DNA from: a virus
Length of the DNA stretch: 29,676 nucleotides
Virus record (IMG/VR): IMGVR_UViG_3300049450_000040
Coordinates: 1-29,676 of that record
Strand: one strand, 5' to 3'
Shown here: positions 1-29,676 of the stretch, piece by piece
Layout of the letters: each line of letters starts with the position of its first letter
How positions within the stretch are numbered: position 1 is the first letter of the stretch
Program-made: the position numbers and the translations under genes
Notes under the pieces: model-generated
Database searches by the model: none
The model's input: the letters and a program-made list of their open reading frames with translations, nothing else
Told to the model about the DNA's origin: nothing

Positions 1-1101
1 TCTCATAGAGATGTTTCTGTAAGTCTCTCTGGCCGCAAAGTCCACCCCTTGAGGGATTTCAAGAGGCACCATCACCAGACCAAAAGCGTCTCTAGTGAAT
101 GCGATGTTCTGCACGAACGTCGAGGCTGCGGTCGGTGTGCCGGTGAGGATCGAGACCTTCCCTGAAGCGGTAGAAACTGTCCCGTTGGTAACGTTCTGAT
201 ACGGTCCAGATGTGACCATCGCGGGGGAGATTTGAAGTACGGCAGTAGACGCCGCGCCCGGCTGGGTGGTGGCGGTAATGACGAAGTTCTTCAAAGACCC
301 CGTGGACTGTCTGTTCTGGGGATTGATTGCAAACACCGTACCGAAAGTCACCACTTCTCCGATCTGGAACACGTCGGTCGAATTAAACCCGACAGTGGAG
401 ATCGAAGACCCCGATTGAGAAGCAGGGGCGTTAGAGACTAGAGCGTTGGAAGAGATGTGGATGTACGAAGAGACCGAAGGAATGTTCTGGTCCATATACA
501 CCTCGTAATTCCCTACCGTTGCCAGATAACCCTTTACCAGGGCTTCTTTTGCGGTGGGCATTACGAAACTACCCGTGAGGCTGTTTGAAATCGACCAGTA
601 AGCCGCAGGATTAAACACCATCGTCCTGTTGTCTTGCGGGGCCGCGTTTTCATCCTGCCTCTGACCAACCAGTTGAATCGAGGTCGAGAAGAACGCCGGA
701 GTCGTCCCCGGAGTACCAACAAAGTTGGATACCCCCGAGAAGTTCTGGAGCACGTCGAAGTCGATCTGGTTCGCCATCCCTGCCATAGCGGGTTTCAGGT
801 ATCTCTCTGAGAACTCTTCAACCGTAAGGGTCAAGTCCTGAGAGGTGAACTGAAAGGCTACTTGCTTCTGTTTGTTGATGGTAATCGAGACCGAAGGCTC
901 AGCAATATCCTGAACCTGAAGTCCCGGGCCGTTGGCAACCGTGAAGCGGTTGGGCTTCCGAATGGTGAGAGAATTCCCGATCTTTACGAACTGATTCTCA
1001 AACTTCCGGTTCACCCTGTTCGCCGCAACCAGGTTGTTCTCCAGGATCACCAGGCTTTCTTTGGTGATGATCGATGGAGTAAGTAGTACCTGTTGAGACA
1101 T
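1..1101 (-). CDS. P22-like major capsid (coat) protein, 3' end cut by window edge
   Basis: Reading from the ATG at 1101 the frame stays open for 367 codons to the window edge, so the C-terminus is missing. The product starts MSQQVLLTPSIITKESL and has the layout of the P22 gp5 coat family: an N-terminal segment on an IRKPNRF stretch, a middle DNRTMVFNPAAYW segment, a Ser/Thr-rich inserted beta region around residues 225-320, and a late TRDAFGLVMVPLEIPQG segment matching the 'hpAFALA..pLElP.G' strand of these coats. P22 coat is about 430 residues, so some 50-60 are probably absent. An AAGGAGT ribosome site lies 7 bases before the ATG. It follows the scaffold gene, the normal P22 order. Family assignment is from memory of the fold's signature segments. 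Confidence 0.85.
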   Translation of the reverse strand, partial: MSQQVLLTPSIITKESLVILENNLVAANRVNRKFENQFVKIGNSLTIRKPNRFTVANGPGLQVQDIAEPSVSITINKQKQVAFQFTSQDLTLTVEEFSERYLKPAMAGMANQIDFDVLQNFSGVSNFVGTPGTTPAFFSTSIQLVGQRQDENAAPQDNRTMVFNPAAYWSISNSLTGSFVMPTAKEALVKGYLATVGNYEVYMDQNIPSVSSYIHISSNALVSNAPASQSGSSISTVGFNSTDVFQIGEVVTFGTVFAINPQNRQSTGSLKNFVITATTQPGAASTAVLQISPAMVTSGPYQNVTNGTVSTASGKVSILTGTPTAASTFVQNIAFTRDAFGLVMVPLEIPQGVDFAARETYRNISMR

Positions 1102-1116
1102 TTAAGACTCCTTGGG

Positions 1117-2100
1117 TTAGTGCCTCACCCCAGGTCTCACAGAGTTCAATTCCTTCTTCCTGCGTGCTGCGTACTGCTCCATCGATTCCTCTTCAGGTGA
1201 TGGGGCGGTTTCAGAAGACTTCGAAATCGGCGAGATCGGCTTGGGTGCGGCCGAAACGGGCTTGGGTTTCTCAGGGGCTTGGGTAAGCCTCGCTGTGATG
1301 ATTCCAAGCTCAACTAGCTGTCTCGCAACGTCGGGATTTCCATCAGGTGCTTTGTACGAGGAGATGCGCTCTGCTTCTGCCGGATTCTTCCCGAGATAGT
1401 ACTGAATGTCAGGGCCTTGTTCGGAGTTGAGAATCGCGTAAGCCATAGGGAATGAGACCTGAACCTCGGCAGACTCCGCTACTTCTGCGTAGTCGGGGTA
1501 TTTTGCTCTGGCAGTCTCTACCCGCTTATTGAAGGCGTCTTGCACGGCTTTTTGCTGTGTAAGAACGACCTCCTGTTCGCGCTTCTTGTTCTCTTCGTCA
1601 AGCCTTTGAGCGACCCTCTTGTCGGCGATCCACGCTGACTTGGCGGCAATCCAGTCTTCCACCGCGTTGTCATAAGCATCGGGATCGCCAAAATCGGCAC
1701 TCTTGGGCTTGAGAGGTTCTGTTTCAGTCTTTGCAGGTTTTTCAGCAACGCCTGTTGCTCTTTCCAACGCTGCCAATATCCTGAGTTCTCGGGCTTCTGC
1801 GGCTTCGCGGGCGCGTCTTTCGTCTTCCCGTTGTCGCGTCAGCTCATCGATTCGTTTCTGAACACCTTTCGCGGGCTTCTTAGCCTCTTCAGGGGTCGCG
1901 GATGAATCTTCCGAAAGTTCCTTTGCCGGTTCTGCTGGTGCCGTATCAGCAGCCTTTGGCGTTTCCTTGTCTGCGGCTGGCACATCCTTTACCGGGGATG
2001 CGTCCGGTTGAGTCTCGATAATAGGTACGTCGCTGGTTGCCGAAAGCGCAGGCTCATTCGTGGGCAGCAGGTCCAGCGTGATTCCTTTGACTATTTCCAT
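1117..2100 (-). CDS. Capsid scaffolding protein (putative)
   Basis: This 327-residue acidic protein is poor in hydrophobic segments. Residues 30-75 are a Pro/Ala/Glu-rich disordered stretch, residues about 78-115 and 150-200 are strongly helical and charged (coiled-coil-like, ELTRQREDERRAREAAEARE), and the tail is basic (AARRKKELNSVRPGVRH). Scaffolds of podovirus-like phages have this build, and in P22 a basic C-terminal helix-turn-helix binds the coat protein. Position supports it: it ends 15 bases before the coat gene. A GGAAAG site precedes the ATG at 2100. It would act in the assembling procapsid and leave the mature virion. No enzyme motif is visible. Assigned by composition and position, so moderately sure. 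Confidence 0.65.
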   Translation of the reverse strand: MEIVKGITLDLLPTNEPALSATSDVPIIETQPDASPVKDVPAADKETPKAADTAPAEPAKELSEDSSATPEEAKKPAKGVQKRIDELTRQREDERRAREAAEARELRILAALERATGVAEKPAKTETEPLKPKSADFGDPDAYDNAVEDWIAAKSAWIADKRVAQRLDEENKKREQEVVLTQQKAVQDAFNKRVETARAKYPDYAEVAESAEVQVSFPMAYAILNSEQGPDIQYYLGKNPAEAERISSYKAPDGNPDVARQLVELGIITARLTQAPEKPKPVSAAPKPISPISKSSETAPSPEEESMEQYAARRKKELNSVRPGVRH

Positions 2101-2378
2101 GTATCTTTCCTTCCATCAACTATTTCTGCGAGTTTGTAGCAAGCTCTTACACGAGGAGTTACTTTCCCCGAAGGCCAGAAATGAACTCGCCCTTTAGACA
2201 CCTTGTCCCTATATTTGTAGAGCTGATGCTCCATCCTCAACCATTGGTATGGTTCAAGAAGACGCTCTCTGGCGCATCTGACGAGAACATCGCACAAACC
2301 AACCTTAACGTAATTACACTGGCGCAATGTCTCTCCGATAACCGCCCACGCTTCGGAATCACTCATCAACTGTTTCAT
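2091..2378 (-). CDS. Small virion-region protein, unknown
   Basis: This 95-residue protein (MKQLMSDSEAWAVIGETL) is not recognised. It is mixed alpha/beta in look, with two Cys in the middle (VGLCDVLVRC) and a basic C-terminal half. The start is uncertain: the ATG at 2378 falls 3 bases after the upstream stop, and a TTG at 2384 overlaps that stop; neither has a clear ribosome site, so coupling to the upstream gene is likely. It overlaps the scaffold start by 10 bases. Its place between the fibre-like genes and the scaffold suggests a late-expressed or head-related role, which is only inference. Confidence 0.6.
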   Translation of the reverse strand: MKQLMSDSEAWAVIGETLRQCNYVKVGLCDVLVRCARERLLEPYQWLRMEHQLYKYRDKVSKGRVHFWPSGKVTPRVRACYKLAEIVDGRKDTWK

Positions 2379-2380
2379 AA

Positions 2381-2902
2381 TCAATGCAGCATGAATAGGG
2401 TGGCGACTTCTATTGCTTCTTCCTCTTCCTCGGCTTCGAGCCTTTCGATCTCTCGAACCCTTTGAATCTCGCGTAACCTCTTGCCTTCCTTCACCACAGA
2501 CTTGAGATCGAGGCTTATCTCCTTCGCTATCTCACGAACCACCTCTTTGTCAAGCTTTATCGGTTGTAAGGCTACACTAGGTAAGGTGGTTAGTACACGC
2601 TCACGTACTACCTCTAGTACCTCAGAGCGCGTCTCAGCCTTCAGGGGGGGTAGAGACTTGATGATCCCCAGTTCGATCCTCTTGGCGCGTTCTAGTGCTT
2701 TTAGGCGCTGTTCCTTCTCATCTGGGGGGCAGTATTCGAACCATCTACACCTCTCCCAAGGTGTGAGGGCGGGACCATAGACCTGATTAGAGACTACTGG
2801 CGGGGGCGGGGGAGGAAGAGCGCCCTGGCCGTATCCTAATGTCGTAACCAGACCTATGGTCCCAATCTCAAAACCCATCGTGACTACGGAACCTATGCTC
2901 AT
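2381..2902 (-). CDS. Proline-stretch / charged-helix protein, unknown
   Basis: This 173-residue protein has three parts. Residues 1-28 are glycine-rich and hydrophobic (GFEIGTIGLVTTLGYG). A run of six prolines follows, then a short segment with two Cys (RCRWFEYCPPDEKE). From about residue 65 to the end it is a highly charged helix ending in EAEEEEEAIEV, a likely coiled coil. The ATG at 2902 overlaps the upstream stop as ATGA, so translation is probably coupled to the repeat protein. I do not recognise a family. The hydrophobic head plus polyproline hinge plus coiled coil would suit a membrane- or capsid-anchored rod, but nothing proves this. Confidence 0.6.
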   Translation of the reverse strand: MSIGSVVTMGFEIGTIGLVTTLGYGQGALPPPPPPVVSNQVYGPALTPWERCRWFEYCPPDEKEQRLKALERAKRIELGIIKSLPPLKAETRSEVLEVVRERVLTTLPSVALQPIKLDKEVVREIAKEISLDLKSVVKEGKRLREIQRVREIERLEAEEEEEAIEVATLFMLH

Positions 2903-4368
2903 GCGGTCCTCGAAATCAGGCTGGGTGAAGTGGAGGAGTCATATCCGTAAGTCACCGCACCGGGTAGATGGCTTGTTACGCTATTCAAAGTCCTCGTCGT
3001 CCCAGAGTTCGAGGCTTCGGTGATGTTCGCTACAAGCTCATACAGTAGCTGTGCCGGGGTGCCTGTGGCATTTACCCCACGGTAGGACTCCGCAAGAGCA
3101 GTCGTAAAGTCGGTAGTCGCGTATCCGGTCTTATCCAAGTTTGTAGCTGTAGTGACGTTGACTCCCATCGAGGAGACATTCACTGATCCTGAATATCCTG
3201 TTTTGTCGTTGTTGGTATTGACCGTCACCCCGCCTGAGACTGTAGTTACGTTCGAGAAAGACAACCCCGATAGAACGACCGTGCTTGTAGGGTTCAGGAT
3301 GTTCGACAAGTCCCACCCTGTTGCTACTACACCAGGGCTGGTAGTGACTATCGCCGACCCATTAACCGAGGTGACGTTCACCGCGCCTATAGAGACCGAC
3401 TGACTTGAGATCGAGAGCGAACTGAAAGCAACGGTTGAGTTTGGATTCGCCGTCCTACCAAGATCAAAGACCGTGGCGAAGATTCCGGCTTGAGTCGTCA
3501 CCGCCGCCGTCCCGACAACCGAAGTCACATTAACCCCGGTATTCACAGACGAGACGCCATACCCGGATTTGTCAGCTACAGAAGAGACTCCTACGGCTAT
3601 GGCAAAGGATGACACACCAACCCCAGAGGTCACGTTTGCGGTAATGACTCCGGGGCTTGTGGTGACTATCGCTGATCCGTTCACCGAGGAAACATTGACC
3701 CCCGTATTTACGGAGGAAACCCCGTAACCTGCTTTGTCGTTGTTGGTCGTCAGGAACGTCGCGGTAGTGGCGAGGTTTATAGAAAACCCCGTTAGGGCGA
3801 GCGTGCTTGTCAGGTTTGCAGTCCTCCCCAAATCCCAGGCTACCGCTTGAATCCCCGCCGCCGTTGTGACCGCAGGACTGTTAACCACTGAGGTTACGTT
3901 AACCCCGGTATTAACTGAAGAGACTCCGTACCCAGCTTTATCAGCGACCGTAGAAGCGTTCACAGACCCACTCAGGAAAGTAGATATGGTCTGACTGGAC
4001 ATCGCGGTCTGATTATCAGTCGCCGTGAGTTCAATCAAAATCGGTAGAGGAGCCATCGAAGGGGCGAGACTTAGATGTATCGCCGCTGAACTACCTGATA
4101 AGAAAACCCCGTCAGGAGGACAGAACTGATACCAACCCAAAGCGTTTGTAGAGAGAGCCTGGACAAAAGAGGACACACCGAACGTCCCCAAAGTCCCTGT
4201 GGTACACGTCCCAGAGGACACCGCCGCCATGTTGCTTCTGAACCACGCAAAGGTCACAGAAGAGGCGACGATATTGGCTAACCCCGCCCCGGTAGAGACA
4301 GTGGCGTCGTTCACAAACACTTCAAGTATCTGTGAAGCTGATCCGATTTTCCTTGAGATTAACGGCAT
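2899..4368 (-). CDS. Ig-like head-fibre/decoration protein with DKxGY repeats
   Basis: This is a 489-residue Ser/Thr/Val/Gly-rich protein. Residues 1-115 look like a beta-sandwich domain seen in many phage proteins beside portal genes (a strand, a W-F-R segment, GWYQFCPPDGVFLSG, then AAIHLSLAPSMAPLPILIEL). After it come five DK[AST]GY motifs, three of them in nearly identical units (GYGVSSVNTGVNV), and two NGSAIVTTSPGV units. The 'NNDKTGY' type repeat recurs in phage surface proteins of varied phages. It probably decorates the capsid or forms a fibre, as it lies between portal and coat genes. The ATG at 4368 directly follows the upstream TAA; an AGAGG site lies 10 bases before it. No catalytic motif is seen. 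Confidence 0.65.
   Translation of the reverse strand: MPLISRKIGSASQILEVFVNDATVSTGAGLANIVASSVTFAWFRSNMAAVSSGTCTTGTLGTFGVSSFVQALSTNALGWYQFCPPDGVFLSGSSAAIHLSLAPSMAPLPILIELTATDNQTAMSSQTISTFLSGSVNASTVADKAGYGVSSVNTGVNVTSVVNSPAVTTAAGIQAVAWDLGRTANLTSTLALTGFSINLATTATFLTTNNDKAGYGVSSVNTGVNVSSVNGSAIVTTSPGVITANVTSGVGVSSFAIAVGVSSVADKSGYGVSSVNTGVNVTSVVGTAAVTTQAGIFATVFDLGRTANPNSTVAFSSLSISSQSVSIGAVNVTSVNGSAIVTTSPGVVATGWDLSNILNPTSTVVLSGLSFSNVTTVSGGVTVNTNNDKTGYSGSVNVSSMGVNVTTATNLDKTGYATTDFTTALAESYRGVNATGTPAQLLYELVANITEASNSGTTRTLNSVTSHLPGAVTYGYDSSTSPSLISRTA
3119..3960 (-). repeat. Imperfect coding repeats (DKxGY units)
   Basis: About five units encode DK[AST]GY followed by a Val/Thr/Asn/Ser stretch. The best-conserved copies at about 3530-3575, 3690-3745 and 3895-3945 share most of a 45-base core (gtattnacngangagacnccgtanccngntttgtc in the plus sense, broken by silent changes). 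Third-base drift between copies shows old duplications kept for their protein sequence rather than recent expansion. Confidence 0.7.
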
Positions 4369-5061
4369 TTAGTGAAGCCTCTTCCCAAAGACTCCGGATG
4401 TTCCATCACCCGCCCAGTAGTATTCAATCCTCAACGCAGACCCTCCAGCGGCTGCGGCCTGGATTCTTACCGCCATCTGCATATCGTTCCCGGCAGATAT
4501 AGTCCCGTCATTGAACTGATGAACCCCGGCAGTCCCGGTTGCGTATCCGGCGATATATCCCGGAGAGTTGGTGTTATCGACATTTAACTGACTCGGAGTG
4601 GTCGAGTTCCAGTTTCCATTGGTGACATTGGCTGCAAGTAAGAACGTCGCGTCATTCGCTGTCAGGTTTGCAGGCGTAAGGGTGATGTTTGTAGAGACCG
4701 AGACAGAAGTAACCCTGTCCGCCGCCGCTGAAGGGGTGCTTTGATTGGCTCCTGTGTAGCAAGTGATGATCCCGTTAACATGTCCTGAGGCTGAGTAACC
4801 AAACCTAAAACTCCCATTCCCAGTAGTAGGTGCGGGGACAGCCCAGATCGAAACTAGAACATTCCCCGCCGACCTTGAGCTTGAGACCTGAGCCGGCGTC
4901 CCTCCTAGAGACCACGTAGCAGAAGTAACCGTTATGGTGGCTGAACTTATCGCCACCGCACCTATGATCGTTGGACTCAGACCTCCGCAACTGATCGTTA
5001 CCAGCGAATTAGTAGTCGTCGCCGGAGAGATATTGGCCGAGGCTGAAGAAGCAACGGCCAT
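4369..5061 (-). CDS. Beta-rich decoration-like protein, unknown
   Basis: This 230-residue protein starts MAVASSASANISPATTTNSL. It is almost wholly small residues (Ser, Thr, Ala, Gly, Asn, Val) alternating in beta-strand patterns, with a final RIEYYWAGDGTSGVFGKRLH. There is no signal peptide, so it is not exported by the Sec route. Its start codon shares a base with the portal stop (TAATG), giving tight coupling in the virion operon. Such proteins between portal and scaffold in phages are often capsid decoration or Ig-like surface proteins. I cannot assign a named family. Confidence 0.6.
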   Translation of the reverse strand: MAVASSASANISPATTTNSLVTISCGGLSPTIIGAVAISSATITVTSATWSLGGTPAQVSSSRSAGNVLVSIWAVPAPTTGNGSFRFGYSASGHVNGIITCYTGANQSTPSAAADRVTSVSVSTNITLTPANLTANDATFLLAANVTNGNWNSTTPSQLNVDNTNSPGYIAGYATGTAGVHQFNDGTISAGNDMQMAVRIQAAAAGGSALRIEYYWAGDGTSGVFGKRLH

Positions 5062-7328
5062 TATTGTTCGCTCATCTCCATCTCATAGACCTTTCCACTG
5101 GGCCCTTTCATCTTTCCTGTCCTTTTCTTCGGTTTGGCCTGAGCCTTCAAAGCCTCCCCAACACCTTTGAGTGCTTCGGCGAGTTCCTTATGGTCGGTCG
5201 CCCTAGAAGGCGCGTCTTTCTTCTCTTCCTTGGGTTTCTCTTTGAGAGATTTCTCAAGGTTATTCACCGCTTCAGCAACCTTCTGCATGTCGTTATAGAC
5301 CTTCTCGGAGGTCTGAAGACCTGCTTTTTCAAGATCAGCCACGATCTTCGTCAGTTTCGCCTCAAAGTCGTTCTGTATCTTCTGCCGTTGATTCGTAATC
5401 TCCTGCTGGTGTTGACCCTGTTCGGTCTGTTTCTCACCCAGTAAGTGAAGGGCTTGCTTATGTTGACCTGTTAGTTGTTGGAGTTGTTGGTTCATACCCA
5501 TGAGTAAGGCTTTAGCCTCCGGAGGCCAGTCGTTCATGTTCTTGCCCAAAACGCCCTGTAGTTGAGGCGGGAGCATCGCTGCGAGTCTTGTGGATATTTC
5601 CTCAGCCCCAGGCCAGTCCATGTTCTTCGCTATCAAATCCCCAATGATCGGACCCGACTGAGGGACGGCTTTCATAAAACCCAGCATAGAATCGGCTGCT
5701 TCAGCCCGTTTAGTGGCGTAGGAAGGCCCTATCGTCACCGCAACCGCATAAGTCCCTAGTTTGGGGTTGTAGAGCTTCTCCATCTTCCCCGTTAAGGGGT
5801 TATGTCTATCCTGATGAGGGACGCCTAGGCTGGGGTCGATTCTGACTTGATCTTCTGAATCGTCTTCTCTGAGGATGGTAAGGGATCGTGGGGTGTCGTA
5901 GATTTTGGGGATGATATCGATGAGGATTCTCCCCGTATGCCTGAGAGACCGCGCGAGATTATCGACATAGTGAAAGTTTCCAAGGTCGCCGGTACGCTTG
6001 AGCTCACGTAGAGCTTTCCCTGATTCGTCATAAAGTCTCTCCTGTAGGGTCGCATCAAACCTTATTCCGGTTGTAGCTTGCATATCCTGAGCAGCGGCGA
6101 TCTTCGCCTGTACCACACCAGCAGGAGGCCCGGCGAACTGCTGTCTCTGAGGGGGAGGGGCGGGCTTACCGCTTACAGAACTTGCCTTGTAAAGAAGATA
6201 CGGATACGCCTTGTCGTTGGCTTGTTTCCACCTCTGTTCATGACCTTCAACCTGCCCCTCCTCCATGATGTAGGGAGCTTTGGGCATCAAAGCTACTTGT
6301 TCAGTTTCTGAAGTAACCCAGTAGTTGTACATCCTCTGGGAGTCTTTGGCGTCTCGAATCAAACCAGCCAGGACGACCTTCCCCTCAACGTCAGTCTCAT
6401 CGCCTATGACTTTGACTATGGGTATCCACTTACCCAGCCAGTCGTTCTCCTCCAGAACCTGCTTACCGGACATTTTGCACCACTTGATCTTCTTGACCTG
6501 AACCTCTCTGGTATTTTCAGGCTCTTCAGTTTTTAGACTTTCGTCTAACTCATCCTCCCATCCAGTGTGACCGTTCTTTAGATGAACCAGCTTTCTTGTC
6601 TCGGTCTCGAAGTAGAAATACTCCGCTATCCGAACGTGAGACTGTGTAGTCCAGTTCTTGAACTCATCCCCCATACCCCCCTCTTCGTATTGCATGGGGT
6701 CTTTCCCAGGGAAGGTCGCCTCGAACTCAGCCCTCGGTATTAGGTCTGTGATAAACCCGAACTGAGCGTCTGATCCGTCCGGTTCCTGGAGGTCCGGATC
6801 GAGATAGACCCTAAAGGGGTTACGTATACGCCCGATTCGGATAACTTGATCAAAGCTATCCTCATCTTCATATTCGGTGAGGACTCGCCAATACCCCCAT
6901 CCGTTACTGACGGCGGAGTCAAAGCCTGTGTCATAGGCAACATCAGCATTACTTTGTCGCTCAATCTGGCGTATGAGCCCCTTGAGCATCTTCGCAGTAT
7001 GCGGGTCAGAACGATCTCCCTCCGGGGAGACGTTGATAGCGGGGCGGTTTTGTCTCTGGTCATTGGTAATTTGATGAACAAAGGTCTTCATCTTGTTGAC
7101 AGTCAGACAAGGCCTTTTCTGCGTCGTCCTGTCAGCCTTGATGGCATCGGGCCACTGATCCCCAGACTTGAACTTCAGGTCTTCAACTGCCATCTTCCTG
7201 TTGACCGCTTCAGCAGCTATGCACCTGTCGAACCTCTTCCTGACAAGTCTCAGGAACTCGTCATCATTCCTCGCCTTCTTCTCAGTCTTTGCAGAAGGGG
7301 CGCGGTCGGTTACAGCAGCTTCAGCCAC
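5061..7328 (-). CDS. Portal protein, P22 gp1-like
   Basis: This 755-residue protein (P22 gp1 is 725) carries the family's hallmark N-terminal region: KSGDQWPDAIK, then RPCLTVNKMKTFVHQITND and RPAINVSPEGD, followed by an RNPFRVYLDPDLQEPDGSDA segment. The C-terminal third (from about residue 610) is a long charged helical barrel region rich in Gln and Lys, ending KGPSGKVYEMEMSEQ. Twelve copies would form the ring at the packaging vertex, dock the terminase and pass DNA. The only in-frame start upstream of the conserved region is GTG at 7328, preceded by GGTGA and just downstream of an in-frame stop. It overlaps a 51-codon gene by 19 bases. Family identity is strong. Confidence 0.93.
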   Translation of the reverse strand: MAEAAVTDRAPSAKTEKKARNDDEFLRLVRKRFDRCIAAEAVNRKMAVEDLKFKSGDQWPDAIKADRTTQKRPCLTVNKMKTFVHQITNDQRQNRPAINVSPEGDRSDPHTAKMLKGLIRQIERQSNADVAYDTGFDSAVSNGWGYWRVLTEYEDEDSFDQVIRIGRIRNPFRVYLDPDLQEPDGSDAQFGFITDLIPRAEFEATFPGKDPMQYEEGGMGDEFKNWTTQSHVRIAEYFYFETETRKLVHLKNGHTGWEDELDESLKTEEPENTREVQVKKIKWCKMSGKQVLEENDWLGKWIPIVKVIGDETDVEGKVVLAGLIRDAKDSQRMYNYWVTSETEQVALMPKAPYIMEEGQVEGHEQRWKQANDKAYPYLLYKASSVSGKPAPPPQRQQFAGPPAGVVQAKIAAAQDMQATTGIRFDATLQERLYDESGKALRELKRTGDLGNFHYVDNLARSLRHTGRILIDIIPKIYDTPRSLTILREDDSEDQVRIDPSLGVPHQDRHNPLTGKMEKLYNPKLGTYAVAVTIGPSYATKRAEAADSMLGFMKAVPQSGPIIGDLIAKNMDWPGAEEISTRLAAMLPPQLQGVLGKNMNDWPPEAKALLMGMNQQLQQLTGQHKQALHLLGEKQTEQGQHQQEITNQRQKIQNDFEAKLTKIVADLEKAGLQTSEKVYNDMQKVAEAVNNLEKSLKEKPKEEKKDAPSRATDHKELAEALKGVGEALKAQAKPKKRTGKMKGPSGKVYEMEMSEQ

Positions 7329-7465
7329 GTCTCACCATCTTTTATGTAGATATTCGATAGCTTGCACAAATGCCTCAAAGACCTCAGAAGCTCGATCAGC
7401 CGGTCAGGAGAAACATCCGGCACTTCACGGGCAATCCGGAAAGAGGGATCAAGACTGATCATCAT
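7310..7465 (-). CDS. Tiny gene before portal, unknown
   Basis: This is a 51-residue reading frame (MMISLDPSFRIAREV ... GETWLKLL). It starts at the ATG at 7465 with an AAAGG site 8 bases upstream and ends 19 bases inside the portal gene. The middle is a predicted amphipathic helix (SPDRLIELLRSLRHLCKL). The ribosome site, the overlap into the next gene and the filled gap of about 145 bases between portal and the 74-residue gene support it as real. The function is unknown. Confidence 0.55.
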   Translation of the reverse strand: MMISLDPSFRIAREVPDVSPDRLIELLRSLRHLCKLSNIYIKDGETWLKLL

Positions 7466-7477
7466 GGGTTAAGCCTT

Positions 7478-7702
7478 TCAGACCACATACTCATCAAACT
7501 CGATCTCCCCGGGGGCTAGACCTTTCTGCATCAACTCAATCACCTTTTCCTTGAACTGCTTGCGTCTTTTCACCTGTTCCTTATCTACTGGAGCTTCGGC
7601 AAAGTACGACCCAGTAGAAGTAGTCGCCATGTACGTCACCATCCGCTCATCACGGGTGATGTCGTAGAACTCGAATTCGTTGAACTTAACGATTAACTGC
7701 AT
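7478..7702 (-). CDS. Small virion-operon protein, unknown
   Basis: This 74-residue protein (MQLIVKFNEFEFYDITRDE) begins with a beta-strand-like segment and ends with a Lys-rich helix and an acidic tail (EIEFDEYVV). The ATG at 7702 overlaps the end of the upstream 65-residue gene by 17 bases and has GGACGGAG just upstream. A longer frame starting at 7762 would overlap the upstream gene far more, so I chose 7702. The function is not recognised. It is encoded between terminase and portal, so a head or packaging accessory role is possible. Confidence 0.6.
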   Translation of the reverse strand: MQLIVKFNEFEFYDITRDERMVTYMATTSTGSYFAEAPVDKEQVKRRKQFKEKVIELMQKGLAPGEIEFDEYVV

Positions 7703-7883
7703 ACTCCGTCCACATCTTGTACATGAACTCCGGATACGGGATTGTCGGGCAGTAGGCTTCAAACGACCTCAGAATTGCATAGTGAAGAGCCCAATCCAAT
7801 ATCAACCCATCAGGAATCGCGCTCTTCCCCCAAGGTTTCCCACGGCGAATGCGTTTAGCTATGCGCTCTGTGAGGCATCTCAT
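7686..7883 (-). CDS. Small basic protein, unknown
   Basis: This 65-residue protein starts MRCLTERIAKRIRRGKPWG, a basic head, followed by an aromatic, helix-prone part (LDWALHYAILRSFEAYCP) and a Tyr/Pro-rich end. A GGTGATG segment lies directly before the ATG at 7883, and the stop lies 17 bases inside the next gene. No known motif is seen. Position between large terminase and portal suggests a late gene. Confidence 0.55.
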   Translation of the reverse strand: MRCLTERIAKRIRRGKPWGKSAIPDGLILDWALHYAILRSFEAYCPTIPYPEFMYKMWTEYAVNR

Positions 7884-7965
7884 ACATCACCAAAGGAAAT
7901 GGACCCGCCATAGAATAACCACCGAAAGCCGATAGACCAGTAACCACCGCCTTGAGTCCTGTCAC
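7855..7965 (-). CDS. Possible hydrophobic micropeptide
   Basis: A GTG-started frame of 36 codons (VTGLKAVVTGLSAFGGYS) follows an AAGGGGAGG sequence that abuts the start codon; a second GTG 18 bases on has AAGG at better spacing. It overlaps the next gene by 29 bases. It is the only frame filling the 154-base gap between terminase and the 65-residue gene. Length and start spacing make it weak; the gap may simply be untranslated. Confidence 0.25.
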   Translation of the reverse strand: MTGLKAVVTGLSAFGGYSMAGPFPLVMYEMPHRAHS

Positions 7966-8037
7966 CTCCCCTTGTGATGATGATCTGTGGGATTAACCAG
8001 CATTGCCAGTGAGTCTTCGACCAGTAGGAAACTGTCT

Positions 8038-9357
8038 TCACGCCGCCATCCAGGATTGGGAGTTATCGTCTTTGGAGTAGGTCACTATCTCAACCGCTTC
8101 TTTTGTTTGGATAGGACTGAGTTTATGCCCTATGGACAAGTATATATACGCCTTGGAAGCATGCGATGACCAATCATGAAAAGGTTCATCCGCAAAGCAG
8201 TACCGCTTTTCAAGCCAAGGATAGTGGTAAGCGCTCAATGCAGTTCTTCCTCGTTCAGTCCTTTTCGCGTCGAACCAGCAACGACTAAAGAATGCACGCG
8301 CGGCGTTGATGCAGTCTTGCCCTGTGTCCTTAAGGGTACGATCTTCGAATTTGAACCCAAGCGCCCTCGCCTGCTCCCGCGTCGATTTCCCATTAGCCGC
8401 AAAGTGATGCTGTTCGATGTCATGAGGACCGTTATGCGTACCCCAAACATAATCCATTCCCTGCAAGACTTTGACATAATGGTCAATCCCTATCCCTGTG
8501 CCTGAGTTTTCGTAGTAATCTATGACATGGACTTCCTTCCCCGCGTTCTGAGTGAACCAGATTGCCGTAGCATCTGATGTCCCTATATCCCACCATGTGT
8601 CTACAGGGTATTCTGGTTGGTAAGGAACCCCACATATCCTTCCCTCTTTCTCCGCCTTCTCCATCTGCCTTCCAAAGACCGACCCCTGCTGAACCCCTTC
8701 GAATGAACAGTAATACTCCTGTTGGATAAGCTCTTCACTCATCCCCTCCCGACGTTCCTTGTCAATGTCTGAGGGGTCGAGAGCCTTTGTCTGATCGATT
8801 GTAAGAACTTCGGCGAACCACTCAGGGTTACTCTTAGCCATTTGATACAGGCTGTATCCGTGGTTCTTCCCCCTGGGGGTGTAATCGAAAATGGCCCATC
8901 CACCATTCTCACGCAGAATTGGTCGCATGTAATCCCAGGCCCGAGGGTCTTGCATAGCGTATTCGCTAAAGACGCATCCGATGGGATTGGTTCCGAGTAC
9001 GGAATCGATATTGTCAGTCCCGATGAGCTGAATGGCTGAACCATTGACTAACTCTACCCGCAACTCCGTCTCGTTCTTGTTCTTGACGATCTCACGTGGG
9101 ATATGCCCCATGAAAGGAAATCCTTCCCTGTCTCTCCCATCCCATAGAACTTTCTTCGCCTGAGCATAAGTGGGGAACATATAGAAGTACGTTCCCACCC
9201 GTTGAAACGCTGCCTTGCAGACGTAGTTGATGAATGTCTTTTCCTTACCGCTTCGCCTGTGCCAGACCGCTACCGCCCTCTTAATGCCTGAGTCCAGTGC
9301 TTGTAGGATCGGGAGCTGGTAGGGCCTTGGAACATAGTTGAAAGGTATCGTCAGCAT
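8038..9357 (-). CDS. Terminase large subunit (packaging ATPase/nuclease)
   Basis: This 439-residue protein is the DNA-packaging motor. The ATPase half has a Walker A-like loop (WHRRSGKEKT, residues 32-41, the HRR[AS]GK variant of phage terminases), Walker B CVFSEYA (128-134, Glu132 catalytic) and a coupling motif FDYTPRG (157-163). The RuvC-like nuclease half starts at TWWDIGTSDATAIWF (Asp257 as first metal ligand), then GPHD (310-313) and HDWSSHASKAYIYL (394-407). In relatives the last motif usually reads SHAADAF or similar, so Lys402 replaces the usual Asp. The ATG at 9357 is supported by the homologous N-terminus (FNYVPRPYQLPIL), although no good ribosome site is visible. Confidence 0.92.
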   Translation of the reverse strand: MLTIPFNYVPRPYQLPILQALDSGIKRAVAVWHRRSGKEKTFINYVCKAAFQRVGTYFYMFPTYAQAKKVLWDGRDREGFPFMGHIPREIVKNKNETELRVELVNGSAIQLIGTDNIDSVLGTNPIGCVFSEYAMQDPRAWDYMRPILRENGGWAIFDYTPRGKNHGYSLYQMAKSNPEWFAEVLTIDQTKALDPSDIDKERREGMSEELIQQEYYCSFEGVQQGSVFGRQMEKAEKEGRICGVPYQPEYPVDTWWDIGTSDATAIWFTQNAGKEVHVIDYYENSGTGIGIDHYVKVLQGMDYVWGTHNGPHDIEQHHFAANGKSTREQARALGFKFEDRTLKDTGQDCINAARAFFSRCWFDAKRTERGRTALSAYHYPWLEKRYCFADEPFHDWSSHASKAYIYLSIGHKLSPIQTKEAVEIVTYSKDDNSQSWMAA

Positions 9358-9458
9358 TTATGCGGGTGGGCGAGAGCAACTTACTAAAAAGCTCTATCCC
9401 GGAATATTTCCTATCAATGAAACATGGCTCCAAGAGAAGTTAAGGCAAATGCAAAGCG

Positions 9459-9632
9459 CTATTCTTCGCATTCAGGAGTTCGAGCGCCAACTTGATCTCG
9501 GGCTTGAAGCATTGCACGGAAAAGGTCAGTAACAAACAATCGTGGGTCGTTGTCTGGGTCGCCGAACTGCATGAAGGCATTTACCCCAGCTCTAACCATC
9601 TCCTCAGTAATCTGAATATCCGGCCTTGACAT
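9459..9632 (-). CDS. Small acidic protein, unknown
   Basis: This 57-residue protein (MSRPDIQITEEMVRAGVNAF) has the 'ITEEMVxAGxxAF' opening seen in many small phage proteins of unknown role, then a DPDNDPRL turn and a helix (LFRAMLQARDQ). The ATG at 9632 has a weak ACGAG site. It lies between the small and large terminase genes. The resemblance to other phage small proteins is from memory; the function is unknown. Confidence 0.6.
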   Translation of the reverse strand: MSRPDIQITEEMVRAGVNAFMQFGDPDNDPRLFVTDLFRAMLQARDQVGARTPECEE

Positions 9633-9768
9633 ATCTCGTTGGCTCTTTTAACCGACGCTTCTCCAGAAACGTCCCAAAGCACTCAGTGGGTTTGGTGATC
9701 CCGCACGCCCGACAAGTCTTCGAGTTTTGCGGTCTCTGGTGTTCGTAGTTGTGAGGGATGGTAAGCAA
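9604..9768 (-). CDS. Possible overlapping Cys-containing small protein
   Basis: A TTG-started frame of 54 codons lies mainly in another phase of the small-terminase 3' end. It encodes KTCRACGITKPTECFGTFLEKRRLKEP, with CxxC and a third Cys, the beginning of a zinc-ribbon-like pattern without a clear second pair. A GGACTAA stretch precedes the TTG. It fills the 50 bases between the terminase stop and the next start and overlaps both. Coding-like composition argues for it; the rare start codon and double overlap argue against it. Confidence 0.3.
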   Translation of the reverse strand: MLTIPHNYEHQRPQNSKTCRACGITKPTECFGTFLEKRRLKEPTRYVKAGYSDY

Positions 9769-9994
9769 TTAGTCCAATCTGCAGTGGTTGTCCGTCTGCA
9801 TCACTAGCGGTTATATCTGTAGCCTGTAAGGTAGGCATTACCCTGCTTAGTAATATCTCAGCCGCGCGTATTTGGGTGCTGCTCATTTCCAGCCTACCAA
9901 GCACATGATTTCTAAGGTGATTTATGAGCATGCTGGCGCGTATCTTTTCACGCCATTTCTCGTGCAGGGTCACCTTGCTTGATCTAGCGGCCAT
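9683..9994 (-). CDS. Probable terminase small subunit
   Basis: This 103-residue protein (MAARSSKVTLHEKWREKIRA) sits just upstream of the large terminase. Its core, IRASMLINHLRNHVLGRLEMSSTQIRAAEILLSRVMPTLQ in two helices, matches a small phage protein that usually precedes terL: a helical DNA-binding part with LSxxQxxAAxxLLxKxLP. It would recognise the packaging site and load the large subunit. The ATG at 9994 has only a short AGG nearby. The three GTGGAT repeats just upstream could be its DNA target (inference). The C-terminal 35 residues look unlike the family and overlap another possible frame. Confidence 0.6.
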   Translation of the reverse strand: MAARSSKVTLHEKWREKIRASMLINHLRNHVLGRLEMSSTQIRAAEILLSRVMPTLQATDITASDADGQPLQIGLIAYHPSQLRTPETAKLEDLSGVRDHQTH

Positions 9995-9998
9995 GCCT

Positions 9999-10025
9999 GT
10001 GGATATCCTGTGGATTCACGTGGAT
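9999..10025. repeat. Three GTGGAT repeats, 10-11 bp apart
   Basis: The plus strand has GTGGAT at 9999-10004, 10010-10015 and 10020-10025, with start-to-start distances of 11 and 10 bases, so all copies face one side of the helix. The first two are within a larger CCTGTGGAT repeat. The array lies 5 bases upstream of the small-terminase start. This arrangement suits cooperative binding of one protein: the small terminase at a packaging site, or a regulator. Confidence 0.45.
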
Positions 10026-10027
10026 CA

Positions 10028-10144
10028 TCAGGCTTTCCCTCTTTCGCAACGCTCCGTAAGTTTTCGTGCGCCCCATTGACTGATGCCGCCAAAAGGACGG
10101 AAGACAACGTGTAGCAAAATCCAGTTTACAAGATCGTCTATCAT
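10028..10144 (-). CDS. Tiny gene, unknown (38 aa)
   Basis: This frame (MIDDLVNWILLHVVFRPFG) starts at the ATG at 10144, which overlaps the stop of the gene before it as ATGA, with GAGG just upstream. The first 16 residues are hydrophobic but short for a full membrane span; the rest is basic (GARKLTERCERGKA). Coupling and the ribosome site support translation. No function can be assigned. Confidence 0.5.
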   Translation of the reverse strand: MIDDLVNWILLHVVFRPFGGISQWGARKLTERCERGKA

Positions 10145-10257
10145 TTCCTCAGTCTATACCCATCGGTCTCGATGTCGTACTCGTAGGATTTACACCTGAG
10201 ATACATCTGCTCAAATGTTATACCTGGGTACCAGAGGTTTCTTAGCCACTTAGCCAC
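10141..10257 (-). CDS. Tiny gene, unknown (38 aa)
   Basis: A GTG-started frame (MAKWLRNLWYPGITFEQMYL) overlaps the end of the upstream 75-residue gene by 8 bases and ends in an ATGA overlap with the next tiny gene. It is aromatic-rich, with a Tyr/Asp-rich C-terminal half (SYEYDIETDGYRL). No strong ribosome site is seen, so it would depend on coupling. The two coupled overlaps make chance less likely. Confidence 0.45.
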   Translation of the reverse strand: MAKWLRNLWYPGITFEQMYLRCKSYEYDIETDGYRLRK

Positions 10258-10477
10258 GAAGTCTTTGAGCGCTCTTGGGGCTTGAGTTGCCGATTTTGTA
10301 ACTGCCGCCTCTAGAGTTACCCGTGGTCATCCTCTGGGCTTGAGGGGTGGGCTTAGACCCACCGCCTGTCTGACCCTTACCGTGGATTTTGTTCCCTTGG
10401 GGATCGTTCCCGTAGACTTTGTTATCAGGGTCTTGGGAGTTGGGATTGAACTCCTGGACCTTTGACCACTTCCTCAT
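10250..10477 (-). CDS. Low-complexity basic protein with SAQRLR tail
   Basis: This 75-residue protein (MRKWSKVQEFNPNSQDPDNK) is rich in Gly, Asn, Gln and Ser and looks disordered. It ends SSPKSAQRLRG, echoing the PSSAQRIR segment of the gene before it and its own PQAQRMTTG. A GGGAAG site precedes the ATG at 10477. A longer frame in the same phase begins inside the upstream terminator stem and is not credible. The function is unknown; it may be a virion-associated or DNA-binding peptide. Confidence 0.5.
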   Translation of the reverse strand: MRKWSKVQEFNPNSQDPDNKVYGNDPQGNKIHGKGQTGGGSKPTPQAQRMTTGNSRGGSYKIGNSSPKSAQRLRG

Positions 10478-10479
10478 GA

Positions 10480-10644
10480 CTACTTCCCGATCTTGTTCAT
10501 TGGCCGAATCCTCTGAGCGCTTGAGGGAAAGCTCGAAGGAATCGTGAACTTCGACCCGCTCGGGCGGCTTCCAGAGCCTGTTGAGGTATTCTGACCCGCC
10601 GACCGACCACCGGTACCACCTTGCTTCACTGACTTTGCTTTCAT
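10480..10644 (-). CDS. Low-complexity Gly/Ser protein, paralogue of next gene
   Basis: This 54-residue frame (MKAKSVKQGGTGGRSAGQNT) has AAGGA spaced 6 bases from the ATG at 10644. It is the first gene after the intrinsic terminator at 10665-10693, so it begins a new transcription block or needs readthrough. The product is basic and Gly/Ser-rich. Near its end PSSFPSSAQRIRPMNKIGK resembles the tail of the following gene, which suggests a small duplicated family. It ends 3 bases before the next ATG. Confidence 0.55.
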   Translation of the reverse strand: MKAKSVKQGGTGGRSAGQNTSTGSGSRPSGSKFTIPSSFPSSAQRIRPMNKIGK

Positions 10645-10664
10645 GATTTTTCCTTGAGTTAGAA

Positions 10665-10693
10665 GAAAAAAAGCCCCATCGAATGACAGGGCT
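10665..10693 (-). terminator. Intrinsic terminator ending the radical-SAM operon
   Basis: On the minus strand AGCCC, then TGT, CAT, a TCG loop, ATG and GGGCT form a hairpin (outer 5 bp, inner 3 bp after a bulge) followed by seven T (10666-10672). It lies 50 bases after the radical-SAM stop and just before the next gene's ribosome site. A second small hairpin, GCCAG...CTGGC, lies at 10699-10716. Confidence 0.75.
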
Positions 10694-10743
10694 CATGCCA
10701 GGGGAGGAACTGGCGGACTAATACAATAGGTTGTGGCATTTCA

Positions 10744-11721
10744 CTATGTTGCTACTAACTCTGGGGATGTGTCAACCTTTTCCTTCCACACGTCACACCC
10801 CTTGCAAATGCTTGTTTTCTCACCCAACAGGTGCTCTTGTCTCACCCTGTTCTGAATCGGTGAATTCCACAGTTCCGAAATACTCGAATCGTTAAGGTTT
10901 CCAACAGGATGCTTCTTGTTGTAATCGACATTACACCTTGGGACCGTCCCATCGGCGAAGATCACCATCAACGACCACAACGCTACACAAGGCTTGGGAT
11001 CGGTCCGACTCGGAACACCTTTCAACTGAACTCCCCAGTTATGAAGGTCTCGATAGTCTACGCGGTCGGTTTCTTTGACGAGACAATTCCAGGCTTTTTG
11101 ATATTCGGGCCATTCAGTATAGTTGTCTTTCTGTCTTATCATCCTCACCCAGACTTTGCACTTTGATTTAGTAGCGTTCCTCATCAAAATGAAGTTGTAG
11201 GCGTTCTCCATCACTTCTCTGAAATCCAACCCTACTCTGATTTTCTCGTAGACTTCTTTCTTCAAGGAGTCAATCGACAAGATGATCGAATCCAACCCCG
11301 CTTCTAGTAGGGCTAGAGTCTTGGCGTGATTGAGCAGCGCGACGTTCGTTGAAATCCCGACCTCTCTTACTCCGGCGGATTTCATCATCCTCACCCGCTC
11401 GGGGAGTTTCTTGTCCAACAACGGCTCACCGTCCCGGTATAAGTGGACCCTCAAGACTTCAGGATGATCTCGTATCTCATCGACGATATTCCTGAAAAGC
11501 CCATCGGACATAAGACCGTCTCTACGGTCCCAATCATCAATCGTGCACATCGGACACCTAGCGTTACAGGCGTTAACGGTCTCGATCTCGAAGAACCTGG
11601 GGAATGAGAGTAAGTCGTCATACGTCTCTAGAGGGGAGATTCGCCTTACAAGATACTCCCTTGATTCAAAGGCTTGAATAGATTTCCCCATGTAATCCTC
11701 GGGTCTTTTGTACCTTGGCAT
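10744..11721 (-). CDS. Radical SAM enzyme with SPASM/Twitch-like auxiliary-cluster domain
   Basis: This 325-residue protein has the 4Fe-4S site CNARCPMC (Cys52, Cys56, Cys59), a YRDGEPLL stretch (SAM-binding 'GEP' motif, 95-102) and a GISTN strand (122-126), so it should cleave SAM to a 5'-deoxyadenosyl radical. The C-terminal domain has Cys245, Cys263, Cys306 and Cys309 with FADGTVPRCNVDYN, VGNLNDSSISELWNS and ICKGC: the abbreviated, one-auxiliary-cluster form of SPASM. Such enzymes act on peptides, aminoglycosides or carbohydrates. It overlaps the dioxygenase gene by 56 bases; a second ATG at 11691 with GAGG is a better-placed start. It ends the operon, before a terminator. The substrate is unknown. 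Confidence 0.9.
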   Translation of the reverse strand: MPRYKRPEDYMGKSIQAFESREYLVRRISPLETYDDLLSFPRFFEIETVNACNARCPMCTIDDWDRRDGLMSDGLFRNIVDEIRDHPEVLRVHLYRDGEPLLDKKLPERVRMMKSAGVREVGISTNVALLNHAKTLALLEAGLDSIILSIDSLKKEVYEKIRVGLDFREVMENAYNFILMRNATKSKCKVWVRMIRQKDNYTEWPEYQKAWNCLVKETDRVDYRDLHNWGVQLKGVPSRTDPKPCVALWSLMVIFADGTVPRCNVDYNKKHPVGNLNDSSISELWNSPIQNRVRQEHLLGEKTSICKGCDVWKEKVDTSPELVAT

Positions 11722-12397
11722 TCACGTCGCAAACCCTTATATCTATTGAGACTCTAGTCCAAGGAGCTTTGTTGACGACTTGCCCGTGAACACAGGCTGA
11801 ATTGAAAATAATCGCTTCACCTACAAAACACGGCACCGGACTGCACAAGGCTTCGGTCTGAGCACTCATCTTCTTAGGAGCGTACCTGAAACCTAACCAG
11901 TGTTCATCAGAGCCCCTTTTCACTTGGTCGCTCTCTACCTGAACCCAAGGGTAAGCCTCATCAGATTCGTTGTGAGACCCCGCTATCATTCTCAACTCCC
12001 CACCTTGTATCGCATGAGTCAAAGGAGCCCACAATACCCACTCTTCAGTCGTCGCCCCGTAGTGAGTGTCCCGGTGAATCCCGATATTGTCCTCGGGGCG
12101 GTCTTTCCGAGCGACCCTGGTGTAAGGCTCTTTTTGGTAGAGCAGATTCTCAATCCCAGTGAAGTACTTGATCTTATCTAAATTTTCCTGGATTAAATCT
12201 TCCCATTCCCACATCAGGTGAACTCTCTTGCTCAACTCCACCCATGAGTCAATAAAGTCTTCGGGGGAGTAATTCTCCAAAGGCCCCGTACGGGCTTCGA
12301 TCCTCGCCTTCAGACGAAAGATTGAATCTCCATCCAACTTGAACCGCTGGAACCCGACCTTCGCTAGAGCTACTTCTTGAACCGGTGTACTCCCCAT
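11666..12397 (-). CDS. PhyH-type Fe(II)/2-oxoglutarate dioxygenase
   Basis: This 243-residue protein has the facial triad as HRDTHYG (His108, Asp110) and HGQVVN (His204), with Arg215 in TRVSIDIRV placed to bind 2-oxoglutarate. The segment HRDTHYGATTEEWVLWAPL resembles the phytanoyl-CoA-dioxygenase-like oxygenases found in scattered surface-carbohydrate clusters (the 'sporadic carbohydrate cluster' oxygenases). It would hydroxylate or oxidatively rearrange a small substrate in the cytoplasm. The ATG at 12397 follows AAGGGGA and lies 28 bases inside the reductase gene. All catalytic residues are present, so it looks functional. The link to carbohydrate is inference from family and neighbours. 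Confidence 0.85.
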   Translation of the reverse strand: MGSTPVQEVALAKVGFQRFKLDGDSIFRLKARIEARTGPLENYSPEDFIDSWVELSKRVHLMWEWEDLIQENLDKIKYFTGIENLLYQKEPYTRVARKDRPEDNIGIHRDTHYGATTEEWVLWAPLTHAIQGGELRMIAGSHNESDEAYPWVQVESDQVKRGSDEHWLGFRYAPKKMSAQTEALCSPVPCFVGEAIIFNSACVHGQVVNKAPWTRVSIDIRVCDVNAKVQKTRGLHGEIYSSL

Positions 12398-12852
12398 ATT
12401 TTCCCCTTGCCTATTTTCTCCAAGAGCTTACACAAGTCCTCTATTCTGTCGGGAGTTACTTTATCCGGCCTGACAATAGCGAGTCTTTCATACGGAACCA
12501 CGGCTCGCAAGCCCATTTCAGCAAATCTTTTCTGATCCCCGTAGGCGGTGTGCCCCGACCACTCGGCAGCTTCCGAAGATATATAGACGATGAACGAATC
12601 CTTGAATCGGTTGGCAATCCGAATGGGCGAATCGACATTTATTGACCAGGCGTCTTCGTCGATTTCACAATCCCTAAACTTTGTCTTTGCTGCAACGATA
12701 AAGACAACCTCGCTGGCAGGAAGACTTGAGGGATCGTCTGTAAGCTGGAAGTACGGGCGGGCTCCAGTATGCCGTGAGGTCCCGGTACAGTTTTTGAAGT
12801 GCTTGAATAACGCACCCCCAAGTTGTCCGTCCTTGCCAATGAGAAGCCACAT
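12370..12852 (-). CDS. Short-chain (extended SDR/RmlD-like) nucleotide-sugar reductase, compact
   Basis: This 160-residue protein starts MWLLIGKDGQLGGALFKHF, a GxxGxxG nucleotide-binding loop (Gly6-Gly12) as in dTDP-4-dehydrorhamnose reductase (RmlD). Later come VVFIVAAKT (NAD-domain strand 4), YISSEAAEW (90-98) and the catalytic pair Tyr104-x3-Lys108 (YGDQK). RmlD relatives are about 290 residues; this one lacks the substrate domain, ending soon after a VRPD segment. It may be a minimal enzyme, a remnant, or need a partner. The ATG at 12852 is chosen over the TTG at 12858. The start lies inside the preceding arginine-rich gene and the end overlaps the dioxygenase gene. Confidence 0.75.
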   Translation of the reverse strand: MWLLIGKDGQLGGALFKHFKNCTGTSRHTGARPYFQLTDDPSSLPASEVVFIVAAKTKFRDCEIDEDAWSINVDSPIRIANRFKDSFIVYISSEAAEWSGHTAYGDQKRFAEMGLRAVVPYERLAIVRPDKVTPDRIEDLCKLLEKIGKGKIWGVHRFKK

Positions 12853-13124
12853 AACCAATCTACCTTTGTTTTAACCCTTCGTTTCCTTGCGTAATACTCT
12901 CGATGGTAAAGCCTGAGCCTTTCCTTGTTTCTCTGCGCCCAAGCCCCATAAAGCCGTTTCTGGTTTTCCTTGTGTCTCAGCCTTCTTGCTTTGGCCTTAT
13001 CCTTGTTCTTGTAGTACCACAAACGGTTATAGAGACGGGTTTTCTCCCTCTTTACCTCCACCGGGTCCAATACCCCGGAGAGGATCACCGTCCGTCTAAC
13101 GTTCGCTCCGCTTCGCTTATCCAT
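12639..13124 (-). CDS. Arginine/lysine/tyrosine-rich basic protein with long overlap
   Basis: The first 90 residues (MDKRSGANVRRTVILSG...) look coding: a long basic stretch with RLWYYKNKDKAKARRLRHKE and YHREYYARKRR, the type of charged tail found next to phage HNH proteins. From residue about 92 the frame runs for 214 bases over the reductase gene in another phase and becomes low-quality, Ser/Thr-rich. Either the real product is 161 residues with an extended overlapping tail, or an indel near 12855 removed the original stop. The start at 13124 overlaps the upstream gene by 40 bases. Nucleic-acid binding is plausible from charge alone. Confidence 0.5.
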   Translation of the reverse strand: MDKRSGANVRRTVILSGVLDPVEVKREKTRLYNRLWYYKNKDKAKARRLRHKENQKRLYGAWAQRNKERLRLYHREYYARKRRVKTKVDWLCGFSLARTDNLGVRYSSTSKTVPGPHGILEPARTSSLQTIPQVFLPARLSLSLQQRQSLGIVKSTKTPGQ

Positions 13125-13276
13125 CTCAACGCCAGTTCTAGCTCGAAGATCGCCTGTTCGATGTAGTATCTCCCGTTGCCCAAATGAACGGGCTTCATGT
13201 GGATAAGTCTTAACTCTTCCTCGGATTGGGCAAGGAACTTGTGCGCCCTTGAGAAGTAGGAGGACCAGTCGCTCAT
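13085..13276 (-). CDS. Small helical protein, unknown
   Basis: This 63-residue protein (MSDWSSYFSRAHKFLAQSEE) is predicted helical, with an ELELALRWISEAERTLDGR end. Its ATG overlaps the previous stop as ATGA, so it is coupled to the KGG-type gene. It precedes the arginine-rich gene in the operon. There is no recognised domain. Confidence 0.6.
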   Translation of the reverse strand: MSDWSSYFSRAHKFLAQSEEELRLIHMKPVHLGNGRYYIEQAIFELELALRWISEAERTLDGR

Positions 13277-13428
13277 GTCGTAATCTTGACAGTCTTGGTC
13301 CGTTTTCGTTTAGGGGCGCTACCGGCTTTTTTGGCTATCTCCGACCGTCTTTCAGGAGTTAAAGCCTTGGCGCGCTTCCTGCCGCCTTCCTGACCCCATT
13401 TCTGGAACTGCTCTCTGGTGAACTCCAT
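13273..13428 (-). CDS. Small basic 'GG-R-A-L-P-E-R' repeat-type protein, first gene of the operon
   Basis: This 51-residue protein (MEFTREQFQKWGQEGGRKRA) contains GGRKRAKALTPERRSEIAKKAG, a motif shared by many short phage and bacterial proteins of unknown role, followed by a very basic tail (KRKRTKTVKITT). GGGG lies just before the ATG at 13428; the stop overlaps the next ATG. It is the promoter-proximal gene of the operon that ends with the radical-SAM enzyme. The strong positive charge suggests nucleic-acid binding (inference). Confidence 0.6.
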   Translation of the reverse strand: MEFTREQFQKWGQEGGRKRAKALTPERRSEIAKKAGSAPKRKRTKTVKITT

Positions 13429-13440
13429 GCCCCATTCTAC

Positions 13441-13547
13441 CCCGCAAGTATTTAACGGTTCCTTGACCTAGATCAATTCTTACCTACTAGGATAGGGGTA
13501 AGATTCATTCCTGAGTGTGTAGGCTTAACCTGATAGGAGGCAAGATC
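13441..13547. promoter_or_regulatory. Divergent control region with CTTACC/GGTAAG dyad
   Basis: This gap separates the minus radical-SAM operon from the plus accessory block. On the plus strand TTGACC (13463-13468) and TAGGAT (13488-13493) are 19 bases apart; TAAGAT (13499-13504) is a further -10 candidate. A perfect 6+6 inverted repeat, CTTACC at 13479-13484 and GGTAAG at 13497-13502, straddles the -10 zone and could be an operator. On the minus strand only a weak pair, TTGATC with TAAATA, is seen. Confidence 0.45.
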
Positions 13548-13826
13548 ATGGGAGAACCGGGCAAAGTCAAGGTCAAGGCCGCGACGATTTTGTCAGCAGA
13601 CGACCTCGCCTATTTGCAGCGATATATAGTGAAACCGAATCACGGGCGCGGGCGATTTAACGCGCGGCTATCTAAGCTTGTCGCAAGCGGATTCCTTTAT
13701 TTTACATGGCTCAGTCGTACCGAATGGTGCGTGATGATTACATCGTGTGGCCTCGCTGCCGTCGAAGCGGCCAGACTTCAAAAAGAGAATGACTCGCTTC
13801 GGAAATCGCTTTTCGAGCTTCCGTAA
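13548..13826 (+). CDS. Unknown small protein, first of the plus accessory block
   Basis: This 92-residue protein (MGEPGKVKVKAATILSADDL) is predicted as helices and strands in a winged-helix-like order: a helix LAYLQRYIV, RFNARLSKLVASGFLYF, then strands WLSRTEWCVMITSCG and a final helix AAVEAARLQKEND. That layout and the 'KLVASGFL' turn resemble small winged-helix DNA-binding proteins, but this is only a pattern reading. The start is set by AGGAGG 8 bases before the ATG. The nearby dyad makes a regulatory role possible. Confidence 0.65.
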   Translation: MGEPGKVKVKAATILSADDLAYLQRYIVKPNHGRGRFNARLSKLVASGFLYFTWLSRTEWCVMITSCGLAAVEAARLQKENDSLRKSLFELP

Positions 13827-13860
13827 CCTTTTCAGACGCGCCAACTACTAAGGAGCAACC

Positions 13861-14190
13861 ATGACCACCCGCCCCGCTACGCCGCACCCGACCGAGACCG
13901 CGCCCACGCCTACGCCAGTAACTGACGCGCTATACGCGCATAGCGACCTCCAAGGGATAGCTATCGAGGAATTGTGGAACCATGCGCGACGGCTGGAAGC
14001 TCAGGCGCTTGAGTCCAATACTGAGTGGGCCAGAAGATGGTCCGGCCTCATGTCTGACCGCAAACGGCTCGTGGAAGCGCTGCGCAGAATTACCAGTAGG
14101 GCAACGCATCATGGCCTAACTCTGACGCTGCACAAGATCAATTTGGACGAATTACGCGCCCTCCTTCGCTCCCTGGGAGAGATCGAATGA
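13861..14190 (+). CDS. Coiled-coil accessory protein, unknown
   Basis: This 109-residue protein has a Thr/Pro-rich first 20 residues (MTTRPATPHPTETAPTPTPV) and then long helices (IEELWNHARRLEAQALESN, DRKRLVEALRRITS). A good AAGGAG site precedes the ATG. It ends in an ATGA overlap with the next gene. It belongs to the class of short helical proteins with 'DR.RLxxALR' that fills accessory regions of many phages. The function is unknown. Confidence 0.65.
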   Translation: MTTRPATPHPTETAPTPTPVTDALYAHSDLQGIAIEELWNHARRLEAQALESNTEWARRWSGLMSDRKRLVEALRRITSRATHHGLTLTLHKINLDELRALLRSLGEIE

Positions 14191-14393
14191 GTGACACTGA
14201 GCGATTGGATTGGCTGGAATCTCAAGGCTATGCAATTCGCAGCCGTTATTGGGGACCGCGCAACCTGATCGTGTGGAAGCCCGACTGTCCCGGCTTCACG
14301 ATTCGAGAGGCAATCGACTGCGCCAAGCAACGACATATCCGCTATATCAAGGGCGGCAAACCGCTGTGGCTAATCCGCGGTCAACCGTTTTAA
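14187..14393 (+). CDS. Small 'ERLDWLE' phage protein
   Basis: This 68-residue protein (MSDTERLDWLESQGYAIRSR) opens with ERLDWLES, shared by many short phage proteins of unknown role, then IVWKPDCPGFTIREAIDCA and a basic end. It starts in an ATGA overlap with the upstream gene, so it is coupled. The C-terminal part suggests a small mixed fold. No catalytic motif. Confidence 0.65.
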   Translation: MSDTERLDWLESQGYAIRSRYWGPRNLIVWKPDCPGFTIREAIDCAKQRHIRYIKGGKPLWLIRGQPF

Positions 14394-14403
14394 GGAGTTC
14401 CGA

Positions 14404-14428
14404 ATGAGCACGCAGACACCGCAGACGG
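14404..14428 (+). repeat. Start-module repeat, copy 1
   Basis: The 25-base sequence beginning ATGAGCACGCAGACACC and ending GCAGACGG recurs exactly at 15041-15065 and 15320-15344. It contains the start codon and first eight codons (MSTQTPQT) of three different reading frames. Confidence 0.95.
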
Positions 14429-14589
14429 CATACGAGAGAGGGCATCAAGATGGGCTCATTTTCAAATGCGAGGGTCGAAGATATGGGAAACAGCATGGAA
14501 CATATCCATCGAATCCCTACCACATTTCAGACGCTCGGGCAGCCGCCTACGATTCCGGTTATGACGACGCTTGGAAGGAGCAACAATGA
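14404..14589 (+). CDS. Small protein with MSTQTPQT leader
   Basis: This 61-residue protein starts with the repeated MSTQTPQT module and then AYERGHQDGLIFKCEG, with AAAYDSGYDDAWKEQQ at the end: the 'AYxxGYxDAWxE' ending is common in short phage proteins. AAGGAG lies 6 bases before the ATG. It overlaps the next gene by ATGA. The leader octapeptide looks grafted onto an otherwise ordinary small protein. Confidence 0.65.
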   Translation: MSTQTPQTAYERGHQDGLIFKCEGRRYGKQHGTYPSNPYHISDARAAAYDSGYDDAWKEQQ

Positions 14590-14789
14590 CAAGCCCCACC
14601 CGCGAGGACTGGCATTCACTTTTGATAGAACGCGACCGTCTCAAAGCTCTGTGTGAGGAACTGGCCGGATTCCTGCGAAGGGAACGCGATTTACATACCG
14701 ATCCACAACCGGGCTTATTCACTTGGCGAGAAGCGGTATACAGGCTCCATACGGAAATTGACGCAGCCATCGCCAAGATAAAGGACTGA
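14586..14789 (+). CDS. Small helical 'RDRLKALCEEL' protein
   Basis: This 67-residue protein (MTSPTREDWHSLLIERDRLK) carries ERDRLKALCEELAGFLR, a motif repeated in the frameshifted copy at 15073 and the intact gene at 15320, so these are paralogues. The C-terminal half has DPQPGLFTW, which recurs as RQPGLWTW in the minus-strand gene at 17633. The start ATG overlaps the upstream stop and follows GGAG. Predicted helical; function unknown. Confidence 0.65.
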   Translation: MTSPTREDWHSLLIERDRLKALCEELAGFLRRERDLHTDPQPGLFTWREAVYRLHTEIDAAIAKIKD

Positions 14790-14790
14790 T

Positions 14791-14916
14791 ATGGACTTCC
14801 TTCTTTACTGTCTACCCTATCTATTAGGAGGGGCTTTAGGGTATTGGTTAATGAGTAAGAGACTTGAAAGAGAACTTCAAGAGCAGGAGCAGGATCGTTT
14901 ATTTGATCTCACCTAG
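14791..14916 (+). CDS. Tiny single-span membrane protein
   Basis: This 41-residue frame (MDFLLYCLPYLLGGALGYWL) has AAGGA five bases before the ATG. Residues 2-20 form a hydrophobic span with a GGALG packing motif; a charged helix (SKRLERELQEQEQDR) follows, so the C-terminus probably faces the cytoplasm. It lies directly after the helical 67-residue gene. Such peptides in early phage regions can act on host membrane proteins, but no function can be claimed. Confidence 0.55.
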   Translation: MDFLLYCLPYLLGGALGYWLMSKRLERELQEQEQDRLFDLT

Positions 14917-14941
14917 TAGTCACCGACAAGGAGGATTAGAC

Positions 14942-15019
14942 ATGGAAAAAGCGAAAGGCGCTCGCCACAAATGGGGCCCCGAGGATGGGCATGGTGACCG
15001 TCTATGCCTCAATGGTTAA
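14942..15019 (+). CDS. Very short basic peptide, possibly truncated
   Basis: A 25-codon frame (MEKAKGARHKWGPEDGHGDR) follows a strong AAGGAGG at ideal spacing. It ends LCLNG; related-looking phage peptides continue into a CxxC zinc ribbon here, so this may be a truncated remnant. The strong ribosome site is the main support. Confidence 0.4.
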   Translation: MEKAKGARHKWGPEDGHGDRLCLNG

Positions 15020-15040
15020 CGACATACTCGGAGAGTCTGA

Positions 15041-15065
15041 ATGAGCACGCAGACACCGCAGACGG
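15041..15065 (+). repeat. Start-module repeat, copy 2
   Basis: An exact copy of the 25-base start module at 14404. Here the frame closes after 11 codons, so the module stands almost alone in front of a broken gene. Confidence 0.95.
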
Positions 15066-15076
15066 AGAAATCATGA
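15041..15076 (+). CDS. 11-codon leader (MSTQTPQTEKS) before broken gene
   Basis: The repeat module is preceded by GGAGAG and stops at TGA overlapping the next ATG (ATGA). It would deliver ribosomes to the frameshifted gene. It may be a start module that lost its own body, or a true leader peptide. Confidence 0.35.
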   Translation: MSTQTPQTEKS

Positions 15077-15323
15077 GCATCCTGAACACAATCGAGCAGC
15101 AACGTAAAGATGCCGAGCCGAAGTCTCCCGCCTCAAGGCGCTGTGCGAGGAGTTGAGAGGGGCGCTCAAGCCACTAGCAGGAATCGAATTCACCGCCAGC
15201 GAATTAGAGCAAGAAGTAAGGCTCGGACACCCGCGAATCCTTTTCGAGAAAGGCGGCAGGATCACTGTGTATGATGTGAACATCGCCCGCGCCGCACTCA
15301 AGAAAGCCGAGGAGAAGATATGA
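15073..15323 (+). pseudogene. Frameshifted paralogue of the 90-residue gene at 15320
   Basis: The frame from the ATG at 15073 (MSILNTIEQQRKDAE) stops after 27 codons, but another phase from about 15120 to the TGA at 15321 encodes VSRLKALCEELRGALKPL and later NIARAALKKAEEKI, matching the intact gene's LRALCEELGGALTK and QIARAALKKAEQ in order. The distance from ATG to the final stop is one base short of a multiple of three, so a single-base loss near 15115-15125 explains it. A sequencing indel would look the same. Confidence 0.65.
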
Positions 15324-15344
15324 GCACGCAGACACCGCAGACGG
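15320..15344 (+). repeat. Start-module repeat, copy 3
   Basis: An exact third copy of the 25-base module, forming the start of the intact 90-residue gene and overlapping the stop of the broken paralogue. Confidence 0.95.
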
Positions 15345-15592
15345 AAGTATCAGGAATATCCCTACAAGTGAAAAACGGCCGCACTATCGGCGAAGTCATC
15401 GAGGAATTGGAAACCGACCGCGATCGCCTCCGGGCGCTGTGCGAGGAGCTGGGAGGGGCGCTCACGAAGGTCGCCAATGATATGAGCAAATGGCACGGAG
15501 ATGGAATAAGCCCAGACGAATGGAAATTAAACGAATGGGAGCAAATCGCCCGCGCCGCACTCAAGAAAGCCGAGCAAGCCCCTAAACCTTAA
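15320..15592 (+). CDS. Helical 'RDRLRALCEEL' protein with MSTQTPQT leader
   Basis: This 90-residue protein begins with the repeated octapeptide, then a coiled-coil segment (GEVIEELETDRDRLRALCEE), a middle part with Trp (SKWHGDGISPDEWKLNEWE) and a tail QIARAALKKAEQAPKP. GAGGAG is well spaced from the ATG at 15320. It is the intact member of a three-gene family with 14586 and the broken copy before it. Small helical phage proteins of this type have no known role. Confidence 0.7.
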   Translation: MSTQTPQTEVSGISLQVKNGRTIGEVIEELETDRDRLRALCEELGGALTKVANDMSKWHGDGISPDEWKLNEWEQIARAALKKAEQAPKP

Positions 15593-15606
15593 GACTTGGG
15601 TGAACC

Positions 15607-15828
15607 ATGAAGAGTCAAAAGCTTTACTGCCTGCAAGCGCCTTCAGGGACATTGCTTACATGGACCGCGACAACCACATATCAGGGTACTTGGGGAATAA
15701 GTTATGGATACGTTGCGAGCAAAATCCCTGGATTCAATCAGAAGTATTGGAAACGGTGGACACCATCCATCCGCGCAGCCAGGAAAGCGGGATGGAAGGT
15801 CGTCAAGGTGAAAGTTTCTCCAGCCTAA
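15607..15828 (+). CDS. Small aromatic-rich basic protein, unknown
   Basis: This 73-residue protein (MKSQKLYCLQAPSGTLLTWT) reads as beta strands with many Tyr and Trp (YQGTWGISYGYVASK), then a helix (SIRAARKAGWKVVKVKV), like a small surface or nucleic-acid-binding fold. It is the last gene of the plus block and overlaps the end of the convergent NinG gene by 26 bases. The ribosome site is weak (GGTG). A frame starting 7 bases earlier in another phase lacks this character and was set aside. Confidence 0.55.
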   Translation: MKSQKLYCLQAPSGTLLTWTATTTYQGTWGISYGYVASKIPGFNQKYWKRWTPSIRAARKAGWKVVKVKVSPA

Positions 15829-16219
15829 CCCTATACTCCTCGCACTTCGCTTCGAGTTCCCCGCGAGTCCATTTCTTGACCTGATGCGCCTGTAGGAGTT
15901 TCAACTCCCACCATTGCATGTCGCGCTCCTGGATAAGCTTGGTAGCGAAGATATGGTGCGCCCCCCTCTTCCATATGTTGCACTGCACACATTGAGGTCT
16001 GATGATCTCCTCATCGAGGAGCAAAACCCCCGTCCTGCCTGGAATAGCGTGTCCTGCCTGAAGTTCTGAAATCCTGTGTTCCGCCCCGCAGGTATAGCAA
16101 AGAGCACTACCCTCCGGACCAGCCGAACGCCTGATTAACAGACTCAGAAGCTTCCAGGCTCGTTTCTTCAAAGCGGAGAGGCTAAGCTGCTTTTTGCGTT
16201 TGATATCTTTTCTTCGCAT
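15803..16219 (-). CDS. NinG/Rap-like recombination nuclease
   Basis: This 138-residue protein matches lambda NinG (Rap), a structure-specific endonuclease of phage recombination. Two zinc-finger pairs, CYTC (41-44) and CVQC (77-80), flank QAGHAIPGR with His57, and the second pair sits in RPQCVQCNIWKRGAHH, the family's HNH-like core. Lambda NinG is about 204 residues; this form is shorter, with a basic N-terminal helix (RRKDIKRKKQLSLSALKKRAWKL). The ATG at 16219 lies inside the HNH gene upstream. With NinB and the Rad52-like protein it makes a full phage recombination set. Confidence 0.85.
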   Translation of the reverse strand: MRRKDIKRKKQLSLSALKKRAWKLLSLLIRRSAGPEGSALCYTCGAEHRISELQAGHAIPGRTGVLLLDEEIIRPQCVQCNIWKRGAHHIFATKLIQERDMQWWELKLLQAHQVKKWTRGELEAKCEEYRVRLEKLSP

Positions 16220-16604
16220 AGTCAAGAGCGCAGGCTTTACATCTGCGGCCAGCTGTTGAAAGATAGGTATTGTTTGCGGTAAATTCGTGGCCTTTGGGGC
16301 AATGAGTCCACAATCGCTTCGGATTCCGCGCCGAGCGACCCTTGCGGACTTGATCGTCAGAATTGTCTTGCGCCGTTCCTACCCAAAGATGGTCTGGATT
16401 GACACATTCCGGAGTATCACACATATGGCAAACGAATAGCCCAGTAGGAATCGGTCCCTTGAATAATCGCCATGCAGCACGGTGCGCCGTTCCACCCTTC
16501 CCGTCTCGCCAAGTAAACCACCCATATCCATGCCCGTTTTGAGTTCCCTGCCAAAGCCAGCACCCGTTAGGATGCTTGAATACCTTGTCCATAAATCGTT
16601 CCAT
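16182..16604 (-). CDS. HNH endonuclease with C-terminal zinc ribbon
   Basis: This 140-residue protein (MERFMDKVFKHPNGCWLWQG) is a typical phage HNH nuclease of the HNH_3 group: CWLWQG, HRAAWRLFKGPIPTGL, then VCHMCDTPECVNPDHLWVGT with the H-N-H residues and DNSDDQVRKGR. A second domain, HCPKGHEFTANNTYL...RRCKACALDY, has paired Cys/His likely to bind zinc. Such genes are usually free-standing homing nucleases. I chose ATG 16604 (GGAAG upstream); a GTG at 16634 would add ten residues. It overlaps NinG by 38 bases. Confidence 0.88.
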   Translation of the reverse strand: MERFMDKVFKHPNGCWLWQGTQNGHGYGWFTWRDGKGGTAHRAAWRLFKGPIPTGLFVCHMCDTPECVNPDHLWVGTAQDNSDDQVRKGRSARNPKRLWTHCPKGHEFTANNTYLSTAGRRCKACALDYAKKRYQTQKAA

Positions 16605-16678
16605 CCGGCTTCCAGAGCGCACAGATTTACTCACAAGACGGGGCCTTCCTGCCCTGTGTTCGCCTGCCTGGAGCGTTC

Positions 16679-16879
16679 CTAGAGCGTTTGGGCATGGGTT
16701 TTACACCGCTTCCTAAGCTTATACTTGTCCTTCCAAGCACGTTCTTCTTCCCTCGACCACAAGACGTTAGAGGTCTCAGACTGGAAATTCACTTTGTTGA
16801 TGTGTCTCACCACACAAGAGGCTTTGAGCCTTGCTAAGATGTCTAGAACTTCAATGGGAGGGTGGAGGGCGTCAATCAT
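16679..16879 (-). CDS. Small basic protein, unknown
   Basis: This 66-residue protein (MIDALHPPIEVLDILARLKA) has a helical first half and a basic second half (SREEERAWKDKYKLRKRCKT). Its ATG overlaps the methyltransferase stop as ATGA, so it is coupled. No motif is recognised. Confidence 0.55.
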   Translation of the reverse strand: MIDALHPPIEVLDILARLKASCVVRHINKVNFQSETSNVLWSREEERAWKDKYKLRKRCKTHAQTL

Positions 16880-17397
16880 TTAGTCTCCAAAAAGTAGTGT
16901 TTCTCCTTCCACGATTCCCAAGCGCGCAAGACAGCTCCAGTCCCTGGGAATAGGTCGAATAATTCATCTTGCGGCTCGGCCCCCACTACTTCAAAAGCCC
17001 ATTGGCAGACGCGCTCAGGCTTCACGCCCGTTAGCCCGCGTTCCATCGTTATCGGCTCGTCAATCCAATCCCGCATGGTGATTCGATGACTTACAACAGG
17101 TTTTCTAGCAGCCTTCACGATTACCGGCTCCCAAGCATAAGCGACCGGGACATTCGGCTTAAACGCCGCGAATGGTTTAGTCCACGCCATCACCCTGACT
17201 TCCAAAGGCAACCATTGAGAGATTTGAAGTAAGCCGGGGGAGGAAGTGTGCAGAATCCACCCGTCATATTCATAATTGAGCTCGGAAATGAGTGCTTTGT
17301 GGTCTACTTCCCCAGCGTAATCGGGATGATCCTTATAGAGATGAGCGCACCCCGGATAGGGAGGGTCCGCATAAGCAATTTTGGCTATAGGCCGCAT
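16876..17397 (-). CDS. DNA N6-adenine methyltransferase, phage type
   Basis: This 173-residue enzyme has the catalytic ADPPYPG (residues 10-16) and the SAM-binding FDLFPGTGAVLRAWE (147-161), in an order with DPPY first. Between them are YDGWILHTS, KPFAAFKPNVPVAYAWEPVI and GVKPERVCQWAFEVVGA, a set found in short phage adenine methylases. It should methylate adenine in a specific DNA site, perhaps to evade restriction. The ATG at 17397 is preferred; a TTG at 17436 would extend it into the HTH gene. No partner nuclease gene is adjacent, so it is an orphan methylase. Confidence 0.85.
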   Translation of the reverse strand: MRPIAKIAYADPPYPGCAHLYKDHPDYAGEVDHKALISELNYEYDGWILHTSSPGLLQISQWLPLEVRVMAWTKPFAAFKPNVPVAYAWEPVIVKAARKPVVSHRITMRDWIDEPITMERGLTGVKPERVCQWAFEVVGAEPQDELFDLFPGTGAVLRAWESWKEKHYFLETK

Positions 17398-17636
17398 ATA
17401 AATCCAAATCCTGGGATAGGCTCGCACAATAGCCAATATTCAGAAACGTATGCGCCCGGCGTCTCTATGGTCTTGGATTCGATCTGCCACCCCAACCGTC
17501 TTAAACGCCCGCACTCTTGGCTGAGAGCGAATACTCCGTGTCTTTGAAGAGCGAGGGCTACTGTCAAGTGCTCTCCGGAGAGAAGGGCTTCTAGGATTCT
17601 GTTGGTCTTACGGGCGGTGGGGAATTGTTGGGTCAT
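17385..17636 (-). CDS. Small helix-turn-helix DNA-binding protein
   Basis: This 83-residue protein (MTQQFPTARKTNRILEALLS) contains LTVALALQRHGVFALSQECGRLRRLGWQI, the core of a short winged helix-turn-helix family common in phages. It would bind DNA as a local regulator. The ATG at 17636 overlaps the preceding stop (ATGA). A farther start at 17693 would overlap the preceding gene almost wholly, so it is not used. It overlaps the methyltransferase start by 13 bases. Confidence 0.72.
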   Translation of the reverse strand: MTQQFPTARKTNRILEALLSGEHLTVALALQRHGVFALSQECGRLRRLGWQIESKTIETPGAYVSEYWLLCEPIPGFGFICGL

Positions 17637-17788
17637 TCGAGAATTTCCAATAATTCGCGCATTCTGTCCCCCATCATCAACTGCCAAGTCCATAATCCAG
17701 GCTGTCGGTCAGCGAGCAAATCCTTCAATTTCAATACCACGGCTTCAAGTTCATCCAAGTCGATCACGCGCTCGTCAACAGTTTCCAC
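17633..17788 (-). CDS. Small acidic helical protein
   Basis: This 51-residue protein is GTG-started (VETVDERVIDLDELEAVVLK) with GGGAGG upstream. It carries RQPGLWTWQLM, also seen as DPQPGLFTW in the plus-strand gene at 14586, so the two share a small module. It ends in ATGA with the HTH gene. The start and its ribosome site are part of a direct repeat also found at the next gene boundary upstream. Confidence 0.6.
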   Translation of the reverse strand: METVDERVIDLDELEAVVLKLKDLLADRQPGLWTWQLMMGDRMRELLEILE

Positions 17789-17957
17789 ACACCCTCCCTA
17801 CCAATTCCGCCGCTGTCCTGAACGCCCAAGCCTGACCTTTGTATTTCATCGACCACGGCCAGAGGGAACATCTGGCGGATTCTTCGTTATCTTCTGCGAA
17901 ACAGTAAAGCCACTCAACCGCTGTTCTAGGGGGACTGCCGAATCTAACAGTTTCCAC
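17775..17957 (-). CDS. Unknown 60-residue protein between direct repeats
   Basis: This GTG-started gene (VETVRFGSPPRTAVEWLYCF) has GGGAGGG upstream. It ends GRVCGNC, the same seven residues that end the zinc-ribbon gene before it, although it has no other zinc motif. Start and end both fall in the 23-base direct repeats at 17946 and 17777, so the gene is a cassette bounded by repeats. The middle (SARCSLWPWSMKYKGQAWAFR) is aromatic. The function is unknown. Confidence 0.55.
   Translation of the reverse strand: METVRFGSPPRTAVEWLYCFAEDNEESARCSLWPWSMKYKGQAWAFRTAAELVGRVCGNC
17777..17799 (-). repeat. Gene-boundary direct repeat, copy A
   Basis: This 23-base sequence (plus sense AACAGTTTCCACA, one variable base, ACCCTCCCT) matches copy B at 17946-17968 with one mismatch. 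It holds the end of one gene (..RVCGNC stop), the ribosome site and the start of the next. Confidence 0.9.
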
Positions 17958-18297
17958 ATACCCTCCCTTTTCTACTGTGAATGAAACCCGCCTCTAAGGA
18001 TCGTCCACAAGAGGCACAAATTGGAGCGGGGATAGGCGCGCTAGCCACGCCGCTACCTTCACTTGGCAGCCTAGAAGTACCCCCGCGTTGAGCATGTCCA
18101 TTGAGATAGACCGTTGTCCATCCTTTTTCGATAGATTCTTTCAGCACGTCAATCGGGTTAGCTCCTACTTCTACCCGCCACTTCTCCAGCTTGCACAGAA
18201 TAAGTGTTTCAGCATACTCCGTTAGAGGGGCGCGTTTCTTCTTTCTCATCTTTCTGAATTCCTCCCACAAGGAAGAAGGTACAGAATCAGGAAGCAT
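17944..18297 (-). CDS. Replication-protein C-terminal-like domain with zinc ribbon
   Basis: This 117-residue protein begins MLPDSVPSSLWEEFRKMRKK. Its first 70 residues (VPSSLWEEFRKMRKKKRAPL then ILCKLEKWRVE and NPIDVLKESIEKGWTTVY) resemble the C-terminal helical domain of phage replication-initiation and DnaT-like proteins ('W.eFv.mR.k...plT.ya..l...kL' and 'vle.Si.nGw.glf'). Here it stands alone and is followed by a zinc ribbon, ICASC ... VCGNC. It may help load or regulate the replisome. The ATG at 18297 has GGTGGTGAC upstream. The assignment of the domain is from memory. Confidence 0.65.
   Translation of the reverse strand: MLPDSVPSSLWEEFRKMRKKKRAPLTEYAETLILCKLEKWRVEVGANPIDVLKESIEKGWTTVYLNGHAQRGGTSRLPSEGSGVASAPIPAPICASCGRSLEAGFIHSRKGRVCGNC
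17946..17968 (-). repeat. Gene-boundary direct repeat, copy B
   Basis: The partner of copy A, 169 bases away, at the junction between the 117-residue zinc-ribbon gene and the 60-residue gene. Confidence 0.9.
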
Positions 18298-18298
18298 G

Positions 18299-18505
18299 TC
18301 ACCACCCACGATAATCCTGGTGTCCAAATTGGAGAGAGATCGAATAGCCGAAAAAACCTAGAGTCAAGACCAACATAGTCAGACCATGAGGATTTTCAAC
18401 TCTCGTTACCGAACCCCAGAAGATTTGACCGCCAAAACCCCATGCCTTGGCATCCCTGAATCCATCCTTGGCCGCCATTGTCATTTTTCGGGTTACATCT
18501 TCCAT
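18299..18505 (-). CDS. Small membrane protein, unknown
   Basis: This 68-residue protein (MEDVTRKMTMAAKDGFRDAK) has one clear membrane span, LTMLVLTLGFFGYSISLQF (residues 42-60). The ribosome site is GTGGGAGGGTAG, well placed before the ATG at 18505, the same GGGAGGGT found at the two following start sites. It may face the membrane with a long N-terminal cytoplasmic part. The function is unknown. Confidence 0.6.
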   Translation of the reverse strand: MEDVTRKMTMAAKDGFRDAKAWGFGGQIFWGSVTRVENPHGLTMLVLTLGFFGYSISLQFGHQDYRGW

Positions 18506-18551
18506 CTACCCTCCCACAGACTTAGAGGTACGCTTGGAGGAAGAACAGAAC

Positions 18552-18737
18552 TCACAAAGCCTTCCAATTCTCAAGATAGGCTTTCAAATGTCCAGCAACT
18601 TTGGTCGAATAGTTATCCCCAGATAGAGCAAAACCAATGGCATCTAGCCTAGCAAGTATCAATGCGCACCTCATCTCGTTTAGATAGATTTGGCTTGCTT
18701 TAGGTTTTGACCTTGCCTTACGCTTTGGACGTTTCAT
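18552..18737 (-). CDS. Small basic helical protein
   Basis: This 61-residue protein (MKRPKRKARSKPKASQIYLN) has a strongly basic N-terminus and two helices (EMRCALILARLDAIGFAL, KVAGHLKAYLENW). Its ATG overlaps the upstream stop. The charge pattern suits nucleic-acid binding, but no domain is recognised. Confidence 0.6.
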   Translation of the reverse strand: MKRPKRKARSKPKASQIYLNEMRCALILARLDAIGFALSGDNYSTKVAGHLKAYLENWKAL

Positions 18738-18916
18738 TTCTGTTTCCTAGGAAGATGACCTAGCCAACCTTGCAATTCCTTCGGCAACCATTGTTTGAAA
18801 TCTTTGAGGTCTAGCCCATCTGGGCAGTACCATTTTTTGATTGCTGGGTCCCACCGCGCGCCCCTCGCCTTAGCTGAATCTTTCTTGTCGAAGGGGACAT
18901 CTAAAATTGTCTTCAT
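18734..18916 (-). CDS. DUF5710-type small protein
   Basis: This 60-residue protein (MKTILDVPFDKKDSAKARGA) matches the DUF5710 pattern: VPFDKKDSAKARGARWDPAI, then KKWYCPDGLDLKDFKQWLP. This domain is often joined to DNA-primase or nuclease proteins in plasmids and phages; its action is unknown. It is the first gene after the non-coding island at 18917-19274, with GGGAAAGACGAA before the ATG. Confidence 0.8.
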   Translation of the reverse strand: MKTILDVPFDKKDSAKARGARWDPAIKKWYCPDGLDLKDFKQWLPKELQGWLGHLPRKQK

Positions 18917-19093
18917 TTCGTCTTTCCCAAACCGTTAGACCTTATAGGGTGGAAGCCCAGCCCAGAAGTTTTAGCATCAGCAATACATTCCACCCTGCCG
19001 GGTCCTAAGGTTATCGGTAGCCCGGACTTTTGAATCTGCCCTATTCTTCCACGCTGCTGGGCAGCACTTTGTATCGTCTGGAGTACGGCTCAG
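18917..19093 (-). other. Non-coding hairpin-rich stretch
   Basis: No convincing gene lies here. Three inverted repeats are seen: GGGTGGAA/TTCCACCC (18947-18954 with 18988-18995), CCGGG/CCCGG (18998-19002 with 19021-19025) and CTGCCC/GGGCAG (19036-19041 with 19059-19064). It follows the RNA terminator at 19094-19119 and precedes the DUF5710 gene. It could be an untranslated leader, a second RNA or an origin-like region. Confidence 0.5.
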
Positions 19094-19119
19094 AAAAGGA
19101 AAACGCCCTTTGAAGGACG
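19094..19119 (-). terminator. Intrinsic terminator of the predicted RNA
   Basis: The minus strand reads CGTCCT, loop TCAA, AGGGCG (6 bp with one G-U pair), then TTTTCCTTTT. A hairpin plus U-rich tract marks transcript release toward lower coordinates. Confidence 0.6.
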
Positions 19120-19241
19120 GGCTACGGGTAACGGTAGGGGAACGCGGAGGGAGGATTCCGCAAAGCCTGGCCATAACCCGCCCATCAAAAGGCGTCTGGT
19201 CTGCGTTCCACATGCCGTTACGCATGGCTCTTTTACCGAGC
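19094..19241 (-). ncRNA. Predicted small structured RNA (~148 nt), not in any known family I recognise
   Basis: On the minus strand a consensus-like promoter precedes a run of hairpins and ends in an intrinsic terminator, with no convincing gene in between. In order 5'-3': GCUC(GGUAAAA)GAGC at 19241-19227, CAUGC(GUAACG)GCAUG at 19226-19211, GCGGA(AUCCUCCC)UCCGC at 19161-19144, CUAC(CGUUACCC)GUAG at 19137-19122, then the terminator. Loops two and four contain GUAACG and CGUUAC, perfect complements. The third loop contains CCUCCC. The first hairpin begins at the predicted +1. An open frame of 120 codons crosses the region but includes the terminator and has no recognised domain. Confidence 0.5.
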
Positions 19242-19247
19242 ACCGTC

Positions 19248-19278
19248 ATTTTAGCCCATAACTGCGTTTGTGTGTCAA
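19248..19278 (-). promoter_or_regulatory. Sigma70-like promoter for the predicted RNA
   Basis: The minus strand has a perfect TTGACA (19278-19273) and TAAAAT (19253-19248). The 19-base spacer is long, which lowers confidence. The expected start is near 19241. The -35 box overlaps the stop codon of the small gene at 19275. Confidence 0.5.
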
Positions 19279-19415
19279 GTGGGAAGCTTCGGCAACGGCA
19301 TCCAGTGAGTGACTTGGTGCCGTTCCATCCAACTCTCATTTATGGAATCTCCGTCCTCGGCGTTGGCTCGGTCATTGTGGCCTCCACAGCAGTGCGAGGC
19401 AGAGTAGTGCGACAT
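19275..19415 (-). CDS. Small frame with DUF551-like end (possibly a remnant)
   Basis: This 46-codon frame (MSHYSASHCCGGHNDRANAE) ends in ERHQVTHWMPLPKLPT, which matches the closing 'VTHWMPLPxxP' of the DUF551 family, common in phages. The usual first part of DUF551 is missing and the N-terminal half overlaps a membrane-peptide gene in another phase, so this may be a decayed or rearranged gene. No strong ribosome site is seen. Confidence 0.35.
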   Translation of the reverse strand: MSHYSASHCCGGHNDRANAEDGDSINESWMERHQVTHWMPLPKLPT

Positions 19416-19473
19416 TCAACCAGATGAGCACGATGCAAGCGTTGGTGAGCCTTCTGAAGTTCTTGTCGGTCAT
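19372..19473 (-). CDS. Tiny membrane peptide (33 aa)
   Basis: This frame (MTDKNFRRLTNACIVLIWLN) has a basic head then a span (CIVLIWLNVALLCLALLW). GGAGG lies 7 bases before the ATG at 19473, which overlaps the stop of the preceding 23-residue peptide. The same phase continues open upstream to 19644, so a 90-residue fusion is formally possible, but the local ribosome site favours the short form. Confidence 0.5.
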   Translation of the reverse strand: MTDKNFRRLTNACIVLIWLNVALLCLALLWRPQ

Positions 19474-19541
19474 TTCCAGTCCTCCGGCAAACAGAAACCG
19501 ATAGCTAACCCTGCCACGAAGCACATCACTGCTATTGTCAT
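19470..19541 (-). CDS. Tiny membrane peptide (23 aa)
   Basis: This frame (MTIAVMCFVAGLAIGFCLPE) follows a strong GGAGGG. It is almost entirely hydrophobic with GLAIG and ends DWK. Its stop overlaps the next ATG (ATGA). Two consecutive coupled membrane peptides suggest a toxin-like or host-membrane role, which is speculative. Confidence 0.45.
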   Translation of the reverse strand: MTIAVMCFVAGLAIGFCLPEDWK

Positions 19542-19644
19542 TTTCCCTCCAGTTCGCGCTCGATACGCTTGATACATTCAAGCCGACGTTGCATGCTGAT
19601 AATGTCAGTTGTTTAGCGGTAACTGGATTAGGTTGCTCTCTCAT
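19538..19644 (-). pseudogene. Small helical gene, apparently frameshifted
   Basis: From the ATG at 19644 (with AGGAGAGAAGG upstream) the product starts MREQPNPVTAKQL. A second phase then reads DIISMQRRLECIKRIERELEGK and stops in an ATGA overlap with the 23-residue peptide. Joined, the two give a sensible 35-residue helical protein, so a one-base change near 19605 is likely. The alternative is a separate 18-residue gene starting at the ATG at 19594. Confidence 0.35.
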
Positions 19645-19666
19645 CCTTCTCTCCTGTCTCGGTCCA

Positions 19667-19975
19667 TCAGGGGGTGCGGTCCCGAATAATTGCTTGGAAC
19701 TCGGGGTCTGTCCAAACTACATCATGCTCGAAACCGAACGAAAGCAGTTCGGAGATTAGATCGGAGGTTGTTTCCACGGGTAGCCCTGTAGACCTTCTGT
19801 TATTCATGACTATGAACCCATCCCGTATTGGGTTGGGGACCACTTTCTGACCGTAAGCCCCTGCAAGGATAAGACGCTTCCAGTCTTCTTCATCGAGCAT
19901 CTCCCCCGCCCACTTCACCTGTTTTGATATGTCGCGGACCATTGCATGGAACCGGCGATTTTGCTCGGGACTCAC
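19667..19975 (-). CDS. NinB-like recombination mediator (Orf family)
   Basis: This 102-residue protein matches lambda NinB (Orf), a single-strand-binding recombination mediator that substitutes for RecFOR. Matching segments are QNRRFHAMVRDISKQVKWAG, DEEDWKRLILAGAYGQKVVP, NNRRSTGLPVETTSDLISEL and FGFEHDVVW. Lambda NinB is about 146 residues; this is shorter at both ends. The GTG at 19975 has AAAGGAG upstream. Together with the Rad52-like protein and NinG it supports phage-encoded homologous recombination. Confidence 0.88.
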   Translation of the reverse strand: MSPEQNRRFHAMVRDISKQVKWAGEMLDEEDWKRLILAGAYGQKVVPNPIRDGFIVMNNRRSTGLPVETTSDLISELLSFGFEHDVVWTDPEFQAIIRDRTP

Positions 19976-20063
19976 GATATCTCCTTTTGCGCTCGCGCTC
20001 GTATTCCTTACGCCTCATGTCTTGGAAGGCGAGGAGATACCACCAGACGCTACGGCACATCAT
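19890..20063 (-). CDS. Possible small basic protein overlapping NinB start
   Basis: This 57-codon frame (MMCRSVWWYLLAFQDMRRKE) begins inside the end of the Rad52-like gene with GGAG 7 bases before the ATG, fills the 74-base gap, then runs 86 bases into NinB in another phase. The first 32 residues look real (aromatic head, then KEYERERKRRYRES); the remainder does not. The true product may be only partly as drawn. Confidence 0.35.
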   Translation of the reverse strand: MMCRSVWWYLLAFQDMRRKEYERERKRRYRESRAKSPVPCNGPRHIKTGEVGGGDAR

Positions 20064-20760
20064 TTTTCATCTCCTTTAGTGCTCGAATAGCCTTCCTTCC
20101 ATCCCCTTCCTTTTTCAAAGCCGCTCGGTAGTGAGAAGGTAGAAGTGCCCAGCACGCGATCTTGGCCTCGGCATCGAAATTAGCCGCCTCCAGCCAATCG
20201 AAGGCTTGGACGATCTTCCCCCCTGCCATGAGGACTTTGACCTCTTCGGCTACGTCCTTTACTTGGGTCTGTTGATCGACCTCAAGGGATTCCATAGCCC
20301 CATCTGAAGGGGTGTGGGGGGCCGTAGGAGCCTCTGAATACTTGGTTCCATCCCACAGACCCATGTAAACGTCTGCAGCCACTCCTAGGGCTTTCATAGC
20401 GACTGAAAGGGCGTCTGTGACGGCCATCTTATAACACTCGTCATTAGCCCTAAGACCCCCTTTTTCTTGGGCGACCATCATCGACCCACCGATACCGGGG
20501 ACAACCTTCCCGAACTCCCCATAGATGACTAGATTGACTTGGGCGAAGGCCATAACGGCACCTTCTGGGCCCGGCTCTGTCCAAAGCTTTGTAATGTCGT
20601 AGGTCCACCCCTTCCCGCAAGGCCCGAAAACTTCGGTCATCGCCCGAAGTCTCCACTGAGGATTGATGTCGCTCATTCCTGCCAAGCGACCGCCTTTGAT
20701 GGTTTTCAACGCCTCTCTGGGAGGACGGTTAAACTTGTTCCAGATGTCTAGATTGCTCAT
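20050..20760 (-). CDS. Rad52/Sak-like single-strand annealing protein
   Basis: This 236-residue protein has the Rad52-like annealing core: WNKFNRPPREALKTIKGGRL, then GMSDINPQWRLRAMTEVFGP, KGWTYDI and DALSVAMKALGVAADVYMG. This is the 'GRL.G..DI.P.WR...lTE.FGP.G.GW' signature of phage Sak and Rad52/22 proteins. Rings of it would anneal complementary single strands during phage recombination. A variable acidic linker and a helical C-terminal part follow. The ATG at 20760 overlaps the previous stop. No exonuclease partner is seen in the window. Confidence 0.88.
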   Translation of the reverse strand: MSNLDIWNKFNRPPREALKTIKGGRLAGMSDINPQWRLRAMTEVFGPCGKGWTYDITKLWTEPGPEGAVMAFAQVNLVIYGEFGKVVPGIGGSMMVAQEKGGLRANDECYKMAVTDALSVAMKALGVAADVYMGLWDGTKYSEAPTAPHTPSDGAMESLEVDQQTQVKDVAEEVKVLMAGGKIVQAFDWLEAANFDAEAKIACWALLPSHYRAALKKEGDGRKAIRALKEMKNDVP

Positions 20761-20948
20761 TTCACCCCCAAAGCCCAGCGTAGCAATTTGATGTCGGCTT
20801 CCGTGGTGAGTCCTTCGTGATTCCTCAGATGTCCATAGGAAACGGCGTCATCTAGCATGCGATCAAACGCCTCCTGTATGTCCTCCTGAAGTCTTTCTCT
20901 CTCCCGTGTCTGTTCGGAGTGGTCGGTTTCGTCAGGCCAATTACTCAT
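20757..20948 (-). CDS. Small acidic helical protein, unknown
   Basis: This 63-residue protein (MSNWPDETDHSEQTRERERL) is acidic with an amphipathic helix (QEDIQEAFDRMLDDAV) and a basic end (IKLLRWALGVK). Both ends are ATGA overlaps, fixing the start at 20948 and linking it to the annealing-protein gene. It may be a partner of that protein, by position only. Confidence 0.6.
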   Translation of the reverse strand: MSNWPDETDHSEQTRERERLQEDIQEAFDRMLDDAVSYGHLRNHEGLTTEADIKLLRWALGVK

Positions 20949-21232
20949 GTCCATTTGGCTTTCCCCCTGTAGTAACAAGTGATCCTAAAGAGCGGCCATG
21001 CACCTCGGTTCCACTCTGACTTTGAGATCGAGAGATACGGATTTCCCGGACACTTGGCGGGCATGTAGACGGTCGCGGTAGAGTTCTTCGACTGGAAGGT
21101 AATCGTATAGGCGTTTGCATAGGAACTCATCAAAGCCAACACCACAAACACCAGGAAGATGACTATCCCTAGCTTATGATCCCACCGTAAAGAGGGGACC
21201 CGATCCCAAGGATTGAGGTAGTCTGATTTCAT
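20945..21232 (-). CDS. Exported or membrane-anchored small protein
   Basis: This 95-residue protein (MKSDYLNPWDRVPSLRWDHK) has a 20-residue N-terminal cytoplasmic stretch, a span LGIVIFLVFVVLALMSSYANA (21-41) ending in a fair signal-peptidase site ANA|YT, and an outer domain with two Cys (KCPGNPYLSI, RITCYYRG) that could form a disulphide. AGGAGG precedes the ATG. An exported protein in an early operon could act in superinfection exclusion, but no homologue is recognised. Confidence 0.65.
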   Translation of the reverse strand: MKSDYLNPWDRVPSLRWDHKLGIVIFLVFVVLALMSSYANAYTITFQSKNSTATVYMPAKCPGNPYLSISKSEWNRGAWPLFRITCYYRGKAKWT

Positions 21233-21417
21233 GATTCCTCCTGGTCTAGTTCCTGTTCCAGTAAATCAGCAAGCGCGGCAATGGGTGTTCTTCCCCATCC
21301 GATCAGGCTTCCGGGTTCGTAGCCTTCGCGGGTTGCAGCCCAGTCCGAATGTCTTTCAGGGATAGGTGGATAGACGAAAGACAGCCGAATGTCGTACACG
21401 ATTTTGACTGCGCTCAT
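21229..21417 (-). CDS. Small 'YEPGxxIGWG' phage protein
   Basis: This 62-residue protein (MSAVKIVYDIRLSFVYPPIP) ends with DWAATREGYEPGSLIGWGRT and a helix AALADLLEQELDQEES. This 'YEPGxxIGxGxTxxxAxxDLLE' pattern is found in many short phage proteins without known role. GGAGGAAAA precedes the ATG at 21417, which overlaps the stop of the Cys-rich gene. Confidence 0.7.
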   Translation of the reverse strand: MSAVKIVYDIRLSFVYPPIPERHSDWAATREGYEPGSLIGWGRTPIAALADLLEQELDQEES

Positions 21418-21602
21418 TTTTCCTCCGAACATTCACAACTGTAGGGAAAGGGAGCGGCGGCATCAGGCTCGCGCGAGTCTTGGAGAGTTACAGGATTGGA
21501 TACCTGTCCCTGAGCCGCCGCAATTCTGTGATTCGCTATCCCTGAGAACCTGCAGGCATAGGGTGGGCACGAACTAGAACCGCATTGAGGGCAGCGTTTC
21601 AT
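21414..21602 (-). CDS. Small Cys-rich (zinc-ribbon-like) protein
   Basis: This 62-residue protein starts MKRCPQCGSSSCPPYACRFS, a CxxC followed by two more Cys, and ends with another pair (SCECSEEK). It probably binds zinc. Both ends are coupled by ATGA overlaps. The middle is low in structure. The function is unknown. Confidence 0.6.
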   Translation of the reverse strand: MKRCPQCGSSSCPPYACRFSGIANHRIAAAQGQVSNPVTLQDSREPDAAAPFPYSCECSEEK

Positions 21603-21889
21603 TCTTTCCCCGCGAATTCGATTGCCAGTTCGCGTACTTCCTCTGAGTCCTCAAGCTCTCGACGGATGAGGGTTTCGAAGTCTGAGACATTGAAGGTTCT
21701 CGCGATAAGGGCAGCCGCTATCTCGGTGCAGAACTCCTCCACCCATCCATCTAGGTGCATCCGGACGCACTTCCCCGTGAATATCCTGTCTATCGCTTCG
21801 TCCAAAGCCTCTTCCATATAGGCTTGGATAAGACCATCTGAGATGGTGCCCTGATCGTGGTTCAGTTCGTCGGATTCAACGCTTCCCAT
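21599..21889 (-). CDS. Acidic helical protein after the Cro-like gene
   Basis: This 96-residue protein (MGSVESDELNHDQGTISDGL) is acidic and mostly helical (AYMEEALDEAIDRIF, EEFCTEIAAALIARTF, FETLIRRELEDSEEVREL). GGAGGG sits 5 bases before the ATG at 21889, directly after the Cro-like stop. A longer frame upstream overlaps the repressor and is discarded. As the second gene of the early operon it may be a regulator partner, by position only. Confidence 0.65.
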   Translation of the reverse strand: MGSVESDELNHDQGTISDGLIQAYMEEALDEAIDRIFTGKCVRMHLDGWVEEFCTEIAAALIARTFNVSDFETLIRRELEDSEEVRELAIEFAGKE

Positions 21890-21891
21890 GA

Positions 21892-22080
21892 TTACCCTCC
21901 GTTTAGTTTCTGCTTCCCAGCCTTCAAAGCGCCTGTAGAAAGATACTCGATCCGTTCCTGCGTTCTTTGCGGGATTCGACGATTCCTTTTCCACTGTGCT
22001 ATCGCCGCTCGGGTGAAGCCTAGACATCTGGCGGCTTCGCTGACCGATCCGTAGAACTTGATTACTTGGGTAGGTGTCAT
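21892..22080 (-). CDS. Cro-like helix-turn-helix repressor
   Basis: This 62-residue protein (MTPTQVIKFYGSVSEAARCL) has a clear HTH: FYGSVSEAARCLGFTRAAIAQWKRNRRIP, as in Cro and YdaS-type regulators, then a helix QRTQERIEYLSTGAL. It heads the minus early operon, as Cro does in lambdoid phages. No ribosome site is found: the predicted promoter (TTGCAT, 17-base spacer, TACCCT) places the transcript start within a base or two of the ATG, so the mRNA is probably leaderless. It likely binds the TTGCATGCAA palindrome region. Confidence 0.85.
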   Translation of the reverse strand: MTPTQVIKFYGSVSEAARCLGFTRAAIAQWKRNRRIPQRTQERIEYLSTGALKAGKQKLNGG

Positions 22081-22142
22081 GGAAAGCAGGGTACACCAAA
22101 ATAAACTTGCATGCAACTATATTTTTGTGCTATCGTTCTGGC
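22081..22142. promoter_or_regulatory. Divergent switch region with a shared -35 palindrome
   Basis: TTGCATGCAA (22107-22116) is a perfect palindrome. Its first six bases serve as -35 for the plus promoter, with TATCGT at 22131-22136 and TG one base upstream (extended -10, 18-base spacer). Its last six, read on the other strand, serve as -35 for the minus promoter, with TACCCT at 22093-22088 (17-base spacer). Expected starts are 22143 (plus) and 22080-22081 (minus), both at ATGs. The two polymerases cannot bind together. Confidence 0.6.
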
Positions 22143-22460
22143 ATGCTAAGTTCTCGAACCAAGGGCCTTACCCCTGAATTAAGGGAATTGGAGAAAGTCG
22201 CCCGCAAGCTAAAGCGGCTGACTACTAGGAAGATATTCCGTAAGCCGGATGAAAAGGACCGCCCATATATAGTCCCGAAGAAGTGTTTGGGTGGTCAATG
22301 CAAGTTTTGCGGAAGACCGTGTTCTTTTTACGGAAGCAGGTGCCGGGAGTGTTTTCAGAAGCAAGTCAGGCAGAAATATGAGGCAAAGGTTCGTGCTGAA
22401 GAAGAACGAGTGTCAATAGTAAAAGCGATTTTTTCAACTCTTGAAAAGGAAGCGACATGA
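22143..22460 (+). CDS. Zinc-ribbon protein opposite the Cro-like gene
   Basis: This 105-residue protein (MLSSRTKGLTPELRELEKVA) has a basic helical head, then KKCLGGQCKFCGRPCSFYG and SRCRECF: Cys48, 53, 56, 60, 67 and 70, a zinc-ribbon pattern, then a charged helix. It lies where a CI repressor would be expected but has no HTH. The ATG at 22143 coincides with the predicted transcript start, so it may be leaderless. It is probably a DNA- or RNA-binding early protein. Confidence 0.65.
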   Translation: MLSSRTKGLTPELRELEKVARKLKRLTTRKIFRKPDEKDRPYIVPKKCLGGQCKFCGRPCSFYGSRCRECFQKQVRQKYEAKVRAEEERVSIVKAIFSTLEKEAT

Positions 22461-22723
22461 AGAAAGCAAAGAATCTACCAGTAACACCGATCACCCGCAG
22501 CACATCCGGGCTTCGCTCTGCCCTCTTTGAAGAAATGGAGGCCCTGCGTTCCGGGGTATCAAACGCCCAACGCGCCCGCAGTGTAGCTATGATGGCGAAT
22601 TCCATCCTGCAAAGCGTTCAGGTCGAAATCGAATACCATAAGTATGTGAGCGCTAACAAGGGCCGGATTGTGGGCGAGCAAAAGGTTGTCCAACTGGGAA
22701 CTGACATTTCCCTAGCCGCATAG
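22457..22723 (+). CDS. Small helical protein, unknown
   Basis: This 88-residue protein (MKKAKNLPVTPITRSTSGLR) has a helical centre (LRSALFEEMEALRSGVSN, AQRARSVAMMANSILQSVQV) that resembles short phage proteins listed beside HTH regulators, and ends VVQLGTDISLAA. AAGGAAG precedes the ATG, which overlaps the zinc-ribbon stop. It could be a regulator partner. Confidence 0.6.
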   Translation: MKKAKNLPVTPITRSTSGLRSALFEEMEALRSGVSNAQRARSVAMMANSILQSVQVEIEYHKYVSANKGRIVGEQKVVQLGTDISLAA

Positions 22724-22783
22724 GGCTGACAGCCGGGAAAGACCGGCACTGAACATGGGGAACTACTGGTAGCCGCTAGAGCG

Positions 22784-23149
22784 ATGATGCGCTTTCTAGA
22801 TAAGCGGTTCATGGGCACAGTTACCAGCCCCACCACCAACACTAGGGAGAGTCCTTTGGTAAAGAGATGGGAAGCCGCCGAGTTCGATATGGTGCTGGAC
22901 GAGACCGGGGCAGGAGAGTATGTCCTCTACTCTGACTATGTTGCGTTGCAACAGATGATGTCATTGACTGAGAGATCAGCAGTCGAGCTTGGGATTGCCA
23001 ACCGTTATGGAAGTCTATTAGACGCTCTGCGGGAGGCGCTAGAGGGATGGGAAAAGCATGCTTGGACTTCAGACAGTGGACTATCCCCTAGTGAGCAAGA
23101 TAGGGTCTCCCAGTTACGCTCCCTGTATCTGAGGGGGGAAAAAGACTGA
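22784..23149 (+). CDS. Unknown accessory protein (121 aa)
   Basis: The product (MMRFLDKRFMGTVTSPTTNT) has a Thr-rich N-terminal part, an acidic beta segment (FDMVLDETGAGEYVLYSDYV) and helices (ALQQMMSLTERSAVELG, LLDALREALEGWEKHAW) typical of the small coiled accessory proteins of phages. The start is unsure: the ATG at 22784 has only AGAGCG upstream; the ATG at 22811 is possible. The 60 bases before it hold a perfect GCCGG/CCGGC hairpin without a U-tract. Confidence 0.6.
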   Translation: MMRFLDKRFMGTVTSPTTNTRESPLVKRWEAAEFDMVLDETGAGEYVLYSDYVALQQMMSLTERSAVELGIANRYGSLLDALREALEGWEKHAWTSDSGLSPSEQDRVSQLRSLYLRGEKD

Positions 23150-23198
23150 TGTTTATCTGTTCCTCACTTCGATTTGACTACTAGAAGGAGTTTAGGCT

Positions 23199-23402
23199 AT
23201 GAAGTGGATTAGTGTAAAAGACCGTTTGTCCAAAGCTGTCGCTAGCGCAAAGTATGTCCACATGATAGGGCTGGCGCGTGACCTCGAACGCTCCCTCGCC
23301 CGGCGCGACGCGCTGCTGCGGGACGTAAAGAAGGTGCGCGACGCCGCAGAATTGCAAGAACTGTGCAAGCGCATCGAGCGCGAACTAGGAGGGCAGAAAT
23401 GA
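23199..23402 (+). CDS. Small coiled-coil protein
   Basis: This 67-residue protein (MKWISVKDRLSKAVASAKYV) opens with WISVKDRLS, resembling the opening of DUF551-type proteins, then becomes a heptad-like basic coiled coil (LERSLARRDALLRDVKKVRD). AAGGAG precedes the ATG at 23199. It ends in ATGA with the next gene. The function is unknown. Confidence 0.65.
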   Translation: MKWISVKDRLSKAVASAKYVHMIGLARDLERSLARRDALLRDVKKVRDAAELQELCKRIERELGGQK

Positions 23403-23692
23403 CGCCAGAACGGATCGATCAGCTACGCGAGGATCAGGATGCCTCACCAGTTGAGTATGCCGCCCTCTGCGACCTCGCCCTCAAGGGCCTGCAAGTAGAG
23501 GCCATGCGGGAGGCGATAACGGCATTGCGGGAGAAGATGAAGAAACTGGGCCCAGCGTTGTCAGATGTTTTTACCTTCTACGCCGTACATGGTATGAAGT
23601 GGCCTACAGAGGATAACTGGAAGGCTGAGGCTGACGCCGTAGATACTTTACTGGAGCAAGCACTCAAGATGAACGAGGAGGGAATCTCCTAG
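23399..23692 (+). CDS. Small helical accessory protein
   Basis: This 97-residue protein (MTPERIDQLREDQDASPVEY) has helices around LQVEAMREAITALREKMKKL and VDTLLEQALKMNEE. AGGAGGG precedes the ATG at 23399, which overlaps the previous stop. It is the last gene of this plus arm and overlaps the convergent HNH gene by 29 bases. No domain is known to me. Confidence 0.65.
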   Translation: MTPERIDQLREDQDASPVEYAALCDLALKGLQVEAMREAITALREKMKKLGPALSDVFTFYAVHGMKWPTEDNWKAEADAVDTLLEQALKMNEEGIS

Positions 23693-24158
23693 TCGGTTCT
23701 GTCAACGCCCGCTCTGCGCTCCACCCGGCAAGAAGCCGAGCTTCTAAAGTCACTCTTTTTATCCCCGTCTTCTTAGCCCAATCTACAACGCATAGAGTTT
23801 CGCAATTGAATGTAACCATCCTGGTAAAACGATTATTTCTATTCTGCTCTGCTGGAGTTGCCCATTTGCAATTTCCTGGCTCATAATTCCCATCATTGTC
23901 TATTCGCTCAAGGGAAAGCCCTTCTGGCTTATCGCCCATATCTGCAAGGAAGTTTGCGAACGTCATCCATCGTTCACAAACAGTAATTCCGCGAGCACCA
24001 TAATTGCGGTAGGAAGGGGTTTTAGCGTTATAACAACGCTTCCTCATGCTGCACCAGGTCCAGTACATCTTGCTCGTTTTCCCATACTTCTTGGCGTGTC
24101 CATGCTTATAAAAAGGGTTTTCCTCTCCGAATTTTTGGGGATACACTTTTCCAGACAT
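23664..24158 (-). CDS. HNH-type homing endonuclease-like protein with C-terminal HTH
   Basis: This 164-residue protein has MYWTWCSMRKRCYNAKTPSY, then RNYGARGITVCERWMTFANF, LERIDNDGNYEPGNCKWATP and EQNRNNRF: the 'W..m..RC....Y..YG.RGI.vc..W' HNH group common in phages. The C-terminal WAKKTGIKRVTLEARLLAGWS looks like an HTH DNA-recognition module. It is a probable free-standing homing nuclease. It sits at the convergence of the plus arm and the late minus genes, as the NinG/HNH pair does for the other plus block. Confidence 0.85.
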   Translation of the reverse strand: MSGKVYPQKFGEENPFYKHGHAKKYGKTSKMYWTWCSMRKRCYNAKTPSYRNYGARGITVCERWMTFANFLADMGDKPEGLSLERIDNDGNYEPGNCKWATPAEQNRNNRFTRMVTFNCETLCVVDWAKKTGIKRVTLEARLLAGWSAERALTEPTRRFPPRSS

Positions 24159-24187
24159 GCCTCATTCTAACACTTCTTTCCAGTCCA

Positions 24188-24919
24188 TTAACACCCTTGC
24201 CCGGTCCAGGCCCCGTTGAGAAAGCAGATATACCCGTGACTCGGTGAAATAGCCCTGACCACGTTGTTTGCCGACATCAGGAGTTGATTCGTGTCCGTCT
24301 GAAAAGATGAGACTCCTATATCCTTCCCGTTCATCAGTACGTTAGTCCCCACTAACGTCCATACCGCTCCTGAGGGGTCGGTAAGCTGAGCTAAAGGAGG
24401 TACTGTAGACCCCGCTGGGCTTGCTGTAGAGGGGCTAGGAGGCGCTATCGGGGGTGGGGTGATAGTAGGGGAAGGGGTAATCGTTCCTGTGAGCGTTTGG
24501 AGGTCCGGAGCCCACGAGAACTGCCCCGTAGGACTTGTAGCTGAGTAGATCATCTGAACGACCAAAGGTCTACCAGCGGGGACGGTGATAGGACTTTGGA
24601 GCATCTGAGTCACCGTGATAGTCGAAATCCAAGAAGCCTTGGGACTTCCCTTCACCCTGAAACCTGAAATGACCATAGGGGAGGTAGTCTGACCGGGGAA
24701 GGTCGCCTGGACCACAATGGGGGTCAGTGCCAGGGGTAGGTTGACTGTCTGAGCCTGCCCCGCGATTTCTGAAACTGTACCCGTGGAAGAAGTCTTAACC
24801 GGGACCAGCGTGAACAAGCTCGTCGCTTTCCACGGCATATCGAAGGTCACTACTCCAGTCTGTCCGAACACCATTTCGGAAAGACTTAGCATAAGCAAAC
24901 CACAAACGATCTTCTTCAT
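24188..24919 (-). CDS. Secreted protein with Pro-rich linker and C-terminal surface domain
   Basis: This 243-residue protein has a signal peptide, MKKIVCGLLMLSLSEMVFG, with likely cleavage before QTG. A beta-rich domain follows (ATFPGQTTSPMVISGFRVKG), then a Pro/Ser/Thr linker (PTITPPPIAPPSPSTASP) and a 60-residue domain with WTLVGTNVLMNGKDIGVSS and GYICFLNGAWTGQGC, like small domains on phage surface and tail proteins. It may be exported at lysis or sit in the envelope. The start overlaps the small gene before it as TGATG; GTG at 24922 is an alternative. Confidence 0.7.
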   Translation of the reverse strand: MKKIVCGLLMLSLSEMVFGQTGVVTFDMPWKATSLFTLVPVKTSSTGTVSEIAGQAQTVNLPLALTPIVVQATFPGQTTSPMVISGFRVKGSPKASWISTITVTQMLQSPITVPAGRPLVVQMIYSATSPTGQFSWAPDLQTLTGTITPSPTITPPPIAPPSPSTASPAGSTVPPLAQLTDPSGAVWTLVGTNVLMNGKDIGVSSFQTDTNQLLMSANNVVRAISPSHGYICFLNGAWTGQGC

Positions 24920-25038
24920 CACGGCGTTTTACCCTCTTGTGAACTTCTGCAACGCAAGTCGTACAGCCTATCAGATTGGTCTTCCCAGGATAGAGGTCGA
25001 TCTTCCCCGGCTTCATATAAAGCCCACAGAAGGCGCAT
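24919..25038 (-). CDS. Small gene between holin and secreted protein (one of two competing frames)
   Basis: The 39-codon frame MRLLWALYEAGEDRPLSWED has GAGG 8 bases before the ATG at 25038 and ends with a TGATG overlap onto the secreted-protein start, both usual signs of a real gene here. However, another phase over the same bases encodes ICAFCG ... GCTTC, a zinc-ribbon spacing, without a clear start. Only one is likely real and I cannot settle which. Confidence 0.4.
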   Translation of the reverse strand: MRLLWALYEAGEDRPLSWEDQSDRLYDLRCRSSQEGKTP

Positions 25039-25105
25039 ATCCCTAACCTCGATCTCCCCGGATGAAGATGGTTTCTCAGTCCGGGTCTTTTATCAGACCA
25101 GTGGG

Positions 25106-25498
25106 CTATCGGTTCCCCTCGGCCCCTTGGACCTTTTCATACGTCCTCATCCCGGCTATACCAAGCATGGGAATCAGAAGTCCCATCAACGTCCCCACAT
25201 CCAAGGGAGGGAGTTTCACCCCGAATATAGCGACTAGAGGAAAGACGAGATATTCAATTCCTAGACCCGCAACGCAAATCCATCCTACGGCGGGTCGCCA
25301 GCCTGCCACCCACCAGTTTGTAGACCCTGCTTCAGCGAGATTGACCTGTAATTGACCGGCCAATAGCTGAAAGTCCTGAGTCGCTCTCAGGGTCTCGAAA
25401 GCGGCTTGAGCTTGAGCCTTTTGGTTGGCATCGGGGAAGATTTTGTCTATCGTGGTCTTGATTAAATCAGAGACCGCAGAGATAGGGTCGAGGCTCAT
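25106..25498 (-). CDS. Holin of the GTA/3TM type
   Basis: This 130-residue protein matches the 3TM holin family of gene-transfer-agent type: a helical N-terminal part (DANQKAQAQAAFETLRATQD), then WWVAGWRPAVGWICVAGLGI (about 62-81), YLVFPLVAIFG and LMGLLIPMLGIAGMRTYEKV at the end. It would form membrane lesions at lysis that release the endolysin. Its ATG overlaps the stop of the next-upstream gene as ATGA. Genes for a second membrane protein and the endolysin lie directly upstream. Confidence 0.88.
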   Translation of the reverse strand: MSLDPISAVSDLIKTTIDKIFPDANQKAQAQAAFETLRATQDFQLLAGQLQVNLAEAGSTNWWVAGWRPAVGWICVAGLGIEYLVFPLVAIFGVKLPPLDVGTLMGLLIPMLGIAGMRTYEKVQGAEGNR

Positions 25499-25836
25499 TT
25501 GTCCGCCTTACCATTAAGTTGAGTGAGGATATTTACCTGAACGTCGGAAATCTTCTCCGAGAGCCGAGAGACCCCGCCGTTGAAGTCCTTGATGATCCCA
25601 TCGAACCTCGAAGCATCTAACTTGTCGTGATTTTCCATCTTCTCAAAGAGTTTGATGATGGACTCACGAAGATCGCTCCGACTCTGCTTGGCATCTGCGA
25701 GATAGGATGAGAATTCCTCTTTCGAGAGTTTAGCTTTCATGTCGTCCGCCATATTCTTCCCTAACCACCCTAGGATAGTGACAAGGACGCCCAGTGCGCC
25801 AGTCGCTATCCAGTGATAGAACTGTAGTTCAGTCAT
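25495..25836 (-). CDS. Membrane-anchored coiled-coil lysis protein (putative)
   Basis: This 113-residue protein (MTELQFYHWIATGALGVLVT) has one membrane span (WIATGALGVLVTILGWLG, 9-26) followed by a long charged helix (KQSRSDLRESIIKLFEKMEN) with C-terminal heptads. This is the topology of phage spanin-like or XhlA-like lysis proteins. GAGGGG precedes the ATG. Coupling to the holin gene supports a lysis role. No lipoprotein partner is seen. Confidence 0.65.
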   Translation of the reverse strand: MTELQFYHWIATGALGVLVTILGWLGKNMADDMKAKLSKEEFSSYLADAKQSRSDLRESIIKLFEKMENHDKLDASRFDGIIKDFNGGVSRLSEKISDVQVNILTQLNGKADK

Positions 25837-25929
25837 TACTAACCCCTCGTATTAACTGCTTATTACAAGCGGAGGTCTGTTACCCAGCGCACTTACCAAG
25901 ACTCGGCTGGCCGATCCGGGGCCAACTGG

Positions 25930-26142
25930 TCAGGATTCTTTATAGGACTTAGCACCCTCTTTGTAGAGTCTGATCGTTTCCTCAGCTTTCATCGCTGCGA
26001 TGATTTTTGCCGTTTCCAGCAATTCATCCATCCGGCTGTTTACAGACTTGTGTGTCTTGTAAGCCTGTACGAAAGCAGCACAGGCAAAGATCGTTGCCGG
26101 GAGAGCAGTAACTACATTTATGATTATCACCTCCCAGTTCAT
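25930..26142 (-). CDS. Small membrane protein of the lysis cassette
   Basis: This 70-residue protein (MNWEVIIINVVTALPATIFA) has one N-terminal span of about 20 residues and a charged helix (SRMDELLETAKIIAAMKAEE). Its ATG overlaps the endolysin stop. It could be a second holin/antiholin or a spanin subunit. The 93 bases after it hold no gene; they include the ribosome site of the next one. Confidence 0.65.
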   Translation of the reverse strand: MNWEVIIINVVTALPATIFACAAFVQAYKTHKSVNSRMDELLETAKIIAAMKAEETIRLYKEGAKSYKES

Positions 26143-26567
26143 GCCAATCCTTGTGTATAGGGCTCCCCTGCCACCTTCGTCAGAGTCTCTTTTCTCATCC
26201 TTGGGTCGATACTTAAGTGACACCACGACCCGTATTCAAAAATAATTTGGTCATAAGGAATTATCGACTCAGCAATCGCCTTACAGACTTCCAGAGGCGT
26301 ACCGAAAGAGGGGCAGGTAATGTCGGCTGCGTAACCCTCCATATGTGCGCTAGTAGTTGATCCTCCGATAGCAGCGTTGACCTTTGGGCTTCGGAAAGCC
26401 GAGGTAATGTGCAGCGGTCCAAGTAACTGTTGAACTCTCTCAAGACTCTGAGCAAGTTCTGTGAGATTGGCGATCTGTTCGTCATTTGGTGTGTTGTCCA
26501 GCCCTTTACGAATAGCGGTTTCGGAGAAGGTCAACTGCTCAAGGGAGAAACTATTGCTGAGATTCAT
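26139..26567 (-). CDS. Endolysin, M15A zinc peptidase
   Basis: This 142-residue protein matches the peptidase M15A group (D-Ala-D-Ala carboxypeptidase or L-Ala-D-Glu endopeptidase). The zinc site is complete: SAHMEGYAADI (His75, Asp82) and WCHLSID (His117), with ITSAFRSPKVNAAIGG before it. It cuts peptide links in peptidoglycan at lysis. The ATG at 26567 has GAAAGATAAG upstream; an upstream start in the same phase (26618) would lie in the preceding gene and is less likely. It ends in ATGA with the membrane protein gene. Confidence 0.9.
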   Translation of the reverse strand: MNLSNSFSLEQLTFSETAIRKGLDNTPNDEQIANLTELAQSLERVQQLLGPLHITSAFRSPKVNAAIGGSTTSAHMEGYAADITCPSFGTPLEVCKAIAESIIPYDQIIFEYGSWCHLSIDPRMRKETLTKVAGEPYTQGLA

Positions 26568-26691
26568 TCTTATCTTTCGGTATTGCTTCCTGAACCAACC
26601 AAGGCACTTCAGAGTCAAGGAACGCTTGTAACTTCTCTATCTCCCTCTTGTGAAACTCTATGTCCCTCAATACCACTTCTAGAAATGTCAT
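26551..26691 (-). CDS. Small helical protein after tailspike
   Basis: This 46-residue protein (MTFLEVVLRDIEFHKREIEK) is one amphipathic helix and then a Pro-containing tail. The ATG shares a base with the tailspike stop (TAATG) and the end overlaps the endolysin start by 17 bases. A coupled position makes a chance frame unlikely. The function is unknown. Confidence 0.6.
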   Translation of the reverse strand: MTFLEVVLRDIEFHKREIEKLQAFLDSEVPWLVQEAIPKDKNESQQ

Positions 26692-28439
26692 TATCCGACC
26701 CTCGACGTTTCACGAAACAAGTTTGCTCCACCGTCATACATCAGAGTGAGAACTCCAAGCCCAGCGCCTCCAGAAACATAATCCGCCCCGGTAGAGGTCA
26801 AAATTGGCCTGAAGGTTGTCGATGCCGCTTGGTTGTTTTTCACAGTCACAGCCCCGCCCTCAAGAAAGATTCTGAAAATATCTCCATCTACCCAGCCCAC
26901 ATTGTTGATGAGATTTATTTGCGTTGTTGCTGTTAGAGCAAAGTTGTTTCCATCCATGCCCAACGTAAGATTATTTGCCGTGGCAACATTGGCCCCTCTT
27001 TGAGTCCTACGACGAGAGCCGAATTTAGGCGATACCCATTCGGTGTTGGTGCCATTGTCAGTAATCTTTCCTGCGGAAGCTGGGTCAACTTCAAGTTTTG
27101 TAAAAGAAGCACCGGAATCAATCTGAATATCCTGTCCAGTATTAGCTTCACAGTCTCCTCCATAGACTTTGTTCAAGGTCGAGCCGGTTGCGAATCTAAT
27201 CCCTACGCCACCATTTGCCTCGCACAAAGCGCCTATGACAGTATTTTCTACAGAACTTTCAAATCTAAGACCGTCCTCTGAATTTGATTGAACAAAAGGA
27301 CAAATAATAGTGCCTGCGTTAGCGTCGATACTAGCTCCAGCGTCATGGACGTAAATACCACGTCTACCGTTGAAGGAACATACCGGCTTTATAAGAAGGA
27401 AGATATTAGAGTTAGTTCCGTCAACATCAGCACCGATACGGATACCGTCATTGCCCATTAGATTAGACATCACCTGATCGAGGATGACGTTGTTCGCTAG
27501 GACTACGATTCCGTTGCCAGTGTTTCCTGCTTGTCCGAGGACGCCACCACCCGACCATGTAGCGCCGTTGATTGTGATATTTGCGGCAGCAGTAGTCATT
27601 GTGGACTTCTTAAGCAGGTAAGAGCCGGGAAGGTCTGTAGCCGTTACCGCGCGCTTCCCTTGGAACACGAAGCGCACATTTCTCGAATGCGTGATCGTGG
27701 AACTGATGAGATAGCCAAGCGGTGCAGCCGGGAAAAGCAAATCTGATCCTGACGGACAGTTGTCGTGAGCAGCCTGTATCGCAGCTGTATCATCCGTTAC
27801 CCCGTCTCCCTTGGCTCCGAACCTTCGGACACTAACAAAATTTGGCAGAGAATCATTGACAGGATTTATGATCCCGTAATTAGTAGCGCTCAACCCTGAA
27901 TCTATTCCAGTGGTGTCAGAAGCTATTCCTATCGTGGTCGTTGAGGTTGAAAACGCAGAACTGGTGATCGTCGAGTAAAGCGTCCCCGCTGTGTTGACGG
28001 TCTTCAATCTTCTGCCGGTAGTGAAGACTCCGGTCTGATCCGCGCCAGAGAAGGTGAAGGTAGACCCGTTGACAAAGGTCGCAGAAAGCCCAGAAGGCAC
28101 CCACTCCGTCTGAAAACTGGAAGGGTCGTTTATCCCCGAGATGTTATCTCTTGACCAATACGGAGAAGCTGGTGGGTCGGTGTCGTTTGAAGGGGCGAGG
28201 ACGAACTTCGCCGGAAGTCCTGCGGGTATCCAAACCTCCCCTCCCTGATTACCCCCTGAGTCCAATACCAGTGGATTGGTCCAGGTCGGTACCCCGGTGT
28301 TGTCGGTGAACATGTTCTGCTTCGTAGAAGTCCCGGCCTGATAGCAGAACAAAAGCCCCCCAGCCGCAGGGACGTTACCCCCAGGGATGAATTGGGTCAC
28401 ATTCAACGGTGCTGGAGCTAGATAGACAGTGGTTGACAT
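26691..28439 (-). CDS. Tailspike with pectate-lyase-type beta-helix
   Basis: This 582-residue protein has three regions. Residues 1-200 form an anchor (VTQFIPGGNVPAAGGLLFCY, VLAPSNDTDPPASPYW) that recurs in the fibre at 28799. At about 203-220 VRRFGAKGDGVTDDTAAIQA begins a right-handed beta-helix of the pectate-lyase-3 group, continuing with Gly/Asn-rich coils (GNDGIRIGAD, RRGIYVHDAGAS, SEDGLRFESS). The last 110 residues are beta-rich. It would bind and probably cut a host surface polysaccharide. The ATG at 28439 overlaps the -35 box of the plus-strand moron gene. Confidence 0.85.
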   Translation of the reverse strand: MSTTVYLAPAPLNVTQFIPGGNVPAAGGLLFCYQAGTSTKQNMFTDNTGVPTWTNPLVLDSGGNQGGEVWIPAGLPAKFVLAPSNDTDPPASPYWSRDNISGINDPSSFQTEWVPSGLSATFVNGSTFTFSGADQTGVFTTGRRLKTVNTAGTLYSTITSSAFSTSTTTIGIASDTTGIDSGLSATNYGIINPVNDSLPNFVSVRRFGAKGDGVTDDTAAIQAAHDNCPSGSDLLFPAAPLGYLISSTITHSRNVRFVFQGKRAVTATDLPGSYLLKKSTMTTAAANITINGATWSGGGVLGQAGNTGNGIVVLANNVILDQVMSNLMGNDGIRIGADVDGTNSNIFLLIKPVCSFNGRRGIYVHDAGASIDANAGTIICPFVQSNSEDGLRFESSVENTVIGALCEANGGVGIRFATGSTLNKVYGGDCEANTGQDIQIDSGASFTKLEVDPASAGKITDNGTNTEWVSPKFGSRRRTQRGANVATANNLTLGMDGNNFALTATTQINLINNVGWVDGDIFRIFLEGGAVTVKNNQAASTTFRPILTSTGADYVSGGAGLGVLTLMYDGGANLFRETSRVG

Positions 28440-28461
28440 CTTAGGGTGTATGTATTACGAT
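28433..28461 (+). promoter_or_regulatory. Promoter for the plus-strand moron
   Basis: A perfect TTGACA (28433-28438) and TACGAT (28456-28461) are 17 bases apart. The expected start, 28468, is the A of the ATG, so the mRNA would be leaderless. The -35 box covers the tailspike start codon on the other strand. Confidence 0.6.
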
Positions 28462-28467
28462 AGGGGT

Positions 28468-28809
28468 ATGAGATACGTTCTTTTGATGCTGTTCTCCACC
28501 TCTTGCTTTGCAGGAGATTGGAGTTCCAAAGACACTTTGTGGGAAGCGGGATACTTGACATCTCTCACCATTGACTGTCTCCAAGCAAGAGACATGAATC
28601 CCAAATACAAGGAAAGAAATCCACTCCTCGGAACCAATCCGTCTAGGGGAACGATTGACAACGCATGCGCTCTTTCTGCTGTGGGGCACATGGGCATAAG
28701 TTACCTTCTTCCAGAGTCTTGGAGAAGACCTTGGCAGGTTTCCACTATTCTTGTGGAGGTTATTGTAGTCAGGCATCAATATCAGATAGGTCTAAAGCTC
28801 AACTGGTGA
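28468..28809 (+). CDS. Exported moron protein between tail genes
   Basis: This 113-residue protein has a signal peptide (MRYVLLMLFSTSCFA|GDW), then LWEAGYLTSLTIDCLQARDM, KERNPLLGTNPSRGTIDNAC, SYLLPESWRRPWQVSTI and VEVIVVRHQYQIGLKLNW. This pattern (TlD..Q.R, E.NPlLG..Ps, LP...R...q..ti.vE) occurs in a small phage and bacterial family of unknown role. It is the only plus-strand gene in the late region, with its own promoter, fitting a moron that alters the host envelope. It overlaps the fibre gene's end by 11 bases. Confidence 0.75.
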   Translation: MRYVLLMLFSTSCFAGDWSSKDTLWEAGYLTSLTIDCLQARDMNPKYKERNPLLGTNPSRGTIDNACALSAVGHMGISYLLPESWRRPWQVSTILVEVIVVRHQYQIGLKLNW

Positions 28810-29676
28810 GTCCGTATCGTTTTAGTGTTGCACTCAATGCATTCACCGTTGAGACCAAATTATTTGGTTGTGTAGACGTAGTGAATCCGAAAACTCCGAC
28901 TGTTGAAACACTACCTGTGCTAGTTACTGAAGAGATATTTGCTGCCTGAGTTGTGGCCCCTGAACCATAGAAACCTAACAATCCGGTAAACGCCGCTGTG
29001 GATGCACTTAAAGTACCAGTCTGTACGGTCAACCCGTTCAAAGCGCTCAATAGTTGAGCGAACTGAGTCTGAAATTCAATTCTAAGACCTGGAGAATTTA
29101 TACCTTGTAGAGCTCTCCCGAAAGGGAAAGACACATGAGCAGCGTCAAAAACCGCATAATCAGCAGAAGTAAGACCCGAATCTAAGATTCCAGAATCTGT
29201 AAGGATTGTGATGGTCGTCGATGCGGAAAAAACCGAAGTGCTTACTACTCCGTAAATAGTCCCACCCGTATTGAATGTCCTGACCCTTCTACCAGCGTCG
29301 AAAATTGCTGTTACATCCCCACCAATAGAGAATGTGGATGTGTTCTGAAAAACTGCTGTTGGTCCTGTAACCCACTCAATAGGGACTTGTGTTGGATTTG
29401 AGTTTATCCCCGATATGGAGTCCATCGTCCAGTAAGGACTAGATGGAGGGTCGGTGTCGTTACTCGGAGCGAGGACGAATCTGTAAGTAGAGGACTGGAT
29501 CAGCCATATCTCCCTTGACCCAGTGAGGTTTCCCCCTGAGTCGAGGACGTAGGGATTCGCATTCGCCACCGCACCTGAGCTTGTGGTGTAGGTGTTGAGC
29601 TTGGTAGAACTACCCGAGATGTAGGCAAACAACTGCCCACCGGAGGCCGGTACATTACCCCCAGGAATAAATTGGG
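28799..29676 (-). CDS. Tail-fibre protein, 5' end cut by window edge
   Basis: The frame is open to the right edge and encodes at least 291 residues: QFIPGGNVPASGGQLFAYIS, then NPYVLDSGGNLTG, FVLAPSNDTDPPSSPYWTMD and SISGIN, matching the anchor of the tailspike at 26691 over about 170 residues. After that the two diverge; this one ends in Ser/Thr/Ala/Gly-rich repeats, a possible trimeric stalk (TGLLGFYGSGATTQAANISS), and a short tip. It is a second receptor-binding protein sharing the virion anchor but without the beta-helix. Confidence 0.75.
   Translation of the reverse strand, partial: QFIPGGNVPASGGQLFAYISGSSTKLNTYTTSSGAVANANPYVLDSGGNLTGSREIWLIQSSTYRFVLAPSNDTDPPSSPYWTMDSISGINSNPTQVPIEWVTGPTAVFQNTSTFSIGGDVTAIFDAGRRVRTFNTGGTIYGVVSTSVFSASTTITILTDSGILDSGLTSADYAVFDAAHVSFPFGRALQGINSPGLRIEFQTQFAQLLSALNGLTVQTGTLSASTAAFTGLLGFYGSGATTQAANISSVTSTGSVSTVGVFGFTTSTQPNNLVSTVNALSATLKRYGLTS

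Follow-up and report, generated by a model that had tools for sequence, protein, structure and literature searches.

Phage-borne genes for surface sugars have been described in several settings. P22-like phages carry O-antigen conversion operons such as gtrABC (PMC2629481), and large T4-like cyanophages and pelagimyophages carry long clusters, with LPS-type sugar genes and PhyH-like proteins in the former and LPS-related and radical-SAM cassettes in the latter (PMC3037559, PMC7029224). The general type of system is thus not new. The initial annotation of the locus reported here, which knew of no described phage system of this make-up, holds for the exact trio of SDR, PhyH-type oxygenase and radical-SAM enzyme (rSAM), found in one phage only, but not for the general type. 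Outside phages, the closest solved relatives of the rSAM are BtrN (2-deoxy-scyllo-inosamine dehydrogenase), DesII and BlsE, enzymes with a twitch-type fold that act on cyclitols or sugars. Our rSAM differs from them in its setting: it is encoded by a phage, next to genes for an RmlD-like reductase and a PhyH oxygenase. A further point of comparison is the sporadic carbohydrate cluster defined by the models TIGR04323 and TIGR04324; a literature search on "sporadic carbohydrate cluster" found nothing, and no paper was found that links pseudaminic acid to phages and to an auxiliary metabolic gene.

We analysed a window of 29,676 nt, the whole of the stretch taken from IMG/VR record IMGVR_UViG_3300049450_000040, to which all positions refer; it gave no nucleotide match to annotated phages. 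Like the carriers of gtrABC, the window phage is of P22-like type, has a tailspike that probably binds polysaccharide and bears a small accessory operon predicted to modify a surface sugar. By contrast with gtrABC, a GtrA flippase (PF04138) was not matched in the two contigs of the window phage, which may be incomplete, or in related phages, and the enzymes of the cassette would act on the sugar itself, by radical chemistry, reduction and oxidation, instead of transferring glucose. It resembles the cyanophage and pelagimyophage clusters in gene type and differs from them in being a minimal three-enzyme set in a phage of ~40 kb. The features are as follows.

13273 to 13428, minus strand: small gene 1, 51 aa, unknown function; an ORF with a weak PHROG 2384/12127 match and a 4-base overlap with gene 2
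13085 to 13276, minus strand: small gene 2, 63 aa, unknown function; an ORF without a family match
12639 to 13124, minus strand: gene 3, an ORF for a small basic protein
12370 to 12852, minus strand: compact RmlD-like SDR, 160 aa, without the C-terminal substrate domain (PF04321 match; relatives)
11666 to 12397, minus strand: PhyH-type 2OG-Fe(II) oxygenase, 243 aa (PF05721 match; motif residues)
10744 to 11721, minus strand: radical-SAM enzyme with a twitch-type auxiliary [4Fe-4S] domain, 325 aa (PF04055, PF13186, BtrN profile and fold)
10671 to 10694, minus strand: terminator-like hairpin of 10 pairs with a T run, after the last gene (hairpin scan)
8038 to 9357, minus strand: terminase large subunit, downstream of the cassette (PHROG 2, 99.6 bits)
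5061 to 7328, minus strand: P22-like portal protein, which marks the phage type (PF16510, 581 bits)
26691 to 28439, minus strand: pectate-lyase-like tailspike, the probable receptor protein for a surface polysaccharide (PF12708, 38.3 bits; PHROG tail spike matches)

The ORF coordinates agree with the compact minus-strand operon of six overlapping genes first proposed: it runs from 13428 to 10744, and every gene overlaps the next. For the proposed intrinsic terminator, the stem and T run do follow the last gene, but such sites were as numerous in shuffled sequence, so that its support is its position 3′ of that gene. Mis-assembly, which would have undone the association of these genes, can be ruled out: a second, independently assembled contig of the same phage showed zero differences over 10665–13428, and the G+C of the cassette (0.48–0.51) matches the rest of the contig.

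All three enzymes had been credited with full catalytic motifs, and we located the residues in each. The rSAM has the CX3CX2C motif (C52, C56, C59) and scored well above the cut-offs for both the radical-SAM domain (PF04055, 59.7 bits against 29.5) and the SPASM/twitch auxiliary domain (PF13186, 45.6 bits against 21.5). The claimed four-Cys auxiliary domain consists of C245, C263, C306 and C309, of which the first two are invariant in the family alignment and the last two are present in every full-length member. All four align with the four cysteines of the BtrN twitch domain, as do the three radical-cluster cysteines with those of BtrN, suggesting one auxiliary [4Fe-4S] cluster ligated by four cysteines. 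BtrN was also the closest solved relative by profile (E 1e-14, about 20–22% identity), and it led the fold comparison (Z 20.2) ahead of DesII (19.8) and BlsE (19.1), a near-tie in which viperin-like and peptide-modifying enzymes were close behind. However, at the position of BtrN Arg152, which we take to be a substrate-contact residue, the rSAM has a Trp (W229) within an LHNWGGQL-type motif, indicating that its predicted substrate pocket differs from that of BtrN. A defence system was considered separately and rejected, the PADLOC matches being weak ones to pVip only, over the generic radical-SAM part.

The proposed compact RmlD-like reductase has an intact G6xxG9xxG12 and Y104xxxK108, both conserved in the counterparts from the sister phage (L005; 60% identity) and a third phage (L021; 37–41%). 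It is an SDR of RmlD-like type but not a full RmlD (dTDP-4-dehydrorhamnose reductase): its 160 aa align to the N-terminal third only, and it scored below the cut-offs for PF04321 (18.9 bits against 27) and TIGR01214 (17.5 against 224). The PhyH-type oxygenase likewise retains its H-x-D...H and Arg (H108xD110, H204, R215), and its PF05721 score of 22.6 bits barely exceeds the cut-off of 22. Its match to TIGR04324, the sporadic carbohydrate cluster oxygenase, covers residues 105–231 at 37.9 bits, far under the cut-off of 150, making it a distant relative of that family rather than a member. With the exception of one 24% match, we found no close relatives of the oxygenase in other viral contigs, annotated phages, plasmids or 299 Pseudomonadota genomes. 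Its structure model (pLDDT 39) was unusable.

The rSAM family is rare: its members, at 52–68% identity, come from four lineages of phages and from about ten bacteria. It was present in about 0.3–2% of sampled genomes in the bacterial groups tested, and only distant matches (22–32%) were found in annotated phages and none in plasmids. The clusters that contain the bacterial relatives (L010–L018, L040, L041) also encode RmlD-like or related sugar reductases, cupins, Zn-alcohol dehydrogenases, sugar epimerases, UDP-galactopyranose-mutase-like enzymes, kinases, HAD proteins and methyltransferases. With the query locus left out, seven bacterial loci had enough flanking sequence for a comparison, and in each of them the reductase lay no more than 660 bases from the rSAM; the chance of this under random placement in the same loci is, roughly, about 6e-8. 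Skermanella stibiiresistens is a named bacterium in which the rSAM has an adjacent SDR. In Prochlorococcus (L015), the adjoining full-length reductase is 31% identical to the phage SDR, and full members of both sporadic carbohydrate cluster families lie at most three genes downstream of the rSAM: a TIGR04324 oxygenase (219 bits) within two genes, then a TIGR04323 protein. The phage cassette has no TIGR04323 protein, and those models do not name the rSAM family. L015, L018 and L011 each combine a reductase, a 2OG oxygenase and the rSAM, consistent with the earlier statement that related oxygenases are found in scattered bacterial surface-carbohydrate clusters. The proposed refutation, that the three genes would never be neighbours elsewhere, therefore fails for bacteria. 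In phages the exact trio was seen once, and the conserved unit is the reductase plus the rSAM, which are nearly always together.

A compact RmlD-like reductase is present in each of the four phage lineages that have the rSAM. When viral contigs were scanned with this reductase, only those four lineages came back, which is weak as independent evidence since the last query included their sequences. The sister phage retains the rSAM and SDR at 57–68% identity with all cluster cysteines, and has a CmcI/rhamnosyl-type methyltransferase in place of the oxygenase, an optional part of the cassette. In a further phage (L007), the rSAM terminates a pseudaminic-acid-type operon (PseB 297, PseI 251, WbuX 235, WbuZ 242 bits). 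We found no integrase in about 41 kb of the window phage; both the L007 and the L021 phage have one.

The initial annotation had suggested that the pathway remodels a host surface sugar, a small molecule, or the DNA or virion of the phage. A surface-carbohydrate pathway is well supported because the bacterial and phage neighbourhoods, and the enzymes structurally closest to the rSAM, point to sugars, whereas DNA and a small molecule found no support. Our preferred reading, at a rough probability of 0.5, is that the cassette tailors a nucleotide sugar (or lipid-linked sugar) and so alters a host surface glycan. We strongly infer that the substrate is a sugar. In the order we propose, the twitch rSAM would abstract a hydrogen atom from a sugar carbon via the 5′-deoxyadenosyl radical and pass an electron to the four-Cys auxiliary cluster, yielding a keto sugar in a BtrN-like dehydrogenation; alternatively, it may epimerise the carbon. 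The compact reductase, with NAD(P)H, would reduce the keto sugar or fix its configuration, and the oxygenase would then hydroxylate the product. The altered sugar would be placed on the host surface polysaccharide that is the probable target of the tailspike, and the changed receptor would benefit the phage by excluding competitors, as in O-antigen conversion by P22-like phages.

The main rival, which we consider unlikely, is that the sugar is attached by the phage's own GT2 to capsid or tail proteins, altering stability, recognition or adsorption. Glycosyltransferases are linked to capsid glycosylation in mycobacteriophages (PMC11256854). Elsewhere in its genome, the window phage carries a double GT2 and a methyltransferase homologous to that of the sister phage; they are flanked by GroES-like/head genes on one side and P22 gp4-like/tail genes on the other. 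The sister phage has kept the GT2, and in the L021 phage the cassette is surrounded by GT-like and head genes. However, the cassette of the window phage does not itself lie within the virion module, a GT2 is absent from the L007 phage, and bacterial relatives have the same enzymes in surface-sugar clusters without phage genes. It is improbable that the genes are a passenger ("moron") cassette, acquired from the sugar cluster of a host and now without a function, as might be read from the single occurrence of the exact trio and the differing content of the sister phage. Three of the phage rSAMs group in a single clade (95/94), and this, with the intact motifs and the identity to the sister phage, indicates that phages have retained the genes through long divergence. 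An activity on a peptide or small molecule, of RiPP or viperin type and perhaps serving defence or counter-defence, seems decidedly improbable: by profile the rSAM resembles many SPASM/twitch maturases and, weakly, prokaryotic viperins, and SuiB and viperin folds are close to its own, but the NCBIfam matches were all far under family cut-offs, the viperin matches span the generic radical-SAM part only, and the bacterial relatives are in carbohydrate clusters. Base modification in phages does involve enzymes of the 2OG oxygenase, radical-SAM and glycosyltransferase classes, but hypermodification of DNA bases by the oxygenase and rSAM is highly improbable, as the oxygenase is PhyH-type and not TET/JBP, the neighbours and relatives of the rSAM are carbohydrate rather than nucleotide genes, and we know of no role for a reductase partner in known base pathways.

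Returning to sugar tailoring, we tentatively suggest, without holding it to be the likelier case, a distinct class of phage conversion: a minimal core of rSAM and RmlD-like reductase with an interchangeable oxygenase or methyltransferase, whose product, an oxidised or epimerised sugar not yet described, would rewrite a glycan of the host or of the virion. In sporadic bacterial surface clusters, the same core would build a sugar that is not yet known. If so, phages would alter surface sugars by radical chemistry on the sugar itself, beyond adding glucose or acetyl groups, with a two-enzyme core small enough for transfer between phages. Close members of the rSAM family adjoin a reductase wherever the contig allows, suggesting a defined two-enzyme reaction and a route to a new bacterial surface sugar.

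Two gene boundaries may need adjustment. The rSAM probably starts at the ATG at 11691 rather than at 11721, since GAGG lies directly upstream of the former. The gene 3 ORF extends 214 bases into the SDR gene in a different frame (its last ~70 residues); this tail is probably read-through, because the shorter counterpart in the sister phage (L005:1519–1836) stops where the SDR gene starts.

The 29.7-kb record derives from a P22-like phage with a P22 portal match of 581 bits. It also has genes for the large terminase subunit, for scaffold and head proteins, and for a pectate-lyase-like tailspike. A further contig of this phage, G005 (31.8 kb), matches the record at 99.93% over 19.5 kb and contributes ~11.5 kb of extra virion genes. 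The cassette coordinates proposed in the initial annotation fit the ORFs that we found on the minus strand:

13428-10744, minus strand: six overlapping genes, flanked by a NinG-like gene and the terminase gene; the last three encode a reductase (160 aa), an oxygenase (243 aa) and a radical-SAM enzyme (325 aa)
12639-13124, minus strand: third ORF of the operon, overlapping the reductase gene by 214 bases in another frame; its counterpart in a sister phage ends at the reductase start

A hairpin with a T run follows the radical-SAM gene. The cassette is identical in the two contigs, and its composition matches that of the flanking sequence; hence, mis-assembly is excluded as far as sequence can do so.

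The reductase carries GxxGxxG and YxxxK motifs, although it is roughly half as long as RmlD and its profile scores fall below the RmlD cut-offs; the portion for nucleotide binding and catalysis is retained, and the substrate domain is missing. The oxygenase, with its HxD motif, second His and Arg all present, narrowly exceeds the cut-off for PhyH and is distantly related to the TIGR04324 'sporadic carbohydrate cluster' oxygenases (37.9 bits, cut-off 150); no close relatives were found in any collection searched. Besides the radical-cluster motif, the radical-SAM enzyme contains four more Cys. Across a 14-sequence family alignment, C52, C56, C59, C245 and C263 do not vary; all full-length members also have C306 and C309. 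The top PDB match of the family profile was BtrN (E 1e-14), with four of four auxiliary Cys aligned; BtrN is a twitch enzyme that performs a two-electron oxidation of an aminocyclitol and holds its auxiliary cluster on four Cys ligands (PMC9012708). The position of BtrN Arg152 is Trp in our family, and therefore the substrate should differ from that of BtrN, as judged from the alignment. The predicted structure (pLDDT 78) has BtrN (Z 20.2), DesII (Z 19.8) and BlsE (Z 19.1) as its nearest folds. All three act on cyclitol or sugar substrates. Because viperin-like and peptide-modifying enzymes follow at most two Z units behind, the modelled fold by itself is not enough to assign a substrate.

A short-pattern search of 84,980 bacterial and archaeal genomes yielded nine close relatives of the radical-SAM enzyme (52-57% identity; Alphaproteobacteria, Prochlorococcus, Planctomycetota and Elusimicrobia) and two more distant matches. 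The family is present in 2/385, 1/292, 2/199 and 6/294 sampled genomes, with centre genomes counted in. In all close bacterial loci that are not cut off, an RmlD-like reductase adjoins the radical-SAM gene or lies just one cupin gene away. The two lie 22-658 bases apart in the seven bacterial loci (query locus left out); under random placement in the same stretches, the chance of all seven lying within 700 bases is ~6e-8 (product), an approximate figure that does not allow for sugar genes being clustered. In one bacterial locus, a single 483-aa ORF joins reductase and cupin immediately upstream of the radical-SAM gene (L013:6483-7934). Around the pairs are Zn-alcohol dehydrogenases, sugar epimerases, kinases, HAD phosphatases, methyltransferases and UDP-galactopyranose-mutase-like genes, and TIGR04324 and TIGR04323 members lie downstream in two Prochlorococcus genomes (218.6 and 58.7 bits, respectively, in locus L015; homologues in locus L014). 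By gene content, these neighbourhoods are surface-carbohydrate clusters. Reductase, 2OG oxygenase and radical-SAM enzyme occur together in L015 and L018, with a looser grouping in L011.

Among 2.9 million viral contigs, the radical-SAM family was found in four phage lineages, the first being the window phage. The second, a sister phage with a pair of near-identical contigs (portal 81%, terminase 69%), has a cassette with reductase (57-60%) and radical-SAM enzyme (63-68%) in which a CmcI/rhamnosyl-type methyltransferase replaces the oxygenase. The third phage (L007) encodes an integrase and carries the radical-SAM gene as the last gene of a pseudaminic-acid-type operon, with an additional RmlD-like gene located elsewhere. 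The fourth (L021) also has an integrase and, beside head genes, a compact reductase, GT-like gene, radical-SAM gene, full RmlD and B12-radical-SAM gene. The methyltransferase of the sister-phage cassette is common to the first three phages. Their radical-SAM enzymes form one clade (95/94) with that of L021 apart, which points to some transfer, at least, between phages. From these comparisons, the reductase and radical-SAM enzyme constitute the conserved phage unit, and the oxygenase is an addition particular to the window phage. The L007 operon (L007:3259-10921, IMGVR_UViG_3300045975_000024) also includes WbuX/WbuZ acetamidino-type, PseB, short PseC-like, PseI, CMP-transferase-like, GNAT and Pse-associated methylase genes, several of its enzymes being shorter than bacterial models.

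We propose that the radical-SAM enzyme would dehydrogenate or epimerise a sugar carbon by radical chemistry, the compact reductase would then perform a stereospecific reduction, and the PhyH-type enzyme would hydroxylate the product, all at the nucleotide-sugar or lipid-linked-sugar level. The tailspike implies a surface polysaccharide as receptor, and O-antigen conversion operons are known in P22-like phages (PMC2629481); on these grounds, alteration of a host glycan, which would exclude rival phages, is our leading idea. The simple analogy to those operons is weakened, however, since neither GtrA nor an integrase was found in the roughly 41 kb surveyed (window plus G005, completeness of the genome not proven). 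Glycosylation of the virion is a serious rival, because a double GT2 protein and a methyltransferase of the window phage sit among virion genes. The former (L031:8569-10788, 739 aa) lies between GroES-like/head and P22 gp4-like genes and is kept in the sister phage; the latter (L031:7299-7838) is homologous to the third gene of the sister-phage cassette. Neither DNA modification nor peptide maturation is supported by the neighbouring genes.

Published phage examples include LPS sugar clusters, PhyH-like proteins, LPS-related pelagimyophage genes and radical-SAM cassettes (PMC3037559, PMC7029224), and pseI figures among listed phage auxiliary genes (PMC6359870); our search, with most subscription literature outside its scope, found no published description of the reductase/radical-SAM core or the trio. 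Another viral contig (IMGVR_UViG_3300020202_000090) has several B12-type radical-SAM genes, a distant twitch radical-SAM gene, a glycosyltransferase and methyltransferases, and is possibly another phage glycan cluster. In the sister-phage tail region, a 2OG-type protein (L035:9453-10058; Asp/Asn-hydroxylase-like by eye, weak cupin match) adjoins a cupin.
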